Shown here: positions 1 to 64,000 of the stretch, piece by piece
Numbering within the stretch: position 1 is the stretch's first letter
How the letters are laid out: every line of letters begins with the position of its first letter
Assembly (NCBI GenBank): GCA_011391125.1
Contig: JAABRE010000008.1
Coordinates: forward strand, 1 to 64,000
Direction of reading: 5' to 3'
Length of the DNA stretch: 64,000 bases
Origin: Synechococcales cyanobacterium S06
Lineage (GTDB): Bacteria; Cyanobacteriota; Cyanobacteriia; Cyanobacteriales; JAABRE01
Translations under genes and position numbers: made by a program
The notes under the pieces: model-generated
Databases searched by the model: none
Seen by the model: only the letters and a program-made list of their open reading frames with translations
What the model was told of the DNA's origin: nothing

Positions 1-99
1 AAGTTTTTAGTTTGTTGTTGGACTTTAGTCCTAAGAAGCGCTAAAGCGCAACTACGAACCTATTTTTCAACTGTTTTAATCTTAATTGGAATCACTATA
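1..99. repeat. MITE copy 1 (cut by window edge)
   Basis: This is the right part of a repeat seen complete at 3621-3748, 22801-22928 and 59205-59332. It ends in the terminal motif TTGGAATCACTATA and carries the internal palindromes GGACTTTAGTCC and GCGCTAAAGCGC. About 29 bases of its left end lie before the window. It sits 34 bases upstream of the antitoxin-like gene at 133, so it may supply part of that gene's leader. Confidence 0.85.
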
Positions 100-132
100 A
101 TTACGATAACTTCTTAAAAAGGAGCTTAATGT

Positions 133-381
133 ATGTCAATAACTACAAAAATTAAATCAGAATTGTGGGAAACATTAACACAATTACCAGAAGAATATCA
201 ACAAAAAGTCCTTGAATTTGCCATAACTTTACGTCAGCAAATATTAACAAAAAAATGGGATAAGATAAGTGATTTAGAAGCAGATTCATTACGTTCTGAA
301 TTTGAAGAAGAAGACTTGCTTTTTGCTGAAAATAATCTGAGTGATTACATTTTTTCTTTAGAAAAAGAGGATAAAATGTAA
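133..381 (+). CDS. Putative antitoxin of a MazF-type locus
   Basis: An acidic, helical 82-residue protein. Its start is set by GGAG at 121-124, eight bases before the ATG. The central stretch (LPEEYQQKVLEFAITLRQQI) resembles small DUF2281-like antitoxins, but I see no clear DNA-binding motif. The stop codon TAA overlaps the ATG of the downstream mazF-like frame by one base, the usual arrangement for an antitoxin-toxin operon. The antitoxin role is inferred mainly from this context. The partner toxin is frameshifted, so this may be an orphan antitoxin. Confidence 0.6.
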   Translation: MSITTKIKSELWETLTQLPEEYQQKVLEFAITLRQQILTKKWDKISDLEADSLRSEFEEEDLLFAENNLSDYIFSLEKEDKM

Positions 382-718
382 TGAGAGGAGATATTTATTT
401 AGCAGATTTAAACCCTAGTAGAGGTTCTGAACAAGCAGGAATAAGGCCAGTAATTATTGTACAACGCAATAATTTAAACAGATTTACTCATACTATAATT
501 GTTATTCCTCTTACCACTAACATACGTCGAGCTAATATACCAGGTACAGTTTTAATTCCTAGGGTCGAGGAGGTTTAACCCAAGATTCCGTCGCACTTTG
601 TTATCAAATTGTTGTTATTGATCGAGAAAGATTAAAAAACAAATTAGGTACTCTTTCTAATACTTATCTTTTGATACTAAAAGAGGCTTTAAAATATACA
701 TTAGAACTAGATATTTAA
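381..718 (+). pseudogene. Frameshifted MazF/PemK-type endoribonuclease toxin
   Basis: The N-terminal part is a typical MazF: MRGDIYLADLNPSRGSEQ, then RPVIIVQR, then VIPLTTN. The frame stops at 578 after GTVLIPRVEEV. In another frame the expected continuation follows at once: GRGGLTQDSVALCYQIVVID and a C-terminus ending in YTLELDI, closing at 718. A one-base deletion near 560-566 explains this. An intact protein would be about 112 residues, normal for MazF mRNA interferases. The toxin is probably inactive unless the base change is a sequencing error. Confidence 0.85.
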
Positions 719-730
719 TATTATTTATTT

Positions 731-770
731 TTGTTGTACTTTAGTCCTATTAAAGCCTAAAGCACAACAA
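731..770. terminator. Hairpin between convergent genes
   Basis: A 14-base stem (TTGTTGTACTTTAG pairing with CTAAAGCACAACAA, one mismatch) encloses a 12-base loop. It lies between the mazF remnant, ending at 718, and the S8 peptidase, whose stop is at 777. It could terminate both strands. The CTTTAG/CTAAAG core resembles the inside of the MITE family, so it may also be a repeat remnant. Confidence 0.55.
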
Positions 771-776
771 AGAAGT

Positions 777-2537
777 TTAAACCAAGTTACTAAATTTTTC
801 GTTACGACTAACAAAATTAGCCAATCCAAAACATAAAACAGCGTTAAAAATTAAGAAACCACTAGCAATTAAACCACTTCCTAAACTCCAGACAGAAGGG
901 TGAATAAAAGCAGTGATTAATAAACAGGAAGTTACTCCTAAACTCACCCCCACAGAAAACCATTTTCCCGAGTAATTACCCAGGAGTAAAACTATTAAGA
1001 GAAAAGGAATTAAGACACTTGCAAAAATGGGATTTAACATCCCACTACCATTAAGGGAATTACCTAATTCGGGGAGACTACTACCCATTACCCTAAAAGG
1101 CCATTGGGGTAAATCAAAAATATAAAAACCTCGCAGGAAAAATAAACCACTACTTCCTGCAACTAAACCCATATTTAAAGATAAATTAAAGGGAAGATAA
1201 TTGCGGAGAATAAATGCTAATAAATAGGAGCCTAAAACCATGGCAACTTTAGGTAATAAAGCCACCACTCCTCCGTCAATCCAAAACTTAGGATTAATAT
1301 AGCCATTATCCCTTAACCAACGGAAGAAATCTTTAAAAGTAATTTGTCCTTTCAAAGCCAATTTTACTGCTTCTCCAGCATCTAAATGACCTGCACCAAA
1401 ATAATTAAAACTATCCTCATTTATTCGTCGAGCAGACTGTTTTAAAATCTGGGTAATTTCATCAGGATTATTAACACCTGTAGCTTTAATCAAAGCTGCC
1501 ACACCAGCCACATGGGGAGCAGCCATACTTGTTCCCTGATAGCCTTCAAAAACGCTTTCTCCCGTGCTAGGATCAATGGTATTTTGTAATATTTTACCGC
1601 TATCACTTCCCCCAGGTGCAGAAATATCTACTCCTGCGCCAAAATTAGAATAAGGTGCTTTTTCGCCTAAAGCATCCAAAGCTGATACACTTATCACGCG
1701 AGGATAACGAGCAGGATAACTAGCTGAATTTTGATTTGCATTACCAGCAGCAGCGATAATTACTACCCCTTTTTCGTAAGCATAATTAATCGCATCTTCT
1801 AACAGTTTACTTTCTCCTCCTCCTCCTAAACTCATGTTAATTACATCAGCTCCATTATCTGTAGCAAAACGGATACCTTCTGCTATATCTGCAATAGTTC
1901 CGCCTCCACTTGCTGCTAATACTTTAATGGGCATAATTTGCGCTTGGTATGCGATACCTGCTACCCCATAATTATTATTAGTAGATTGGGCGATTGTTCC
2001 CGCTACATGAGTACCATGACCCACGTCATCTGTAGCGTCAATTTTATCATTAACAAAGTCATATCCTGGGACAATTTTTGTCTCTTTTAAATCGGGAACT
2101 TGGGTAACTCCCGTATCAATTACAGCGACAGTAACTCCCTCTCCTTTGGTTTCTTCCCAGGCTGGGGTAATATTAATATTATGTAAGTTCCATTGTTGGG
2201 TATATAAAGGATCATTTGGAATATCAAAACTATGGTAAATATAGTTAGGTTCGATGTATTCCATCGCCACTTTTAAAGGTGACTTTTTTAAGCTTTTTAA
2301 TAACTGCTTATCTCCTGCAAAAATATAGACATGATCCCGTTCTGAAAATTCACTATTTAAACGAGGTTGAAGGGCAAAATTCTTACTGAGAAAACCTAAA
2401 CTTTCAGTAACATTGATATCCTCACGAAAATTTACTACAATGGACTGAAATTCCCCCTGATTTGCTAACCCTTGAAAATTCAAAATAGCGAAACCAAGAC
2501 CGAAAATAAACAACAAAGATAGTATTATTTTTTTCAT
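777..2537 (-). CDS. Subtilisin-like S8 serine peptidase with C-terminal membrane segments
   Basis: A 586-residue secreted or membrane-bound peptidase. Residues 1-25 form a signal peptide or anchor. The catalytic triad is visible: Asp141 in VAVIDTG, His174 in GHGTHVAG and Ser337 in GTSMAAPHVAG, with the oxyanion Asn266 in AAAGN. About 70 residues before the catalytic domain fit a propeptide. After residue 430 come several hydrophobic stretches, which suggests a tail in the membrane; this is less common than a simple secreted subtilase. It stands alone, convergent with the toxin remnant. The substrate cannot be told from sequence. Confidence 0.9.
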   Translation of the reverse strand: MKKIILSLLFIFGLGFAILNFQGLANQGEFQSIVVNFREDINVTESLGFLSKNFALQPRLNSEFSERDHVYIFAGDKQLLKSLKKSPLKVAMEYIEPNYIYHSFDIPNDPLYTQQWNLHNINITPAWEETKGEGVTVAVIDTGVTQVPDLKETKIVPGYDFVNDKIDATDDVGHGTHVAGTIAQSTNNNYGVAGIAYQAQIMPIKVLAASGGGTIADIAEGIRFATDNGADVINMSLGGGGESKLLEDAINYAYEKGVVIIAAAGNANQNSASYPARYPRVISVSALDALGEKAPYSNFGAGVDISAPGGSDSGKILQNTIDPSTGESVFEGYQGTSMAAPHVAGVAALIKATGVNNPDEITQILKQSARRINEDSFNYFGAGHLDAGEAVKLALKGQITFKDFFRWLRDNGYINPKFWIDGGVVALLPKVAMVLGSYLLAFILRNYLPFNLSLNMGLVAGSSGLFFLRGFYIFDLPQWPFRVMGSSLPELGNSLNGSGMLNPIFASVLIPFLLIVLLLGNYSGKWFSVGVSLGVTSCLLITAFIHPSVWSLGSGLIASGFLIFNAVLCFGLANFVSRNEKFSNLV

Positions 2538-2597
2538 AATCTTTCTGTGAGATAATTGTTAAATGATCCCCCCTAACCCCCTTAATTAAGGGAGGGC

Positions 2598-2771
2598 TGT
2601 TTCAAAGTCGAGATCAAAATTTGAAGACCCTCACCCCCAACCCCTCATCCCAAAGGGAGAGGGGAGCCTATTTCCTAATATTTAAAACCTATTTTTAAAG
2701 TATTAAGAAAAAGGTATTTAAACTAATATTAGGCAAGGGTTTCAAAAATAGCAAATTTTACTTTGAAACAG
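2598..2771. repeat. MITE-like element with 12-bp terminal inverted repeats
   Basis: CTGTTTCAAAGT at 2598-2609 is repeated in exact inverse (ACTTTGAAACAG) at 2760-2771. The outer flanks are also mirrored: CTTAATTAAGG lies on both sides. There is no coding capacity. A C-rich palindrome (2629-2667) sits inside, so elements are nested. It occupies most of the gap between the S8 peptidase and trpF. Confidence 0.6.
2629..2667. repeat. C-rich palindromic repeat (family A)
   Basis: It starts CCCTCACCCCCAACCCCTC and ends GGGAGAGGGGAG, an imperfect hairpin. Related copies occur at 32013-32046, 32068-32106, 38129-38160, 39050-39090, 39951-39984 and 55800-55842. Several of those are inside coding sequence. 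A shorter relative (2569-2597) lies just to the left. Confidence 0.75.
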
Positions 2772-2836
2772 TTTCCCGGCCTTAATTAAGGGATGGAATT
2801 AGAACCTTGTACCTTAATCTTAAACTAGATTTGAAA

Positions 2837-3520
2837 ATGCGGATAAAAATTTGTGGTATTACTAAACTTGACCAAGCTTTGCAAATTGTGGACGAAGGAG
2901 CTACGGAATTGGGTTTTATTTGTGTGAGGCGATCGCCCCGTTTTATCTCTATACCACAAATAAGTGAAATTGTCAAGGGTTTAGATACAAAAGTTAACAC
3001 AATTGGGGTTTGGGTAAATGAAAGTATTGAAGAAATCATTAAAACAGTATTAGAAACGAAATTAACCTGTGTACAATTACACGGAGATGAAACACCGGAA
3101 TATTGCCAAAAGTTGCGAGCAAAATTACCAGAAAATATGGAATTAATTAAGGCAATTCGAGTTAAAGATAGGGAAACTTTAGCAAGTATTAATAATTATG
3201 CTGATTATGTTAATACATTTTTATTAGATGCGTATCATCCGCAAAATTTTGGTGGGACTGGAACAACATTAGATTGGGAAAATATTCGGGATTTCGAGTT
3301 TCAAAAACCGTGGTTTTTAGCAGGAGGATTAACACCAAATAATATTAAAGATGCACTGAAAAAATTGCAACCAGAGGGGATAGATTTATCTAGTGGAGTA
3401 GAAATTACCCCGGGGGATAAAGACATAGAAAAAGTAAAGCAATTATTTAAAGAATTAAAGGAAATATTACCAGACAAATTAAGGCTGGGGACTAACTTTT
3501 TTGATCAGATAAAAAATTAA
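2837..3520 (+). CDS. trpF: Phosphoribosylanthranilate isomerase
   Basis: Catalyses the Amadori rearrangement of N-(5-phosphoribosyl)anthranilate in tryptophan synthesis. The diagnostic N-terminus MRIKICGITK holds the catalytic Cys. Other family motifs are VQLHGDE, LLDAYHPQNFGGTG (catalytic Asp) and FLAGGLTPNNIKDAL followed by IDLSSGVE. The first in-frame TTG is at 2807, but the family N-terminus begins at the ATG at 2837, giving 227 residues. No other trp gene is nearby, as usual in cyanobacteria. The last 15 residues extend a little past the family norm. Confidence 0.95.
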   Translation: MRIKICGITKLDQALQIVDEGATELGFICVRRSPRFISIPQISEIVKGLDTKVNTIGVWVNESIEEIIKTVLETKLTCVQLHGDETPEYCQKLRAKLPENMELIKAIRVKDRETLASINNYADYVNTFLLDAYHPQNFGGTGTTLDWENIRDFEFQKPWFLAGGLTPNNIKDALKKLQPEGIDLSSGVEITPGDKDIEKVKQLFKELKEILPDKLRLGTNFFDQIKN

Positions 3521-3585
3521 ACCGTATTTAACCTCCATTTTTCAGCACTTTCCCAAAATGTTTAATCTTTAACTTTTTTTGACCT

Positions 3586-3834
3586 TTAAGTTTCCATTTC
3601 TTGAATAATTTTCATGGTTTTATAGTAATTCCAAATAAAAATTAAACAAAAGTTTTTAGTTTGTTGTTGGACTTTAGTCCTAAGAAGCGCTAAAGCGCAA
3701 CTACGAACCTATTTTTCAACTGTTTTAATCTTAATTGGAATCACTATAATACTAACTGTTGTTACCTTCCTTAATAATTCGATTACGGTTTCTTTGTAAT
3801 CAGAAAAACGGTAATTGTCAAATTTTTTGGACAT
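3586..3834 (-). pseudogene. Small ORF of 40 codons interrupted by a MITE
   Basis: On the minus strand an ATG at 3834 opens a frame beginning MSKKFDNYRFSDYKETV that runs into the MITE at 3748. Removing the 128-bp element with one copy of a TA duplication joins codons GTT AGT ATT AAA ACC ATG in frame. The continuation is KTMKIIQEMET and then TAA at 3586-3588. The restored product is 40 residues and of unknown function; I do not recognise it. No Shine-Dalgarno site is obvious, so its status as a real gene rests on the restored frame. Confidence 0.5.
3621..3748. repeat. MITE copy 2 (complete, 128 bp)
   Basis: Begins TATAGTAATTCCAA and ends TTGGAATCACTATA, a 14-bp terminal inverted repeat with one mismatch. 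It contains GGACTTTAGTCC and GCGCTAAAGCGC. The length and the TA-containing ends fit a non-autonomous element moved by an IS630/Tc1-type transposase, which is not present in the window. It interrupts the small ORF at 3586-3834. The remaining sequence between 3835 and 4080 shows no gene I can support. Confidence 0.85.
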
Positions 3835-4080
3835 ATAGCAGTGCTATGTTCGTTGAATACAGACATTGCATTCAACCTCATTTATATTCCCAAGCTAAAG
3901 GAGAAATTTCGGTTAAGGTGGTTATTTCATCTATTACTATTTGGTTTAATCTACTTTTAATTTTGGTGCAACAACAAACGGAGATTTATTTTTTCACCAA
4001 TAATCTTACTGAGGTACTTAGCTTAATCATAAAAAAGTTTATTTTGTTTAAAATAAAGAAAGATAATTGAGGATAAAATA

Positions 4081-4410
4081 ATGAGTAAAACAGTCCTAGA
4101 AATGAAATCAAGTTCCGTGAATTTTGCTGCTCAAATTGAATATCCCGAAGCGGGAATTTTAAGTAAGGTATTACTGAAAGATAATAACTGTCAATATACT
4201 TTATTTTGTTTAGCAGCCGGTACTGATATTTCTGAACATACAGCAGCGCGAAATGCTACAGTTAATGTCCTAGAAGGTGAAGGTATTTTAACTTTAGAAG
4301 GTGCAGAAATTAAGTTAGAAAAAGGTACATTTGTAGTAATGCCAGCCCATGCGCCCCATGCTTTAAATGCGAAGGAAAATCTAGCTTTTTTATTAACGTT
4401 ATCAGAGTAA
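4081..4410 (+). CDS. Cupin-domain protein
   Basis: A single-domain cupin of 109 residues. The two beta-barrel motifs appear as GTDISEHTAARNATVNVLEG and GTFVVMPAHAPHAL, with His residues placed to bind a metal. GAGGAT upstream of the ATG is a good ribosome site. Single-domain cupins of this kind have varied roles and the substrate is not evident. It is convergent with folE across a hairpin terminator. Confidence 0.8.
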   Translation: MSKTVLEMKSSSVNFAAQIEYPEAGILSKVLLKDNNCQYTLFCLAAGTDISEHTAARNATVNVLEGEGILTLEGAEIKLEKGTFVVMPAHAPHALNAKENLAFLLTLSE

Positions 4411-4444
4411 ATTTTTTCAGACAAAGTTAATAAAACTTGTTACC

Positions 4445-4469
4445 TTAAGGGCGAATTATTCGCCCTTAA
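4445..4469. terminator. Bidirectional hairpin between cupin gene and folE
   Basis: A perfect stem TTAAGGGCGAA/TTCGCCCTTAA with a three-base loop lies in the short gap between two convergent genes. A- and T-rich flanks on both sides fit factor-independent termination in either direction. Confidence 0.75.
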
Positions 4470-4473
4470 TTAA

Positions 4474-5163
4474 TTAAAAGAAATTCGGTTTATGACGAAT
4501 TAAACCAAGGAATTCCTCCCTCGTTTTTTGGTCTTCTTGGAATGATCCTAACATCGCACTGGTGACAGTCCATGAACCGGGTTTTTCAACTCCCCGCATC
4601 ACCATGCACATATGACTAGCTTCCATGACCACCGCGACTCCTTGAGGAGCTAAAATTTCCTGGAGTGCTTCGGCGATTTGGCGAGTTAACCTTTCTTGCA
4701 CTTGCAATCTACGAGAATACATATCCACAATCCGGGCTAATTTGCTCAATCCTACTACTTTTTGATTGGGGATATAAGCGACGTGGGCACGCCCCATAAA
4801 AGGTAACATATGATGTTCACAGAGACTGAAAAAATTAATATCTCTAACCAGGACCATTTCATTGTGTCCCTCATCAAATATAGCGTTATTAACCAATTCC
4901 TCTAAAGATTGATTGTAACCCTGGGTCAAAAATTGCATCGCTTCGGCAACCCGCTTCGGGGTTTTTAACAAACCTTCTCGCTCGGGATCTTCGCCAAGAC
5001 ACTCTATAATCGTTCTAAAAGCGCCCATCATTTTCTCTTTGGACTCTTCGGAAGTGGGGTGATATTCGGCTACTTTTCCATTGTGAGTAGTACGATCTGG
5101 GCGACTCGTTAGTTTTTCAACTAAATTCGGGTTAAGAATATTTTGGTCTGTGCTTGATGTCAT
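4474..5163 (-). CDS. folE: GTP cyclohydrolase I
   Basis: Converts GTP to 7,8-dihydroneopterin triphosphate, the first step to folate and pterins. Family motifs are [13 protein letters not shown], the zinc-binding [27 protein letters not shown] and [14 protein letters not shown]. The protein is 229 residues, usual for the family, with an N-terminal extension of about 25 residues. It is followed on the same strand by the dehydrogenase gene that starts at 5936, 44 bases upstream, so they may be co-transcribed. Confidence 0.96.
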
Positions 5164-5207
5164 GATTCTAAGTTAATTGTGAATTGAATTTGAGAAGAGA
5201 ATTCCGT

Positions 5208-5936
5208 TTAAAGAGCTCCAGCGCTGGGCATAATGTTCATTTCTTCTATCACCGCACCAGCTGGTAAGAGGGCAGCGTGTAAGATAGACCCCGCAACGAT
5301 TTCCGGTGTTAACATGGCGCTACGATTAAAGTCAGCCTGCACGGTTTCTGTATCCCAAATGGGAGTATTGACAGAACCAGGGGAAATGATCATCACCCGA
5401 ATACCATTGGCTCTCTCTTCTGCGGACAGGACTTTTGATAGGGTAATTAAACCCGCTTTACTGACACTGTAAGCTCCCCAGCCCGGAAAAGGCGTAGAAC
5501 CGGCGATCGAGGCCACGTTAATAATTGTACCTTGACCTTGTCGGCGCATGGTGGGTAAGACTCCCTTAATGCACTCAAAGACGCTAGTTAGGTTAAGTTG
5601 TAAGACTTTTTCCCAGTCAGATAAGGAAGTATCACAGAGGTTATTTGTGTAGCCCATTCCTGCGTTGTTCACCAGAATGTCAATAGTGCCTAATTCCGCG
5701 GCGATCGCCTCAAAAGTAGATTTAACAGTCGCCACATTACTGAGATCAGCTTGATAGATGTTCGCTTCTACTCCTTTAGTTTTGGCGGTAGCTGCAACAG
5801 AACTCAAGGCTTCAAGGGAACGACTAATCAAAGCTAGATTAATTCCTTGAGATGCAAAAGCCAAAGCCGTTGCTTTGCCAATACCGCTACTTGCTCCGGT
5901 GATGATTGCTCGCAATTTCCTGGGAGAAGAAGTCAT
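5208..5936 (-). CDS. Short-chain dehydrogenase/reductase
   Basis: A classical SDR. The NAD(P)-binding TGASSGIG is near the N-terminus, followed by NNAG, the active-site Ser in VASIAGS, and YSVSKAG with the catalytic Tyr and Lys. I start it at MTSSPRK (5936) because GGAG lies six bases upstream; the frame can be extended four codons to a TTG. The protein is 242 residues. The substrate is unknown. It lies upstream of folE on the same strand. Confidence 0.9.
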   Translation of the reverse strand: MTSSPRKLRAIITGASSGIGKATALAFASQGINLALISRSLEALSSVAATAKTKGVEANIYQADLSNVATVKSTFEAIAAELGTIDILVNNAGMGYTNNLCDTSLSDWEKVLQLNLTSVFECIKGVLPTMRRQGQGTIINVASIAGSTPFPGWGAYSVSKAGLITLSKVLSAEERANGIRVMIISPGSVNTPIWDTETVQADFNRSAMLTPEIVAGSILHAALLPAGAVIEEMNIMPSAGAL

Positions 5937-6077
5937 GAAATACTCCAATACATAATGCTTTTAAAAACAAATAAGTTACTGCTTAACAAAACTTAACAAA
6001 TGTCACATGGGCAATTATAACATGAGGATCAATTAATAATTGATAGTTGTTAGAGAAACTACCAATTATTGATTAAT

Positions 6078-7052
6078 TTACTCTTCCAAAAACACCCCCA
6101 TTTGGCGGAACTTTCGATAACGCAAATCTTGGCGTTGTTGAGGATTCAGGTCGGTTAACTCGTCTAAATGTTGAACCAATTTCTCTTTGAGTAAATGGCC
6201 TGCTTTGATCGGATCAGCATGGGCCGCACAATCGGGCTCTGGTACTATATCATCAATAATGCCGATTTTCTGCAAGTCCTTAGAGGTAATTTTCAAGGCC
6301 TGCGCTGCTTGGCCCGCTTTTGAGGCATCTTTCCACAAAATGGCGGCACAAGCTTCCGGGGATGCTACGGTATAGACGGAATGTTCCAACATGAGTAAAC
6401 GTTCGCCAACGCCAATACCTAAAGCTCCTCCTGAACCACCTTCTCCAATTACGGTGCAAATAATCGGGACTTCAAAGCTGAACATTTCCCGCAAGTTGTA
6501 GGCGATCGCCTCACCTTGGCCTAATTTTTCACCTTCCACACCGGGAAAAGCGCCGGGAGTGTCAATAAAAGTAATGATCGGTAGTCCAAACTGATTGGCG
6601 TGTTCCATCAAGCGAATCGCTTTACGATAACCACCGGGGGAGGCCATGCCAAAATTACGCAACACATTGTCCTTGGTATCCCGGCCTTTTTGGTGTCCAA
6701 TAATCAATACGGGACGGCCATCAAGACGGGCGACACCGCCAACAATGGCTGGATCATCACCACCTCGGCGATCGCCATGAAGTTCAAACCAATCTTCGGT
6801 AATAGCTTGGATATAGTCCAAAGTCGAAGGTCTACGGGGGTGACGAGCTAATTGCAACTTTTGGGTTGGGGTTAAATTACCAAAAATTTCGTGACGTAAT
6901 TCGCCAATTCTGAGCTTAAGTTGATGAATTTGGTCGGAGACATCGACATTATTTTGTTCACCTAACTCTTGAATTTGTTGAATGCGCTCTTCTAATTCAT
7001 AGAGAGGTTTTTCAAAATCTAATAAAAAAGTTCTTTTTTCAGTTTTCGCCAT
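6078..7052 (-). CDS. accA: Acetyl-CoA carboxylase carboxyltransferase subunit alpha
   Basis: The alpha half of the carboxyltransferase that makes malonyl-CoA for fatty acid synthesis; it acts with AccD. Motifs include [35 protein letters not shown] and [12 protein letters not shown]. The family N-terminus [17 protein letters not shown] fixes the start at 7052, giving 324 residues. An in-frame extension to 7160 is not supported. An imperfect inverted repeat (about 6029-6077) just past the stop may act as a terminator. Confidence 0.96.
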
Positions 7053-7343
7053 AATATAAATTACTAATCTAGTTTTGTTATTTTCACAGTAATAATAATA
7101 ATCCCTTAATTGATCACTTTTAAATAAATTTGCTCCGCCGATAATAACAGTTAAAATCAAAATTACGAATTAATATTCATTGAAAAATCTGATAAACTTT
7201 CCGATGAATTTGACTGAGTTAAAGGGAACTTTTTTGATAAAGGTAAGCAGTTAAATATAAGTAATTTTTTCGGTCTAAATTTAACTGTTTACCTGAGCAA
7301 AAATTTTTATTTATTAATTAATTAAGCCGATTTAAGCTTAATT

Positions 7344-8099
7344 TTATTCTGGATTAACACCAGCTTTGGCAAGTAATTCTCTTAACCGGATTAATTCCTG
7401 TTCTGCCTTTTCAGCGCGTTGTTTTTCATGTTCGGCAAGCTTTTCAGCAGTTTCAGCACGTTCTTCTCCTGTTAATAATAAATCACCTTGTACATCCCAC
7501 CAACGCAGCCAAGGAAGGTCGATATTTTTGTAAATTCCTTGCCAAAGTCCGACTTCAACTCCCATTTTTTCAATGGTATAATGTCCCCTTTGATTAGGAG
7601 GCATTAAGTGATATTGTCCCTCAATTAAATGATACATTTCTAGGGAAGATTTCTGCACTTCATAAATACCATAAAAAGGAACACGAATTGCCTTTTCATA
7701 GACCCAAAATTTGCCTTTATAGGGTGTTTGATCTCGTTCTTCCTGGCCGTTTCCAGAGACAAATTCGAGGACAATTAAAGGGGCCACAAATTCTTGCCAC
7801 ATGACATAAGATCGGCGAGATTGACCATTCAAAGTGGGCGAAACTTCGGGTACATAAAACCAGTCAGGAGAGACTGCTCCTTTTTGGGGAGGTTCAGTAA
7901 TACGCCAATAAATACCGCTATCTTGACCAATACAAAATTGTTGATCCGGGTGAATTTCCTGCAATTTTGACCAGATAGATTCAGTTAACAAAATACTTTG
8001 GGGATGTTCTTGAAAATTTTTCACAAATGTACCATCTTCGCAAGGTAATTGGGTATGATCTGGTAAGCTGGTTTGAGCTTCAATTTCAATGGTTGCCAT
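7344..8099 (-). CDS. Uma2 family (DUF820) putative endonuclease
   Basis: The Uma2 core is seen as SPDWFYVPEV, then LIVLEFVSGNGQEERD, then KFWVYEKAIRVPFYGIYE: the PD, E and K positions of a PD-(D/E)XK fold. A basic coiled tail (EERAETAEKLAEHEKQRAEK) follows, typical of the cyanobacterial branch. I chose the ATG at 8099 (MATIEIEAQTSL), giving 251 residues; the longer frame adds an unrelated hydrophobic leader. Six Uma2 genes occur in this window. Their cellular role is not established. Confidence 0.85.
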   Translation of the reverse strand: MATIEIEAQTSLPDHTQLPCEDGTFVKNFQEHPQSILLTESIWSKLQEIHPDQQFCIGQDSGIYWRITEPPQKGAVSPDWFYVPEVSPTLNGQSRRSYVMWQEFVAPLIVLEFVSGNGQEERDQTPYKGKFWVYEKAIRVPFYGIYEVQKSSLEMYHLIEGQYHLMPPNQRGHYTIEKMGVEVGLWQGIYKNIDLPWLRWWDVQGDLLLTGEERAETAEKLAEHEKQRAEKAEQELIRLRELLAKAGVNPE

Positions 8100-8252
8100 A
8101 ATTTTCTTTTTCCCGATAATTAAGGAACTAACTATAAATATAGCAGTTTTAAATAAGTGATGTATTTTGTTATTTTTCAATAGCTAGAAATAGGATTTAT
8201 CAACGAAATCCTATTTCTGAGTGTTATATTTATAACCACCCAATTATTTAAT

Positions 8253-9296
8253 TTAGGTCATTATTTTTAAGCGAATCATTAAATCGCCTCCTTCATCTAT
8301 ACATACTTCTATGGATTCACTGGTTAAACTTTCTAAACAGGTTAACATTCCTCTTAAATTCGGATTACTTGCGCCAGTTTCCACATATAATCTATCAGCA
8401 ATTCCGCCTAATTTTTTCCAAGTTGTATATAATTTACCTACCGTTTGTTCCAAGTTCGTTGCTTGTTTAACTAAATCTGCAGCTGTACTTAAACAATCCA
8501 ATCTTAAAGCCTCATCTAAAGCCATTTCCAAGTCAATATTTGCCCTTTTTAATGTTTCGACTTGGCTAGCAGCATCGAGGTATTTAGCTAAACTTTTGGC
8601 GGAAGATGTTACATTTTTGATGGTTTCTATATCCGGGCTTTCTGCAATTTCTTTTTGGATAATTTCGATTTGAGAATCGGGTAATTTCTCTAATTCCTTC
8701 ACCAAAGGTGCTAAACTTTTGGCGGAAAGTAGGCCACTGGAAGCTTTTTCCTTAACTTCTTCTGGTAATAATTCTGAACTCATGGCTGTCCATTCATCAG
8801 ATAATTGTTGGACTTCTCTTTTGGTAATTCGATCGCCTTTTTGTGCAGCTTCACTAACTAATTCCTGTACTTCAAGAGAAGCTTTTGCCGTTTCAATAAA
8901 GGCACTTTTGCTAAAATTATTAATAGCATTGGGGTCTAATTTACCTTCTGCTAATAATGTATCAGCACTGTTAGCTAATTGGATTAAATTATAAGCTTGA
9001 CTTTTAGTTATTTCCCGACTTTTTAACCAGTTTAAAAAACCTGTACCTCTCCCATTACCGCCTTTTTTTTCCCTGTCTCTCACCGCTCGTAAAATACGAC
9101 CACGCCAAATATCGGTTTGTAAATCAAAGCGATCGCAGATTTTCCAAACCTGGTCTAATTGGGTTTGAAAATCATATTCCTCAATGTCTTCATCTTCGGG
9201 GTCAGGAAGTTCAAAAGTGATGTCAGCAGTGGTATCAAAAACGGCGGTAATAGTTTCTGGAGTGATGCTTTCAGGGGAATTGGGAATATCCGTCAT
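8253..9296 (-). CDS. Conserved cyanobacterial hypothetical protein
   Basis: A 347-residue soluble protein with an acidic N-terminus (EDEDIEEYDF). Residues 50-110 are basic and helical (RGRILRAVRDREKKGGNGRG, then FLNWLKSREITKSQAYNLI), resembling DUF3102-type regions of phage and plasmid regulators. The remainder is mostly helical with coiled-coil character. I do not recognise a catalytic motif. It ends 154 bases before the Uma2 gene on the same strand. A DNA-related role is only a guess from the basic segment. Confidence 0.65.
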   Translation of the reverse strand: MTDIPNSPESITPETITAVFDTTADITFELPDPEDEDIEEYDFQTQLDQVWKICDRFDLQTDIWRGRILRAVRDREKKGGNGRGTGFLNWLKSREITKSQAYNLIQLANSADTLLAEGKLDPNAINNFSKSAFIETAKASLEVQELVSEAAQKGDRITKREVQQLSDEWTAMSSELLPEEVKEKASSGLLSAKSLAPLVKELEKLPDSQIEIIQKEIAESPDIETIKNVTSSAKSLAKYLDAASQVETLKRANIDLEMALDEALRLDCLSTAADLVKQATNLEQTVGKLYTTWKKLGGIADRLYVETGASNPNLRGMLTCLESLTSESIEVCIDEGGDLMIRLKIMT

Positions 9297-9441
9297 AAAT
9301 AGTAATTTAGAATTTCACAGAATTTTCATTATAACAAAAGATGAGTCGATATCACGCAAAGGCGCAAAGATATGTCCCAAGTTGACAAAAATATTTAAAA
9401 AGATAAAATCATTAATTTTTCTTAAAAAATCTTACTTGTTA

Positions 9442-9741
9442 TTATGTAACGGTTAAATCATTAAGAACTTCGTTAATAATAGCATCACTAACTCCCCTAT
9501 TTTTTAAGCCATTAATAAAAATAGAAAAACCTTGATTTCTACTTTCTAAAAAATATAAAATTGCCTCAATGGGAGTAGGATTATCTATGGGATAATGTTG
9601 TTTTTCATAAGCTTCGACTAAAGTAGTTAAAATGTCTAATTTTTCCCCTTCTAAAGTATTCGTTTCTACCTCAAAAAGTGTTTCAATTTCTTTTAAAGCT
9701 TGTTGATAATCTTTTTCAGTTTTAATCGGTTTTAAGTCCAT
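9442..9741 (-). CDS. HigA-like antitoxin lacking its HTH
   Basis: The first 65 residues match the N-terminal region of HigA-type antitoxins (COG5499-like): MDLKPIKTEKDYQQALKEIE, EGEKLDILTTLVEAYE and PIDNPTPIEAI. Full members run 120-130 residues and end in a helix-turn-helix; here the tail (FLESRNQGFSIFINGL onward) is different and the protein stops at 99 residues. The gene lies downstream of a truncated toxin remnant (9754-9810), so it is probably a decayed or orphan antitoxin. Confidence 0.7.
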   Translation of the reverse strand: MDLKPIKTEKDYQQALKEIETLFEVETNTLEGEKLDILTTLVEAYEKQHYPIDNPTPIEAILYFLESRNQGFSIFINGLKNRGVSDAIINEVLNDLTVT

Positions 9742-9753
9742 AATTTCACCTCT

Positions 9754-9810
9754 TTAAATAGTGGTTGCATCTATTTTGTCATACTCTTGATGAGTACCAA
9801 TAATCAGTTT
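9754..9810 (-). pseudogene. C-terminal stub of a HigB-type toxin
   Basis: Reading toward the HigA-like gene, 18 codons give KLIIGTHQEYDKIDATTI and then TAA. This is the characteristic C-terminus of HigB toxins (GTH.EYDKIDA). The rest of the toxin is missing: the frame is cut exactly where the GTAGGGTGGG element begins at 9811, and no toxin sequence is found beyond 9957. Confidence 0.8.
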
Positions 9811-9957
9811 GTAGGGTGGGTAATAGCGCGATTACTCAAAGGATAAAATGTAAATCTTGAATCGCCATTCATTGCCACCTCTAACTGTGATGGTGGGCAA
9901 TATGGACAATTAATTAAGGGTTTTTTATTAGATTAATACCCATATTGCCCACCCTAC
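9811..9957. repeat. Element with 15-bp terminal inverted repeats
   Basis: GTAGGGTGGGTAATA at 9811-9825 faces TATTGCCCACCCTAC at 9943-9957 (14 of 15 pair). The 147-bp element has no coding capacity. It borders the truncated HigB toxin, so its arrival, or recombination at it, probably removed the toxin's 5' part. Related ends occur in hairpins at 30672-30736 and 56901-56965. Confidence 0.65.
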
Positions 9958-10030
9958 CAACTCGAAGCCAAGAGTTGTCTCAAGTTGAAAATAAGATTTG
10001 GAAATAGGGGAATTAGTTATTCTTTTTTTA

Positions 10031-10095
10031 ACAACTATCAACTATCAACTATCAACTATCAACTATCAACTATCAACTATCAACTATCAACTATA
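10031..10095. repeat. Heptanucleotide tandem array (TCAACTA)n
   Basis: About nine units of the 7-mer AACTATC in direct tandem. The smc stop codon (TAG at 10091-10093) lies in the last unit. It resembles the short tandemly repeated repetitive (STRR) sequences of cyanobacteria. Confidence 0.9.
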
Positions 10096-13000
10096 ACTTA
10101 ATTCCTAATACTTGAGTATAAGCTCCACGTGCTTGGGTTACGCCAATTGTACGCTGTGAAGCTTCAATCATGGGTCTTCTCAAACTAACAACAATAAACT
10201 GTGCTTCTTGTGCTTGATTTTTAATCATTTTTGCCAATTTTTCCACATTTGCACCATCTAAAAACATATCTACTTCATCGAAGGCATAAAAGGGAGAAGG
10301 GCGATATCTTTGCAGGGAAAAAATAAAGCTTAATGCAGTTAAAGACTTCTCTCCACCTGACATGGAGCTTAATTTTTGTACTGGTTTTCCCTTCGGGTGT
10401 GCCACTAAATTTAAGCCACCTTCAAAGGGGTTTTCTGGGTTTTCTAATTGTAAATGGCCATCCCCTTCTGATAAGGTGGCAAAAATAGTTTTGAAATTTT
10501 CATTTACTGCGGTAAATGCTTCTTCAAAAGCGCGAAAACGCAAGGTTGTAAAGTTCTCAATTCTTAATAGTAATTCGGTCCTTTCTCCTTCTAAAGTAGT
10601 TAATTTGTCGGTTAATTCCTGTAACCTTTCTTCGTTATTTTGATATTCTTCTAAAGCTAACATATTAACAGGTTCTAAAGCTTCTATTTTTTTCTGAAGA
10701 CTCTTGATTTCCTTTTGTAATTGTTCCAATTGCTCGGTAAAATTAGCAAAACTAATCGCACCATTTCCCTCCTTATTAACTAAGTTTGGGATTTCTGGCA
10801 AAGGATTAGGAAGTTCGCTTTCCTGTTCAGTTATTTGAACATTTAAGTGGGTTAATTCTTCGGCTCTTTCTTGTTGCAATAACTCTAATTTTTCTCGTTG
10901 CCAAATTTTATTTTGCCGTTCATTTTGCAGGTTTTTCAAGATAGTTTCGGTCGAATCTCTCTCCTGTTTAATCTCTTTTAATTTAAGATTTAACTGCTCT
11001 AAAATTAGTTCAGTTTCCTTAATCTTTGTTTCACTTTGGGTTAATTTTTCCCCTTCAAGTTGCCCTTGTTCTTGAACCTGTTTTAACTGGGTTTCTTGTT
11101 GTGCTAATTTCTGCTGACTTTGGGCAATTTTATCCCCTAAACGTAATTCTTGATTTTGTAAATCTTTTAACTCTACTTGTTTTTCCCTTAATTTACTTTC
11201 TTGTTGTTCCAAGTCCTTTTCTTGAACTTTAATTAAATTATTAATTTCCTGCCATTCTTGATTACTATTAGCAGATTCTAATTCCGCTAATTTACCTTGA
11301 TACTCCTCTAATTCTAACTCTAATTGGGGAATTTCTCCCGCCAAAATTGCTAATCTTACGGTCACAGTTTCCAACTCATTTCTGTTAGTATTTAACTGTA
11401 AAATTAACCGATCTTTTTGCTCAGTTAACCGCTTAATTTCCTTATCTAACTGTTGTAAATATAACTTTTGTTCCCTTTCCTGCTGTCTTTTTTCTGTTAA
11501 TTCTTGCCCTAAGTTCTTGACAGTTAGCAAATTATGTGCTATCTTACCTTCAGAATGGGCTAAAACCTTCTCAATTTCCCCTAGTCTGTCCCTTAATTCA
11601 ATAAATTCTCGGCCTTCCGTGTTGCTAGATGTGCCAAAAGTGAGCGCAGATTTGTTAGGTTGACTTCCTCCTGTCATGGCCCCACTGGTTTCGAGGATTT
11701 CGCCATTTAAGGTGACTATCCTATATTTTCCTAGGTAACTGCGTGCTTGATCCAATTTTTCAAATACAACGGTATTGCCGAAAACGTAGCTGAAAATCGG
11801 GTGATAGCGTGATTCATAATTAACCAAATTTACGGCAAGGTCAATAAAACCCGAGGCTTTTTTGAGGGGAGCAGTGTCGATTAAACGAGGAGGGTTGATT
11901 TTATTGAGTGGTAGAAAAGTGGCTCTACCTGCTCGTTTTTGTTTTAAAAGTTCAATGGCGATCGCCCCGACTTCATCGTTTTCCACAACAACAAAACCCA
12001 AGCGACTTCCGGCCGAAATTTCGAGGGCTAATTGGTATCGAAGTTCAACTTGTCCCAATTGACAGACTAAACCACATACGCCGCGCAATTGGGATTGTAA
12101 AATAAGTTTAGTAGCAAATGTGCCTTGTGCTTCTTGTTGAGCTTGTTTTGTCGCTTCTAATTTATCAAGTTGGCGCTGTTTTTCTTGTTGTTCTTTTATG
12201 AGTCTAACTTTTGTTTCTTGTTGTAAATTAAGCTCACTTTCAGCGTTAGCTAATTGCTGCGCTAATTTTGGTATTTCTTGCTGTAATTTAGTTAATTCTT
12301 GGTTAATTTTTTGGTGTTCATTTTGTTTTTCAATGAAGTCAGTTTCTGTTAATTGTAAGAGTAGATTTTGTTCAGAAATTTTATTTTCAAGTTGTTGATT
12401 CCGCTCATTAAATTGTGCTTGTTCTGTTCTTTTTGGGTTAAGTTTTTTCTGTAAATCGGTTATTTTATGGTTAAGTTCGGTTTGTTCCTGTAACCACTGT
12501 TGAGACTGGGAAGCGATTGCCTGCGCTTTTTCCTTATTATTGGTTAAATTTTCTTTAATACTTTGAAAATTGTTATTTAAAATAGGAATTAGGTTAATTT
12601 CAAGACTACTTTTCTGAGTAATTATTTGAGCTAAAGTAGCTTGATTTTGTTTGATTTCTGAAGTAGTTTTAATAATTTCTGTTTCAATTTGTGCCTGATT
12701 ATTAGTTAATTGTTGTAAATGGGATTGTAACTGATGATATTTAGCTTTTTGGGTGGCTAATTTTGAAGCCACAGAAATCTGTTCTTCTTCCCCTAATTCC
12801 TTAACTTTAGCATTTAATTGATTAAGTTTATTGGTAGTTTCATTTATAGCAATATGTAACTTCTCTAATTCACTATTTAACTGGGTAATTTGACCATTAT
12901 CCGTGGCAATTTTAATTTGTAAAGCTGAAATTTTTTGCTGTAAAGATTTCCAAATTAAAACGATTTCTAACTGCTGTTTTTCGTGCAGATTTTGTTTAAG

Positions 13001-13654
13001 TTTCTGATATTTTTCCGCTTTAATTTTATCAGAAGCAAGACGATCTCGATTATTAATTAATTCCTGTTCAATAATGCGGCAACGATCTTCTCTTTCTTTA
13101 ACAGCTTCAAGGGTAGATTTTGCTTGGTTAATTTTACGATCAAAATCAGCAACTCCCGCTAATTCGTCAATTATCTCCCTTCTTTCCTTGGAATTCATGC
13201 TGATAATGCTAGTGACATCACCTTGTAATACTACGTTATAACCTTCGGGATAAATTCGTAAGCGGTTCAATTGTTCGTGCAATTCACTAGCATTACAAGG
13301 TTCATTATTAATATAAAATTGAGAGGAATAACTACCACTTTTGGTAACTCTTAAACGTCGAGTAACAGACCATTCTGGACTGTCTTCTTCCTCTAAATCA
13401 AAGGTAACAGTAACACTGGTTTCTGAAGTGCGATTAGTGTTAGCTTGATTATTATTGACCAAATCTGGCAGCCTTTCGGCGCGCATTCCTTTAGAGGTGG
13501 CTAAACCTAGACAAAAGAGGAGGGCATCAAGTATATTAGATTTACCAGAACCGTTGGGTCCAGACACAACAGTAAACCCTGGCAAAATAGGAATGCGGGC
13601 TGTGCCACCAAATGATTTAAAATGGGATAACTCGATGCGTTTAATATATACCAT
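10091..13654 (-). CDS. smc: Chromosome segregation protein SMC
   Basis: ATPase of the condensin-like complex that compacts and separates chromosomes, acting with ScpA and ScpB. At 1187 residues it has full family length. The Walker A motif GPNGSGKSN is near residue 35. Two long coiled coils flank a hinge (LRGVCGLVCQLGQVELRYQ through RAGRATFLPLNKI). The C-terminal signature SSMSGGEKSLTALSF and Walker B PFYAFDEVDMFLDG complete the head. Heptamer arrays touch its stop codon and lie just upstream of its start. Confidence 0.97.
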   Translation of the reverse strand: MVYIKRIELSHFKSFGGTARIPILPGFTVVSGPNGSGKSNILDALLFCLGLATSKGMRAERLPDLVNNNQANTNRTSETSVTVTFDLEEEDSPEWSVTRRLRVTKSGSYSSQFYINNEPCNASELHEQLNRLRIYPEGYNVVLQGDVTSIISMNSKERREIIDELAGVADFDRKINQAKSTLEAVKEREDRCRIIEQELINNRDRLASDKIKAEKYQKLKQNLHEKQQLEIVLIWKSLQQKISALQIKIATDNGQITQLNSELEKLHIAINETTNKLNQLNAKVKELGEEEQISVASKLATQKAKYHQLQSHLQQLTNNQAQIETEIIKTTSEIKQNQATLAQIITQKSSLEINLIPILNNNFQSIKENLTNNKEKAQAIASQSQQWLQEQTELNHKITDLQKKLNPKRTEQAQFNERNQQLENKISEQNLLLQLTETDFIEKQNEHQKINQELTKLQQEIPKLAQQLANAESELNLQQETKVRLIKEQQEKQRQLDKLEATKQAQQEAQGTFATKLILQSQLRGVCGLVCQLGQVELRYQLALEISAGSRLGFVVVENDEVGAIAIELLKQKRAGRATFLPLNKINPPRLIDTAPLKKASGFIDLAVNLVNYESRYHPIFSYVFGNTVVFEKLDQARSYLGKYRIVTLNGEILETSGAMTGGSQPNKSALTFGTSSNTEGREFIELRDRLGEIEKVLAHSEGKIAHNLLTVKNLGQELTEKRQQEREQKLYLQQLDKEIKRLTEQKDRLILQLNTNRNELETVTVRLAILAGEIPQLELELEEYQGKLAELESANSNQEWQEINNLIKVQEKDLEQQESKLREKQVELKDLQNQELRLGDKIAQSQQKLAQQETQLKQVQEQGQLEGEKLTQSETKIKETELILEQLNLKLKEIKQERDSTETILKNLQNERQNKIWQREKLELLQQERAEELTHLNVQITEQESELPNPLPEIPNLVNKEGNGAISFANFTEQLEQLQKEIKSLQKKIEALEPVNMLALEEYQNNEERLQELTDKLTTLEGERTELLLRIENFTTLRFRAFEEAFTAVNENFKTIFATLSEGDGHLQLENPENPFEGGLNLVAHPKGKPVQKLSSMSGGEKSLTALSFIFSLQRYRPSPFYAFDEVDMFLDGANVEKLAKMIKNQAQEAQFIVVSLRRPMIEASQRTIGVTQARGAYTQVLGIKL

Positions 13655-13659
13655 GGTCA

Positions 13660-13704
13660 GTTAACAATTAACAATTGACAATTAACAATTGACAATTATC
13701 AGTC
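13660..13704. repeat. Tandem array of ACAATTAACAATTG-type units
   Basis: Repeated AACAATT and GACAATT heptamers immediately upstream of the smc start. The remaining sequence to 13884 is AT-rich and shows no gene. Confidence 0.75.
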
Positions 13705-13884
13705 AACGGTTAAAAATTATTAGTAATATTTAATTATACAAGATATTCGGTAAAAAAAGAGTAATGATTAGATTTTTTTCTAAAATGTCTATGCTGAAAA
13801 AAATTAACTGAGAATTTCCATATCTTTGTTCTAAAATTAGTTGTTTTTTGGATTAAAAGTTAACCAAGAGAGTAAAATTATCAT

Positions 13885-14460
13885 TTATTCTTCACTTTCT
13901 AAATTAACATTTTCATAAAGCAATTGTATAGGAACTTCAAAATTAATACTCGCTAATGTAACAATATCTCCCTCAGAATAAGGATAATAAAACCACATTT
14001 TCCCCTCACCTCGTTGATAACGTTCCACAAAAAAATTTTCGGAATCAATTAATAAATATTCCTGTAAACTAGGCATTTTTCGATAATAAGTGAATTTTTT
14101 ACCTCGATCTTGACTAATAGTTCCCTGTGACAATACTTCGACAATTAAAGTCGGTTTTTGGATAAATTTACGGGATTTCAGGTCATCTGCATCGCAGGTG
14201 ACGACTAAATCAGGGTAAAAATAGGCGCTTTTGGGGTCAGCTTGGACTTTTACGTCAGATACATTTGCCTTACAACCTTTTGATTGTAAAAAAGGACGTA
14301 AAGCTGTGTAAAGATTGAGGGCAATATCATTATGGGGAATTGATCCACCTGTCATGGCAAAAATATGACCTTCGATGTATTCATAACGAATATCTTGTAG
14401 TGCTTCCCATTCAAGATATTCCTTGACGGTCATTAATTGTTGTTGGGGTATTGCGATCAT
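13885..14460 (-). CDS. Uma2 family (DUF820) putative endonuclease
   Basis: 191 residues with the complete family pattern: MTVKEYLEWEALQDIRYEYI at the N-terminus, then YFYPDLVVTCD, LIVEVLSQGTISQDRGKKFT and MPSLQEYLLID. These supply the PD, E and K positions of the PD-(D/E)XK fold. It stands alone between smc and the HepT/MntA pair. Confidence 0.9.
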   Translation of the reverse strand: MIAIPQQQLMTVKEYLEWEALQDIRYEYIEGHIFAMTGGSIPHNDIALNLYTALRPFLQSKGCKANVSDVKVQADPKSAYFYPDLVVTCDADDLKSRKFIQKPTLIVEVLSQGTISQDRGKKFTYYRKMPSLQEYLLIDSENFFVERYQRGEGKMWFYYPYSEGDIVTLASINFEVPIQLLYENVNLESEE

Positions 14461-14548
14461 AATTAATAATTGTGAGTTCTAATTTCTTTTAATTATATAA
14501 AAATTTTCGGAAAATAGGGTATTTTTAAATCAGAATTAAAGTTTTTTC

Positions 14549-15019
14549 TCAAAAATCAGCTAATTTCGCTACAAAAATACTGATATCTGATTGTAAACTC
14601 GGTAAAATTTTCAGAGATTTTGTTAAATTGGGTTCTAATTGCTCATATTCTATATTAGTATTATAAGCATGACGAAAAAAGTGTCGAAAACCCCTTAAAC
14701 TGTTAAGAATTGAGTAGGTTTCTGCTGATAAAAAAGCGGGTCTAATTTCTGGTATTTCTTGGGTCATTCTTTGTAATAATAAACTGGGCCATTTGGAGGT
14801 ATCACTAATATTATTTTCAAAATAAGTAGCAACAATTTTTAACAAATCTTCCATCGCATTATACAAGTTATGTATTTGATAAGCGATACTTTCTAAGCGA
14901 ATAAGATCATCTGATCTTAAATTTTGAGAACGTTCTTTTAATTTATTGGTAATATTGTTAATTAAGTCCATTTGAGCATTAAGATCGCTTTTCAAAATAA
15001 TTAAGGTATTGGTGTCCAT
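14549..15019 (-). CDS. HepT-like HEPN toxin
   Basis: An all-helical HEPN-domain protein of 156 residues. The motif RHFFRH (R-x4-H) within RGFRHFFRHAYN is the RNase active site of HEPN toxins. I start it at MDTNTLIILK (15019), which overlaps the end of the nucleotidyltransferase gene by 19 bases; a longer frame begins at 15058. In the known HepT/MntA systems the nucleotidyltransferase AMPylates the toxin to neutralise it. Both members look intact here. Confidence 0.85.
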   Translation of the reverse strand: MDTNTLIILKSDLNAQMDLINNITNKLKERSQNLRSDDLIRLESIAYQIHNLYNAMEDLLKIVATYFENNISDTSKWPSLLLQRMTQEIPEIRPAFLSAETYSILNSLRGFRHFFRHAYNTNIEYEQLEPNLTKSLKILPSLQSDISIFVAKLADF

Positions 15020-15357
15020 AAAATTCCTGTTTCCATAATCCGGTGAGCAAAATGACATTTATTCAGCACAATTATATCAACTTCTCGCTCTAAATATTCA
15101 GAAACAATACTAATCACAAAAAAGAAATCTTCGAGGTTAATTTGCTCCACTGCTATATCAATATCTGAGGATTCCGTAAATTTATTTTGCTTGGTAACTG
15201 AACCAAAAATATAGGCTTTTTTGATGCCATATTTTGTGCCAAATTTATCTAACCATGTTACAGTTTTATCTAATAAAAATTGTCGTTCTTTTTCTAATTT
15301 GACAAGGCGATCTCTGATAATTTGATCTAATTTGCTGGTATTAAATTTGCTGTTCAT
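15001..15357 (-). CDS. MntA-like nucleotidyltransferase antitoxin
   Basis: 118 residues with the minimal nucleotidyltransferase fold. AYIFGSVTKQNKFTESSDID carries the GS and DxD residues that bind nucleotide and metal, and the third acidic residue is in REVDIIVL. It overlaps the HepT gene downstream, so the two are translationally coupled. Known relatives inactivate the HEPN toxin by adding AMP to a Tyr next to the active site; that is inferred here. Confidence 0.85.
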   Translation of the reverse strand: MNSKFNTSKLDQIIRDRLVKLEKERQFLLDKTVTWLDKFGTKYGIKKAYIFGSVTKQNKFTESSDIDIAVEQINLEDFFFVISIVSEYLEREVDIIVLNKCHFAHRIMETGILWTPIP

Positions 15358-15504
15358 AATAAATAGGAGACTGGAAATTGGCCAGTTAATTCGTTTAAAA
15401 TTGATAAATTAAGTCGATATTTTCCCTTGAGAACAAAAACTGAAAGCAATCAAGTTATTACTGATAGTTATATGATAGAAAGAGATATTTGTGGAGGAGT
15501 GACT

Positions 15505-16116
15505 ATGAAGAGAAGTTTTTTGATGGGTTTGGCTGCGTTGAGTCTGTTAAGTTTGAGCAATACTGCACAAGCACAACAAATTGAAAGTGAATCACCAATT
15601 CCCGGCACGGTGGAAACCAAGTCAGAGGTGCTATTTACCTTACCTGAGACTAACATGGAAGTTGCCCAAAGAGATATTGATTTAGGTCGTTTAACTCGTC
15701 ATGATTATGGCTATATTGGTGCAGGTGTCAATCTTGGTTTTAATGGCAATGAAGCTACTCCGGTGGGAGATATTGGTTTTTTCTTAAATGGTAAAATTGC
15801 TTTGAATCCCAATTTATCATTGCGGCCAGCTTTTATTTTTGGCAATGAAAGTGCTTTTCTGTTTCCTGTTACCTACGATTTTACTTTAACAAAAGAGGAT
15901 GCTTATGATCCTTCTCCTTTTGTACCTTATGCTGGTGGTGGTTTGGCCTTAAGCACTGATGATAATAATTCCGTTGGTGTGGTGTTAACGGGTGGGTTAG
16001 ATTATCGTTTTGCTAAGCGTTTTGTGGCTAATACTGCTTTAAATGTGGGGTTGATGAGCGATCGGACTGATATGGGTTTAAGTCTTAGTATTGGCTATCT
16101 TTTGACCGGTTATTAA
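15505..16116 (+). CDS. Outer-membrane beta-barrel protein
   Basis: 203 residues beginning MKRSFLMGLAALSLLSLSNT, a cleavable signal peptide ending near AQA. The mature part alternates polar and hydrophobic residues in Gly-rich strands (GYIGAGVNLGFNG, VPYAGGGLALS, VVLTGGLDYRF) and ends in an aromatic-rich strand (SLSIGYLLTGY), as in small OmpA/OmpW-like barrels. GGAGGAG at 15493-15499 sets the start; the frame is open further upstream without a better site. The cargo is unknown. Confidence 0.8.
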   Translation: MKRSFLMGLAALSLLSLSNTAQAQQIESESPIPGTVETKSEVLFTLPETNMEVAQRDIDLGRLTRHDYGYIGAGVNLGFNGNEATPVGDIGFFLNGKIALNPNLSLRPAFIFGNESAFLFPVTYDFTLTKEDAYDPSPFVPYAGGGLALSTDDNNSVGVVLTGGLDYRFAKRFVANTALNVGLMSDRTDMGLSLSIGYLLTGY

Positions 16117-16123
16117 TTTTAAA

Positions 16124-16247
16124 ATAATAGGTAATTAGTAATAAGTAATAGGTAAGAGGTAAGAGGTAATAGGTAGGAGGTAATAGGTAGGAGGTAATAA
16201 GTAATAGGTAATAGGTAATAGGTAGGAGGTAATAGGTAATAGGTAAG
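16124..16247. repeat. Heptamer array of GGTAATA/GGTAGGA units
   Basis: More than a dozen imperfect direct units of the type AATAGGT, GGAGGTA and AATAAGT. It lies directly after the beta-barrel gene. The complementary arrays at 16366-16395 and 16456-16486 face it, so the intergenic stretch can fold on itself. Confidence 0.85.
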
Positions 16248-16274
16248 TTAAAACGAATTTAATTTCGTAATTTT

Positions 16275-16293
16275 AGCGGGCAAGATGCCCGCT
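16275..16293. repeat. Perfect hairpin AGCGGGC...GCCCGCT
   Basis: A seven-base stem (AGCGGGC/GCCCGCT) with five loop bases lies between two opposing heptamer arrays. It could terminate the beta-barrel transcript, although no strong T-run follows. Confidence 0.55.
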
Positions 16294-16365
16294 CCACCAG
16301 GTTTATAATCTTCAATTAAATTCGTCGAACTTTTGTAGATAATTGCTGGTAAGTAATCAGTTTTT

Positions 16366-16395
16366 TTATTACTTATTACTTATTACTTATTACTA
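16366..16395. repeat. Heptamer array (TTATTAC)n
   Basis: Four direct units of TTATTAC/TTACTTA. The units are complementary to the GTAATAA units of the array at 16124-16247. Confidence 0.85.
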
Positions 16396-16455
16396 GACAT
16401 CTTGCGAAACCAAGAATAAAATCAATGTTCCTACAGAAAGCGTCAATTTTGACCC

Positions 16456-16486
16456 CTATTACCTATTACCTATTACCTATTACCTA
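16456..16486. repeat. Heptamer array (CTATTAC)n
   Basis: Four direct units of CTATTAC, complementary to the GTAATAG units at 16124-16247. It sits 16 bases past the stop of the binding-protein gene at 16502. Confidence 0.85.
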
Positions 16487-16501
16487 ACTTCTGCAAGAAG
16501 T

Positions 16502-17791
16502 CTACTGCACTGGGTTAACTTTGTCGATTACTTCCAGTGTGCCGTCATCTTTGACTGTCCAAACGTCGTAACTGCCAACAACATCGCCGTATTCGTCTAT
16601 ATCAACGTTACCACTGGCTCCCTGATAGTTAATGTCTTCACCTTTGCGGACTAATTCTAGCGCTTTACAGGGATCTGTAACTTCTGTACCGGGGGCATTG
16701 GCTATGTCTCGAATTTTGCTTTTAATGCCATCTCCGGTGTTTTCTTTTGAGGATTCTGCTGCCAACATCATTAAAATGGCTGCATCCCAAGAATGGGGTA
16801 CATAAGCAGTAATATCTTTGCCGGTTTTTTCTTGCCAGAGGGTAGAAAATTCCGCCAAGGCTAGACCATCAGCACCTGGTACGGTTCCGATCGCTCCGGC
16901 TAAAATCGACTTACCATCGGCGGTTTGGCCAGCTTGTTTGACAAAATCAGCGGAATAAACACCATCGGTTAACATGACGGTGACTCCTTTGCTTAAACCT
17001 TGTTCAAAGGCCGCTTTCAGTAAGACGCTGCCGGTTTCCGCATACAAAACAGCGGCCACTGCGTCGGGTTTGCCCTCAAAGGCCGCTTTTGCTTCGGTGT
17101 CTAGGGTTGCAGCTTTTGGATCATAGCGTACGGGGTTATCTTTGTTGATGACTGTACCTCCACGATTGGTGAAAGCATTGATAAATTGTTGTTCAAAACC
17201 GACTCCATAGTCGTTGTTGATTACTACGGTGGATACTTTTTTAAAGCCTTTTTTGCTGGCCAATGCGGCTAATGCTTGCGCTTGATAGGTATCAGGGGGA
17301 GCAGTGCGCGCCCAATAGCCCTGAAAATCGCCATTTTTCGCCCTTCCTGTAAAAACTGGGCTGGTGCTGCCGGGGGAAACTAACATTACCTTGTTTCTTA
17401 CTGCTACATCCACGGCGGCGCTGGATACGCTACTGGCGAATGAACCAATCACCCCTGCTACCTTGTCAACTTCTGCTAGTTTGGTCATGGCAGATCCTCC
17501 AGCAGTCGGATCGGTTTGATCATCTTCGCTAACCATGGTCACAGGGTTGCCGTTGACTCCACCACAGGTGTTGACGGTATCTACGGCTAATTGGATGGCT
17601 GCGGGCATATTTTGACCAATGGCGGATAAGTCACCAGTCATGGGCAACAAAGAACCTAATTTTAAGCCTTCTCCGGTGGTTGCACCTCCCCCTGCTCCTT
17701 CGGGTGTTTGACCCGTATTTTGACAGCCTGTGGTGGTTAAAATACCAAGCAGGGCGATCGCCATGGATGCTTGAATTTTTGATTTGCTCAT
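16502..17791 (-). CDS. Amino-acid ABC transporter substrate-binding lipoprotein (LIV type)
   Basis: A 429-residue periplasmic binding protein. The N-terminus MSKSKIQASMAIALLGIL is followed by the lipobox TTGC, so it is a lipoprotein. The type-1 periplasmic fold shows as LKLGSLLPMTGDLSAIGQNM, GVIGSFASSVSSAAVDVAV and VINNDYGVGFEQQF. It resembles cyanobacterial neutral amino acid binding proteins such as NatB, but no permease or ATPase gene is adjacent, so the substrate is inferred. Confidence 0.88.
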   Translation of the reverse strand: MSKSKIQASMAIALLGILTTTGCQNTGQTPEGAGGGATTGEGLKLGSLLPMTGDLSAIGQNMPAAIQLAVDTVNTCGGVNGNPVTMVSEDDQTDPTAGGSAMTKLAEVDKVAGVIGSFASSVSSAAVDVAVRNKVMLVSPGSTSPVFTGRAKNGDFQGYWARTAPPDTYQAQALAALASKKGFKKVSTVVINNDYGVGFEQQFINAFTNRGGTVINKDNPVRYDPKAATLDTEAKAAFEGKPDAVAAVLYAETGSVLLKAAFEQGLSKGVTVMLTDGVYSADFVKQAGQTADGKSILAGAIGTVPGADGLALAEFSTLWQEKTGKDITAYVPHSWDAAILMMLAAESSKENTGDGIKSKIRDIANAPGTEVTDPCKALELVRKGEDINYQGASGNVDIDEYGDVVGSYDVWTVKDDGTLEVIDKVNPVQ

Positions 17792-17860
17792 ATTTCACTC
17801 CTCACAAATTTTTGCTAATTATATAGCAGTCATCAATAATAGAGAATCCATTATTAACTA

Positions 17861-17896
17861 ACAACTATCAACTATCCACTATCCACTGTCAACTGA
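17861..17896. repeat. Heptamer array overlapping the ruvC stop codon
   Basis: Units AACTATC, CACTATC and CACTGTC lead into the ruvC stop (TGA, 17889-17891). Read in the gene's direction the array is (GTTGATA)-like, the same orientation as the one after smc. Confidence 0.8.
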
Positions 17897-18401
17897 TTTC
17901 GTTTTTTACTCCACATAATCCGGCGTAAGCAATGCCGATCGCATCTACGCTATCATCTATGGGCAATGTTTCTAAATTAAAGAGTTGTTGTAAAATTTCG
18001 GCGACTTCTTTTTTAGTTGCTCTTCCGTGGCCAAGATTGGCTTTCCAACTTGCTTGATGTAGTAAAATAGGTACAATTTGTAACTCGCGATAACAGACTA
18101 AATTGATTACTCCAACTGCTTGTAAAACTCCGCCAGCGGCCTTAATTTCGCGACTAAAAAAAGGCATTTCTAAAACGATATTAGTCGGCTGAAATTCTTG
18201 GACAATTTCGGTTAAATCCTGTTCTATTTCTAATAATCTAACCACCGTTAATTGTTTTTTAGCAGTTTCAATAGTTCCATAATCAATTAATTGACAAGAT
18301 TCAGGATTTTCTCCTGTTAATATTGCCCAACCAATGAGTGCCAAACCGGGATCAATTCCTAACCAAATATTATTAGAAATTAAAGTCGGATTCTTGTTCA
18401 T
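17889..18401 (-). CDS. ruvC: Holliday junction resolvase RuvC
   Basis: The endonuclease that cuts Holliday junctions with RuvAB. The acidic active-site residues are in GIDPGLALIGWAI, IVLEMPFF and DSVDAIGIAYAG. Its 170 residues match the family. It begins inside the 3' end of the upstream ribonuclease D-like gene (29-base overlap), so the two are coupled. The stop codon is inside a heptamer array. Confidence 0.92.
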   Translation of the reverse strand: MNKNPTLISNNIWLGIDPGLALIGWAILTGENPESCQLIDYGTIETAKKQLTVVRLLEIEQDLTEIVQEFQPTNIVLEMPFFSREIKAAGGVLQAVGVINLVCYRELQIVPILLHQASWKANLGHGRATKKEVAEILQQLFNLETLPIDDSVDAIGIAYAGLCGVKNEIS

Positions 18402-19296
18402 TTTGTTTAATTTTTAAGGTTAAAACTGTCTTTTTTTCTTCGTCAATCTTGACATTTTTCAAGACTTGTGCTAGTTCTTTTTGTAGTTCTTTAGTTAGGG
18501 TAATATCTATTTTTTCCTCTAATTCCATATTAACAATCATTTGGGATAATTCAATTAAGTTTGCTTTGACAGTGGTACGTTCATAATGAGACATTTTAAA
18601 GGTGGAATTTTCCTTAATATTTTGTGCCTCCATGGCTTTTTTTGCCCTATCTTTAAGATGCTCAACTTCCGAGTCTAAAAGTTTCCATTGTGACTGAATT
18701 TGTCTATATCTAACTGCGATTTTTTCGAGGTTATCAGTAGCAGAATCTGGCTCACTTTCGGGGATTAATTCTAATAGTTTTCGATGAACTTTAGCTAAAT
18801 AAACTGTGTCTAGTTTAGCATATTCTAACTGTTTTTCAGTTAAAGGACGTTTGCCCCAATCGCTTCCTTGTTCTTCTTTGTTAACCTGAGCAAAACCTCC
18901 TATTTGTTCAGCTAAAGTTTTCAGTTGTAAATTAGCTAATGGTAAGATAAAATAAGGTAAACTTTGCGCTATTTCTAAGGTACAAGTCACGTTTTTAGCC
19001 TTCGTTTTGCCTAAAAATCTTAGGTCATATTTTGCATTATGAAAAACCTTTTCTATGTCTTGATTTGCCATAATTAACTTAATAAATTGCTCCACTAATT
19101 GCGGTTTATCTAAGACATCAATTAAATAGGTATTTTCTGGTTTAATTGCCGAATCATTAATTAATATTTGGATTAAGGATAAGCGGGGATTTTTGCTCAT
19201 ATAATCTGCTACTTCGGTGTCTAACCACAGTATTTTTGCCTTAGTTAACTCGAAAAATAAGGCTTCAATTTCAGTAGTGTCTGTTAAATAGTTCAT
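18373..19296 (-). CDS. Ribonuclease D-like 3'-5' exonuclease
   Basis: A DEDD-family exonuclease of 307 residues. Exo I is in LWLDTEVADYM (DTE), Exo II in VFHNAKYDLRFLGK and Exo III in YAKLDTVYLAKVH. The last 100 residues are a charged helical extension rather than a recognisable HRDC domain. It overlaps ruvC downstream by 29 bases. Likely acts on structured RNA, though cyanobacterial members are little studied. Confidence 0.85.
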   Translation of the reverse strand: MNYLTDTTEIEALFFELTKAKILWLDTEVADYMSKNPRLSLIQILINDSAIKPENTYLIDVLDKPQLVEQFIKLIMANQDIEKVFHNAKYDLRFLGKTKAKNVTCTLEIAQSLPYFILPLANLQLKTLAEQIGGFAQVNKEEQGSDWGKRPLTEKQLEYAKLDTVYLAKVHRKLLELIPESEPDSATDNLEKIAVRYRQIQSQWKLLDSEVEHLKDRAKKAMEAQNIKENSTFKMSHYERTTVKANLIELSQMIVNMELEEKIDITLTKELQKELAQVLKNVKIDEEKKTVLTLKIKQNEQESDFNF

Positions 19297-19410
19297 CGTT
19301 TTCAGCTAATCAGTTGGTATTCATAAACGTAAATTGTCTCTACAAACTACTATACTAAAAATTTCAATAATTGATTTTTGCTTTGGAAATTGCCCTTTTT
19401 GATCTAAAAA

Positions 19411-19444
19411 AACAAAACTTCTGTGTCACCACAGAAGTTTTGTT
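19411..19444 (-). terminator. Rho-independent terminator downstream of hlip
   Basis: A perfect stem AACAAAACTTCTGTG/CACAGAAGTTTTGTT with a four-base loop. On the minus strand it is followed by a T-run (complement of CTAAAAAAAAC), which fits termination of the hlip transcript. Confidence 0.85.
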
Positions 19445-19518
19445 AAGTTTTATGTCATTTCTATAGAGTTTGATACATTCACCCTATAGAATTTACTCTA
19501 TTGGTTTATCATCACACT

Positions 19519-19547
19519 GCGGGTTAAGTCTATTATACAAAACCCGC
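19519..19547. other. Second hairpin just after hlip
   Basis: GCGGGTT and AACCCGC pair across 15 bases, starting ten bases beyond the hlip stop codon. It may stabilise the 3' end of the short hlip mRNA or act as a first terminator. Confidence 0.5.
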
Positions 19548-19556
19548 ATTCATTCT

Positions 19557-19694
19557 TTACATTAAGCCCAACTGGGATAAAATACCTTTACCCGTCAATA
19601 ACTCGGTTGCTAACCCAATCGTAAAGCCTAACATGGCTAAACGACCATTCCAATTTTCGGCAAATTTGGTGAAACCGAATTTTCCACTTTCCAT
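19557..19694 (-). CDS. High-light-inducible one-helix protein (Hlip/Scp)
   Basis: A 45-residue protein beginning MESGKFGFTKFAENWNGR and continuing LAMLGFTIGLATELLTGKG. The chlorophyll-binding signature ExxNGRxAM is present in the single transmembrane helix. Hlips bind chlorophyll and carotenoid in the thylakoid and protect newly made or damaged photosystems. GGAG lies seven bases upstream of the ATG. It is monocistronic, with two hairpins downstream. Confidence 0.93.
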   Translation of the reverse strand: MESGKFGFTKFAENWNGRLAMLGFTIGLATELLTGKGILSQLGLM

Positions 19695-19831
19695 GATTTT
19701 AACTCCTTTACAGTATGATTGCAGTTATTTCAAGTATCTGTAATTAAATTTAACGAAAAATTTTACCTTTAGCAATATTTCTTAAGAGAGATTCCTACCC
19801 ATTGACAAAATTTAGCTTCTACCCTATCTGT

Positions 19832-20830
19832 TTATTTTATCAAACTAGCCGCTAATTTGATCGCTTCCTTCATACTTGTAGCGTTGGCTAGGCCTTTTCC
19901 GGCAATGTCGAAAGCTGTGCCATGATCAGGAGAAGTGCGTAGGAAGGGTAAGCCAATGGTTGTATTGACGGCGTAATCGAAAGCCATTAATTTGACGGGA
20001 ATTAGGCCCTGATCGTGGTACAGTGCTAAGTAGCCATCCGCAGCTTTAACGGTAGTATTCGGGTTATACCACGCTTGTCCTGGTGCTACCCACATGGTAT
20101 CGGGAGGAATTGGTCCAATTAGATTCATTTCAGGGTTTTTTCGCCGTTGCTCTTCTAACCACGGGATTAACCACTCTTGCTCTTCTCTGCCAATCTTGCC
20201 CTCTTCGCCACTGTGGGGGTTTAATCCGGCGATCGCTACGGTTGGCTTTTCAATGCCAAAATCCTGCTGCAAACAGTTTATTAATAGGTCTAGTTTGCCT
20301 GTCATCAAGTCTGGAGTTAGGGTTTGGGCTACACTTGCTAAGGGTATATGGGTTGTAGCCAACAGTGTTCTTAATGTCCAACCCGTGTGGGGCGATCGCC
20401 CGACAAAAAGCATACCGTATTTGTCAACACCAGCAAATTGAGCTAAAACTTCGGTTTGGCCTGGATAATCATAACCCGCCGCTTGCCACAAATATTTGGC
20501 GATGGGTGCAGTGACAATGTTGTCAAATTTGCCATCGAGGGTGAGGGCGATCGCCTGTTGCAAATATATAAAACTTGCAGCGCCAGTCATGGCGTTTCCC
20601 TGACCGAAAATAACCTCGAAATCTAGGGGAATGTCAATGATCGAAAGGGTTTCGGGGTTTGCCAATTTATTGCCTAAGTGTCGGTAGGTATAATCTAATA
20701 CTGAACGACTACCGATGATGGTAATTTCACATTGGCTGGTAATGGTGGAATCTGCTAAGGCTGTTAAGATGATTTCTGGGCCTATACTGGCAGGATCGCC
20801 TAATGTGATTGCTAGACGAGGTTTTTTCAT
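19832..20830 (-). CDS. pdxA: 4-hydroxythreonine-4-phosphate dehydrogenase
   Basis: An enzyme of deoxyxylulose-5-phosphate-dependent pyridoxal phosphate synthesis. Motifs are [13 protein letters not shown] at the N-terminus, [26 protein letters not shown] and [12 protein letters not shown] with metal-binding His residues. I start at [11 protein letters not shown] (20830), giving 332 residues. The frame remains open to 20920 through CGCAAAGG repeats, which are unlikely to be coding. Confidence 0.93.
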
Positions 20831-20837
20831 GTTGGGT

Positions 20838-20932
20838 TTTTCTCGCGCAAAGGCGCAAAGGGGTTGATCGGTTGTTGTCATAATTGATCGCTGTTGGTCT
20901 TTTCTCACGCAAAGGCGCAAAGGCGCAAAGGT
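20838..20932. repeat. CGCAAAGG repeat clusters upstream of pdxA
   Basis: Two clusters of direct CGCAAAGG units at 20843-20859 and 20905-20930, separated by about 45 bases. Similar clusters occur at 9353-9371 and 54468-54499. They occupy the pdxA leader and the petM-pdxA divergent region. Confidence 0.7.
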
Positions 20933-21018
20933 CGTTTTGGTATTAAGATAAGGGTAAGGGCTGCAAGTCTGTTTTTGATTATAGCTCGATTGGTTGTTAT
21001 TACGTAAGGAGTTTAAAA

Positions 21019-21129
21019 ATGAGCGCAGAAAGTATGTTGGGTAATGGTATTATTTTGGCTATTACTGTTGTTTTGGTTGGTATGGCTTGGGGCTTTTTAT
21101 TGCTTAAAATTCAAGGTGGAGAAGAGTAA
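21019..21129 (+). CDS. petM: Cytochrome b6-f complex subunit PetM
   Basis: A 36-residue single-span protein starting [18 protein letters not shown] and ending [10 protein letters not shown]. Length, N-terminus and the GMAWGF segment match PetM (subunit VII), a small thylakoid subunit of the b6-f complex. TAAGGAG sits eight bases before the ATG. A hairpin and then the psb28-like gene follow on the same strand. Confidence 0.93.
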
Positions 21130-21145
21130 TTTTAAGTAAGTTATC

Positions 21146-21167
21146 GGGGATGTTTTTTAACATTCCC
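21146..21167 (+). terminator. Hairpin between petM and the psb28-like gene
   Basis: GGGGATGTT and AACATTCCC pair around TTTT, with one G-T pair. There is no strong T-run after it, so it may be an attenuator or mRNA end rather than a full terminator. Confidence 0.45.
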
Positions 21168-21201
21168 AAACAATTATTTTCTCACTGATGAGGTGATTTT
21201 T

Positions 21202-21636
21202 ATGTTTGGTTTTTTGAAAAGTATTGGTAAAAAACAGGCGGAAGAAATGCCTTCTGAACCATCAGAAGATGTCGATAGACAACCTTCCATTGAATTTTTT
21301 GAGGGTATTTCTGAACTGTTATCTGATGTTAGTTTGCGGGTTAATCAAAATACGGGTACTCGCAATGTTTTATTCACTTTTGATAATTTAAAGGCTCTCA
21401 CTTTATCTAATACTTTTACTAAGCAATATTCCGGCAGTTTGATGTTAATTGATTGTGAGGGTAAAATTGCGGTGCAACCTTCTTCTTGTAAGTTTCTTTT
21501 TGGTGGTGAGGAAGGAGACGATTTGAAAAAGGTTGAGTGTAGTTTTGAAATACATGATGATGAACATTGGACGCGATTTATGCGTTTTATGCACCGTTAT
21601 GCGGAGGCCAATGGTATGGAATATGGGGAAAAATAA
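21202..21636 (+). CDS. Psb28-like photosystem II assembly protein
   Basis: 144 residues. From residue 30 it follows the Psb28 pattern: IEFFEGISE at the start, GSLMLIDCEGKI in the middle and the hallmark RFMRFMHRYAEANGMEYGEK at the end. The N-terminal 30 residues are an acidic extension absent from standard Psb28, so this is probably the Psb28-2 type. Psb28 proteins bind PSII assembly intermediates on the cytoplasmic side. The start at 21202 follows a GAGGTGA site. It is probably co-transcribed with petM. Confidence 0.88.
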   Translation: MFGFLKSIGKKQAEEMPSEPSEDVDRQPSIEFFEGISELLSDVSLRVNQNTGTRNVLFTFDNLKALTLSNTFTKQYSGSLMLIDCEGKIAVQPSSCKFLFGGEEGDDLKKVECSFEIHDDEHWTRFMRFMHRYAEANGMEYGEK

Positions 21637-21673
21637 TTGACAATTTATCCTGGCAAATATAGCGGTTTTTTCA

Positions 21674-21733
21674 AAGTTTGTAATTGCGCTAAAGTACCGC
21701 CATCTGAAAGCGCTTTAGGGCAACTACAAACTT
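21674..21733. repeat. Palindromic repeat related to the MITE core
   Basis: AAGTTTGTA and GCGCTAAAG on the left pair with CTTTAGGGC and TACAAACTT on the right, about 60 bases overall. The GCGCTAAAG core is shared with the MITE interior and with 45432-45455. It follows the psb28-like gene and may serve as its transcript end. Confidence 0.65.
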
Positions 21734-21822
21734 GTTTAATTAAATGTTACAATCTTAAATATAATTGCTTTGATTATTTCAAAATTTGAGTCTTAATTTT
21801 TTTTTATTATTGAGGAAAATTT

Positions 21823-22731
21823 ATGAAGGTTGCTGTTTTCGGTGGTACTGGTTTTGTTGGCTCTCGTTTAGTGGAAAAATTGCATTCACAAAATGATCAT
21901 GTTATCGTTTTTACCCGTAATTCCCAAAAGGCAAATCGACAATTTTCTGGCTTGGAAATTGTTAATTATCATCCTTTAGAATCGGGAAATTGGCAAGATA
22001 AAATATCCGGGACTGATGCTGTTATTAATTTGGCAGGCCAACCTATTGCTGATAGTAAATGGACTTCTGAATATAAGCAAAAAATTATCCAAAGTCGCGA
22101 AGTCGGTACTCAAAAAATTGTTGAATCCATAAAGCAAGCTAATCAGAAACCTCGGGTTTTAATTAATGCTTCTGCTATTGGTTATTATGGTACAAGTGAA
22201 TCAGCAACTTTCGATGAAAATAGCCCTTCTGGTAATGATTTTCTCGCTGAAGTTTGTCGAAAATGGGAAACTGAAGCTGAAAAAGTAACATCATTAGGAG
22301 TCAGATTAGTTATTTTTAGAACAGGTATTGTTTTAGGTCGGGAAGGAGGAGCTTTGGCGAAAATGTTAACTCCTTTTCAATTCTTTGCTGGTGGTCCTTT
22401 AGGAACAGGTAATCAGTGGTTTTCTTGGATTCATCGTGATGATTTGGTTAATCTTTTTATTACTGCTTTGAAACAAGAAAATATGTCGGGAAAATTTAAT
22501 GCAACTGCTCCTAATCCCGTGAGAATGAAACAGTTTTGTAATACTTTAGGCCAAGTTATGAACCGTCCTTCTTGGATTCCTGTTCCCGCTTTTGCCCTAC
22601 AATTATTGTTAGGAGAAGGTGCTCAGGTTGTTTTGGAAGGCCAGCAAGTTTTACCTAAACAAACTCAAGCTATTGGTTTTCAATATCAATACCCTGATTT
22701 AAAGTCTGCTTTAACTCAAATTCTTAATTAG
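21823..22731 (+). CDS. TIGR01777 family epimerase-like protein
   Basis: 302 residues of the SDR-extended type. The dinucleotide site is MKVAVFGGTGFVGSRL. The family motifs are VINLAGQPIADSKWT, NASAIGYYGTSE with the active-site Tyr, and GLGTGNQWFSWIHRDDL-like sequence (GPLGTGNQWFSWIHRDDLVN). Cyanobacterial and plastid members are annotated as cell-division inhibitor SulA homologues, but a direct role is not clear. Confidence 0.88.
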   Translation: MKVAVFGGTGFVGSRLVEKLHSQNDHVIVFTRNSQKANRQFSGLEIVNYHPLESGNWQDKISGTDAVINLAGQPIADSKWTSEYKQKIIQSREVGTQKIVESIKQANQKPRVLINASAIGYYGTSESATFDENSPSGNDFLAEVCRKWETEAEKVTSLGVRLVIFRTGIVLGREGGALAKMLTPFQFFAGGPLGTGNQWFSWIHRDDLVNLFITALKQENMSGKFNATAPNPVRMKQFCNTLGQVMNRPSWIPVPAFALQLLLGEGAQVVLEGQQVLPKQTQAIGFQYQYPDLKSALTQILN

Positions 22732-22760
22732 TTTTCATAGTAACAGTAATACCAGTCAGC

Positions 22761-22952
22761 AGAAATCCGATTTTTACCAGTTTTTTGGGTTGTGATCATT
22801 TATAGTAATTCCAAATAAAAATTAAACAAAAGTTTTTAGTTTGTTGTTGGACTTTAGTCCTAAGAAGCGCTAAAGCGCAACTACGAACCTATTTTTTAAC
22901 TGTTCTAATCTTAATTGAAATTACTATATTTGTGGTTAAAAATCGGATTTCT
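22761..22952. repeat. Long inverted repeat with MITE copy 3 nested in its loop
   Basis: AGAAATCCGATTTTTACC at 22761-22778 is matched in inverse by GGTTAAAAATCGGATTTCT at 22934-22952. The MITE at 22801-22928 fills the loop. Without it the arms would be about 27 bases apart, forming an ordinary hairpin after the epimerase gene. The AAATCGGATTTCT motif also occurs alone at 37816 and 50336. Confidence 0.7.
22801..22928. repeat. MITE copy 3 (complete, 128 bp)
   Basis: Begins TATAGTAATTCCAA and ends TTGAAATTACTATA. It has the same internal palindromes as the other copies and differs from copy 2 at only a few positions. Confidence 0.9.
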
Positions 22953-23063
22953 TATCCTCAGTAATTTACTGAATCTTGAAAGGATTAAAAATAGCAATAT
23001 TTTTTGAAACGATATCAGATAATTCTCTCCTTTTTTAAGGAGAATTAGGGAGATAAATTTAAT

Positions 23064-23633
23064 ATGACAGCAGTAATTTTAAGTTTAAAAAATGTGGGTT
23101 TAACTGATGAACAATTTGATAATTTGTGTCAGGAAAATCGCGATTACCAATTAGAAAGAAGTCGTCACGGAGAATTGATAATTATGCCACCAGTCGGAGG
23201 AATTAGTGGATACCGAGAAGCGGATTTGATTACCGATTTAACTAACTGGAATCGTAAAACTAAGTTGGGTAAGGTTTTTAGTTCTTCTACTATTTTTCGT
23301 TTACCTAATGGGGGCGATCGCTCTCCTGATGCTGCTTGGGTCAATATTAATAAATGGGAAGCTTTAACCACGAAACAACAGGAATCTTTTCCCCCAATTT
23401 GTCCTGATTTTGTAATAGAATTACGCTCAAAAAGTGACTCTTTAAAATTATTACAAAATAAAATGCAGGAATATCTTGATAGTGGTTTATTATTGGGGTG
23501 GTTAATTAATCCTCAAAACCAAGAAGTGGAAATTTATCGCACTAATCAAGACGTAGAAATCGTAAAACTTCCCGCTAATTTTTCCGGTGAAAATGTGTTA
23601 CCAGATTTTGTTTTGGAATTATCTCGTTTTTAG
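23064..23633 (+). CDS. Uma2 family (DUF820) putative endonuclease
   Basis: 189 residues. Motifs are ERSRHGELIIMPPVGG, then SPDAAWVNINKWEAL, then PDFVIELRSKSDSLKLLQNK, with K following in MQEYLDSG and GWLINP. The PD, E and K positions are intact. A longer distance separates it from neighbours on both sides, so it is monocistronic. Confidence 0.9.
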   Translation: MTAVILSLKNVGLTDEQFDNLCQENRDYQLERSRHGELIIMPPVGGISGYREADLITDLTNWNRKTKLGKVFSSSTIFRLPNGGDRSPDAAWVNINKWEALTTKQQESFPPICPDFVIELRSKSDSLKLLQNKMQEYLDSGLLLGWLINPQNQEVEIYRTNQDVEIVKLPANFSGENVLPDFVLELSRF

Positions 23634-23657
23634 TTGCTGATTTTTTTTATGTAATTT

Positions 23658-24791
23658 TTAGCTTATTTCCCTAACTAAATTTTCATATTCTGCTCTAGTT
23701 TTTTCGGAAATGGGTAACAAAAATTCGCTTTTTTCCAGAATATTTTTATCTGGATATAAGAAGGAATTGTTAACAATATCTTTGGGGATTTCTTCGGGTT
23801 TCATTCCTAAAATAATCGGCGAAGATGCGTTACTATATAAACAAATTTCACTGGCAGATTTTGGTTGCCAACAATAATCAATCCAATCGTTAATTATGTT
23901 AGGAAAATCTGGATTATTTCTCTTCGGTTTTACCCATAAATCTGCCCATAAAGATGTCCCAGATTTGGGTATAATTGCTTTAATATTTGGGTTATTTTGT
24001 TGTAGGGGTAAAATGTCGTTTGACCAACCTACTGTTATCCATGTATCTCCTAATATTAATGGTTGTAAGTAATTACTAGAATCGTAAAATTTAACGTTTT
24101 CATTCAGTTTAATTAACTCATTTTTTAGGTTAGGTATCTGATGTAAATTGTCACTATTATAAGAGTAACCTAATTTTTTTAAGGTTAAACCAATTATTTC
24201 CCTTGGTTGTTGTAATAATGACAAATATCCTTTGAGTTCAGGTTTCCATAAATCCTCCCAATCTTCGGGAAACCAACCTAATTCTTTGAACTTATCTTCA
24301 CGGTAAGCGATCAGGACACCCCCCCAACGATAGGGAGCTCCCCAAATTAAGCCATTTTCATCGGGTTCTCCTTGATTATTTCGTGTAACTAATTGTGGCC
24401 ATGGTGTCGGTAAATTAGACCAATTGGGGAGGTTTTCTAACTGTAATGGTTCAATTAATGATTGGGAAATTGCTAAATTTAACCAAAAATCTCCTAATGT
24501 TACTAAATCTGCTTTTTTATTACCTGATGAAAGAGAAAATCTTTTTTCAGTTTGCTGATTTTTATTTTGCCATATTTGTAATAGTTCAAAGATTGTTTTT
24601 AACTGAGTTTCTGGTTTAAATACTAGGGTTTTTTCTTTGTCTATTTCTCTCCTAAATTGTCCTAATAATTGAGCAGGAATTGTTCCTTCTAATAATAATA
24701 TTTCTGATTTATTACTATTATTACACCCTAAAAGTAACTGATTTAAAGTGATTGCGGTTGTACTGATTAAAAATTGGCGACGACTAATCAT
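23658..24791 (-). CDS. Extracellular solute-binding lipoprotein
   Basis: 377 residues with a Tat-like start (MISRRQFLIS) running into a lipobox LLLGC. The rest resembles polyamine/iron-type binding proteins: GAPYRWGGVLIAYREDKF, WEDLWKPELKGYLSLL and DTWITVGWSNDILPL. No transporter genes adjoin it. It starts 3 bases after the stop of the PP2C gene on the same strand, so the two are probably co-expressed; the pairing has no obvious functional reason. Confidence 0.82.
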   Translation of the reverse strand: MISRRQFLISTTAITLNQLLLGCNNSNKSEILLLEGTIPAQLLGQFRREIDKEKTLVFKPETQLKTIFELLQIWQNKNQQTEKRFSLSSGNKKADLVTLGDFWLNLAISQSLIEPLQLENLPNWSNLPTPWPQLVTRNNQGEPDENGLIWGAPYRWGGVLIAYREDKFKELGWFPEDWEDLWKPELKGYLSLLQQPREIIGLTLKKLGYSYNSDNLHQIPNLKNELIKLNENVKFYDSSNYLQPLILGDTWITVGWSNDILPLQQNNPNIKAIIPKSGTSLWADLWVKPKRNNPDFPNIINDWIDYCWQPKSASEICLYSNASSPIILGMKPEEIPKDIVNNSFLYPDKNILEKSEFLLPISEKTRAEYENLVREIS

Positions 24792-24794
24792 AAT

Positions 24795-27263
24795 TTAATT
24801 ATCATTTATATTAGGTTCAGCATTAATATTACAGGTGGTATTTTCTAAGGAATAACTATTAATATTTGCTTGATCAAATTTGTTAATTAGTTCCTGAGTT
24901 GAGATAAAATTTGTTTCATTTGGAGATATTTGATTACTATTTTCTGGTACAGTGGGAACACAAAATTCAAATTTGATTAATGATTTATCATCTGTTATTC
25001 CCTTAACTTTTAGGAGAGTATCTGTTTTTATTTCAGTTAATTGCTCTTCATTAATGATCATATTTTCAGTGATTTTAATAACATCTCCTAGTTTTAAGTT
25101 AATTTTTTCATTACAAAAACTTTGTTCAACATCATCGGCAATAAAATCAGGTTCAATTTTATTACTTATGTCCAGATTTTTAATCCACCCGGATTCTCCT
25201 GCTGGAATTTGATTCAAAATTTCACTTTTACTGGTATAACAAATTTTAAATTCTAACCAAGAATTATCATCATTTCTATTAATAACCTGTAACATACTTC
25301 CTTGGGTAACTTCACCAATTCCATCATAATTAGGGGATTTTTCTTGTTGTTCAGAGGGATAAGAATAAAGTAAAATATTCTCCTTAATTTTAATAATTTT
25401 TCCGTTTTCAAAACTAATTTTAGATTTTAAATTTGGCTTCATTAAAGGTTCAAAAATCCAGGCATAGATTAAGTAAATTGAACCTAATATTATAAATATT
25501 GTTAAAATTAAATCGAGACTAACAGCTTGTTTTTTCTTTTTCGGTACTGATAATTGTTTCGTTTTAACTGCTGTTTTAACCGGTTCTACTTTTTCTTGTT
25601 CCTGAGATTCGGATTCAAAAATAAAGGGTGCTTGATCTTCTTGAATGGCTAAATTTTTCACGGAAGATATTAACTCTTCATAATTACAAATAATTTTTTC
25701 ATTAGTAGGTTTGGAAATAACCTGACAATAAACTAAAGCTATGGTAATATTATCGTGCCCATTAGTTTGATTCGCTATTTCTATTAATCTTTTTCCTACT
25801 TCTGATAAGTTCTTTGATTCTGTTAGTATTGGCAAGATTTCTTGTTCCCAATACTGTTCTACTCGATCAAAATCACTTAAACCATCAGAACATAATAAAA
25901 ATACTGAATCTTCGCTGATTAAATAACGTTGTGTCGTCGGATGAAGGGAAATGGAAGGATTCATTCCTAAAGCTTGAATTAATGCGCCAGCACCCGGATA
26001 TAAAAGTGCATCTCGGTAGATGGTATAACCTAAACGCACTTGTCGTGAGGCTAAGTCGTCATCGACGGTGATTTGTTGACAATTCTGTTTGCTAATTCTA
26101 TAGATGCGAGAATCACCAACATGACTGAAATAAATTTCATGGTTGCTGGCGAAACTCATGACTAAGGTTGTTCCCATGCGTTGCCGTTGCTGGAAACGTG
26201 ATTCGCTATTATTGCGGTTGCTAACGATGTCATTAACTGCACAAGTTAATTGTTGCAATATTTCAGAGAAAGTTTCTGGGTTTATTTGTTCTTCTGAGCT
26301 GGCAATTTGGGTCAATTCTGCTTGCAGAAAATCAACGGTCATTTGGGAGGCCACTTCTCCCCCTTCATGGCCACCAATTCCATCACAAACTATGGCAAAA
26401 TTCTTCTCTTTTGGGTCTATTTTTAGATAAGTTCCCGAAGGAGGATAACAATAATCTTCGTTATTATCTCTAGTTTTACCCACATCAGTATAGGTACAAA
26501 TTTGATAGTGATATTCTTGATTTTTACTGATTTCAGCTATTGCTTGATCGAGAATTTCTAATAATTGTTTACTTTCACTAATTTGACGATTAATAATTGC
26601 TTTAGCAATAGTTTCTAATAAATTTTTGATAGTTGAATCGGCTGTTTGTACTAAGGTTGACCAAAAATGTCCTAACAATTTTAAGGGTGTTTTCCCTTTA
26701 TTAACTAAGTGTAATTCTTTCAAGTAAATTAAATTATCTTTCACTCTGACGAGGGAAGGTTCACACAAACTTGAAGCCACTTTTTCATCATAAAGAGGTT
26801 GCCAAAGTGCCGCCATTTGCCATAACCAGTGTAGCTGTTTGATGACTGTTGCTTGTGACCAAACTTCGGTTAATCTTGGCATTTCAGGCAATGGTCGGCT
26901 GATGGTGGTGAAATATTCTAAAAGCCAAATTTGTTGTTCCTCAAGATTGATAAATCCATAGACTTGGGGAATATGCAGACGATGGGTGATTAGTTTTAAA
27001 TAAGGGACAATCTGAGGGGGAATATCTTCGGTTAAGTCGGGGTTTACACCTGGTTTGGTATCAAGAACAAGGCTCGGTTTTTGAATGAGGTAACGTTCAA
27101 GAAGCAGCTCTTCTGTCTGATAAGACTTAATTTCTTCACCTAAAACATAGAGATAATGTCTTACAATTGGTGTACCACATTGATGACAAAATTGATTGTC
27201 ATTAGGGTTAAAAACTAAGCAATTAATATTTGAACATTGAATTGTTTTTGCGATTTCTTCCAT
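24795..27263 (-). CDS. Membrane-anchored PP2C phosphatase with zinc ribbon
   Basis: 822 residues. Cys10, Cys15, Cys26 and Cys29 form an N-terminal zinc ribbon. Residues 35-240 look like a degenerate kinase-type segment with no catalytic motifs. The PP2C domain spans about 255-515 and keeps the metal-binding aspartates: DNNEDYC, CDGIGGHEGGE, SDGLSDF and NGHDNIT. A transmembrane helix (LILTIFIILGSIYLIYAW) follows, and then repeated SH3-like segments. It probably dephosphorylates Ser/Thr proteins in the cytoplasm, with the C-terminal part in the periplasm or lumen. Confidence 0.88.
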   Translation of the reverse strand: MEEIAKTIQCSNINCLVFNPNDNQFCHQCGTPIVRHYLYVLGEEIKSYQTEELLLERYLIQKPSLVLDTKPGVNPDLTEDIPPQIVPYLKLITHRLHIPQVYGFINLEEQQIWLLEYFTTISRPLPEMPRLTEVWSQATVIKQLHWLWQMAALWQPLYDEKVASSLCEPSLVRVKDNLIYLKELHLVNKGKTPLKLLGHFWSTLVQTADSTIKNLLETIAKAIINRQISESKQLLEILDQAIAEISKNQEYHYQICTYTDVGKTRDNNEDYCYPPSGTYLKIDPKEKNFAIVCDGIGGHEGGEVASQMTVDFLQAELTQIASSEEQINPETFSEILQQLTCAVNDIVSNRNNSESRFQQRQRMGTTLVMSFASNHEIYFSHVGDSRIYRISKQNCQQITVDDDLASRQVRLGYTIYRDALLYPGAGALIQALGMNPSISLHPTTQRYLISEDSVFLLCSDGLSDFDRVEQYWEQEILPILTESKNLSEVGKRLIEIANQTNGHDNITIALVYCQVISKPTNEKIICNYEELISSVKNLAIQEDQAPFIFESESQEQEKVEPVKTAVKTKQLSVPKKKKQAVSLDLILTIFIILGSIYLIYAWIFEPLMKPNLKSKISFENGKIIKIKENILLYSYPSEQQEKSPNYDGIGEVTQGSMLQVINRNDDNSWLEFKICYTSKSEILNQIPAGESGWIKNLDISNKIEPDFIADDVEQSFCNEKINLKLGDVIKITENMIINEEQLTEIKTDTLLKVKGITDDKSLIKFEFCVPTVPENSNQISPNETNFISTQELINKFDQANINSYSLENTTCNINAEPNINDN

Positions 27264-27299
27264 GGAAATTATTTATTTACTAGGATTAATCCTACTTTT

Positions 27300-27539
27300 T
27301 TAATCTTGTTTTGATTCTAGTGTTATTTCGGTAAGAATACCACTTTTTTCAATCATTTTTGGGAAAATAATTAAGAAGTATAACCACCAGATTGAAATCA
27401 ATCCACTGACAGCAATTGTTAACCAAATAATTTTTAATAAAAGCCAACTTAGGCTCATAATAATTATACCGGTAAGTAAGATTGACCAAGGTTGACACCA
27501 CCAAGGTTTATATTGCCAAATACTGGGAGATTTTGTCAT
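27300..27539 (-). CDS. DUF6737-like small membrane protein
   Basis: A 79-residue protein with two transmembrane helices. MTKSPSIWQYKPWWCQPWSI at the N-terminus and the two hydrophobic stretches match a small cyanobacterial/plastid family of unknown function. The start codon is preceded by GAA and an array of GATAACT units, with no Shine-Dalgarno site. It is upstream of the PP2C gene by 36 bases. Confidence 0.7.
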   Translation of the reverse strand: MTKSPSIWQYKPWWCQPWSILLTGIIIMSLSWLLLKIIWLTIAVSGLISIWWLYFLIIFPKMIEKSGILTEITLESKQD

Positions 27540-27540
27540 T

Positions 27541-27575
27541 TCAGTTATCAGTTATCAGTTATCAGTTATCAGTTT
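27541..27575. repeat. Heptamer array (GTTATCA)n at a start codon
   Basis: About four to five units. Read toward the DUF6737 gene it is (GATAACT)n-GAA-ATG-ACA, identical at the junction to the array before cobO (50355-50422). Confidence 0.9.
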
Positions 27576-27719
27576 TTCTCCGTCTCAGACTTAGAGGAAA
27601 CCGCAAAAAAACGAATTATTCTCCTTATTTTTTCCTATTTTTTGAGGAGGAAACCGCCAAAACAAATTCCTTGGTCATAATTTTAGCGTTCAAGGGCGAG
27701 TAAATTTCGCCCCAAAGGA

Positions 27720-28076
27720 TTAATATTTTCCCACTGATTCCGGACTTTCTAATCTCGGCAATCCCATGCTATAGTTAAGCACACGAGCGTTTAGATTATA
27801 GCTAATTTCACCTTTTAATAATAATGACCGAATCAAATGTTCTAAGTCTGAACCAATACGACGTAAGTTATATTCTGTCAAATCTTGGCCGCTATTTTGT
27901 TCTACCAAGTTATCAAATTGACGATATACCTGTTGTAAAGCATCTTCAGTCCAGTTAAATTCATTATCAGGATCGATATCTAAAGTTAACACGTTTTCGC
28001 TTTCTACTAATTCACTTTTGGTAATTTCGGCGCTATAAATTCGCACATGACGGGTGGTACATTTAACGAGTATCAT
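27720..28076 (-). CDS. ndhM: NAD(P)H-quinone oxidoreductase subunit M
   Basis: A 118-residue peripheral subunit of the cyanobacterial NDH-1 complex used in respiration and cyclic electron flow. Recognised from MILVKCTTRHVRIYSAEI, LTLDIDPDNEFNWTEDAL and the tail NYSMGLPRLESPESVGKY. It lies 29 bases after the leuD stop on the same strand. Confidence 0.93.
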   Translation of the reverse strand: MILVKCTTRHVRIYSAEITKSELVESENVLTLDIDPDNEFNWTEDALQQVYRQFDNLVEQNSGQDLTEYNLRRIGSDLEHLIRSLLLKGEISYNLNARVLNYSMGLPRLESPESVGKY

Positions 28077-28105
28077 CTAGTTTTTACCTTTTTTTTCTAT
28101 TATTA

Positions 28106-28648
28106 TTATCGAGCTATCATCCCAGTTTGACGAGCATATTCAAAAATACCTCCAGCGTCAATAACTGGTTGGATTTCTCCCAACGGTTGCAGTTGGTATG
28201 TGTTTCCACTTGTATGATTAATTAACTGGTTATTTTCAAAGTCGATGGTCACTTCTTCGCCAGTTTTCAATTTTTCACACAACCGCTCCCCAGATTCCCA
28301 AGGATATAATTCCCCGGTAGCTGAACAATTGCGGAAAAAGATCCGCGCGTAGGATTGAGCGATTACAGCTTCAACGCCGGCCGCTCCCAGGGCGATCGGT
28401 GCGTGTTCACGACTTGATCCACAACCAAAGTTCTCTCCCCCAATAATAATCGGATATTCGGTTTTCAAAGCCCCATCTTGAATAAATTTGCCATAGCGAT
28501 CGGGTAATCCACAGAGGGCATAACTACCTAATTTTTCATATTCATCGGGTTTAGAAGGCACTAAGGTTAAATATTCAGCCGGAATAATTTGATCTGTATC
28601 AATATTGTCATCAACTACAAAAACTTGACCACGAATGACTTTACCCAT
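28106..28648 (-). CDS. leuD: 3-isopropylmalate dehydratase small subunit
   Basis: The small (swivel) subunit that, with LeuC, isomerises isopropylmalate in leucine synthesis; the same enzyme can isomerise citramalate. Key motifs are VVDDNIDTDQIIPAEYL and GGENFGCGSSREHAP. I start at MGKVIRGQVF (28648), giving 180 residues; an eight-codon extension exists. It may also serve the citramalate route encoded by cimA at 43780. Confidence 0.92.
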   Translation of the reverse strand: MGKVIRGQVFVVDDNIDTDQIIPAEYLTLVPSKPDEYEKLGSYALCGLPDRYGKFIQDGALKTEYPIIIGGENFGCGSSREHAPIALGAAGVEAVIAQSYARIFFRNCSATGELYPWESGERLCEKLKTGEEVTIDFENNQLINHTSGNTYQLQPLGEIQPVIDAGGIFEYARQTGMIAR

Positions 28649-28701
28649 ATTTTCACCTATATTTGTTGACAATTTTTAATCTTATCCTATTTTTGCGATC
28701 T

Positions 28702-28731
28702 GGTAGGGGTGAACGGCCCTTCACCCCTACC
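28702..28731. repeat. Palindromic repeat (family B), intergenic
   Basis: GGTAGGGGTGAACGG pairs with its inverse, with one mismatch at the centre. It lies between leuD and the MBL-fold gene. Other copies are at 45400-45427 (intergenic), 54732-54759 and 62386-62413 (both inside genes). Confidence 0.9.
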
Positions 28732-28751
28732 AAATTTTGATAAACTGTATT

Positions 28752-29573
28752 TTATATAAAAATTGTCATGCCTTCTTGGGCAATAAAAGCTTGACTGTGA
28801 ATTGAGGACAATTGCGTTTGTATTTTATCTAAAATTTGATCTTCATAGTCGGGATGATGGGCACTTAGGGCAATTTGTTCCACCTGGGCTATTTTCGCGA
28901 TTTCCACCATTTCCTGCCAATTTTTGGCAATTAAAGGGAGAATTAATAAATGGGCATTTTTCGCTAATTTAATTAAGTTGTCATGATAGCCATGATCATT
29001 ATTTTCCCTTTCCGTTGCATAAACTACCGATTTTCCTTGATAGGTGACTCGATAACCAAGGGAATTATAGTTAGAATTGAGGATTAAGGCTTTAATTGTC
29101 AGATTTCGATAATTATAATTTCTACCAGGGATAATGTCCGTAAAGTCTAATTTAGCACCCATCACCTCGATGGGAACAGGAAAATTTGGACCCTTCATTT
29201 GCTGGTATAAATGTTCTTTCATCGAAATACCGTTTTTAGTTTCTGTGCCGTAAATGTAAAATTTATTACCAGGGATAAATGCTGGTAGAAAAAACGGAAA
29301 ACCTTGAATGCGATCCCAATCAAAATGACTAAAAAAGATATGCGCTTTAACCGGCATTTCTGTTAACATGGCATTGCCTAACTCTCTTAAACCTGTACCA
29401 CCGTCAAAAATTAACCTTTTGTCATTGGCTTTGATTTCCAGACAGGAAGTATTACCACCATAATTGATAGTTGCTTCACCAGGAGTAGCAATTTTATCTT
29501 TGACTCCCCAAAATTTGATTTCAAAGATTGGATGATCGTTTTTTGCCGTGGTTATGATTTCTTTTGGTGGCAT
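28752..29573 (-). CDS. MBL-fold protein with degenerate metal site
   Basis: 273 residues. It follows the family of phosphodiesterase-like MBL proteins: EIKFWGVKDKIATPGEATIN, TSCLEIKAN, FDGGTGLRELG and LSAHHPDYED. In the main metal motif, normally SHTHWDHIQGFPFF, the sequence is SHFDWDRIQGFPFF, so the second and last His are replaced by Asp and Arg. Activity may be altered or lost. It may have become a binding protein. Confidence 0.8.
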   Translation of the reverse strand: MPPKEIITTAKNDHPIFEIKFWGVKDKIATPGEATINYGGNTSCLEIKANDKRLIFDGGTGLRELGNAMLTEMPVKAHIFFSHFDWDRIQGFPFFLPAFIPGNKFYIYGTETKNGISMKEHLYQQMKGPNFPVPIEVMGAKLDFTDIIPGRNYNYRNLTIKALILNSNYNSLGYRVTYQGKSVVYATERENNDHGYHDNLIKLAKNAHLLILPLIAKNWQEMVEIAKIAQVEQIALSAHHPDYEDQILDKIQTQLSSIHSQAFIAQEGMTIFI

Positions 29574-29743
29574 AATTGATAAGGTGTGAGCTAATAATGA
29601 TTGTTAATGGTGAATAATTATCAGGGCTTTTTTTAAGTAGTAAATAAGCTTAAGATTAAGTTTAATACTTGTTACCATAATTGACAACTTATTTGTGTTA
29701 AGATATTTTTTCTCTAGTTATTAATTTTTATTAAGATATTACC

Positions 29744-30163
29744 ATGCAAGTACAGTTTCGCGAATTTGATCCTTTTGATTTATGGATTTGGTTAGATTTT
29801 GAAAATTCCCTAGGCGGAGGTGAACTTCAATACATAGAAGAGGTTTTTAATTCTTGGTTTTATTTAGGTAAATTAGGAGCTTTTAATGCGGAAAATATCC
29901 AAATACAAGAAACCGGAAGCGAGCTAAGTTATTTTGATTATGATCAGAATCGTTTAGAAGAAGCTATGATGGCACCCATGCACAATATGGGTACTTTTGA
30001 AACTCTGGGTAATTGGGGAAGAATTTGGTTTGATTTGGGCACCAGTGATTTAATTTGTCTTGATATTTTGATTAATTCTTTGTTTCAATTAAGTAAGGAA
30101 TATGTAGAGATTAAATCTTTAATTATTGGAGGCAAAAATGAGGATTGGCCCATTGAAGATTAA
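29744..30163 (+). CDS. DUF3531 family protein
   Basis: A 139-residue acidic protein found widely in cyanobacteria and plants. The segments FREFDPFDLWIWLDFEN, MHNMGTFETLGNWGRIWFDL and IGGKNEDWPIED match the family pattern. It has no membrane segment. The function is unknown; plant relatives are chloroplast-located. The gene is monocistronic. Confidence 0.85.
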   Translation: MQVQFREFDPFDLWIWLDFENSLGGGELQYIEEVFNSWFYLGKLGAFNAENIQIQETGSELSYFDYDQNRLEEAMMAPMHNMGTFETLGNWGRIWFDLGTSDLICLDILINSLFQLSKEYVEIKSLIIGGKNEDWPIED

Positions 30164-30226
30164 TTAATAGTTGATAGTTAATAGTGAACATCTTGCTTAC
30201 ATTCCGTAACTAATAGATAATAGATT

Positions 30227-30658
30227 ATGCCTTTTTCTAGTGATACGATTCGTTTTTTGGTGATTGCTGTTATTAAATACGGTGATCAAGTCTTTCTTTC
30301 CCAAGGTTTTGATCCCGTTAAACAGGAAACTTTTTATCGCGCAATGGGAGGAGGTGTGGATTTTGGTGAAAGCAGTTTTGACGCTCTCAAAAGAGAATTT
30401 CAAGAGGAAATAAACGCTGATGTTACTAATATTAAATACCTAGGTTGTTTGGAAAGTATTTTTCAATTTAAGGGTACAACTGGCCATGAAGTTATCCAAG
30501 TTTATCAAGCAGATTTTGCTGATGATAAATTTTACCAGTTAAAGGAGCTTACTTTCTATGAAAAAGATAGGAAAAAAACGGCTCTTTGGGTGAATATTAA
30601 TGAGTTAAAATCAGGTAATTTAAGATTAGTTCCTGAAAATTTCATTCAGTTTTTGTAG
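30227..30658 (+). CDS. Nudix hydrolase
   Basis: 143 residues with a Nudix box spanning GGGVDFGESSFDALKREFQE and the following EINAD: G-x5-E, RE and EE residues are in place. A phosphoanhydride such as a nucleotide sugar or modified nucleotide is the likely substrate class. It stands alone, followed by a palindromic repeat. Confidence 0.88.
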   Translation: MPFSSDTIRFLVIAVIKYGDQVFLSQGFDPVKQETFYRAMGGGVDFGESSFDALKREFQEEINADVTNIKYLGCLESIFQFKGTTGHEVIQVYQADFADDKFYQLKELTFYEKDRKKTALWVNINELKSGNLRLVPENFIQFL

Positions 30659-30671
30659 TTAAATAATTTAA

Positions 30672-30736
30672 GTAGGGTGCGTCAGAGAGAAATTGATTCT
30701 ATAATTTAATTATAATCATTATCTGACGCACCTTAC
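30672..30736. repeat. Hairpin element GTAGGGTGCGTCAGA...
   Basis: GTAGGGTGCGTCAGA is matched by TCTGACGCACCTTAC, giving a 65-bp element with 15-base arms. A related element lies at 56901-56965. It may end the Nudix transcript. Confidence 0.75.
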
Positions 30737-30764
30737 AATTTTACCTTAAAAAAGGAGGTTAAAA

Positions 30765-31379
30765 ATGTTAGCAATTGACGTAGAAAATGTCCTAGATTTT
30801 ACTCCCGAAAATCCGAATCCTGAAACCCGTTATCTTACTAATGATGTGAGTTGGTTACAATATGAAACCTTTTTAAATAAGTTGGGAGACAGTTTAAAAT
30901 TTAGGGTTAAATATTTAGATGGAGTGTTAGAAATTATGTCACCAAGTCGTAATCACGAAAGAATCAAAAAAAGAATTGCTCAATTATTAGAAGTTTATTT
31001 TGAAGAGAAGAACATTTTAACTTATCCTACTGGTTCAATGACTTTAAAAAATCAGGTAAAAAGAGGAGGACTTGAACCAGATGAAAGCTATTGTATTCAT
31101 AGTGATAAGGAATTTCCCGATTTAGCCATTGAAGTGGTTGTCACAAGTGGTGGACTTGACAGGTTAAACATTTACCAAAGATTAGGTGTTAAGGAGGTTT
31201 GGTTTTGGGAAAATGAGGCTATTTCTATTTATTATTTAACCGATAATAACGATTATCAATTAGTAAAAGAAAGTGTCTTATTACCTGAGTTAAATTTAGA
31301 AATATTTTTAGAGTGTTTGTCTCTAAATAATACTTTAGAATCGGTGAAAAAATTTAGAAAATATTTACAGGAAAATTAA
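30765..31379 (+). CDS. Uma2 family protein, tandem copy 1
   Basis: 204 residues. LEIMSPSRNHERIKKRIAQL, then GLEPDESYCIHSDKEFPDLA, then IEVVVTSGGLDRLNIYQRLG and KEVWFWENE define the family. The acidic residue of the active site is Glu (IEVVV). A strong ribosome site, AAGGAGG, precedes the ATG. The next gene is a near-identical duplicate that begins 21 bases after this one's stop. Confidence 0.9.
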   Translation: MLAIDVENVLDFTPENPNPETRYLTNDVSWLQYETFLNKLGDSLKFRVKYLDGVLEIMSPSRNHERIKKRIAQLLEVYFEEKNILTYPTGSMTLKNQVKRGGLEPDESYCIHSDKEFPDLAIEVVVTSGGLDRLNIYQRLGVKEVWFWENEAISIYYLTDNNDYQLVKESVLLPELNLEIFLECLSLNNTLESVKKFRKYLQEN

Positions 31380-31400
31380 CTCTTAAAAAGGAGGTTAAAA

Positions 31401-32048
31401 ATGTTAGCAATTGAAGTAGAAAATTTACTAGATTTTGCTCCCGAAAATCCTGATCGGGAAACCCTTTATCTTACTAATGGTGTGAGTTGGTTACAATATG
31501 AAACCTTTTTAAATAAGTTGGGAGACAGCTTAAAATTTAGGGTTAAATATTTAGATGGAGTGTTAGAAATTATGTCACCAAGTCGCAATCACGAAAGAAT
31601 CAAAAAAAGAATTGCTCAATTATTAGAAGTTTATTTTGAAGAAAATAACATTGTAACTTATCCTACTGGTTCAATGACCTTAAAAAATCAGGTAAAAAGA
31701 GGAGGACTTGAACCGGATGAAAGCTATTGTATTCATAGTGATAAGGAATTTCCCGATTTAGTTATTGACGTGATTGTCATAAGTGCTGGACTTGACAGGT
31801 TAAACATTTACCAAAGATTAGGTGTTAAGGAGGTTTGGTTTTGGGAAAATGAGGCTATTTCTATTTATTATTTAGTTGAAAATAACGATTATCAATTAGT
31901 AAAAGAAAGTGTCTTATTACCTGAGTTAAATTTAGAAATATTTTTAGAGTGTTTGTCTCTAAATAATACTTTAGAATCTGTTAAAAAATTTAGAAAATAT
32001 TTACAGGAAAATACCCCCAACCCCTCTCTATTGGGGAGAGAAGAGTAA
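31401..32048 (+). CDS. Uma2 family protein, tandem copy 2 with extended C-terminus
   Basis: 215 residues, almost identical to copy 1 over 200 positions, including the AAGGAGG site and the N-terminal MLAIEVENLLDF. The active-site region differs: PDLVIDVIVISAG has Asp where copy 1 has Glu, and the Thr-Ser-Gly is Ile-Ser-Ala. A family A palindrome replaces the natural stop (TAA in copy 1), adding TPNPSLLGREE before a new stop. This copy may be diverging. Confidence 0.88.
   Translation: MLAIEVENLLDFAPENPDRETLYLTNGVSWLQYETFLNKLGDSLKFRVKYLDGVLEIMSPSRNHERIKKRIAQLLEVYFEENNIVTYPTGSMTLKNQVKRGGLEPDESYCIHSDKEFPDLVIDVIVISAGLDRLNIYQRLGVKEVWFWENEAISIYYLVENNDYQLVKESVLLPELNLEIFLECLSLNNTLESVKKFRKYLQENTPNPSLLGREE
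32013..32046. repeat. Family A palindrome at the end of Uma2 copy 2
   Basis: ACCCCCAACCCCTCTC and its inverse GGGGAGAG extend the Uma2 frame by 11 codons. The 3' flank repeats part of the gene end (TTACAGGAAA) before the second palindrome. Confidence 0.8.
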
Positions 32049-32067
32049 GATGTCATTACAGGAAAGT

Positions 32068-32106
32068 ACCCTCACCCCCAACCCCTCTCCCCAAGGGAGA
32101 GGGGAG
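32068..32106. repeat. Family A palindrome, intergenic
   Basis: CCCTCACCCCCAACCCCTC followed by GGGAGAGGGGAG, a strong hairpin just before the lytic transglycosylase stop (32117). It is preceded by a short duplication of the Uma2 gene end (CATTACAGGAAA). Confidence 0.85.
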
Positions 32107-32116
32107 TAAAATGTTA

Positions 32117-34261
32117 TTACAATTGTTCCAATAATTTGGGAATTTCTGGGTTATAAATCCGCAGATAATTCCAATAATTTCCAAACACAGATTCCACATA
32201 ATTCTTAGTTTCGGCAAAGGGTATTTTCTCGACAAAAATATCAGGATCTGATAAACTATATTTTTGTGTCCAATTACTTACATTTCCTGGACCTGCATTA
32301 TAACTTGCGACTGCTAACATGGAGTTATTATTGTATCTTTTGTGGGTATAATCAAAGTACCAAGTGCCAAATTTTACGTTATCTTCGGGGTTAGTTAAAG
32401 AGTATTTACTAATCTTGGTTTGCTCGGAAATCCATTGACCAGTAGATGGCATTACTTGCATTAATCCTAATGCTCCTGCTGATGATTTAATTGCCGGTTC
32501 AAAACGCGATTCTTGGCGAATTAATGAGGTAACTAACAGGGGATTAAGTTGTCTGTCAAGGGAATATTTACTAATAATTTTTTCAAAGGGAAAAGGAAAT
32601 AAACTATACCAATATTCGGGAGTTTGACGCAATTTTTGCCATTGGGCAATATCTTCGAGATTGGTTTTATCTTTTAAGTCGAAAATCTGCTTAATTCCTA
32701 ATAGGTTTTTACCCTGATTTTGTAATAATAATCCCTGGGTAAATTCTTCGGCAACTGTTAACTTTTCTTGACCTGAAATCTCTGCTTGAAATAAACTCCA
32801 AGCGTCTTCAAACTGCCCTAAACGATACAATTCTTGGAATAATTCTGAACCAGCAGGAGGTACATTTAAAGTAGTAGGTTTAACTATTTCTGGAGTTAAA
32901 TTACGCACGGTATTAAAATCCCCTACATTCCACCCTAATTTTACCGCAGAGCGCCACGCATAATAAGACTGTGGCTGGGTTTTTAACACATATTTAAAAG
33001 CGGCATTTGCGTCGTCGGGGCGATTTAATTTCTGTGCCCATTTACCCACCCAAAATGCTGCTTTAGGAGCGATACTACTGTCACTATTATTAACAGTAAT
33101 TGGTTGTGCCCATTGCCATGCTTTTAATAGTTCACCTTTTTCCGCCAATTTTTGCGCTACACTCCAACGATATTCAGCCGCTGCCTTGGATTTTGGGTAT
33201 TTATCTAATAATAATTGTCTCGTTTTACCCGCCGATGACGCACTTTTCAAACGATCTAAGACGTTAGCTTTTTCTAGCAAGGCATCGGGAGCATCATCAG
33301 GAAAATTGGCGATTACAGCGTCAAGGTAATTAATTGCTTCCATACCATTCGAGAGTTTAGCCAAATTTTTCAGCGCCATCACGCTCATTTTATCCTTGGG
33401 ATAGGCTTTAATTAGGCTTTGATAGGTGGTTTTTGCTTGGGGTTTTTGCCCGCTTAATTCCCCTCCCCTAGCTCGACGATAGAGATTTTCCGGAGTATTA
33501 TCTGTTTTATTATAGGCGATCGCCGCTTTGCCATATTCCCTCATTTGCCAATATCCGTCAGCAATGATTTCCCAATCTTGGGGGGTTAATTGGCTTGCAT
33601 AGTCCGTCATTAAACGCTGTCGAATGTCATCCATCCCTGACTCGGTGGGGGAATATTTCGCCAAAATTAACATTAATTGGGGTTGTTTGGGGTTTTTTTT
33701 CAATTGTTGACGGATTATTTCTTGGGTGCGGGGATGGTGGGGAAGTAGGTTGATTGCTTGCTCCTGATATTCGGGGTTTAATTTTCCTAGTAAATAAAGA
33801 CTTTCACCGATTACAGAAGATTCAGGATAGTCTTTTAAAATTTGTTGCCAATTTTCGACAGCTTTTTTCTGATCGTTTTTGAGTTGATAAGCTTGCCCTT
33901 TTTTTAGTAAAATATATGGTGCTAATGTCGGTGATTTTTTTTCTAAATTGTCTAACCAGTCTAATGCCTGGTCTGGCTTTGATTTGGCGATCGCTTCGGC
34001 GGCCAAAATATATTTGGCGCGGGCTCCTTCTAAGTTAGAATTAGTGGCAATTTCTTGTAATTTACTTTCCCTTTCTTGGTCTGGTAAAGTCGCTAATTGT
34101 AAGAGGGCAGAATTATCGGTTTCTTCTTCAGCCGAAGCGGGAAAGGAGGTTTTTAACCAATTATTTACACTAGGAGTTAACATGATTGAGCCAACAATTG
34201 CCAGCCCTAAAAGTGTAATGGTATAGGTAAAATTGTTTGCTTTAAAGGGTTTTTTATCCAT
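32117..34261 (-). CDS. Soluble-type lytic murein transglycosylase with TPR repeats
   Basis: 714 residues. An N-terminal membrane anchor (ITLLGLAIVGSIMLTPSV) is followed by TPR-like helical repeats to about residue 540. The C-terminal Slt domain has the catalytic Glu in LIRQESRFEPAI, then GLMQVMPSTGQWI and AVASYNAGPGNVSNW. It cleaves peptidoglycan strands, forming anhydro ends. The long helical U-shaped part fits the Slt70 class. Confidence 0.92.
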   Translation of the reverse strand: MDKKPFKANNFTYTITLLGLAIVGSIMLTPSVNNWLKTSFPASAEEETDNSALLQLATLPDQERESKLQEIATNSNLEGARAKYILAAEAIAKSKPDQALDWLDNLEKKSPTLAPYILLKKGQAYQLKNDQKKAVENWQQILKDYPESSVIGESLYLLGKLNPEYQEQAINLLPHHPRTQEIIRQQLKKNPKQPQLMLILAKYSPTESGMDDIRQRLMTDYASQLTPQDWEIIADGYWQMREYGKAAIAYNKTDNTPENLYRRARGGELSGQKPQAKTTYQSLIKAYPKDKMSVMALKNLAKLSNGMEAINYLDAVIANFPDDAPDALLEKANVLDRLKSASSAGKTRQLLLDKYPKSKAAAEYRWSVAQKLAEKGELLKAWQWAQPITVNNSDSSIAPKAAFWVGKWAQKLNRPDDANAAFKYVLKTQPQSYYAWRSAVKLGWNVGDFNTVRNLTPEIVKPTTLNVPPAGSELFQELYRLGQFEDAWSLFQAEISGQEKLTVAEEFTQGLLLQNQGKNLLGIKQIFDLKDKTNLEDIAQWQKLRQTPEYWYSLFPFPFEKIISKYSLDRQLNPLLVTSLIRQESRFEPAIKSSAGALGLMQVMPSTGQWISEQTKISKYSLTNPEDNVKFGTWYFDYTHKRYNNNSMLAVASYNAGPGNVSNWTQKYSLSDPDIFVEKIPFAETKNYVESVFGNYWNYLRIYNPEIPKLLEQL

Positions 34262-34358
34262 TTTTTTAAAGTTAATTTAGGTTTTTTTATTTTAATTCTT
34301 AGTTTAACAAATAATATTTTTAGAGGTTGTTGGTGAAATTATATCTAATTAAAACATC

Positions 34359-34958
34359 TTAGCCCATAAATTTATTTAATTCTTGAACTAATAAATGAAC
34401 GGTTGTTGAAGGATTATCCTGAGCCGGATTTTTAGGATGATATTGTTTGAGTAATATTTCTGCATTTTTAAGGGCGGTAGATTGTTTATCTTGTAATTTA
34501 TCATACATAAAAGTGCTATTTTTCTGATATTTCATATTTAATAATAATGTTAACTGTTTTTCGCAGTTATTTTTATTTATAGGGGTATTAATAAAGTGAA
34601 AGTGTAAAAAATACCATAATTCAAAACATTCATTAGAATAAGCTACTTGAAAATTATTATTTTTAGCTTCTTGAATAGCTGTATTGAAATCATTTACAGT
34701 AACAGAACTAGGATCACGATCAAAAACACACCATACTTGATCATAGTCATCTTTTTGGCTCAAATTTAAAGCTTGTTTGACAACCTGACTAGGATTTCTT
34801 CCTATTCCTTTAGTTACTATTTTCACATATTTAGAAACACGAAAACTCTCAAAATAATTTCGTTCAGTTTCTGTACCTTCACAAACTATTAAAAATGTTT
34901 GTTTAACTTCTCTAAAATTAGATTTTCTAGCTTGATAAATCTGTCTTTTTTGTACCAT
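34359..34958 (-). CDS. RloB-family TOPRIM-like protein
   Basis: 199 residues. FLIVCEGTETERNYFESF has the first acidic residue of a TOPRIM-like fold and VWCVFDRDPSS has the DxD. The C-terminal part (SNECFELWYFLHFHF) matches RloB/AbiLii-type proteins. It starts six bases after the stop of the ATPase gene upstream, forming a two-gene unit. Such pairs act in abortive phage defence; that function is inferred here. Confidence 0.85.
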   Translation of the reverse strand: MVQKRQIYQARKSNFREVKQTFLIVCEGTETERNYFESFRVSKYVKIVTKGIGRNPSQVVKQALNLSQKDDYDQVWCVFDRDPSSVTVNDFNTAIQEAKNNNFQVAYSNECFELWYFLHFHFINTPINKNNCEKQLTLLLNMKYQKNSTFMYDKLQDKQSTALKNAEILLKQYHPKNPAQDNPSTTVHLLVQELNKFMG

Positions 34959-34964
34959 AAAATG

Positions 34965-36227
34965 TTAAAAGATTAAATTACCAATGTAAGGAATAGCACC
35001 ATATTTACCCTTAATATAATCACTTTCAAAAGAAGCATCATTAGCTATTTTATACTCAACTAAAGAATATAAATCAGTGGAACCATATCTATTTTTTTCG
35101 GTAAACCAAATTTGATCTCGACGGAATAACTTACTGTCAAGCAAGTTTGTGTCATGGGTAGTAAAAATTAATTGCGCATTTTTAAGATTATTTTCTAGGG
35201 AATTAAATAATTGTAAAATTGCACGACTAATTAATGGATGAAGTCTAGCGTCAAACTCATCAAATATTAAGATTTTCCCCTGATTAAGTGTGTCAATAAG
35301 TGCTCCAGATATGGCAAAAACTTTTTGTGTTCCTTCGGATTCTTGTTCTTGTAAGTCAAATAATGTTTCTGAGACAAATTCCCCTTTTTCATTATATTTT
35401 TTATGAAGAGTTTGAATGGAAGTAGCTTTTCCTTGACTATTTTTTAGAATTAATTTTTTAAGTTCAAGTGGAATTTTTTCAGGTAAAGAATCAAAAGTAA
35501 TATTAGTTTCCTCTATCTTTAAATCGGTTATTGCTAAATCTAATTTCTTAAATAGTTTGATAATTTCTAATTTATTTATACTTAAAGATTGTAAGGTATA
35601 ATTAAAAAGATTGGCATCATTTAAACCCGAAACAATGTTTAAATTATGAGTTAACCATTGTAAAATTTTCTCAGCTATTTTGACATTAAATTGCGCAGAA
35701 ACTGATAAAAATAAGGCATTAGTTCTCGTTATTTTTTCTAATTCGATCTCCGAATAACGTTTATTTGAAGATATTTTTTCTTGTGTTCTTGTAAACAATT
35801 TGAATTCTTTTTTTTTAGGAACATAATACAACCATTCTGAAATTATTTTTTCCTTTGTCGCTTTAAAACCATATTTATATTTAACATTTTCTATTAGAAA
35901 AACAAGCTCAAAAAAAGAGGGTTTATTCTCTGTTTCTGTACTCAAAGCAAAATTTTCTACCTCAATTTCATCCGTACTTTGAGTTTCTTTAGATGAATTT
36001 ATCATAAACCATTTCATGAAGGCTAAAGCTTTTATAAAATTACTTTTTCCACTAGAATTAGCTCCATAAATTGCGGCACTTTTAAGCAGTGTTAATTCTT
36101 CATCAATGGGAATGGTATTATTTTGATTGAGCTCTTGATTTTCGACAGCAATATCAGCAGTTACCATGCTAAAAGTAACTGTATCTTTAAATGAGCGATA
36201 ATTGCCAACACTGAACTCAATTAACAT
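34965..36227 (-). CDS. RloA/AbiLi-like AAA ATPase
   Basis: A 420-residue ATPase with the SMC/Rad50-like layout of the OLD group. NYRSFKDTVTFSM is the N-terminal strand, AAIYGANSSGKSNFIKAL is Walker A, ESEGTQKVFAISGAL the signature, ILIFDEFDARLHPL Walker B and FTTHDTNLLD the H-loop. Paired with rloB just downstream. It probably senses infection and activates the TOPRIM partner, by analogy with AbiL. Confidence 0.87.
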   Translation of the reverse strand: MLIEFSVGNYRSFKDTVTFSMVTADIAVENQELNQNNTIPIDEELTLLKSAAIYGANSSGKSNFIKALAFMKWFMINSSKETQSTDEIEVENFALSTETENKPSFFELVFLIENVKYKYGFKATKEKIISEWLYYVPKKKEFKLFTRTQEKISSNKRYSEIELEKITRTNALFLSVSAQFNVKIAEKILQWLTHNLNIVSGLNDANLFNYTLQSLSINKLEIIKLFKKLDLAITDLKIEETNITFDSLPEKIPLELKKLILKNSQGKATSIQTLHKKYNEKGEFVSETLFDLQEQESEGTQKVFAISGALIDTLNQGKILIFDEFDARLHPLISRAILQLFNSLENNLKNAQLIFTTHDTNLLDSKLFRRDQIWFTEKNRYGSTDLYSLVEYKIANDASFESDYIKGKYGAIPYIGNLIF

Positions 36228-36321
36228 AAACTTATTTTTTTTTAATACCTCACTTTAGGTTAACATAAGTGGCAAATTTTCTGAGAAAATATTACTTAAT
36301 ATCGCAATTTTAACCTAAATT

Positions 36322-37785
36322 ATGGAAATTAAAGGTTCTGATACTCTGTTGTTAGATTATTCGGGTGATGCTTTGGCGATCGCCTGTTATGAAGATCAAG
36401 TCGAATTAACCGGCGATTTGGCCACTCTCAATGAGCAGTTTTCGGGTGTGATTGCTGATGTCATCGCCGAAGAAGAATTTAAGGGAAAGTCTGAAAGTCT
36501 TGTCTTTACTAGGGTTTCCGGTAAAGTGAGCAAAATTATTTTAGTCGGTTTGGGTAAAGAATCTGAGCTAAAATTAGATTCTCTCAGAAATGCCGCCGCA
36601 GCGATCGCTCGTTTGGCGAAAAAATACAAAATAAAGGATATTGGTATCGCTCTCCCTGTGGTAGAAGATAATGCCAAAACGGCTGAAGCGCTTACAGAAG
36701 GGCTGATTTTAGCCTTACACCACGATACCAGATTTAAGTCTGAATCCGAAGACAAACCCGCAGTTTTAGAAACGGTGTCGTTACTGGGTTTAGGTGATCA
36801 AGCTGAGGCTATTGACAAAGCGCACAAAATATGCTCGGGAGTAATTTTGGCGCGGGAATTAGTCACCGCTCCTTCCAATGTTGTTACACCCATCACCTTG
36901 GCTGAAACTGCGGTAAATATCGCCCAAGAATACGGTTTGGAAGTGGAAATTTTAGAACAAGAAGACTGCGAAAAGTTAGGAATGGGGTCATTTTTGGGCG
37001 TTGCAAAAGCCTCTGATCTTCCCCCCAAGTTTATTCATTTGACCTACAAACCAGCAGGAACTCCTCGCCGCAAATTGGCCATTGTCGGCAAGGGTTTAAC
37101 CTTTGATTCCGGCGGCTACAACCTCAAACCCACGGGAAGTGGTATCGAAACCATGAAAATGGACATGGGAGGAGCCGGTGCAACTTTGGGAGCGGCAAAA
37201 GCGATCGCCCAACTTCAACCTGATGTTGAAGTACATTTTATTAGTGCGGCGACTGAAAACATGATTAGTGGCAAGGGAATGCGCCCTGGTGACATTTTGA
37301 CGGCCTCAAATGGAAAAACTATCGAAATTAACAATACCGATGCAGAAGGTCGTTTAACGTTGGCTGATGCCTTGGTTTTTGCTGAAAAACTGGACGTGGA
37401 TGCGATCGTTGATTTGGCCACCTTAACTGGCGCTTGTATTGTAGCTTTAGGCGATGATATTGCAGGTTTATGGAGCAATAATGATAATCTTACCAAGGAG
37501 CTAGAAAAGGCAGCTTGTCAAGCTGGCGAAAAAATCTGGCAAATGCCCCTGGAGGAAAAATATTGGCCGATTATGAAATCGGATATTGCCGACATGAAGA
37601 ACACAGGTTCAAGGTCTGGCGGTTCTATCACTGCTGCATTATTCCTCAAGCAGTTTATCAAACAGACTCCCTGGGCACATTTGGATGTTGCTGGTCCAGT
37701 CTGGGCTGACAAAGAAGCCGGTGTTAACAACAAAGGTGCAACGGGTTTTCCGGTTAAAACTTTAGTCAACTGGGTTTTATCTTAA
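36322..37785 (+). CDS. pepA: Leucyl aminopeptidase
   Basis: A 487-residue M17 metallo-aminopeptidase. Metal and catalytic residues are in [26 protein letters not shown] and [16 protein letters not shown]. It removes N-terminal residues in the cytoplasm. It is monocistronic, divergent from the RloA gene. The next gene, menC, begins 49 bases downstream and may be co-transcribed. Confidence 0.96.
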
Positions 37786-37834
37786 TAATTTAGTCAGAAA
37801 TTCGAGCAAAAATCGGATTTCTGAGGAGTTAATT

Positions 37835-38764
37835 ATGCAGTATAAATTTAGTTATCGTAGTTATAAAAGGGAATTTAAACAACCATTACAAACCAGTCAG
37901 GGAAGTTGGCAATTTCGGGAAGGAATTATTATTAAATTAGAAGATAATTTAGGTAAGATTGGGTTAGGCGAAATTGCACCAATTCCTTGGTTTGGTAGCG
38001 AAACTTTAGCAGAAGTTCGACAATTTTGCAGTCAATTAAAGGGGCTAATTACTGACAGTTTAATTACCGCAATTCCTGATAATTTACCCACTTGTCAATT
38101 CGGTTTTTCCTCAGCATTATCTCATTTTCTCCCTCCCTTACCAAGGGAGAAAGGGAGGAGAAATTATTGTTATTTATTACCCACGGGAAAAAATGCTTTA
38201 CAAGTTAATTTTGCTCCCTTAAATTATGATACTTTTAAGTGGAAAATTGGAGTTAATTCTGTTACTGAGGAGATTAATTTATTAGAAAAGTTACTTAATT
38301 TATTACCAGAAAATTCAAAATTGCGTCTTGATGCTAATGGTGGTTTAAGCATTAAGCAAGCTTGCGAATGGTTAAATTTTACTGATAGTTTAGAGATAAT
38401 CGAGTTTTTTGAACAACCTTTAAAACCTGAGTATTTTGAGGAAATGTTACGGTTATCTAATCTGTATAAAACCAGTTTAGCTTTGGATGAATCTGTGGCT
38501 AATTTATCTCAATTAAAAGACTATTATAGGAGGGGTTGGAAGGAAGTCTTTGTGATTAAAGTGGGAATTATGGGTTCAATTTTTAAACTGCGTGAATTTT
38601 TGTTGCAAAATAAGTTAGATGTGGTATTTTCTTCGGTGTTAGAAACTAAAATAGGTGCAGAAATTGCTTTGAATTTTGCGCAAGAATTTTCCGAAAGAGC
38701 AGCTGGGTTTGGCGTTGATCATTGGTTTAAAGATGATGTTAATTGCTTAGATAATTTATGGTAA
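37835..38764 (+). CDS. menC: o-Succinylbenzoate synthase
   Basis: An enolase-superfamily enzyme of phylloquinone (vitamin K1) synthesis. The active-site residues are in FKWKIGV (Lys), LRLDANGG, IEFFEQPL and LALDESVA, with the second Lys in VIKVGIMGS. It is 309 residues. The segment LPPLPREKGRRN comes from a C-rich palindrome within the gene (38129-38160). It overlaps menE by seven bases. Confidence 0.92.
   Translation: MQYKFSYRSYKREFKQPLQTSQGSWQFREGIIIKLEDNLGKIGLGEIAPIPWFGSETLAEVRQFCSQLKGLITDSLITAIPDNLPTCQFGFSSALSHFLPPLPREKGRRNYCYLLPTGKNALQVNFAPLNYDTFKWKIGVNSVTEEINLLEKLLNLLPENSKLRLDANGGLSIKQACEWLNFTDSLEIIEFFEQPLKPEYFEEMLRLSNLYKTSLALDESVANLSQLKDYYRRGWKEVFVIKVGIMGSIFKLREFLLQNKLDVVFSSVLETKIGAEIALNFAQEFSERAAGFGVDHWFKDDVNCLDNLW
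38129..38160. repeat. Family A palindrome inside menC
   Basis: CTCCCTCCCTT and AAGGGAGAAAGGGAGGAG form a hairpin in the middle of menC. The frame stays open and reads as LPPLPREKGRR, an insertion before the active-site half of the protein. Confidence 0.75.
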
Positions 38765-40125
38765 ATTTATTAGAATTACTCAAAAAAAGAAGTCAAGAAA
38801 ATTGGTTAATTGGTTATGATAGTCAGGAATTTTATCATTTAGTTGACAAAATATATACTAATTTACAAACTAATTATTCACAACCTCTTAAAACTCTGAT
38901 TGTTAATGAAAATCCGATTACTTTTTTAGCTTATTTTTTAGCGGTAAGTGCAGCAAATTTTCCTGTTTTTTTGGGTAATTCTGATTGGAAAGCCTCGGAA
39001 TGGGAACAAGTTTTCAACCTAATTAAACCTGAACTTATTTTAGGAGATAACCCTCACCCCCCTACCCCCCTCTCCCTAAAGGAGAGGGGGAAAAATGCAC
39101 CTTTTAATTTTAAAATAGGTGAGATTATTCCCCATAATTATATTATGATTCCCACGGGAGGAACTTCTGGGCAAATAAAATTTGCCATACATTCTTGGAA
39201 AACTTTAACCTCCTCTGTCACTGCTTTTCAACAATATTTTGAGCTAAAATATCTTCACTCATTCTGTATTTTACCCCTGTATCATGTTAGTGGTTTAATG
39301 CAGTTTTTACGGTGTCTTTTTAGTGGCGGAAAATTCGCACTTTTTGATTATAAGTCCCTGAAAAATGACATTTATCCTACCATTAATCCCGAAAATTATT
39401 TTATTTCTTTAGTCCCAACACAACTACAATTTTTCTTAGCAAATAACCCCCAATGGTTAGCTAAATTTAAAACAGTTTTATTAGGAGGAGCTCCTGCTTC
39501 ATCTTTACTTTTAGATTTTGCTAGACAACACAAAATTAATTTAGCCCCTACTTACGGAATGACGGAAACTGCGTCAGGAATTGCCATCCTTAAACCACAA
39601 GATTTTTTAAATGGTAATAATAGCACTGGTCAAATTTTGCCTAAAAACAAACTAGAATTTACTCAAAATAGTGTAATAAAAATTTCAAGCGGTTCTTTAT
39701 TTATGGGGTATTATCCCATTTTCACTAAAAATAAATATTTCCAAACCGATGATTTAGGCTATTTTGATGAACAAAATTATTTACATATTATTGGTAGAAA
39801 TAGTCGCAAAATTATTAGTGGTGGTGAAAATATTTCCCCCGAAGAAATCGAAAATGAAATTTTAGCCACTGGTCTAGTTCAAGATGTTTGTGTAATTGGT
39901 GTTCAAGATGAAAAATGGGGCGAAATTGTCACGGCAATTTATGTTTCTTTGCTCCCCCCTACCCCCCTTAATAAAGGAGAATTAATTGAGGAGCAAATTA
40001 AGGCCAAAATTCAGCAGAAGTTAAGTAAATATAAACTTCCTAAAAAATGGCTTCAAGTAACAGAAATACCCCGCAATCAACAGGGTAAACTTAATTTCAA
40101 ATTACTCAAAAGTATGTTACTTTAG
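38758..40125 (+). CDS. menE: 2-Succinylbenzoate-CoA ligase
   Basis: An adenylate-forming enzyme (455 residues) that activates o-succinylbenzoate in phylloquinone synthesis. Motifs are IMIPTGGTSGQIKFAIHSWK, PTYGMTETASG, YFQTDDLGYFDE and GRNSRKIISGGENISPEEIE, with the C-terminal Lys in RNQQGKLNF. It starts within menC (seven-base overlap). Two palindromes in the gene add NPHPPTPLSLKERGK and PPTPLNKGE. Confidence 0.92.
   Translation: MVNLLELLKKRSQENWLIGYDSQEFYHLVDKIYTNLQTNYSQPLKTLIVNENPITFLAYFLAVSAANFPVFLGNSDWKASEWEQVFNLIKPELILGDNPHPPTPLSLKERGKNAPFNFKIGEIIPHNYIMIPTGGTSGQIKFAIHSWKTLTSSVTAFQQYFELKYLHSFCILPLYHVSGLMQFLRCLFSGGKFALFDYKSLKNDIYPTINPENYFISLVPTQLQFFLANNPQWLAKFKTVLLGGAPASSLLLDFARQHKINLAPTYGMTETASGIAILKPQDFLNGNNSTGQILPKNKLEFTQNSVIKISSGSLFMGYYPIFTKNKYFQTDDLGYFDEQNYLHIIGRNSRKIISGGENISPEEIENEILATGLVQDVCVIGVQDEKWGEIVTAIYVSLLPPTPLNKGELIEEQIKAKIQQKLSKYKLPKKWLQVTEIPRNQQGKLNFKLLKSMLL
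39050..39090. repeat. Family A palindrome inside menE (first)
   Basis: CCCTCACCCCCCTACCCCCC and GGAGAGGGGG form a hairpin. The frame reads NPHPPTPLSLKERGK without a stop. Confidence 0.8.
39951..39984. repeat. Family A palindrome inside menE (second)
   Basis: A shorter, degenerate copy: GCTCCCCCCTACCCCC and TAAAGGAGAA. It encodes LLPPTPLNKGEL near the C-terminal domain, before the mobile lid region. Confidence 0.65.
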
Positions 40126-40260
40126 AGGTAAAATTACTATTTTTAAGCGTCAAAATTGCCCACTTTACCGATCGCTAATCATTGTAGGTAGTCGTGCATT
40201 ATAATTATAGTAGTATTTATAAACCAAACTACTCAATATAAGAATTAAAAATCATAATTT

Positions 40261-40758
40261 TTATTCTTCTAAATTTAAACGAGAATTATAATCATGAACA
40301 AAATACCAGACAGTGCCAATATGATTTTCTAACTTTTTTGAAAACGATAAAGTTTTGCGGACTAACCGAGATACTCTTTGTCGAAGAGTATTATTAAATC
40401 TTTCTATATAACTTGTTTTTCTCGATGATTTATCTACAGCTTTATGTCTTTTTAATGGTAAAATAATAGCATAAGCGTCCCAGAAATCAGTATAACAAAC
40501 AGCACATTGTCGATATACAGGAGGTAAATTATCCCATAATTTTTGAGCTGTTTCTTTACTTCTATCTCCAAAAGCTAGAGCTACAATTTCTTTTGTTACA
40601 GAGTCCAAAGCTACCCAAATCAAAACTTTTAAGTTTTTATTATAAACAAAAGACCATAATTCATCTAGTTGTAAAATTAATTTACCTCTTTTTTTTTCAG
40701 AAATATTTGCTTTTTTTCGACTTGATAGTATTTTTGATTTACATAATATTGTAACCAT
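40261..40758 (-). CDS. insB: IS1-family transposase, InsB part
   Basis: The catalytic half of the transposase. DDE residues lie in LQLDELWSFVY, VCYTDFWDAY and SYIERFNNTLRQR. The real protein is probably made by a -1 frameshift from InsA at a run of nine A on the coding strand (40689-40697), giving FLKKK joined to RGKLILQLDELW. The first residues of this open frame upstream of that point are not expected to be used. Confidence 0.87.
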   Translation of the reverse strand: MVTILCKSKILSSRKKANISEKKRGKLILQLDELWSFVYNKNLKVLIWVALDSVTKEIVALAFGDRSKETAQKLWDNLPPVYRQCAVCYTDFWDAYAIILPLKRHKAVDKSSRKTSYIERFNNTLRQRVSRLVRKTLSFSKKLENHIGTVWYFVHDYNSRLNLEE

Positions 40759-40973
40759 CTTTTTGAAACACCTGTTATTCGAACGATTCCTTGTAAAGAT
40801 ATTCTTTCTAAAAGTAATTTATCAATTAATATTTTTGTTTCATTACTGATAGGCTGATGTCGAGGATTTTCCACAAATTGCCTCTGACAATCTTTACATT
40901 TATAACGTTGTTTACCATAATTCGTTTTACCATACTTAACAATTTTATCTGAGTTACATTTTATACATTTCAT
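40677..40973 (-). CDS. insA: IS1-family transposase, InsA part
   Basis: 98 residues. A Cys4 zinc finger (MKCIKCNSDKIVKYGK, then RYKCKDCQRQF) is followed by a helix-turn-helix (GIVRITGVSKRWLQYYV), which binds the IS ends. A nine-A slippery run near its end gives a frame change to InsB. Alone, InsA usually represses transposition. Confidence 0.87.
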   Translation of the reverse strand: MKCIKCNSDKIVKYGKTNYGKQRYKCKDCQRQFVENPRHQPISNETKILIDKLLLERISLQGIVRITGVSKRWLQYYVNQKYYQVEKKQIFLKKKEVN

Positions 40974-41238
40974 TAAATAAAAACCTCCTATTTATTATTC
41001 TTAAATAATTTTATCATTATTATGCACTACTACCGTTATTTATACTCTCTTAAGACTATTCTCCACACCTGTTTACCTGTTCTCTCCTTTTAAGTATATT
41101 CTTTCACAAATTAAGAATTTCTTCACAATTTGTTAAGTTATTAAGAAATTCTTAATATTACAGGAGAAAAAAGAGTTTTTAGCTTCGTATTACTTAATAA
41201 AATTTAATAAAAGTATATAATAAGTAGCCCAAAAATCA

Positions 41239-41263
41239 ATCCGATTTTTTCAAAAAATCGGAT
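41239..41263 (-). terminator. Terminator downstream of sipA
   Basis: ATCCGATTTTTT and AAAAAATCGGAT pair around one base; T-runs flank both sides. It is 20 bases beyond the sipA stop. The AATCGGATTT core is a dispersed motif in this genome. Confidence 0.75.
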
Positions 41264-41283
41264 TTTTAGATTTCCAGGCTAAA

Positions 41284-41496
41284 TTACTTTTGCAAATATT
41301 GACTTTCAATTAAAAAAGTCCCTCGACGAAAACGAACAACCCAATAATTTCCAGGCCGACGATCTATAATGACTCCCTCTTCATTGAGTTCGATTAAATC
41401 AGGTGGCCGTAACATGGGCATTGGTTCAGCAGTTTTTAAATATTTGGGTAAACTTGCTACTTTGACTTGATCGCCTACGAAAAAAGCTTGACTCAT
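41284..41496 (-). CDS. sipA: SipA-like regulatory protein (DUF3148)
   Basis: A 70-residue SH3-like barrel. FFVGDQVKVASLPKYLKTAE, MPMLRPPDLI and RRPGNYWVVRFRRG match cyanobacterial SipA, which binds the sensor kinase NblS/Hik33 and modulates stress signalling. A GTTAACT array lies 4 bases upstream of the ATG, with no Shine-Dalgarno site. Confidence 0.88.
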   Translation of the reverse strand: MSQAFFVGDQVKVASLPKYLKTAEPMPMLRPPDLIELNEEGVIIDRRPGNYWVVRFRRGTFLIESQYLQK

Positions 41497-41499
41497 TTT

Positions 41500-41533
41500 T
41501 AACAGTTAACAGTTAACAGTTAACAGTTAACAA
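41500..41533. repeat. Heptamer array (AACAGTT)n upstream of sipA
   Basis: Four to five direct units of AACAGTT, ending four bases before the sipA start codon. Confidence 0.85.
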
Positions 41534-41608
41534 TTATGATTGATACTTGTCAAGGAAGTAATCTTGAGAAAACCGATTTTTCAAAAAAATCCGATTTCTG
41601 AACAAATT

Positions 41609-42445
41609 TTAATGCCAAATTCTGGGTTTAATTATGTTACGTTGACAATGAAAATAACGCAATAATTCCCATGTTTTTATGAACCAGTTTTTAACTTCCA
41701 TGGTGGAAAAACCACGATAACGACAAACTAAACCATCTGTTAAAGTTTGAGTAACTCCAAAGTCTGCTAAATCACAATTTAAGCCATTTTTTCCTAATTC
41801 CCTTACTTGGTCAATAAGATTTTTCGTAACCGGTTTACCCAGATAAATTAGGCTGCCAACTAAGGGTTTTCCCGCTAAACTATTAGGACTATTAATAATA
41901 GTTTCATTCCCCTGTTGAGTTTGTCTATCTACCCAGATTAGTTCACCGTTTTGAGATATTTCTGTGTGCGATCGCCAGTGGCCCATGATAAATTGTTCAT
42001 TGCTGGCAGTCCGGCCAAAACGATTTATTTCCCAAGCTAAAAAACCAGCCTTTTCTGATAAATTGACTTGTAAATTTTGCTGATAAAAAGCTCCTTTAAA
42101 AATGATATTTTCCAAAGGTAAATATTCCAAAAAAGTATCTTCTTCTAAAGTTATCTTAGTCTTATATTCCGCTAATTTTTGGTCACTTTTATATACTTTA
42201 GTGGCTGTGGGAGTAGTAATTAAAACCTGAGAATTTGCTTGTAAATGGATATTTTGAGTGAGAATATCTCCACCGACAATTCCGCCAGCAGTATGTATAA
42301 TCACACTATGACAAATGTCTGTACCTTCGGGATAAAAGGGTCTTTGAAGTTTTAAAGGTGCTTGACAAAACGACTCTTTTATGTTAGTAATGTTGTTATT
42401 ATAAGAGTAAACCAAGTTAAGTTTTCCCTGCCATCTTGAAGTCAT
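41609..42445 (-). CDS. ureD: Urease accessory protein UreD
   Basis: 278 residues. LKLQRPFYPEGTDICHSVII, TAGGIVGGDILTQNIHL and TPTATKVYKSD are family signatures. UreD is the scaffold that delivers nickel to urease with UreF and UreG. No other urease gene is in the window, so the locus is dispersed. Confidence 0.94.
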   Translation of the reverse strand: MTSRWQGKLNLVYSYNNNITNIKESFCQAPLKLQRPFYPEGTDICHSVIIHTAGGIVGGDILTQNIHLQANSQVLITTPTATKVYKSDQKLAEYKTKITLEEDTFLEYLPLENIIFKGAFYQQNLQVNLSEKAGFLAWEINRFGRTASNEQFIMGHWRSHTEISQNGELIWVDRQTQQGNETIINSPNSLAGKPLVGSLIYLGKPVTKNLIDQVRELGKNGLNCDLADFGVTQTLTDGLVCRYRGFSTMEVKNWFIKTWELLRYFHCQRNIIKPRIWH

Positions 42446-42618
42446 AATTTTGGGATTTAATGAAAATTAAATTAAAACAAATAAAATATTCCTAAAAATA
42501 TTAAGATCAACTATGGTAGCAAATTCTCCGAGTAACCAGGGGAAAAACCGAGTTTGACTTAGGCTTTCGACTTTCCAAAAACTTCAAAAAAATATTGGTA
42601 AAACTGCAAAAAAAAACC

Positions 42619-42647
42619 TTGACATTTTTTAAGACTCATGATAAATT
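42619..42647 (+). promoter_or_regulatory. Sigma-70 type promoter of tRNA-Gly
   Basis: TTGACA at 42619-42624 and TAAATT at 42642-42647 are separated by 17 bases. The tRNA begins 19 bases after the -10 box, so the transcript would have a short 5' leader. Confidence 0.7.
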
Positions 42648-42665
42648 AAAAAATGTCTGAAATTT

Positions 42666-42736
42666 GCGGGTGTAGTTTAGTGGTAAAACCTTAGCCTTCC
42701 AAGCTAATGATGGGGGTTCGATTCCCCCCACCCGCT
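42666..42736 (+). tRNA. tRNA-Gly (anticodon UCC)
   Basis: 71 bases. The acceptor stem GCGGGTG pairs with CACCCGC. The anticodon arm TTAGC-CTTCCAA-GCTAA gives anticodon TCC. The T arm GGGGG-TTCGATT-CCCCC is standard. CCA is not encoded; discriminator base is T. Confidence 0.97.
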
Positions 42737-42824
42737 TTAATCAACATTTTTTGAGTAAGAAAAAGGCAATAATCATTGCCCTCTTAAGATTTGATGTGTT
42801 TTATTTTCCACTAATACGAATTTG

Positions 42825-43364
42825 TTAGTGAGGAATACTGAGTACGACCCAAAGATCAATTAAGCATAAAAATAGAGTAAAAATCAGTAAAATAAAATAC
42901 ATCCAAGGTTGAGAAAGTGGTTTAATATCAGCAGTATCAAGGGTCGTTTTTTCCTGAATTATTGTTACCATTTTGTTAAAACCTGCTACTCTCATGGGTA
43001 ATAAATAAGCGCGCTCTTTTGCTTCCGTAATAAAGTAATAAACGAGGCCTCCTTGGCCAGTGGTTCGCATTTTTAACTCGCTTATTTCTGACCAATTGAG
43101 AGACCAATTTTTGCGTAAAAAAATGCGAATTACAGGGGGATAAGTGACTTGTATTTTATCAGTATCAAGTCTAACTTCTTCACTTAAAACAGCTAAAAGT
43201 GCCATTGCACCTAAACAAATTCCCACCCATAATAACAGAGGAGAAACCGGAGCAGAAGTAGCTTCAGACAAGAAAGGTAAAGGGAGAGTTAAGGAAATAT
43301 ACAGAAAGAAAAGAGTAATTCTAATTAAGGGTGAAATACGAAAAATTGCGATAATTTCAGACAT
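42825..43364 (-). CDS. Conserved membrane protein, unknown function
   Basis: 179 residues. Two N-terminal helices (ITLFFLYISLTLPLPFL and LLLWVGICLGAMALLAVL), a soluble middle part resembling a PH-like fold (DKIQVTYPPVIRIFLRKNWS) and a C-terminal helix (MYFILLIFTLFLCLIDLWVV). Similar small proteins are found in cyanobacteria. It is 34 bases downstream of the ferredoxin gene on the same strand. Confidence 0.65.
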   Translation of the reverse strand: MSEIIAIFRISPLIRITLFFLYISLTLPLPFLSEATSAPVSPLLLWVGICLGAMALLAVLSEEVRLDTDKIQVTYPPVIRIFLRKNWSLNWSEISELKMRTTGQGGLVYYFITEAKERAYLLPMRVAGFNKMVTIIQEKTTLDTADIKPLSQPWMYFILLIFTLFLCLIDLWVVLSIPH

Positions 43365-43398
43365 TATTTTAAAAGAAAAAACTTCTTATTTTACTCAA

Positions 43399-43728
43399 TT
43401 AATTTTCAATTAAATTGTCACCTTGACCCCAAAAACCGTCATATTTCTTAACCAGAATATCGCCAAAAACTTGAGTTTGACAAGCTAAACGACGATTTTG
43501 GGTAAGAGAATGAGGAGGAAGGGAAAGTCGCACTTTTTCTTTCCAATTAGGTTGAGAAACTTCGCCGATAATTTCTACAGCACAAGTGCCACAACTACCA
43601 ATTCCCATACAATTGATAAAGTTAGCTTTACCATTGTATAATTCAATATTATTAGCTAAGAGAACTCTACGCAAATTTGCGCCCGATTCACAAGTAATAG
43701 TTTGATTTTTAACTGTTATTGTTGGCAT
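43399..43728 (-). CDS. 2Fe-2S ferredoxin
   Basis: 109 residues. Four cysteines bind the cluster: FINCMGIGSCGTCAVEI gives C-x5-C-x2-C, and RRLACQTQV the fourth. The one-residue-longer first loop separates it from photosynthetic PetF and fits the adrenodoxin-like/Fdx class seen in cyanobacteria. The partner is unknown. It is divergent from cimA by 51 bases. Confidence 0.88.
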   Translation of the reverse strand: MPTITVKNQTITCESGANLRRVLLANNIELYNGKANFINCMGIGSCGTCAVEIIGEVSQPNWKEKVRLSLPPHSLTQNRRLACQTQVFGDILVKKYDGFWGQGDNLIEN

Positions 43729-43779
43729 TTTTTAGCTTTCCTAGTTTAATTTTAAAGTAACAATTATTAACATTTTGCC

Positions 43780-45387
43780 ATGAATAATTCACAAAAAGTT
43801 TGGATTTATGATACGACTTTGAGAGATGGTTCGCAAAGGGAAGGAATTTCTTTATCTTTAGAAGATAAGCTGAAAATTGCCCGAAAATTGGATGAAATGG
43901 GGATTCCTTTTATTGAAGGAGGTTGGCCAGGAGCAAATCCTAAAGATGTGCAGTTTTTCTGGCAACTGCAAGAACAATCCCTCAAACAAGCTGAGGTTGT
44001 GGCTTTTTGTTCCACGAGAAGACCAGGAAAACTTGCTTCGGAAGACCCGCTTTTAAAAGCGATTTTAGCCGCAGGAACTAAGTGGGTGACCATTTTTGGT
44101 AAAACTTGGGATTTGCACGTCACAGAGAGCTTAAAAACCACCTTAGAAGAGAATTTAGAGATGATTAGGGATAGCATAGAATACCTAATTAGTCAAGGAC
44201 GGCGGGTAATCTACGATGCTGAACACTGGTTCGATGGCTATAAAGCTAATCCTGAATATGCTTTAAAAACCCTGAAAACGGCTCTGGAAGCGGGTGCAGA
44301 GTGGTTGGTATTTTGTGATACCAATGGTGGAACTTTACCCCATGAAATCACCGAGATTATCGCTGAAGTGGTCAAGGAATTGCCCCAACCTTGGCCTCAA
44401 TTAGGTATTCATACCCATAACGATGGGGGAACAGCGGTTGCGAATGCGATCGCCTCCGTGTTGCAGGGAGTTACCATGATCCAAGGGACATTTAACGGTT
44501 ACGGAGAGAGATGTGGTAATGCGAATTTGTGCACATTAATTCCCAATTTACAGTTAAAAATGGGTTATAAATGTTTAGGAAAAAATGAGTTAGAAAAGTT
44601 AACTTCCACCAGTCGTTTTATCAGTGAAATTGTTAATTTAGCTCCCGATGATCACGCTCCTTTTATCGGCAAATCAGCCTTTGCTCATAAAGGTGGAATT
44701 CATGTTTCTGCGGTACAAAAAAACCCTTTAACCTATGAACATATTCAACCAGAATTAATCGGAAATGAGCGAAGAATTGTGATTTCAGATCAGTCTGGAT
44801 TGAGCAATGTTTTATCGAAAGCTAATACTTTTGGTATCGATTTAAACAAAGATGATCCCCAATGTCGAGATATTTTAGACCATTTAAAAGTATTAGAAAA
44901 TGAGGGTTATCAATTTGAAGCTGCTGAAGCAAGTTTTGAGTTATTAATGCGGGAGGCTTTAGGAAAACGTCAAGCAATGTTTGAGTTAAAAGGTTTTCAA
45001 GTTCATTGCGATTTATTAGGGGAACTTGATAACAATTATATTAATGCTTTAGCAACTATTAAAGTTAAAGTAAAAGGGGAAGAAATGCTAGAAGTCGCAG
45101 AAGGAAATGGTCCAGTTTCTGCCTTGGATGCCGCATTAAGAAAAGCATTAGTTAAATTTTATCCCGAAATTGCTAACTTCCATTTAACCGATTATAAAGT
45201 AAGAATTTTAGACGGAGGAGCAGGAACTTCGGCCAAAACTCGGGTGTTAATTGAGTCTAGTAACGGTCAACAAAGATGGACAACATTAGGAGTTTCTACT
45301 AATATTATTCAAGCTTCTTATCAAGCAATTGTCGAGGCGATCGAATACGGTTTATTACTTAAAGAAACCTCCTTGACTACAGTTTAA
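43780..45387 (+). CDS. cimA: Citramalate synthase
   Basis: 535 residues of the HMG-CoA lyase-like/LeuA family. YDTTLRDGSQREGISLSL, FIEGGWPGANPKD and GIHTHNDGGTAVANAIASV are the catalytic and metal sites; the C-terminal part (GGAGTSAKTRVLIESSNG) is the regulatory domain. It condenses pyruvate and acetyl-CoA for threonine-independent isoleucine synthesis. The start MNNSQKVWIYDTTL fits. Confidence 0.93.
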   Translation: MNNSQKVWIYDTTLRDGSQREGISLSLEDKLKIARKLDEMGIPFIEGGWPGANPKDVQFFWQLQEQSLKQAEVVAFCSTRRPGKLASEDPLLKAILAAGTKWVTIFGKTWDLHVTESLKTTLEENLEMIRDSIEYLISQGRRVIYDAEHWFDGYKANPEYALKTLKTALEAGAEWLVFCDTNGGTLPHEITEIIAEVVKELPQPWPQLGIHTHNDGGTAVANAIASVLQGVTMIQGTFNGYGERCGNANLCTLIPNLQLKMGYKCLGKNELEKLTSTSRFISEIVNLAPDDHAPFIGKSAFAHKGGIHVSAVQKNPLTYEHIQPELIGNERRIVISDQSGLSNVLSKANTFGIDLNKDDPQCRDILDHLKVLENEGYQFEAAEASFELLMREALGKRQAMFELKGFQVHCDLLGELDNNYINALATIKVKVKGEEMLEVAEGNGPVSALDAALRKALVKFYPEIANFHLTDYKVRILDGGAGTSAKTRVLIESSNGQQRWTTLGVSTNIIQASYQAIVEAIEYGLLLKETSLTTV

Positions 45388-45399
45388 AAGTTGTTGGAC

Positions 45400-45427
45400 G
45401 TAGGGGTGAACGGCCGTTCACCCCTAC
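45400..45427. repeat. Palindromic repeat (family B), intergenic
   Basis: A perfect 28-bp palindrome whose half is GTAGGGGTGAACGG. It is followed by GCGCTAAAGCGC, as in the MITE core. It lies between cimA and the Uma2 gene. Confidence 0.92.
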
Positions 45428-45481
45428 AGAAGATAGCGCTAAAGCGCAACTACAAACCTAATCTAAAAAGGATTAAAAATT

Positions 45482-46039
45482 ATGACAAATATAACACTTA
45501 AATTTACCACCAGAGATTTAGAATTATTACCTGATAGTAATAACAAATATGAAATTATTGACGGAGAATTATACATGACTAGAGCACCCCATTGGAAACA
45601 TCAAGGAGTTATTGGCAAAATTTGTACAGTTTTAAATAGTTGGTCAGAAAGAACAGGATTAGGAGTTACGATTATTAATCCGGGGATTATTTTCGGTGAA
45701 AATGACAATGTAATTCCAGATTTAGTCTGGATAAGTAAGGAAAGATTGGCAATTTCTGTAGATAATTCAGGCCATTTAACTAACGCACCTGAATTAATAG
45801 TCGAGGTATTATCGGAGTCGAAAAAAGATATTGAAAGAGACAAAGATACCAAGTTAAAATTATATTCTAATCGAGGAGTCCAAGAATATTGGATTGTCGA
45901 TTGGAGGTTACAAGAAATGGAAATTTATCGTCGAGATGAAGGTAAATTAGTATTAATAGAAACTCGATTAATTAATGATAAAATAACCAGTCGATTATTA
46001 CCAGAATTTACCTGTATTGTCAAGGATATTTTTACTTAA
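45482..46039 (+). CDS. Uma2 family (DUF820) putative endonuclease
   Basis: 185 residues, canonical. YEIIDGELYMTRAPHWKHQG, then VIPDLVWIS, then LIVEVLSESKKDIERDKDTK and GVQEYWIVDW place PD, E-V and K. Active-site residues are intact. The start follows AAAGGATTAAAAATT. Confidence 0.92.
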   Translation: MTNITLKFTTRDLELLPDSNNKYEIIDGELYMTRAPHWKHQGVIGKICTVLNSWSERTGLGVTIINPGIIFGENDNVIPDLVWISKERLAISVDNSGHLTNAPELIVEVLSESKKDIERDKDTKLKLYSNRGVQEYWIVDWRLQEMEIYRRDEGKLVLIETRLINDKITSRLLPEFTCIVKDIFT

Positions 46040-46040
46040 A

Positions 46041-46078
46041 AAAGTTGTTGCGCTTTAGGGCTAAAACGCAACAACTTT
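46041..46078. terminator. Bidirectional hairpin, Uma2 / aldehyde dehydrogenase
   Basis: AAAGTTGTTGCG and CGCAACAACTTT pair as a 12-base stem around TTTAGGGCTAAAA-type loop. It fills the gap between two convergent genes, with A/T-runs on each side. Confidence 0.75.
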
Positions 46079-47464
46079 CTATTTAAAACCTAACATTTTT
46101 TTCATACTTTCAAGGTTTTTTTGATAGGGAGGATAACGCCAATTTAAGTCGAAACGAAAACCTTTTTTCAAAACACTTTTATAGTGAGAAAATGTGTCAA
46201 AACTTGCTTTTCCGTGGTAAGTTCCGATTCCACTGTCGCCGACACCACCAAATGGCAAGTCAGTTACGCCAACCTGCATAATTGTGTCATTTAAACAAAC
46301 ACCTCCTGATGAAGTATTTTCTAGTACAAAATCCTGTTTAGTTTTGTCCTTAGAAAACAGATATAATGCTAAAGGTTTGGGTTTATTATTAATAATGGCG
46401 ATCGCCTCATTCAAATTTTGATATTCTAATACCGGTAAAATTGGCCCAAATATTTCGTCTTTCATAATAGACGAATCTAAACCAATTTTATCAATAATTG
46501 TGGGGGCAATATAACGAGTTTCATCGTCAGTTTGTCCACCAATAATTATCTCCCCTTCTGTTAAGAAACTGGTTAATCTATTAAACTGTTTTAGGTTAAT
46601 AATTCTTGCAAAATCTGAACTTTCGGCTGGATTTTCACCGTAATAATCGCGAATACATTGCTTCATTTCTATTAGTAATTCGGATTTTACTGCACTATTT
46701 ACTAACAAATAATCTGGAGCAATGCAGGTTTGACCAGCATTAATAAACTTACCCCAAGTAATGCGTTTTGCAGTCTCCTTAATATTAATATCAGTATCGA
46801 CAAGACAGGGACTTTTCCCCCCTAATTCTAAGGTAACAGGAGTTAAATTTTTGGCGGCTTCTTGCATAACAATTTTGCCAATTTGTGTCCCCCCTGTAAA
46901 GAAAATGTGATGGAATTTCTGCCCTAATAATTCCTGACTAATTTCTATTCCTCCTTCCACCACTGCAATAAAATTAGGATCAAATGTTTCCCCAATAATT
47001 TTTGTTACTAATTGGGAGGTATTTGGTGCTATTTCTGAAGGTTTAATAATGGCACAATTACCGGCCGAAATTGCGCCAATTAAAGGAGAAATTACGAGGG
47101 AAAAAGGATAATTCCAAGGTCCAATAATTAACACAATTCCTAATGGTTCGGGATAAATCATTGCGGAAGCTGGCAATTGATTTAAGTCGGTTTTTACTTT
47201 CTTTGGTTTAGTCCATTTTTTTAAGTGTTTAATAGTATAATCAATGTCATTGGTAACAGATAATTCAAAAAAAGTTTCAAATTCTGGTTTATGTAAATCT
47301 TGTTTTAATGCTAAGGTAATTTCTGAGTAATTTTTGATAATATTTGTTTTTAATTTTGCCAATTGTTCTAAACGAAAATTAACATCTTTGGTTTGACCTG
47401 TAGCAAAAAATTCTCTCTGTTTTTTGAGAAGTTCCTTAACTGAAATTGTGGTTAACATTAACAA
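46079..47464 (-). CDS. Aldehyde dehydrogenase
   Basis: 461 residues. LIIGPWNYPFSLVISPLIGA, HIFFTGGTQIGK, LELGGKSPCLVD (Glu) and FINAGQTCIAPDY (catalytic Cys) mark the ALDH fold. The short length and the sequence class resemble fatty or aromatic aldehyde dehydrogenases of the ALDH3 group. The C-terminal helix may associate with membranes. It stands alone. Confidence 0.9.
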   Translation of the reverse strand: MLMLTTISVKELLKKQREFFATGQTKDVNFRLEQLAKLKTNIIKNYSEITLALKQDLHKPEFETFFELSVTNDIDYTIKHLKKWTKPKKVKTDLNQLPASAMIYPEPLGIVLIIGPWNYPFSLVISPLIGAISAGNCAIIKPSEIAPNTSQLVTKIIGETFDPNFIAVVEGGIEISQELLGQKFHHIFFTGGTQIGKIVMQEAAKNLTPVTLELGGKSPCLVDTDINIKETAKRITWGKFINAGQTCIAPDYLLVNSAVKSELLIEMKQCIRDYYGENPAESSDFARIINLKQFNRLTSFLTEGEIIIGGQTDDETRYIAPTIIDKIGLDSSIMKDEIFGPILPVLEYQNLNEAIAIINNKPKPLALYLFSKDKTKQDFVLENTSSGGVCLNDTIMQVGVTDLPFGGVGDSGIGTYHGKASFDTFSHYKSVLKKGFRFDLNWRYPPYQKNLESMKKMLGFK

Positions 47465-47778
47465 AAATCCTCATAATTTTGATAAACGGTAAAGGGCCAT
47501 TATAAATAACTTTAAACCAATAATTAAATTATCAAAAAATGGTGGGTAACGCCACTAATTTGATTATTTAGATTAAAGATAAAATGAATTTTCGCCACCA
47601 AACTTATCCTACAGAATTTAATGATAACTTTTTTAATTAGAAATAGTGAATTAATGAAGTTTTTAATCTTCAAAAACTATTTTTGTGTAAATTTTTGCTA
47701 AACTCTATACAAAAGTTACCCTCCTTGGTATATTTATTTAAGTTAGTAACGATAATTAAGTAGAGGGAAACTGGTAAG
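47465..47778 (+). promoter_or_regulatory. Intergenic region with GH57 promoter
   Basis: No gene seen in this 314-base gap. A promoter-like pair TTGTGT (47683-47688) and TATACA (47706-47711) with 17 bases between lies 68 bases before the GH57 ATG. The short mirror ATGGTGGGTAACGCCACT-like sequence near 47539 may be regulatory, but this is uncertain. Confidence 0.45.
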
Positions 47779-50280
47779 ATGACACACTTTGATGAAAACC
47801 ACGCCGCTCCTTTGAACACTCTCACTGGTGTCTATGTCACGGTACATGGTCATTTTTATCAACCACCGCGAGAAAACCCCTATCTTAATGTTATCGAAAG
47901 ACAACCCAGTGCAAGTCCTTTCCATGACTGGAATGAAAGAATTTGTCATGAATGCTATCGTCCTAATGCCTTTGCTAGAATCTTCAATGAGTATCAACAA
48001 ATAGTTGGCATTGTTAACAATTATGAATATTTAAGTTTCAATATTGGTCCAACTCTTATGTCTTGGTTAGAAAGCCATGACCATGAAGTTTATCAACGCA
48101 TCATTGAAGGTGACCAAAAAAGTGCCGAACGTCTTAACGGTCACGGCAATGCCATCGCCCAAGTGTATAATCACATTATCCTCCCCCTCGCCAACGAAAA
48201 AGATAAATATACTCAAATTCGGTGGGGAAAACACGACTTTTACCAGCGTTTTGGCCGTTACCCCGAAGGAATGTGGTTGGCTGAAACAGCGGTGGATAAC
48301 GCAACCATAGAAGCATTGATAAACGAAGGGATTAAATTTCTGGTTTTATCGCCCTTTCAAGCAGCTAGATGTCGCTATCAACCTAGTTGGGAAAATCACG
48401 ATCCCGAATGGTACGAGGTGGAAGGTGGGCACATTGACTCAACTCGACCCTATCGCTGTTATATAAATCAAGAAAGAACGAAATTTATTGATATATTTTT
48501 CTATGATGGTACAATTTCCAGCGACATGGGATTTAATGATATTCTCATTAATGCGCAACTGTTTGCCAATCGTCTTGCTGAATCAGTCAGAGAAGATGGC
48601 CGAGCAGCACAATTGATAAACGTGGCAACTGATGGCGAAACTTTCGGTCATCATAAAAGGGGCACCGAAAAATGTATTGCCTATAGCGTCAGCAAAGAAA
48701 TGGCGCACAGGGGTTGGACTATCACCAATTATGCCCATTATTTAAGCTTAGAAACGCCGACTTGGGAAGTGGAATTGCTACCAGTTTCGTCGTGGAGTTG
48801 TTCCCATGGGGTTGAACGTTGGCAAGCTGATTGTGGTTGTGGTGGCAGTCCACACGACCAGCAAAAATGGCGCAAACCATTACGGGAGGGCTTAAACTGG
48901 TTAAGGGATCAATTAGCGGAGATTTACGAAGACACCGGAATTAAATTTTTTATTGATCCTTGGTTCGCAAGAGACGAATATATAGAAGTAATTTTAGATC
49001 GCAGTCCGACTAAAATCGAGCAGTTTTTCTCCCGTCACCAGACTCGTCAACTTTCTCCCGCCGAGCAGATTGACGCTTTACGACTACTTGAAATGCAGCG
49101 TCATGGTTTATTGATGTTTACTAGCTGTGGTTGGTTTTTTGAGGAGATTTCTCGTCCTGAAGGCACGCAGATTTTGAGGTATGCAGCAAGGGCGATGGAA
49201 TTAGCTGGGGAGGTTTCAGGGGTACAATTAGAAGGGGAATTTTTAAAATATTTAGAAAAAGCTCCGAGTAATGTGCTAGAAATGTATCAAAATGGGAATG
49301 ATGTGTATGAGAAATTAGTAACCACAGCGGAAATTGACCTGAAAAAAGTAGCAGCACATTACGCCATAAGTTCCCTCTTTTCTAATTATTTAGAAACGGA
49401 AAAACTGTATTGCTATGATGCGCAACAATTAGATTATGAGCAACAGCAATTAGGTAGTTTAACCTTAGCAGTTGGCCAAATACGTTTAACCTCAGAAATA
49501 ACTTGGGAAAGTGGTCATTTCATTTTTGCGGTGCTACATTTAGGAGGCTGGGATTTCCATTGCACTATTGAATCATTTAATAGCAGAAGTGATTATGCCA
49601 AGTTAAAAAATACTCTGTTTAAGACCTTAAATAAAGGTAATTTGGTTGACATTATTTTAGTAATGAGTGAACTCTTCAGGGAAGAAACTTTCGGATTGCA
49701 AGATTTATTTGTAGAAGAAAGGGAGAAGATCATGCAACAAATAACAGAGAAAACGAAGCAAAGTTTGGACCAACTTTATACCCAAATTTATCGAGATAAT
49801 TATAGTATATTAGTGGCATTTCATCGGGATAATTTACCCGTACCACAGGAGTTACAAGTTGCGGCCGAAGTGGCTTTATCTCACCGTTGTTTAAAACTAA
49901 TTAAGGCTTTAGAAAAGGTTAGCATTAATAACGAAGAAATAACTGGTTATTTACTTGACTTAAAGGCGATCGCCAAGGAAGCAAACAACTTGAAATGTAA
50001 CTTAAAACTCCCCGAAGGTAAGAAAATCTTAGAGCAATTAATGGTTAAAGACTTAACAAAAATATTGTCAAAAGATGAGTTAAAAATTTCTATTCAAGAG
50101 ATAGAAACATTACAATTAATCATAGAAATAGGAGAAAAATTAGACCTTAATTTAAGCCGAGATAAAGTGCAAGAAATCTGTTACCATTACATAAAAAGTC
50201 ACAGAAATATAACAGATTTTGCCAACCAAAAACATCTAATAAAACTAGGAAAAATCTTCGCAATATCTGTTAATATCTAA
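47779..50280 (+). CDS. GH57-like glycoside hydrolase with DUF3536
   Basis: 833 residues. The N-terminal GH57 domain begins VHGHFYQPPRENPYLNVIER and includes RICHECYRPNAF, EGMWLAETAVD and ATDGETFGHHKRG. DUF3536 follows (from about 420) and is alpha helical. GH57 enzymes act on alpha-glucans. The family with DUF3536 is conserved in cyanobacteria, but its substrate is not known. It is monocistronic, with a plausible promoter upstream. Confidence 0.9.
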   Translation: MTHFDENHAAPLNTLTGVYVTVHGHFYQPPRENPYLNVIERQPSASPFHDWNERICHECYRPNAFARIFNEYQQIVGIVNNYEYLSFNIGPTLMSWLESHDHEVYQRIIEGDQKSAERLNGHGNAIAQVYNHIILPLANEKDKYTQIRWGKHDFYQRFGRYPEGMWLAETAVDNATIEALINEGIKFLVLSPFQAARCRYQPSWENHDPEWYEVEGGHIDSTRPYRCYINQERTKFIDIFFYDGTISSDMGFNDILINAQLFANRLAESVREDGRAAQLINVATDGETFGHHKRGTEKCIAYSVSKEMAHRGWTITNYAHYLSLETPTWEVELLPVSSWSCSHGVERWQADCGCGGSPHDQQKWRKPLREGLNWLRDQLAEIYEDTGIKFFIDPWFARDEYIEVILDRSPTKIEQFFSRHQTRQLSPAEQIDALRLLEMQRHGLLMFTSCGWFFEEISRPEGTQILRYAARAMELAGEVSGVQLEGEFLKYLEKAPSNVLEMYQNGNDVYEKLVTTAEIDLKKVAAHYAISSLFSNYLETEKLYCYDAQQLDYEQQQLGSLTLAVGQIRLTSEITWESGHFIFAVLHLGGWDFHCTIESFNSRSDYAKLKNTLFKTLNKGNLVDIILVMSELFREETFGLQDLFVEEREKIMQQITEKTKQSLDQLYTQIYRDNYSILVAFHRDNLPVPQELQVAAEVALSHRCLKLIKALEKVSINNEEITGYLLDLKAIAKEANNLKCNLKLPEGKKILEQLMVKDLTKILSKDELKISIQEIETLQLIIEIGEKLDLNLSRDKVQEICYHYIKSHRNITDFANQKHLIKLGKIFAISVNI

Positions 50281-50354
50281 AAAGAAACCTGATTCTTACC
50301 AGATATTTTGATTTTGAGCAATATTTTTAGTAAAAAAATCGGATTTCTGAAAAC

Positions 50355-50422
50355 ACTGATAACTGATAACTGATAACTGATAACTGATAACTGATAACTG
50401 ATAACTGATAACTGATAACTGA
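50355..50422. repeat. Heptamer array (GATAACT)n at the cobO start
   Basis: Nine to ten direct units of ACTGATA; the last base pair touches the GAA-ATG of cobO. Same orientation and same junction as at the DUF6737 gene (27539). Confidence 0.92.
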
Positions 50423-50423
50423 A

Positions 50424-51023
50424 ATGACACCAGAACAACATAAAGAAAAGATGCAAAAACGCAAGGAAGTACAAGAAAAACGCCTTGCGGATAAAATAGA
50501 CAACAAAGGATTAATTATTGTCAATACAGGAAACGGCAAAGGGAAAACCACCGCAGCCTTGGGAATGGTGTTAAGATCATTAGGCCATGGTTATCGGGTT
50601 GCCATTGTTCAATTTATCAAAGGAGCATGGGAACCCGCCGAAAAAGCCATTTTGTCTCAGTTTTCTAGTCAGTTAGAATTTCATGCCCTTGGGGAAGGAT
50701 TCACATGGGAAACCCAAGACAGGGAAAGGGATATTGCTAAAGCTACTGAAGCATGGTTCAAAAGCTTAGAATATATCCGTAATTCTGAATATAAATTAAT
50801 CTTATTAGATGAGATTAATGTAGCGTTAAAATTAGGGTATTTATCCATCGAAACTGTCTTGGCCGGATTAGCAGAAAAACCGGAAGATTCCCACGTTATT
50901 TTAACAGGTAGAGGTGCTCCAAAGGAGTTAATTGAAAGAGCCGATTTAGTAACGGAAATGACTTTAATTAAACATCCTTTTCGGGAACAAGGAATAAAAG
51001 CGCAAGCTGGGATTGAGTTTTAA
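50424..51023 (+). CDS. cobO: Cob(I)yrinic acid a,c-diamide adenosyltransferase
   Basis: 199 residues of the BtuR/CobO type. The P-loop is NTGNGKGKTTAALGMVLRSL, followed by VAIVQFIKGAWEPAEK, LILLDEINVALKLGYL and VILTGRGAPKELIERADLVT. It adenosylates corrinoids. The start codon is directly after a GATAACT array without a Shine-Dalgarno sequence. The C-terminal EQGIKAQAGIEF is standard. Confidence 0.93.
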   Translation: MTPEQHKEKMQKRKEVQEKRLADKIDNKGLIIVNTGNGKGKTTAALGMVLRSLGHGYRVAIVQFIKGAWEPAEKAILSQFSSQLEFHALGEGFTWETQDRERDIAKATEAWFKSLEYIRNSEYKLILLDEINVALKLGYLSIETVLAGLAEKPEDSHVILTGRGAPKELIERADLVTEMTLIKHPFREQGIKAQAGIEF

Positions 51024-51060
51024 TTGTGTGAGGAAAAGTGAACTAAAATGTGTGCGTTGT

Positions 51061-51540
51061 TTAAATTTTGTCAGCCAATTCTCCTTGACAAATATTTAAC
51101 ATTTGTAAATCAGATTCGTTATAGTTGTCAATGCGGTGATAACCACTTAATCCTAAATTCTTAACCAGATTTTCACCTTGTGAAGCTAAAGGAGATGAAT
51201 TTTCTAAAGCGATGGAATAGGGGTAAATATTATTATCATAAGGGTCAAGAATTGATAAACTAATGTTATCTTGATTTACCTTACCATAAAAACAATTAAA
51301 CTCAGAACTTGGCATATAAAAAAGACCAGTTAACTGATTATTTTTCACTTCAAAAATTAGATATTCTGAACCTAATTGATCTCGAGTAGTAGATTTTCCA
51401 TAGAAATGAATCCCATTATTTAAAAAAGTATTAGTTTGGTCAGCTAAGATTATTTTAGGAGTTAATAAAGATAATCCTAAAGCTAGACTAATGGCTAGAT
51501 TGCAGTAAATTTTGGTTAATAAATTTTGATTAAGTTTCAT
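51061..51540 (-). CDS. Secreted hypothetical protein
   Basis: 159 residues with a signal peptide (LAISLALGLSLLTPKIILA). The mature part, HFYGKSTTRDQLGSEYLIFE and LTGLFYMPSSEFNCFYGK, resembles small cyanobacterial periplasmic proteins. No catalytic motif. It is convergent with cobO. Confidence 0.6.
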   Translation of the reverse strand: MKLNQNLLTKIYCNLAISLALGLSLLTPKIILADQTNTFLNNGIHFYGKSTTRDQLGSEYLIFEVKNNQLTGLFYMPSSEFNCFYGKVNQDNISLSILDPYDNNIYPYSIALENSSPLASQGENLVKNLGLSGYHRIDNYNESDLQMLNICQGELADKI

Positions 51541-51904
51541 GGTAGTTTCGATGTTTTAAAATGTTGGATTATCAATGGTTTTAATAATTAGAAATTGAGC
51601 TGGACTAATGTGATTAGTTGTGATATATTTCCCAGTATTCTTTTTATTTAAGATCAAAAATTTAATCAAATAAAAAATAGTCACTTCTGAAATTTTTAGC
51701 GCTTAATCCCTTAATTTCAGTGTGACAAATTACCTCCTTATTCGCCAATAAATATTACGATTCTTAACAATCTTATTCAATTGACAATTGACCATGGATA
51801 ATTGACAATGATGATTGTTAATAACTATCAACTATCAACTATCAACTTACCTCCTAAGATGGTAGGATCAGAGAATTTGTGATTATTGGGAGAGAAAAAA
51901 TAGG
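51541..51904. other. Intergenic region before pdhB with heptamer array
   Basis: 364 bases between divergent genes. It holds a TATCAAC array at 51821-51847 and TTGACAATTG direct repeats at 51780-51809, but no gene I can support. GGGAGAG at 51889-51895 is the likely pdhB ribosome site. Confidence 0.5.
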
Positions 51905-52888
51905 ATGGCCGAAACTCTATTATTTAATGCTTTACGTCAAGCGGTTGATGAAGAAATGGGCAGAGATGAGAATGTCTTTGTGTTGGGGGAAGATGTGGGA
52001 CAGTATGGTGGTTCATATAAAGTTACCAAGGATCTGTATGAGAAATACGGCGAGTGGAGGGTTTTGGATACTCCCATCGCCGAAAATAGCTTTACTGGAA
52101 TGGCTGTAGGTGCTGCTATGACAGGATTACGACCGATAATTGAAGGTATGAACATGGGTTTTTTGCTGTTGGCATTTAACCAAATCGCCAATAATGCGGG
52201 AATGTTGCGCTATACTTCCGGTGGTAATTTCAAAATGCCCATGGTGATTCGTGGTCCTGGTGGAGTAGGTCGCCAACTAGGTGCGGAACATTCCCAACGA
52301 TTAGAAGCATACTTCCAAGCAGTCCCCGGTTTAAAAATTGTCGCTTGTTCCACTCCTTATAATGCCAAAGGTTTATTAAAATCGGCCATTAGAGATGATA
52401 ATCCGGTGCTATTTTTTGAGCACGTTTTGTTATATAATTTAAAGGAAAATTTACCTGATTACGAGTATTTATTACCTTTAAATAAAGCGGAAATTGTACG
52501 CAAAGGAAAGGATGTTACTTTACTAACTTATTCGCGAATGCGTCACCATTGTTTACAAGCAATTAAACAGTTAGAAAAACTCGGTTTTGACCCCGAATTA
52601 ATCGATTTAGTTTCCTTAAAACCTTTAGATATGGAAACCATTGGAGAATCGGTCAAGAAAACCCACCGAGTAATTATTGTGGAAGAATGTATGAAAACTG
52701 GAGGAATTGCAGCGGAATTAACTGCTTTAATTAATGACCAGTTATTTGATGAATTAGATGGTCCAGTTTTGAGATTATCTTCTCAAGATATTCCTACTCC
52801 TTATAATGGAACATTAGAACGCTTGACTATTGTACAACCTCCCCAAATTGTGGAAGCAGTACAAAAAATGATGAATTTACAAGTTTAA
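51905..52888 (+). CDS. pdhB: Pyruvate dehydrogenase E1 component subunit beta
   Basis: 327 residues. [57 protein letters not shown] and [16 protein letters not shown] are characteristic. With PdhA it decarboxylates pyruvate for acetyl-CoA. A tandem (TTGATAG) follows the stop. secD lies 99 bases further on, as often in cyanobacteria. Confidence 0.95.
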
Positions 52889-52987
52889 ATTAGTTGACAA
52901 TTGATAGTTGATAGTTAGGGAGTGTGATCATCCTGCTCACAATTATTAATTGTCAATTATTAATTGTTATAAAACAACGATAAAAAA

Positions 52988-54400
52988 ATGGAAAAACAAC
53001 GCTCATTATTAGCTTTTATTGTAGTATTGGTAATTGCAGCAATCACTATTTTAACGACTATTCCTTTACAATTAGGATTAGATTTAAAAGGTGGCGCTCA
53101 ATTAACAATTCAAGTTAAACCCACTAAAGAAATACAACAGATTAAACCCGAAGATTTACAGGCCGTTAAACGGGTAATTGATAATCGTATTAACGGTTTA
53201 GGGGTGTCTGAACCAGTAATTCAAACTGTGGGTGAAGACAAAATTTTAGTGCAGTTACCAGGTGTAACAGACCCTCAACAAGCCGAAAGAATTTTAGGTG
53301 GAACGGCTCAACTTGAATTTAAGGAGCAAAAACCCGGTTCAGAAGATCAATTTCGGGTTGAATATCAAATTCAGCGCCAAATAGAAACGGAATTAGCTCT
53401 TTTACGACAAATCGGAAAGGGACAAAATACTGAAGATATTACCAAATTGCAGGAATCTTTACAGAAATCCTATGAAAGAATCAATGAGTTATTCCAATCC
53501 ATTGATTTAGATGGTAAAAAACTCAAGGATGCACGTCCTCAACCCACCCAAACGGGAAATCAATGGGAAGTGGCCATTCGTTTTGATGATGACGGTGGGA
53601 AAAAGTTTGCGGAAATGACCAAAAACTTGGCGGGAACAGGCCGCACCATTGGTATTTTCCTCGATAATGCCTTATTGAGTGCTCCCACCGTGGGACCTGA
53701 ATTTGCCGCCACTGGTATTACGGGTGGAAGTGCAGTGATTACGGGGAATTTTACGGCCGAAACTTCCAATGATTTAGCGGTGCAAATTCGCGGTGGTTCG
53801 TTACCTTTCCCAGTGGAAGTGGTGGAAAATCGTACAGTTGGCGCTAGTTTAGGTCAAGATAGCATCAAAAAGAGTATTTATGCTGGTATTGCTGGTTTAA
53901 TCTTGGTGCTGATTTTCGTTGGTGTTTATTACCGTTTACCCGGTTTGATCGCCGATGTTGCTTTAATCATTTATGCGGTTTTGACTTTAGCCGCTTATGC
54001 GTTGATCGGTGTGACCATAACTTTGCCCGGTATTGCTGGCTTCATCCTCAGTATTGGTATGGCTGTTGATGCTAACGTTCTAATTTTTGAACGCACAAGG
54101 GAAGAATTACGCGCTGGAAAAACCTTATATCGCTCGGTGGAATCAGGTTTTTATCGCGCTTTTTCCAGTATTTTAGATAGTAATGTCACCACTTTGATCG
54201 CTTGTGGAGCGTTATTTTGGTTGGGTTCTGGTTTAGTCAAAGGGTTCGCGTTGACTTTGGCGATCGGGGTTGGCTTAAGTATGTTTAGTGCGGTAACTTG
54301 CAGTCGAACTTTACTTCTTTTAACCGTTTTAAGTGTGCCAAGTATTCGTCAAAAACCCGAATTATTCTGTCCCAATTTACCGACACCTGTCAAATCATAA
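52988..54400 (+). CDS. secD: Protein translocase subunit SecD
   Basis: A 470-residue membrane protein. [17 protein letters not shown] is the first signature; the P1 periplasmic loop follows. The C-terminal six-helix part includes [20 protein letters not shown] and [13 protein letters not shown]. SecD uses the proton gradient to finish protein export. secF, usually adjacent, does not follow: methyltransferase genes begin here instead. Confidence 0.95.
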
Positions 54401-54467
54401 TTAACAATAATAGATAATTAAAATATTAATTATCTATTATCTATTATTAATTAAATTGGTTTTTTTT

Positions 54468-54499
54468 CACGCAAAGACGCAAAGTCGCAAAGGGAGTTT
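54468..54499. repeat. CGCAAAG repeat cluster
   Basis: Direct units ACGCAAAG, ACGCAAAG and TCGCAAAG mark the secD/methyltransferase boundary, as at 9353 and 20905. It may be one edge of the accessory island. Confidence 0.65.
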
Positions 54500-54586
54500 T
54501 CTGTTTGTTCCATAGTCTTTGGTTTTTGAGTTCGCAAAGGTTTTTTAGGTTAAATTATTAATAATTTGTTTTCGAGGTTTTATTTT

Positions 54587-56206
54587 ATGAAAAATAAGTT
54601 ATTTTATGGCGATAATTTAGAGGTTTTACGGCGTTATATTAAGGATGAATCGGTGGATTTATGTTATATTGATCCTCCTTTTAATTCTAAGCGAAATTAC
54701 AGTCAAATTTATAATAATATTGTTGATAATTGTAGGGGTGAACGGCCGTTCACCCCTACTGCTTTTGTTGATACTTGGACATGGGATGATTACGCCAATC
54801 AGGGATTAAAGGAAATTCAGGAAAATTATTTAGGTCATTTTACTTCACAAACAATTGATTTAATAAATGGTTTAATTGCTGTGTTAAAAAAGGGTGAACT
54901 ACTAGCCTATTTGGTTGCTATGACTTTAAGAATAGCCGAAATTCATCGCGTTTTAAAACCGACGGGGAGTTTTTATTTACATTGTGATCCCAATGCGTCA
55001 CATTATTTAAAGTTAGTTTTAGATAGCATTTTTTGCTCCCAAGGAGGTGATTATAAAAATGAACTTATTTGGAAAAGACGGACTAATACTGTTAAAGCAA
55101 TCACTAAATCTTTTTCGAGATTAAATGATGTTATTTATTTTTATGTTAAATCTGCCAAAAATTATTATTTTGAAATTCAATATGAAGATTATCCCACGGA
55201 ATATATTAAAAGATTTAAGTACCAAGATGAATACGGCCAATATCGTTGGCAGGTAATGGCTACTTATTCCCAAGAAAGGTTAGAACAACTTAAAAAAGAA
55301 AATAAGGTTAGATTTTCACCAACTGCTAAATATCCCGAATTTAAGCAGTATTTACACGAATTAAAAGGTATTCCTGTGACAAATCTTTGGACAGATATTG
55401 ATATGCTTAATTCTCAATCACGAGAAAGATTAGGTTATCCAACCCAAAAACCTGAAGCACTTTTAGAACGAATTATTAAAGCTAGTTCTCAGGAAAATGA
55501 CGTTATTTTAGATGCTTTTTTGGGTGGAGGAACTACTATTTCTATTGCACAAAGATTGAAAAGACAATGGATAGGAATTGATCTAACTTATCGGAGTATT
55601 GGCATAACTTTAAAACGTTTACAAGATAGTTTTGGCCAGGAAATCCTAGATAAAATTCAGTTAAGTGGTATTCCAAAAGATGTGGAATCAGCTAAACTTT
55701 TAGCTGAGAAAAAAGACGACAGAACTCGGAAAGAATTTGAAACTTGGGCGATTTTAACCTACTCTAATAACTGCGCTATTATTAATGATAAAAAAGGGAA
55801 AACCCCCCTTAATCCTCCCTTAGTAAGTGGGAGAGAGAGGTTCGATGGAATCGCTTATTTTCAAGGGGAAAAATCTCAGGAAAAAATTATTTTACAGGTA
55901 AAATCAGGTAAAGTTGGCGCAAAAGATATTCGGGATTTACAAGGAGTTTTAACCTTAGAAAATGCACCTCTTGGTATATTAATCATGCTACAAAATCCCA
56001 CCAAAGATATGATAAAAACAGCGAAAAGTGCCGGTATTTATCAGAATAAATATATGAGTCAACCCCTTGATAAAATCCAAATTGTCACCATTGAGGAAAT
56101 CTTAGAACAGCAAAAAAGATTAGATATAAAATTAACTTTTGAAGTGTTAAAATCCGCTCCTCAACAACAGCAAATTAACACCAATCAAATGAAATTAGAA
56201 TTGTAG
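54587..56206 (+). CDS. DNA adenine methyltransferase-PD-(D/E)XK nuclease fusion 1
   Basis: 539 residues from MKNKLFYGDN, with GAGG upstream. The methyltransferase has CYIDPPFNSKRNY (catalytic DPPF) early and DAFLGGGTT (FxGxG-like SAM site) late, the beta order. The variable middle (about 55050-55430) is the target recognition region. The C-terminal part, RKEFETWAILTYSNN, FDGIAYFQG and ILQVKSGKVGAKDIRD, fits an Mrr-like nuclease with D and QxK. Two palindromic repeats lie inside, one just before the catalytic Asp. A paralogue lies at 57011. Confidence 0.85.
   Translation: MKNKLFYGDNLEVLRRYIKDESVDLCYIDPPFNSKRNYSQIYNNIVDNCRGERPFTPTAFVDTWTWDDYANQGLKEIQENYLGHFTSQTIDLINGLIAVLKKGELLAYLVAMTLRIAEIHRVLKPTGSFYLHCDPNASHYLKLVLDSIFCSQGGDYKNELIWKRRTNTVKAITKSFSRLNDVIYFYVKSAKNYYFEIQYEDYPTEYIKRFKYQDEYGQYRWQVMATYSQERLEQLKKENKVRFSPTAKYPEFKQYLHELKGIPVTNLWTDIDMLNSQSRERLGYPTQKPEALLERIIKASSQENDVILDAFLGGGTTISIAQRLKRQWIGIDLTYRSIGITLKRLQDSFGQEILDKIQLSGIPKDVESAKLLAEKKDDRTRKEFETWAILTYSNNCAIINDKKGKTPLNPPLVSGRERFDGIAYFQGEKSQEKIILQVKSGKVGAKDIRDLQGVLTLENAPLGILIMLQNPTKDMIKTAKSAGIYQNKYMSQPLDKIQIVTIEEILEQQKRLDIKLTFEVLKSAPQQQQINTNQMKLEL
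54732..54759. repeat. Palindromic repeat (family B) inside methyltransferase 1
   Basis: A perfect 28-bp palindrome with half GTAGGGGTGAACGG. It reads CRGERPFTPT in frame. The paralogue at 57011 has unrelated GQEDKAQAQ at this point. Confidence 0.92.
55800..55842. repeat. Family A palindrome inside methyltransferase 1
   Basis: ACCCCCCTTAATCCTCCC and GGGAGAGAGAGG add TPLNPPLVSGRER between KGK and DGIAYF. The paralogue has only DQGI there, so the insertion is direct evidence of mobility into the gene. Confidence 0.85.
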
Positions 56207-56230
56207 GGGTGCAAAGCTTGCACCATAATT

Positions 56231-56290
56231 GGTCGGGTGAGCAATTAAGAATTAATTAAGAATGATAACTTATAATTAATTGCCCACCTA
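56231..56290. repeat. Inverted repeat after methyltransferase 1
   Basis: GGGTGAGCAATTAA and TTAATTGCCCACC pair over about 55 bases. A similar segment follows methyltransferase 2 (58556-58620), so the duplicated unit includes it. Confidence 0.65.
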
Positions 56291-56296
56291 AGAGAA

Positions 56297-56503
56297 CTAA
56301 AAAGATAATTCTCTTTTACTGATAACACAATCTTGAAGGTATAAATTGATTAATTCTTGGTAAGAAATACCTTTTTCTTGGGCTAAAACTTCAAAATATT
56401 CAATTATATCAATTCCCAAAGATAAAGTGACTTGTTGCTTTAATTGTTTAGCAAAAGGATTCGGACGACTTTTCATTTTAGCCAAGTCATATTCTGCTTT
56501 CAT
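56297..56503 (-). CDS. brnA: BrnA-type antitoxin
   Basis: 68 residues from MKAEYDLAKMKSRPNPF (56503, preceded by GAGGAT). The RHH-like region KQLKQQVTLSLGIDIIEYF and the C-terminus SYQELINLYLQDC match BrnA. It follows the BrnT toxin gene with four bases between. BrnA binds BrnT and represses the operon. An upstream in-frame start at 56533 is less likely. Confidence 0.88.
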   Translation of the reverse strand: MKAEYDLAKMKSRPNPFAKQLKQQVTLSLGIDIIEYFEVLAQEKGISYQELINLYLQDCVISKRELSF

Positions 56504-56507
56504 AATG

Positions 56508-56792
56508 TTATCCTCGATATTGTTTACTTTCATTTTTAGTGGCTTTTCGAGCCGAAATAATTCTAATTACTGATTCAAATTCTCGGTAAGTATGAACAAC
56601 GAGTAATATCCTCATTTTAGCACTTCTACCAAGTAATAAATAACGCTCTTCCGTTTCTGAATGATCTTCATCCCAAAATTGTATAGCATCTTCATCATAA
56701 AATACTGATTCGGCTTCTTCAAAGGAAATACCATGCTTTTTTTTATTAATTTGATTCTTCTTTTGATCCCATGCAAAAGTTAATTTATTCAT
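56508..56792 (-). CDS. brnT: BrnT-type ribonuclease toxin
   Basis: 94 residues. FAWDQKKNQINKKKHGISFE, DEDHSETEERYLLLGRSA and ESVIRIISARKATKNE are the BrnT pattern, a RelE-like fold with RNase activity. The toxin-first order with brnA behind is normal. Both genes look intact. They lie between the two methyltransferase paralogues, on the opposite strand. Confidence 0.9.
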   Translation of the reverse strand: MNKLTFAWDQKKNQINKKKHGISFEEAESVFYDEDAIQFWDEDHSETEERYLLLGRSAKMRILLVVHTYREFESVIRIISARKATKNESKQYRG

Positions 56793-56900
56793 TGTTTTGA
56801 AAGCATTTATTCCTTAAATTTCTTTAATGTTAGCCTAACACAGAGGATCGATGCAGTCTGCACCAACAAGAGTGATTGCCTCCCCAATCTTGAATATTTG

Positions 56901-56965
56901 GTAGGTGCGTCACCTTTGAAAATCTCTAATTAATAGCTATAAATTATCTGTGTGATGCACCCTAC
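56901..56965. repeat. Hairpin element GTAGGTGCGTCAC...
   Basis: GTAGGTGCGTCAC and GTGATGCACCCTAC form an imperfect stem around an AT-rich loop. It is related to 30672-30736. It sits just upstream of methyltransferase 2; the rest of 56793-57010 shows no gene. Confidence 0.65.
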
Positions 56966-57010
56966 AATTTGATATAATATAATAATTCAAGTGAATTTTT
57001 GAGGTGTTTT

Positions 57011-58474
57011 ATGAATAAGTTATTTTATGGCGATAATTTGGAGGTTTTACGTCGTTATGTTAAGGATGAAACTGTGGATTTATGTTATATTGATCCTCCT
57101 TTTAATTCTAAGCGTAATTACAACCAAATTTATAATAACATTGGGCAGGAAGATAAGGCCCAAGCGCAAGCATTTATTGATATTTGGACTTGGGATGATC
57201 GCGCTAATCAAGGGTTATTAGAAATACAGGAAAATTATTTAGGTCATTTTACTTCTCAATCTATTGATTTAATTAATGGTTTAATTCCTGTGTTAAAAAA
57301 AGGTCCTTTGTTAGCTTATTTAGTGGGAATGACTTTAAGAATTGCGGAAATTCATCGCGTTTTAAAACCGACGGGTAGTTTTTATTTACACTGTGATCCC
57401 ACTGCGTCACATTATTTAAAGTTAGTTTTAGATGCTATTTTTTGCTCTCAAGGAGGTGATTTTATTAATGAAATTTCTTGGTGTTATGGTTCAGGAGGTG
57501 CTAGTAAATCTCATTTTTCTAAAAAACATGATGTAATTTTTTTATATAGAAAATCGGTTAAGAATTTTACTTTTAATGTAGATGAAGTTAGAGAAGCTTA
57601 TTCTTCTCCGGAAAAGGTTGAACATAAAATTATTAATGGTAAAGCATATAAAAGAAAACATGATCTTGGCCGTATTCCTTTTGATTGGTGGCAAATTCCA
57701 ATTTTAACTAATACTGCTAAGGAAAGATTGGGTTATCCTACTCAAAAACCTGAAGCACTTTTAGAACGTATTATTAAAGCTAGTTCTAATGAAAATGACG
57801 TTATTTTAGATGCTTTTTTGGGTGGAGGAACTACTCTTTCTATTGCACAAAGATTGAAAAGACAATGGATAGGAATTGACATAACTTATCGGAGTATTGG
57901 CATAACTTTAAAACGTTTACAAGATAGTTTTGGTGAGGAAATCTTAGATACAATTCAGTTAAGTGGTATTCCGAAAGATGTAGAAAGTGCGATCGCCCTT
58001 TCTCTGAAAAAAGACGACAGAACTCGCAAAGAATTTGAAACTTGGGCGGTTTTAACCTACTCTAATAATCGCGCTATTATTAATGATAAAAAAGGGAAAG
58101 ATCAGGGTATAGATGGAATCGCTTATTTTCAAGGAGAAAAAACTCAGGAAAAAATAATATTACAGGTAAAATCAGGTAAAGTTGGCGCTCATGATATTCG
58201 CGATTTGCAAGGAGTTTTAACCTTAGAAAATGCCGCCATTGGTATATTCATCACTCTACAAAATCCCACCAAAGATATGATAACTACTGCTAAAAGTGCC
58301 GGAATTTATCAGCATAAACTGTATGGTCAACCCCTTGATAAAATCCAAATTGTTACCATTGAGGAAATCTTAGAACAGCAAAAAAGACTCGACATAAAAT
58401 TTAGTTTTGAAGTCTTAAAATCCGCTGAAAAACAACAACAAATTAAAGCAGATCAAATGAAATTAGAATTGTAA
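57011..58474 (+). CDS. DNA adenine methyltransferase-PD-(D/E)XK nuclease fusion 2
   Basis: 487 residues from MNKLFYGDNLEVLRRYV, with GAGGTG upstream. Over the N-terminal 155 and C-terminal 200 residues it is nearly the same as fusion 1. The middle (about 57462-57720: WCYGSGGASKSHFSKKHDVI through DLGRIPFDWWQIPILTN) is unrelated and shorter, so it should recognise a different site. DPPF, DAFLGGGTT and DGIAYF...QVKSG are intact. No palindromes are inside this copy. Confidence 0.87.
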   Translation: MNKLFYGDNLEVLRRYVKDETVDLCYIDPPFNSKRNYNQIYNNIGQEDKAQAQAFIDIWTWDDRANQGLLEIQENYLGHFTSQSIDLINGLIPVLKKGPLLAYLVGMTLRIAEIHRVLKPTGSFYLHCDPTASHYLKLVLDAIFCSQGGDFINEISWCYGSGGASKSHFSKKHDVIFLYRKSVKNFTFNVDEVREAYSSPEKVEHKIINGKAYKRKHDLGRIPFDWWQIPILTNTAKERLGYPTQKPEALLERIIKASSNENDVILDAFLGGGTTLSIAQRLKRQWIGIDITYRSIGITLKRLQDSFGEEILDTIQLSGIPKDVESAIALSLKKDDRTRKEFETWAVLTYSNNRAIINDKKGKDQGIDGIAYFQGEKTQEKIILQVKSGKVGAHDIRDLQGVLTLENAAIGIFITLQNPTKDMITTAKSAGIYQHKLYGQPLDKIQIVTIEEILEQQKRLDIKFSFEVLKSAEKQQQIKADQMKLEL

Positions 58475-58555
58475 ATTAAGAAACTAGGTTTCTTGACCAT
58501 ATTATTAAGTTTTGTAACAAAAGCTTGACAAAATGAAAGTTTCATGTATTTGTTG

Positions 58556-58620
58556 GCAAGGTTAGCAATTACTAATTAATTAGTCAAGAATTATAACTTA
58601 TGATTAATTGCCCACCTTAG
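58556..58620. repeat. Inverted repeat after methyltransferase 2
   Basis: AAGGTTAGCAATTA and TTAATTGCCCACCTT form an imperfect stem. It matches 56231-56290 in content (AATTATAACTTATGATTAAT). No gene is seen in the remainder of 58475-58695. Confidence 0.6.
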
Positions 58621-58695
58621 TTTTTAAAGTGCGTCAAATAGATAAATTATTGTTTTCATACTTAATTAAAAAAGGGGAGCGAAATTCCTTATTTA

Positions 58696-59013
58696 TTACC
58701 TTGGAAAATCACTCAAAATTACAGGTTCTTTATGGGGAATTCTAATAATAATTTCTATAGTTCCTTCGAGTGCGTTAACAACATTTCTGAGGGTATTTAA
58801 TTCCAAATTTTGCACACTTTCAAGTTGGGAAACGGTAGTTTTTTGTTTTTCCAGACATTCTGCTAATTCTGAGGAAGAGAAACCAAGTTTTTCTCCTAAA
58901 CGTTTGAGAGTTAGTTCTTCTAGTTCAATTTCTGCTGCTCTTATTTTAATTCGTTCTTGTCGTTCGGGATCAAGTTGATTAAATTCTTCGTTAAATGTTG
59001 TATATTTTTCCAT
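58696..59013 (-). CDS. XRE-family antitoxin (HigA-like)
   Basis: 105 residues. A helix-turn-helix is visible: LTLKRLGEKLGFSSSELAEC and KQKTTVSQLESVQNLELNTL. The N-terminal FNQLDPERQERIKIRAAEIE is common in antitoxins that follow HigB-type toxins. The start ATG overlaps the stop of the toxin stub upstream by one base (TAATG). It is probably orphaned because the toxin has lost its 5' part. Confidence 0.8.
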   Translation of the reverse strand: MEKYTTFNEEFNQLDPERQERIKIRAAEIELEELTLKRLGEKLGFSSSELAECLEKQKTTVSQLESVQNLELNTLRNVVNALEGTIEIIIRIPHKEPVILSDFPR

Positions 59014-59090
59014 TACTTTCCTTCCTTAAGTTGATTCAAATGTCGTTGATAGCGTAGATCGGCGATCGCAATATATTCTTGATACTTAAT
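59013..59090 (-). pseudogene. C-terminal stub of a HigB/Gp49-like toxin
   Basis: In the frame that ends at TAA 59013-59015, 25 codons read KYQEYIAIADLRYQRHLNQL and then KEGK. A stop (TAA) precedes them, and the repeat end at 59097 is just upstream. The I-A-x-A-D-x-R pattern is typical of the end of Gp49-like HigB toxins. The first three quarters of the gene are missing. Confidence 0.65.
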
Positions 59091-59204
59091 TTAAAAATTT
59101 GACGCACTTTACAATTTGCTTGATTAAAAACCTAAATCTAAAGCAATTAATAAAGCTTGATTTATTTTGTTGACAGTTTCAGTTTCAAGAGTTCCCCGTA
59201 AAGT

Positions 59205-59332
59205 TATAGTAATTCCAAATAAAAATCAAACAAAAGTTTTTAGTTTGTTGTTGGACTTTAGTCGTAAGAAGCGCTAAAGCGCAACTACGAACCTATTTTT
59301 TAACTGTTCTAATCTTAATTGGAATTACTATA
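59205..59332. repeat. MITE copy 4 (complete, 128 bp)
   Basis: Begins TATAGTAATTCCAA and ends TTGGAATTACTATA: perfect 14-bp terminal repeats. It lies within the coding sequence of mazF. Confidence 0.92.
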
Positions 59333-59486
59333 ACAGTCGTTGCACCTATGCAAGATGATTTGATATTTATTTTCAATGTAGGGGTAGGGCTTGTCCCTAC
59401 CCTATCAGCGTTTCGGGGGCAACCACAAGGGATTGCCCCTACAATTTCATCTCAGAGTCATGCAACGCCAATTTAACAGTCGTTGC
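59331..59486. repeat. Segment with 13-bp direct repeats inside mazF
   Basis: TAACAGTCGTTGC occurs at 59331-59343 and again at 59474-59486. It is mazF sequence duplicated on either side of about 130 bases of inserted DNA. The insert holds two short palindromes, GTAGGGGTAGGGC... (59379-59406) and GGGGGCAACC... (59415-59442). The duplication looks like a target-site duplication. Confidence 0.7.
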
Positions 59487-59733
59487 TTAGATAAAACACG
59501 GACCTGATCCGCCATGACAATTGAATTATTAGTTAATCCTCCTTCTGGGGATTGAATTAAAACTTGGGTAGGATAAATTTTTTTTTCCTGCTTGATAGGC
59601 GTACAGGGAATGGCTAAAACCACTGGACTATAGGCGTTAATAACATCACGACTAACAATGATAACAGGGCGAGTGCCTCCTTGTTCTGAACCTTCAACTG
59701 GATCAAGACGCGCGTCATAAATTTCTCCTCGCT

Positions 59734-60009
59734 TCATGATTGATTTTCTCCTAATTGTAGAGCTTCCCAACTAGAATCCGCAAATTCCGCTTCCATTTGG
59801 AGGATTTCGGCTTTATATTCAGGATTTTGAGCCATTTCAGCCAATTCTGCGTCAATTTCCGATCGCCTGACAATGGCTATTTGAGCGGCGATCGCCTGAG
59901 CAACAAACTCGTTTCTACTTTTAGCTTAGCCCTGATTTACTAATAAGTCAGTGGCTTCGAGAAGTTCAGAAGGTAGAGTCAAAGTGGTACGAATTGTTTT
60001 AGGTTTCAT
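59734..60009 (-). pseudogene. RHH antitoxin of mazF locus with internal stop
   Basis: From ATG 60009 the frame reads MKPKTIRTTLTLPSELLEAT, DLLVNQG, then TAA at 59926-59928, then AKSRNEFVAQAIAAQ to EALQLGENQS with TGA at 59734. It overlaps the mazF ATG by four bases. The N-terminus is a ribbon-helix-helix; the internal stop replaces an expected Lys codon (AAA or AAG). Full product would be 91 residues. With mazF also broken, the locus is dead. Confidence 0.83.
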
Positions 60010-60166
60010 TGCTTTAATTGATGCTTGTTTTGATGTCAATTATAACATCAATTAAAATATTAAATAATTGTGTCAACTTCTGGTAAATAATTGAGGCCTC
60101 GATCAGATTCCCAACCAAAAAAACTCAGATATAATAAAATCTAATAAATTTAGCAAAATTACAATT

Positions 60167-60397
60167 ATGGAAGTCCAAGAAACCAAAGTTAAAGACTTAA
60201 CAATTGAGCAATTTAAAAATCTAATTCGGGAAACTGTATTGAATACTTTAGAATCCTATCTAGTAGATCAAGATGAAGATTTAACGATTAAAGAAGATGT
60301 CAAACAACAATTGTTAGCAATTCAACAACGGAGAAAAACTAGACAAACTTCCCTTTCTGCTACAGAAGTTTATGACAAGTTAGGAATTAAGGATTAA
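60167..60397 (+). CDS. Putative antitoxin of a RelE-type pair
   Basis: 76 residues: VKDLTIEQFKNLIRETVLNT and a basic C-terminal region, QQRRKTRQTSLSATEVYDKL. It resembles small antitoxins with a Phd/YefM-like or DUF-type N-terminus found before RelE genes in cyanobacteria. The TAATGA junction with the toxin gene overlaps by one base. Function is inferred from that position. Confidence 0.7.
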   Translation: MEVQETKVKDLTIEQFKNLIRETVLNTLESYLVDQDEDLTIKEDVKQQLLAIQQRRKTRQTSLSATEVYDKLGIKD

Positions 60398-60657
60398 TGA
60401 ATTATTTAGTAAAATACGAATTAGAAGCAATTGATGATTTAAAGAAACTGACTTCATCAATACAAAAACGTATTGTTAATAAAATTAAATGGTTATCTGA
60501 AAATTGTGAACAAATTAAACACGAATCTTTAAAAGGTAATCTATCGGTATTTTATAAATTGAGAGTAGGAGATTATCGTATTATTTATGAATTTGATCTC
60601 GAAGACCAAGTTATTTTTATAGATAAAATTGGACATAGAAGAGAAATTTATGAATAA
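60397..60657 (+). CDS. RelE/ParE-family toxin
   Basis: 86 residues. DDLKKLTSSIQKRIVNKIKW, LKGNLSVFYKLRVGDYRIIY and IDKIGHRREIYE are the RelE pattern, with Arg and Tyr residues of ribosome-dependent mRNA cleavage. It is intact and coupled to the upstream gene. The last of four TA loci in the 56.3-60.7 kb island. Confidence 0.9.
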   Translation: MNYLVKYELEAIDDLKKLTSSIQKRIVNKIKWLSENCEQIKHESLKGNLSVFYKLRVGDYRIIYEFDLEDQVIFIDKIGHRREIYE

Positions 60658-60820
60658 TAATCCGCAAAATAACCTTATTTCCTAATAGAAACGAAATGAA
60701 AAAAATATCAAATATTGTTATTTTGTTAACAAATAATCCTCCTTAATATTCCCTTTTTTTACTTAAAAATAAGGGGAAGTTTTTCCCCTTATTTCCCCTT
60801 TATTTAATCTTTTTGACTCA

Positions 60821-63800
60821 TCAAACGATCATACTTTTGACTTTTGACTTTTTACTTGTAAATAACCCTCCTAACCACTTCACAAAACCGTAAATATAGG
60901 TAAATAAAACGGGGACAACAATTAAGGTTAATAACGTCGAAGTGCTGAATCCACCAATCACGGCGATCGCCATGGGACTCCTGACTTCTCCATCAGCACC
61001 CCAAGCTAAAGCAATGGGGACCATTCCCGCAATGGTAGAAAGGGAAGTCATAACAATCGGACGTAAACGAGACACCCCAGCGTTGATTATCGACGGAAAT
61101 AATCGATTTCCGGCTTTTATTCCGTCTAAAGTGCAATCGACTAGCAAAATCGCATTTTTCGTGACTAACCCCATTAACAGCACGATTCCGATGAGGGCAA
61201 ATAACCCCAATTCTTTCTGCATGATTAATAAGCCTAATAATGCTCCACCAATCGACAAGGGTAAAGCGGCTAAAATAGCAAGGGGGTAGAGGAAATTATT
61301 GTAAAGTAGGACTAAAATGCCATAGATGCAAAAGACCGCAAACCCCAACGCTGTACCAAAACGACCGAAAATATCCCGCATAATTTTGGCGTTTCCATCA
61401 GGTTGTTGGGAAATACCATCTGGCAAGGGATTCATCATCGGTAAAGCGTTGACCTTTGCCAACGCATCCCCCAAGGCAATATCCTCTAAATTCGCATCCA
61501 CTTTAACTTGACGCGCGCGATTAAAACGCTGAATTTCCGCAGGGCCACTTCCCAAACGAATATTCGCAACGGCCGAAAGTGGCACCAATTCGCCAGTCTG
61601 ACTGGGAATACGCAAATTTTTGAGGGTATTTATGTCGCTCCTTTGGTCAGGATTAATCTGCACCCGAATGGGAATTTGGCGATCGGGTAGGTTAAACTTA
61701 GGTAAATTAGTCTCAATGTCGCCGATTAAACCTAAAGAAGCCGTGCGGGCAATATCCCGCACCGAAACCCCCAAATCCCTAGCACGAGCGGGGTCTGGCA
61801 CAATCACCAACTCAGGTTTTACCAAACTACTGCTAGACGAAACTTCCACCAAACCCGGTATTTCCCGCATTTGCTTTTCTAATTCCATCGCCGTTTGATT
61901 TAACAAGTCGCCATTTTCACTTTTTAAAACCAGAGATAAATCCTTACTTGAACCCCCTGCTCCCCTACTACTAAAGCCAATACGCGCTCCCGCAATTTGT
62001 TTAAAAGAGTCGCGCATTTGGTTTTCAAATTCCTGTTGAGACAGTTCGCGCTGATCTTTTGGTACTAAATCAATGAAAGCTGACCCATTATTCACTACCC
62101 CGTCACTGCCTAAAACCCCTAAAACACTAGCAACAGCGGGATTTTTCTCTAGGTATTTCTGCACCTGAAAAAAAACTTCTTCGGTATCCGCTAACGTCGA
62201 ACCCGGTGGCAACTCCACCGTTAAACTACTTAAACCCGTGTCTCCACTGTCAAATAAACCTTTCGGGATAAAAGGAATTAGCTGCAAACTCCCGATAAAA
62301 AAAGCAACAGCCACTAATAAAGTCACAATTCGATGTCTTAAAGACCAATTTAACAAACTGCGATAGGGGGTAAATTTTCGCTTTGGTAGGGGTGAACGGC
62401 CGTTCACCCTTACTTCATTGTCAATTTCAACTTTCCCTTTCAGCCAATATGCGCTCAACATCGGTGTCATGGTAGTTGCCACCAACGTTGAAAACATAGT
62501 CGAAACCGCCACCGTTACCCCGAAAGGTTGGAAAAATTGTCCCGGTACACCGCCCATAAAAGCAACGGGAATGAAAACAGCCACAACCGTAGCCGTAGTT
62601 GCGACTACCGCCAAACCAATTTCCTTAGCACCGTCTAAAGCAGCTTGATAGGGTTTTTTACCCATTTGCAAATGCTGATCAATATTCTCAATCATGCAGA
62701 TTGCATCATCAACCAGATTACCGATCGCTAGGGCCAAAGCTAATAAAGTCATCCCATTGAGGGTATAATTGAGGGTTTTCATCACCAAAAAAGTTGGGAT
62801 CATCGACAAGGGAAGCGCCAAAGAAGTAATCACCGTGACGCGCCAATCTTTAATGAATACTCCCACCGTTATAACGGTCAAAATACAGCCAATCCATATC
62901 CCCTCAATAGTCCCTTTATACGAGCCTCTAATGGCATCCGCACGAGTGAAAATAAGTTTTACCTCAATATCTTCATCAAGGGTTTTTTGAAGGGCTTTAA
63001 TGGATTTTTGTACTTCTTCTTCCACAGTAACTAAGGTACTACCCGAAGCACGTCTGACGGAAAAGCCGACAACTGGTTGACCATTGAGGTAGGCAGATTG
63101 ACGAGCTTCGCCAAATCCGTCGCGCACATCCCCTAAACTAGACAATGGTACCGTGTCACCATTATTCAATGTAATGGGGTATTCCTGCAATTGTTGAACA
63201 TTTTTGGCGCTTCCTAGGGTTCTGACGTTTTGTTCAGTACCGCCAATTTCTGCTCTACCACCGGGTAAATTGAGGTTGAAGTTGGCTATTTGTTGGTTGA
63301 CTTGGGTTGCAGTAATATTATACGCTTGCAGGCGACTGGGGTCTAAGTCAACTCGAATTTCTCGATCAACTCCACCTAACCTTTCAACAGAAGCGACACC
63401 TTGGACATTTAATATTTCCCTCGCGATTTTTCGGTCCACTAAATCGCTTAATTCTTCGGTGGATTTCTTGTTAGATGAAACCGAATAGGTAATAATTGAA
63501 CCTCCAGCGAATTCTAATTTATTGACAATTGGTTCATTGATGTCTTGGGGGAGTTGATTTCTAATTTGGGAAACCGCATTTTGAACATCATTGGTTGCTT
63601 GATCACTATCAGTTCCAATGATAAAATTTATCACAGTGGTGGACCGACTTTCACCGACAGTTGAGACAATTTGATCGATATTTTCTAAACCGGCGATCGC
63701 ATCTTCAACCTTTTTCGTTACCTGTGTTTCCAACTCCTCTGGACCTGCACCGGGTTGTGTTACAGTAATCATTACAGCCGGAACATCGATATTAGGATTA

Positions 63801-63913
63801 CTGTCAATTCCCAAATTTAAAAAAGAGAAAAAGCCCACTATTCCTAACACTAAAAACATGACAATAGTAGGAACAGGACGTTTAATTGACCATTCGGATA
63901 TATGAAAAGACAT
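60821..63913 (-). CDS. RND efflux permease (HAE1/AcrB type)
   Basis: 1030 residues. Twelve membrane helices and two large periplasmic loops are expected. The proton-relay Asp pair is in ALAIGNLVDDAICMIEN, and the C-terminal half has LLMGLVTKNAILLVDC. SFHISEWSIKRPVPTIVMFL is the typical start. The membrane fusion protein is not in the window and probably lies upstream. A palindrome adds VRVNGRSPLPKRKF in the central loop. Confidence 0.93.
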   Translation of the reverse strand: MSFHISEWSIKRPVPTIVMFLVLGIVGFFSFLNLGIDSNPNIDVPAVMITVTQPGAGPEELETQVTKKVEDAIAGLENIDQIVSTVGESRSTTVINFIIGTDSDQATNDVQNAVSQIRNQLPQDINEPIVNKLEFAGGSIITYSVSSNKKSTEELSDLVDRKIAREILNVQGVASVERLGGVDREIRVDLDPSRLQAYNITATQVNQQIANFNLNLPGGRAEIGGTEQNVRTLGSAKNVQQLQEYPITLNNGDTVPLSSLGDVRDGFGEARQSAYLNGQPVVGFSVRRASGSTLVTVEEEVQKSIKALQKTLDEDIEVKLIFTRADAIRGSYKGTIEGIWIGCILTVITVGVFIKDWRVTVITSLALPLSMIPTFLVMKTLNYTLNGMTLLALALAIGNLVDDAICMIENIDQHLQMGKKPYQAALDGAKEIGLAVVATTATVVAVFIPVAFMGGVPGQFFQPFGVTVAVSTMFSTLVATTMTPMLSAYWLKGKVEIDNEVRVNGRSPLPKRKFTPYRSLLNWSLRHRIVTLLVAVAFFIGSLQLIPFIPKGLFDSGDTGLSSLTVELPPGSTLADTEEVFFQVQKYLEKNPAVASVLGVLGSDGVVNNGSAFIDLVPKDQRELSQQEFENQMRDSFKQIAGARIGFSSRGAGGSSKDLSLVLKSENGDLLNQTAMELEKQMREIPGLVEVSSSSSLVKPELVIVPDPARARDLGVSVRDIARTASLGLIGDIETNLPKFNLPDRQIPIRVQINPDQRSDINTLKNLRIPSQTGELVPLSAVANIRLGSGPAEIQRFNRARQVKVDANLEDIALGDALAKVNALPMMNPLPDGISQQPDGNAKIMRDIFGRFGTALGFAVFCIYGILVLLYNNFLYPLAILAALPLSIGGALLGLLIMQKELGLFALIGIVLLMGLVTKNAILLVDCTLDGIKAGNRLFPSIINAGVSRLRPIVMTSLSTIAGMVPIALAWGADGEVRSPMAIAVIGGFSTSTLLTLIVVPVLFTYIYGFVKWLGGLFTSKKSKVKSMIV
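62386..62413. repeat. Palindromic repeat (family B) inside the RND gene
   Basis: GTAGGGGTGAACGG and its inverse with one mismatch. In the gene's frame it reads VRVNGRSPL, another frame than that used in methyltransferase 1, and no stop results. It lies in the central cytoplasmic linker. Confidence 0.9.
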
Positions 63914-63955
63914 ATCAGTTATCAGTTATCAGTTATCAGTTATCAGTTAATAGTT
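63913..63955. repeat. Heptamer array (GATAACT)n at the RND start
   Basis: About five direct units of ATCAGTT. Read with the gene: GATAACT repeated, then GAT and ATG. Third case of such an array abutting a start codon. Confidence 0.88.
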
Positions 63956-64000
63956 ATTAATTAACTATTAAGTTTTTTGTTAATTCGGGTAGATTTCAAA

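Follow-up and report, generated by a model that had tools for sequence, protein, structure and literature searches.

The window, a stretch of 64,000 nucleotides of contig JAABRE010000008.1 of Synechococcales cyanobacterium S06, belongs to a genome assembly of 4.81 Mb in 168 contigs. Near one end of the window the genes trpF and folE enclose a small cupin gene and, on the minus strand, the remnant of a DrdV-like gene, which is interrupted by a MITE of 124 bp and bears the truncated end of a second MITE (Table 1).

Table 1. Features of the trpF-folE interval, with positions in the window
Feature	Position	Strand	Basis
trpF (phosphoribosylanthranilate isomerase)	2840..3520	+	PF00697, E 3.9e-47
DrdV-like remnant, last codons (KTMKIIQEMET and stop)	3586..3620	-	no interruption before the upstream part at all 17 paralogous places
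TA, copy of the target duplication	3621..3622		ends of copies, single-TA empty sites, spacing in 17 places
MITE, 124 bp, imperfect terminal inverted repeats TAGTAATTCCAA / TTGGAATCACTA	3623..3746		sequence and genomic copies
TA, other copy of the target duplication	3747..3748		ends of copies, single-TA empty sites, spacing in 17 places
Remnant, C-terminal part (MSKKFDNYRFSDYKETVIELLRKVTTVS...)	3749..3834	-	homologue of the paralogue stretch ...IAEKFNNYRFSDYKETVIDLLKKVTTVS..., with M at an internal position
Second MITE family, truncated end (TATAGCAGTGCTATGTTCGTTG...)	3834..3879		lies where about 21 parent-gene codons are missing
Remnant, upstream part (TKIKSRLNQIVIDEITTLTEISPLAWEYK, then stop)	3875..3967	-	tblastn with 12 paralogue proteins, and DNA matches to 3967
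Small cupin gene	4081..4410	+	PF07883, E 2.2e-10
folE (GTP cyclohydrolase I)	4474..5163	-	PF01227, E 1.4e-81; convergent with trpF

The nearest relatives of this trpF are 59% identical at best. For comparison, 109 trpF loci were fetched, 29 from the order sample (flanks of up to 1500 bases) and 80 from genome contigs (flanks of up to 4000 bases); some of them are non-cyanobacterial, and some organisms may recur in both sets. A folE match is present in the fetched flank of 25 loci, convergent with trpF in all 25, and it is 70-88% identical in 22. The distance between the trpF and folE matches is 8-193 bp in 16 of these 22 and 256, 392, 493, 521, 1228 and 1688 bp in the other six; in the window it is 957 bp. 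The fetched flanks of the 109 loci contain no match to the cupin and none at E 1e-5 to the C-terminal 430 residues of one DrdV-like paralogue. Given these absences and the spacing of trpF and folE, the block formed by the remnant and the cupin gene was probably added to a gene pair of older standing, although two relatives have longer intervals. The first-pass annotation had pointed to the trpF-cupin junction of related genomes as the place to look for an uninterrupted product, which is found there in 0 of the 109 loci, a set without any member of the genus or family.

Elsewhere in the window, at 133-578, a small gene pair combines a weak, sub-threshold DUF2281 match (E 0.0024) with a PemK/MazF-like toxin (E 3.4e-18) and is a probable type II toxin-antitoxin system.

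The reading frame across the MITE

The minus-strand translation of 3834-3575 starts with MSKKFDNYRFSDYKETVIELLRKVTTVSI and continues with 12 MITE-encoded residues, one TAG, further MITE sequence, KTMKIIQEMET and a stop at 3588-3586. When the flanks of the MITE are joined through a single TA, a minus-strand frame of 40 codons from ATG to stop is obtained. Translation thus confirms the earlier observation that the piece starting at 3834 and KTMKIIQEMET become continuous once the MITE and one TA are taken out. The same annotation regarded this in-frame join as direct support for a TA duplication. The join is real but, taken alone, it is weak evidence, since the MITE plus one TA measures 126 bp (42 codons) and leaves the frame intact at any site. 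Under the same joining rule, an ATG frame of at least 40 codons crosses the joined site in six of the 48 MITE copies read, the window copy included.

What lifts the join above chance is that the joined 40 residues have homologues across the junction. A comparison with the own genome gave 28 places at E up to 10, one of them the window itself. Seventeen of the others match at E ≤1.1e-4 and all 17 are uninterrupted across the junction: 16 align over residues 2/3 to 38/39 (E 4.5e-15 to 6.6e-11) and one over residues 13-40 (E 1.1e-4). The ten further matches are weak (E 0.01-1.5). Exactly 6 nt separate the conserved codons flanking the junction in 17 of 17 paralogous places, as they do in the window with one TA. 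Among the alignments listed, the window flanks with one TA match the paralogue loci without a gap at the join, and two loci need one gap downstream of it. The joined reading frame is a real junction, backed by 17 uninterrupted genomic copies. Where the joined window has AAA, all 17 places have GAA or GAG. All of them lack a TA precisely where the MITE inserted, although in five of the 17 a TA lies one base away; a previous G-to-A change must therefore be assumed. Pfam returned only DUF2095 for the joined 40 residues (E 0.091, under the cut-off).

The first-pass annotation took the join to point to a lost small gene; on that reading, a free-standing gene of 40 codons was destroyed by the MITE. 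The joined frame does run from ATG to stop, and for ten of the 17 matches the frame stays below 1000 aa (38-747 aa), with just 38 aa in one of them. However, several of these short frames are located at contig ends, and in the other seven places the match falls within an open frame of 1033-1115 aa, whose C-terminal end is formed by the tail in each of the six that were read. Twelve paralogue proteins, taken from the 17 places, were compared with the window by tblastn. All 12 match 3749-3834 (52-72% identity), the alignments of nine of them extending into MITE-encoded residues, and all 12 also match 3875-3967 (42-79% identity), so that further remnant sequence is present upstream, to 3967. Between the two stretches, about 21 of the parent gene's codons are missing. 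The apparent ATG (3834-3832) aligns with an internal residue of the paralogues and sits at the edge of the second, truncated MITE. A start of its own and homologues of the same small size, as expected of such a gene, are thus not what is seen, and a free-standing small gene is extremely improbable: these 40 codons encode the C-terminal end of a DrdV-like enzyme, and an annotation that was plausible but wrong is corrected.

The truncated MITE at 3834-3879 is 83-85% identical to four other places of the genome. Complete copies of this second family measure 101-102 bp, read TATAGCA...TTGCTATA and contain an inner palindrome. A PIN-domain remnant had also been considered on the plus strand at 3850-4000; Pfam was empty in that frame, and the minus strand there is the restriction-enzyme remnant.

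The parent family of restriction-modification enzymes

The parent was first assigned to Type ISP after the Pfam name of its C-terminal domain, and that assignment was abandoned because of the match to PDB 7lo5 and the absence of a helicase. Three full-length paralogues contain ISP_coupler, N6_Mtase/Eco57I and Type_ISP_C domains according to Pfam, which reports no helicase family in any of the three. The SF2 helicase-like ATPase that Type ISP enzymes carry in the same chain was thus not found in them. Two full-length paralogues match 7lo5 with E 2.1e-297 and 2.3e-292, and one is aligned to it at query residues 8-839 and 911-1085 of 1087. The structure 7LO5 is that of DrdV, termed Type IIL in one published account (PMC11842806) and Type IIG in another (PMC10201449). 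The paralogues show the nuclease, coupler, N6-adenine methyltransferase and target recognition parts in a single chain of about 1000 aa, as expected of such enzymes; Pfam reported no nuclease domain in the three, and the nuclease part is assigned from the way they align with 7lo5. Two paralogues had no NCBIfam match above the cut-off. On these likenesses of sequence, the parent of the remnant is a DrdV-like single-chain restriction-modification enzyme of Type IIG/IIL. The resemblance to DrdV extends over most of the chain of a paralogue, whereas in the window nothing but a broken C-terminal piece is left.

The same two paralogues gave weaker matches to LlaGI and LlaBIII in the PDB comparison. 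The coupler, methyltransferase and target-recognition domains of these Type ISP enzymes (PMC4666363, PMC4872093) are homologous to those of the paralogues. However, the three full-length paralogues are about 500 aa shorter than LlaBIII and have no helicase domain reported.

The own genome contains 36 Type_ISP_C matches in about 33 places, and 39 candidates were counted at first look. Other genomes of the order, among those listed, have at most ten DrdV/ISP-type candidates each, and 90 of the 190 genomes match at all. The number of DrdV/ISP-type restriction genes and fragments in this genome is thus unusually large. High numbers of restriction systems have been reported for bloom-forming cyanobacteria (PMC8262939). 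At L021:4-1623 and L256:3708-5717, DrdV/ISP-type proteins contain interspersed repeats whose in-frame translation is SPHPVGEGLGVR (or SPHPAGEGLGVR); by eye, a similar-looking DNA repeat lies upstream of trpF at 2628-2667 of the window.

MITE copies, target sites and the resident IS630 element

A 40-nt core of the MITE has 160 matches (70 + 90) in the genome at up to three mismatches, with none for the reversed control, and the end sequence has 357 matches at up to one mismatch against seven for its control. The 48 copies read, window copy included, were taken from loci chosen for a best or exact match and are hence biased towards well-preserved copies; seven occurrences were skipped, their ends not being found or their flanks being shorter than 150 bases. 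Counting both TAs, 47 of the 48 measure 128 bp, and the remaining one, whose left end is degenerate, measures 122. A clean TA is present on both ends in 46 copies, the exceptions being one with GA/TA and the one with the degenerate left end. The sequence is identical in 31 of the 48, that is, in the window copy and in 30 of the 47 others. All six frames of the 124-bp MITE contain stops, from one to seven per frame; the minus-strand frame used here has a single one, after 12 MITE codons. The element is thus short, non-coding and high-copy, with terminal inverted repeats. One strand folds better than shuffled sequences (z -3.2), as its inverted ends already imply. Target sites showed no palindromic preference (1.89 matches observed, shuffled mean 1.84, n=44).

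In the order sample, 48 of 190 genomes, the own one included, match the MITE. The matches listed are concentrated in its inner part (roughly positions 30-105 of 128), a small number of short ones lying at the ends; among them, the whole MITE was not found in another genome. The inner part, at 3653-3726 of the window, resembles short repeats, some of them tandem, in other genomes of the order.

The duplication of the target TA, which the first-pass annotation had proposed as in IS630/Tc1 elements, is supported by the clean TA ends of the 46 copies and by empty sites with one TA. Gapless empty sites of this kind were found for the copies in L008, L051, L042 and L068; L008 and L051 share the same host repeat and carry the MITE in opposite orientations. 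The empty-site match of L020 has one gap, away from the join. All these empty sites are paralogous and none is orthologous, the compared genomes including no other member of the genus or family. Paralogues of the same genome, used as empty sites, offer a clean way to settle such cases where there is no relative. Alternatively, the TA flanks could belong to the element itself, without any target duplication. Nearly all copies are flanked by TA on both sides and so cannot discriminate by themselves, and a TA at the exact site of the window is missing from the 17 paralogues. However, this alternative requires a deletion of 2 nt at the window's site, and the gapless one-TA empty sites of the other copies speak against it as well; we regard it as barely conceivable.

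The genome also contains an IS630-family element (L234, L235) of 949-950 bp counting both TAs, with ends TATAGTAATTCC...GGAATCACTATA and with the domains HTH_Tnp_IS630 (PF01710) and DDE_3 (PF13358). It shares about 20 bp with the MITE at each end, and only there. The assignment of the MITE to IS630/Tc1 is thus supported: an IS630 element with the same ends resides in the same genome. The exact end TATAGTRATTCC is found at the matching position in nine of the 22 genomic DDE_3 places; the others have no such end there, have a version with one mismatch or are cut by contig ends. The transposase of both complete copies that were read has its HTH and DDE parts spread over two overlapping frames. 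The frame of L234 and L235 is split at an A-rich run, possibly a case of programmed frameshifting.

The element belongs to the type I MITEs, within the IS630/Tc1-mariner group, and lies in a pseudogene whose restriction-enzyme family is expanded; to judge from its ends it would fit mobilization by a predicted ISY100-like transposase. According to its published description, ISY100 (ISTcSa) of Synechocystis, an IS630/Tc1-mariner element, is likewise cyanobacterial, about 950 bp long and provided with a DDE-type transposase, short terminal inverted repeats and a TA target duplication (PMC2170065). However, the same description (PMC2170065) gives ISY100 a single transposase of 282 aa, whereas the resident IS630 element has two overlapping frames. 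The MITEs of Anabaena sp. 90 are likewise high-copy and cyanobacterial, but their authors classify them as type II, no insertion sequence with common ends being described for them (PMC3542288), in contrast with the type I MITE of the window. A high-copy cyanobacterial MITE is thereby tied to a resident IS630 element.

Order of events at the locus

The homology across the junction, the exact spacing, the TA flanks, the copy number and the resident insertion sequence with matching ends are all observed features. We consider, with a probability of roughly 0.94, that the locus combines the decayed 3' end of a DrdV-like gene, an older MITE now truncated, and a later 124-bp MITE that duplicated a TA and was mobilized in trans. 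On the minus strand, 3586-3967 is what decay has left of the 3' end of a Type IIG/IIL gene of the DrdV kind, lodged together with the cupin gene in the trpF-folE interval. A MITE that is probably older, and now truncated, occupies the place of about 21 missing codons. The 124-bp MITE, probably the later one, inserted at a TA some eleven codons ahead of the stop and duplicated this TA. Its ends point to the resident IS630-family element, whose transposase most likely mobilized it in trans, presumably by a cut-and-paste reaction at TA like that of ISY100. For the order of the two MITE insertions, divergence is the only indication. Some observations count against this combination: one previous substitution is needed, the likeness of the MITE to the IS630 element is limited to about 20 bp per end, and the resident transposase lies in two overlapping frames in the two complete copies read.

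The 124-bp MITE may instead have hit a complete DrdV-like gene near its 3' end, the gene being lost later. The enzyme would then have carried a MITE-encoded tail of 12 residues replacing its last 11, and the position of the only stop in the MITE frame would indeed yield a product of nearly the same length. However, the window MITE is identical to most of the other copies read, while the remnant has a stop, lacks codons and bears a diverged second MITE, which suggests that the gene died first. Such an insertion into a complete gene is therefore unlikely, and the gene was probably no longer functional when the 124-bp MITE entered it.

MITEs and 3' remnants might also be regarded not as plain debris but as a source of swapped C-terminal tails that alter restriction-enzyme function. 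The frame-neutral 126 bp, the one-stop frame after twelve codons and the presence of about 30 related genes and fragments would be in line with such a role, which we nevertheless consider a very long shot.

Both in-frame fusions and gene inactivation by MITEs have been reviewed (PMC10969869), and in Anabaena sp. 90, 15 of 147 MITEs are reported inside disrupted ORFs (PMC3542288). Four other copies of the window MITE (L025, L065, L047 and L053) give ATG frames of 75-230 codons when their flanks are joined and likely interrupt genes. Another DrdV-like gene, in L068 (contig C84, near base 320), is interrupted in its N-terminal part by a further copy of this MITE, whose empty site is intact in two paralogues, L254 and L263; the four places that resemble the second, truncated MITE of the window are L196, L197, L198 and L200.

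Follow-up and report, generated by a model that had tools for sequence, protein, structure and literature searches.

Dispersed palindromic repeats within the menC and menE reading frames of a cyanobacterium, and palindromes at the same MenC loop in other lineages

The menC and menE genes of Synechococcales cyanobacterium S06 contain three C-rich tracts that belong to a repeat family scattered through the same genome and lie in frame at positions modelled as protein loops; at one of these positions, in MenC, palindromes of several types are also found in other cyanobacteria. We think it probable (about 0.78) that the three tracts are dispersed palindromes resembling REP elements or small dispersed repeats (SDRs), which inserted at many places and persist in frame at linkers able to accommodate them. 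The features discussed are collected in Table 1, in which “the window” is the whole stretch of DNA that was analysed (64,000 nucleotides).

Table 1. Positions of genes and repeat copies (window coordinates unless preceded by a locus number)
Feature	Position	Strand	Remarks
menC, o-succinylbenzoate synthase	37835..38764	+	309 aa; PRK02714 E 5e-125; Pfam MR_MLE_C, MenC_N
menE, o-succinylbenzoate--CoA ligase	38758..40125	+	455 aa; PRK07445 family; AMP-binding, AMP-binding_C
Palindromic repeat 1 in menC	38125..38161	+	CTCCCTCCCTTACCAAGGGAGAAAGGGAGGAG; residues about 97-109
Palindromic repeat 2 in menE	39050..39092	+	Encodes NPHPPTPLSLKERGK; residues about 98-112
Degenerate repeat copy 3 in menE	39953..39980	+	CCCCCCTACCCCCCTTAATAAAGGAG; encodes LPPTPLNKGE; residues about 399-408
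Intergenic family-A copy	32082..32104	+	CCCCTCTCCCCAAGGGAGAGGGG
Family-A copy within 546-aa ORF	55804..55831	+	KGKTPLNPPLVSGRER
Palindrome-loaded restriction-modification genes	L075:7289-11065, L102:3611-6949, L125:14448-17414, L077:9283-11232, L099:2-2926, L108:3862-5172, L129:9942-10901		

Three repeat tracts and the loops they encode

The end of menC overlaps the start of menE by 7 nt. Both genes are full-length and are matched by family models, in agreement with the initial annotation, which had both frames remaining open despite the repeats; the PRK07445 match of menE has an E value of 5e-178, yet its score is below the model's own cut-off (NCBIfam). Directly 3′ of menE (window positions 40261-40973) lie two overlapping minus-strand ORFs that resemble an IS1-type transposase pair.

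Three palindromes had originally been described in these two genes. Two of them, one in menC and one in menE, stand as such, but the third, also in menE, is a degenerate copy that does not fold. By RNA folding, repeat 1 forms a 15-bp bulged hairpin of -18.1 kcal/mol (z -1.8 relative to its own shuffles; the value is modest because the base composition is itself extreme), and repeat 2 comprises a C-rich lead that begins at 39050 and includes the second C-block, followed by a perfect 10-bp hairpin at 39066-39090 (-22.3 kcal/mol, z -3.9). Repeat 3 gave no fold in the same folding and shuffling (-2.9 kcal/mol, z +0.1), and only its likeness to the CCCCCCTA-CCCCCCTT-AAGGGGGG type identifies it as a decayed copy. 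The tracts encode the Pro-rich peptides first reported for them, LPPLPREKGRR and PPTPLNKGE included. Comparable C-rich hairpins arose by chance in 9 of 300 codon-order shuffles of menC and 13 of 300 of menE (3% and 4%). Similarity to a dispersed family is stronger evidence that these are repeats than hairpin formation in shuffle tests.

In confident AlphaFold models of the two proteins (mean pLDDT 92.3 for MenC and 89.8 for MenE) all three positions fall between secondary-structure elements, as expected from the earlier placement of the inserts in loops. Repeat 1 occupies the MenC linker loop that joins helix 85-98 to strand 111-114; repeat 2 occupies a low-confidence MenE loop before the P-loop strand 129-132, and this loop holds the sole MenE segments with pLDDT below 50 (104-107 and 113-121); repeat 3 lies in the MenE C-terminal domain, between strand 388-397 and helix 408-418.

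Alignments of orthologues from cyanobacteria in the same order (51 genomes for MenC, 87 for MenE) served to compare loop lengths. At the site of repeat 3 (MenE site 2) there are 11 aa in the window versus 1-5 aa in 86 of 86 other orthologues. The alignment marks this as a clean insertion, 7 aa long and private to the window's protein, and it is the sole clean one among the three. Equally long Pro-rich loops without a palindrome, which had been named at the outset as the observation that would refute the proposal, are thus absent from the 86 orthologues at this site, but they do occur in MenC, for which the proposal is refuted by that standard. In the window the MenC loop is 21 aa long; the 41 palindrome-free orthologues have 16-47 aa there, with a median of 23. 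The loop of the solved Thermosynechococcus OSBS structure 2OZT has the window's length within one residue, and two palindrome-free orthologues (L156 and L157) have Pro-rich loops at this place. Extra length is therefore no marker of insertion in MenC. At the site of repeat 2 (MenE site 1) the window has 29 aa and the others have a median of about 20 (range 4-69), with several palindrome-free orthologues matching the 29 aa. The nearest MenE relative compared is just 56% identical (one MAG copy is 52% identical), and for this reason an empty site corresponding to the window's own copies was not seen.

These lengths raise the alternative that nothing was inserted into MenC at all, and that the palindrome arose by chance in a linker of ancestral length that is rich in Pro, Lys and Arg. 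Such an origin would agree with the ordinary length of the loop, with the frequency of such hairpins among menC shuffles and with the low z of repeat 1, but it would not account for the match of repeat 1 to a dispersed family in a low-GC genome, for unmistakable repeats at the same loop in nine other genomes belonging to five other families, or for the decay with shortening that is visible among relatives (below). We consider it improbable.

The dispersed family in its own genome

A 1.84-Mb sample of the genome (35.5% GC; 38% of the 4.81 Mb total) was searched with fuzzy motifs. It contains 182 matches to the repeat, here called family A, and first-order Markov sequence of equal length contains none. 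The copies divide into 103 that are intergenic, 74 in ORFs of at least 100 aa (a few short copy-bearing ORFs of 103-112 aa may be spurious) and 5 that cross ORF edges; the claim of a dispersed repeat that occurs between genes as well is therefore upheld. Family-A density is 0.28/kb between genes versus 0.05/kb in ORFs. Coding DNA is thus about 6-fold poorer in copies, in keeping with purifying selection that removes most insertions. The copies are about 30-45 bp long, with two C-blocks (joined by AA, TA or TAA) and then a hairpin.

Family A is present in both orientations in unrelated genes and is translated in several frames. The peptide PPTPLSLxERG is common to three unrelated proteins, MenE, the glycine decarboxylase GcvP and an Eco57I-type restriction enzyme; in the same genome the opposite orientation encodes SPHPVGEGLGVR and another frame encodes TPNPSPTGGGE. 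The gcvP gene (L115:16424-19519) has two tandem in-frame copies (PPTPLSLGEFDLPHPPTPLSLGERGK) whose peptide is identical to that of MenE. Where cyanobacterial proteins contain Pro-rich peptides like PPTPLSLxERG or SPHPVGEGLGVR, these should accordingly be read as a sign of repeat DNA and not of homology. The window also contains, at 28701-28732, 45400-45427, 54732-54759 and 62390-62409, palindromes of a second family, GTAGGGGTGAACGGCCGTTCACCCCTAC, which is similar to GTAG-type REPs.

To the initial annotation the operon seemed a frequent target. Three copies in the 2.3 kb of menC-menE compare with an expected 0.05-0.11, and the Poisson expectation for the number of such stretches is 0.15, or 0.01 when restriction genes (a set that includes two ORFs taken without a Pfam scan) are left out. 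This estimate is post hoc and the distribution of copies is overdispersed, so we do not claim enrichment of menC-menE in its own genome. The palindrome-richest genes, with 2-10 in-frame copies each, encode type ISP, MmeI and Eco57I restriction-modification enzymes: an Eco57I/MmeI-type methylase has 10 copies, three type ISP enzymes have 7, 5 and 5, and an MmeI target-recognition fragment has 5. Nine multi-copy ORFs were compared with Pfam, and seven have restriction-modification domains above the cut-off, one falls just below it and one is a SNF2/ResIII helicase. At one shared position (KKSD...CQIFYNSL) the type of element also differs from one restriction-modification paralogue to another. 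With three hits noticed post hoc and 5-10 in each of these restriction-modification genes, the case for a favoured target is weak within this genome, where menC-menE is neither exceptional nor the main target. Cyanobacterial phylloquinone mutants are viable, and to call the cofactor pathway essential was likewise too strong.

The MenC loop across cyanobacterial lineages

When the 51 MenC ORFs were scanned for hairpins, 14 strong ones, C-rich or GTAG-like, came out at a single place, reference residues 101-104. They belong to 10 genomes from six families (f1, f2, f8, f11, f21 and f32). The element types at this loop include CCCCTCTCC..GGAGAGGGG, CCCCCCTT..AAGGGGGG, TGTAGAGACG..CATCTCTACA and GGTAGGGGCG..CGCCTCTACC, and additional genomes of the same families have the further repeats GTTCCCAGG..CCTGGGAAC and AAGTCCCCCTTATTAAGGGGGATTT. 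Overall, palindrome-bearing loops exceed the others in length (U test, p 2e-5). Near-empty sites occur in relatives of the same genus (L010 vs L173; L202-L204 vs L207-L231) and of the same family (L015 vs L021/L030). In one relative genus, short loops consist of decayed palindromes (L211 and L213 vs L218), which indicates how a palindrome can turn into a loop of unremarkable length. A quick MenC tree, with many weak branches and calculated with the loop columns left out, requires at least 5 changes for the C-rich elements only and at least 7 for all types. These comparisons support the view that one MenC loop has been recurrently colonised by varied palindromes, independently in at least five lineages. 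The correlation between palindromes at the loop and how often one exact motif occurs genome-wide was weak (p 0.065) and is given no weight here.

The hairpins might be kept by selection for a role in the menC-menE RNA, such as processing, stability or translation coupling. All C-rich copies in the MenC loop do read C-arm first in the transcript, and repeats 1 and 2 are predicted to fold stably (-18 and -22 kcal/mol), but most menC orthologues have no hairpin at that site, family A is mostly intergenic and stands in both orientations in unrelated genes, and the unfolded repeat 3 weakens the idea further. We judge such a role highly improbable.

At the men loci of other genomes, palindromes reach 2.5/kb within the MenC loop, compared with 0.02/kb in the rest of MenC, 0.03/kb in MenE, 0.02/kb in other ORFs and 0.13/kb in intergenic DNA. 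There is some tension here with the reading that tolerated insertion accounts for the tracts, as tolerance alone explains poorly why the loop is denser in palindromes than intergenic DNA. The linker DNA could be a true insertion hotspot, to which a DNA site, transcription or replication attracts palindromes. The roughly 19-fold excess over intergenic DNA of the same loci would then be explained, as would the meeting of distinct element families at the same point of MenC and the entry of AATTACC and CCAAAAT heptamers and GAGCAGG-type repeats into MenC and MenE loops of other lineages. However, no target sequence shared between lineages is visible, the same excess would result if in-frame inserts were lost more slowly than intergenic copies, and when counted by independent lineage the excess is smaller, with about 5 events in 4.4 kb versus 6 in 44.8 kb. 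A true hotspot in this sense seems unlikely. A broader and tentative proposal is that the linker between the MenC capping domain and barrel is a palindrome hotspot throughout the order, where insertion or retention surpasses that in intergenic DNA and colonisation rather than point mutation is the main engine that remodels the loop; we lean against it, though less so than against the other alternatives.

The MenE loops of other genomes also contain repeats. Tandem AATTACC and CCAAAAT heptamers and GAGCAGG repeats are present in MenE loop 1 of L016, L024, L142, L145 and L021 (and in the MenC loop of L181), and L173 and L010, which belong to one genus, have a longer repeat in the same MenE linker that encodes GLRLYSREFHS. 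Two AATCCCCCTT..AAGGGGGACT palindromes lie in menE of genome G033 (L193:2306-2376) near query residue 163, which may be a further MenE landing site.

MenC thus offers a natural replicate experiment, in which different repeat families would have colonised a single loop of a single enzyme many times independently. Its near-empty and decayed states within one genus should allow direct tests of the passage from repeat DNA to protein loop, and the lifetime of a palindrome under translation could be tested as well. No published report of palindromic repeats at the MenC loop was found in the part of the literature covered.

Proposed course of insertion and comparison with known elements

The favoured reading, insertion followed by survival in tolerant linkers, would run as follows. 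Family A would spread in the genome both between and inside genes, and within genes copies would last only where the frame stays open and the protein can bear added or changed residues. Most MenC and MenE residues would be intolerant of inserts; the tolerant spots would be the capping-domain-to-barrel linker of MenC and, in MenE, the linker that precedes the P-loop together with a loop in the C-terminal domain. Retained copies would be translated as loops that are first Pro-rich and then rich in Gly, Lys and Arg. Ordinary mutation would erode the palindromic symmetry, as perhaps in copy 3, and the remnant would serve as loop sequence. Unrelated palindrome families could have entered MenC independently because its linker appears to be permissive throughout the sampled cyanobacteria.

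We infer insertion from the near-empty sites in relatives; no target-site duplication was found. Mobility would then be the source of the repeats, the inserts would presumably be neutral, and an enzyme would presumably move the elements. RAYT was considered for this role and rejected as the mobiliser of family A: the genome has seven Y1_Tnp matches (L195-L201), and no family-A copy is present at those loci. The RAYT-like genes examined adjoin other palindromes, GTAG-like ones near L196 and L199; the one near the Y1_Tnp gene in L196 is similar to GTAGGGGTGAACGGCCGTTCACCCCTAC.

To our knowledge, palindromes that encode protein have been described mainly in Rickettsia and a few REP-rich species. 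Two papers (PMC10969869 and PMC3733652, reviewing Ogata et al. 2000/2002 and Claverie and Ogata 2003) describe Rickettsia palindromic elements (RPEs) as about 150 bp long with a conserved peptide, inserted in frame in unrelated protein genes, translated and predicted to be compatible with the protein fold. Family A is like them in that its 74 ORF copies also include in-frame copies within unrelated genes, but it is far shorter, C-rich and cyanobacterial, and it is read in several frames and orientations rather than as one conserved peptide.

The GTAG/CGTC REPs are short hairpins that are mostly intergenic, with some in ORFs of several species and at times several per gene, including cases of two inserts in one gene; in recB of two Xanthomonas species different REPs lie at about the same site, and GTAG-15/16 are cyanobacterial groups (PMC3733652). 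Family A similarly consists of short hairpins that are mainly intergenic, with some in ORFs and several per gene. It differs from GTAG REPs in that the copies read have no GTAG or CGTC 5′ of the stem, the listed ones have no GTAG 5′ of either arm, and the RAYT genes of this genome are not flanked by it. The Nostoc SDRs (Elhai et al. 2008, Genome Res 18:1484, as cited in PMC4390886) are also very small dispersed cyanobacterial repeats, and mobile ones, and the presence or absence of MenC-loop repeats within one genus recalls them; family A and the SDRs, likened here by description, are probably of the same general kind. The kind of element is already known from RPEs and intragenic REPs, and what is new is a loop shared across lineages.
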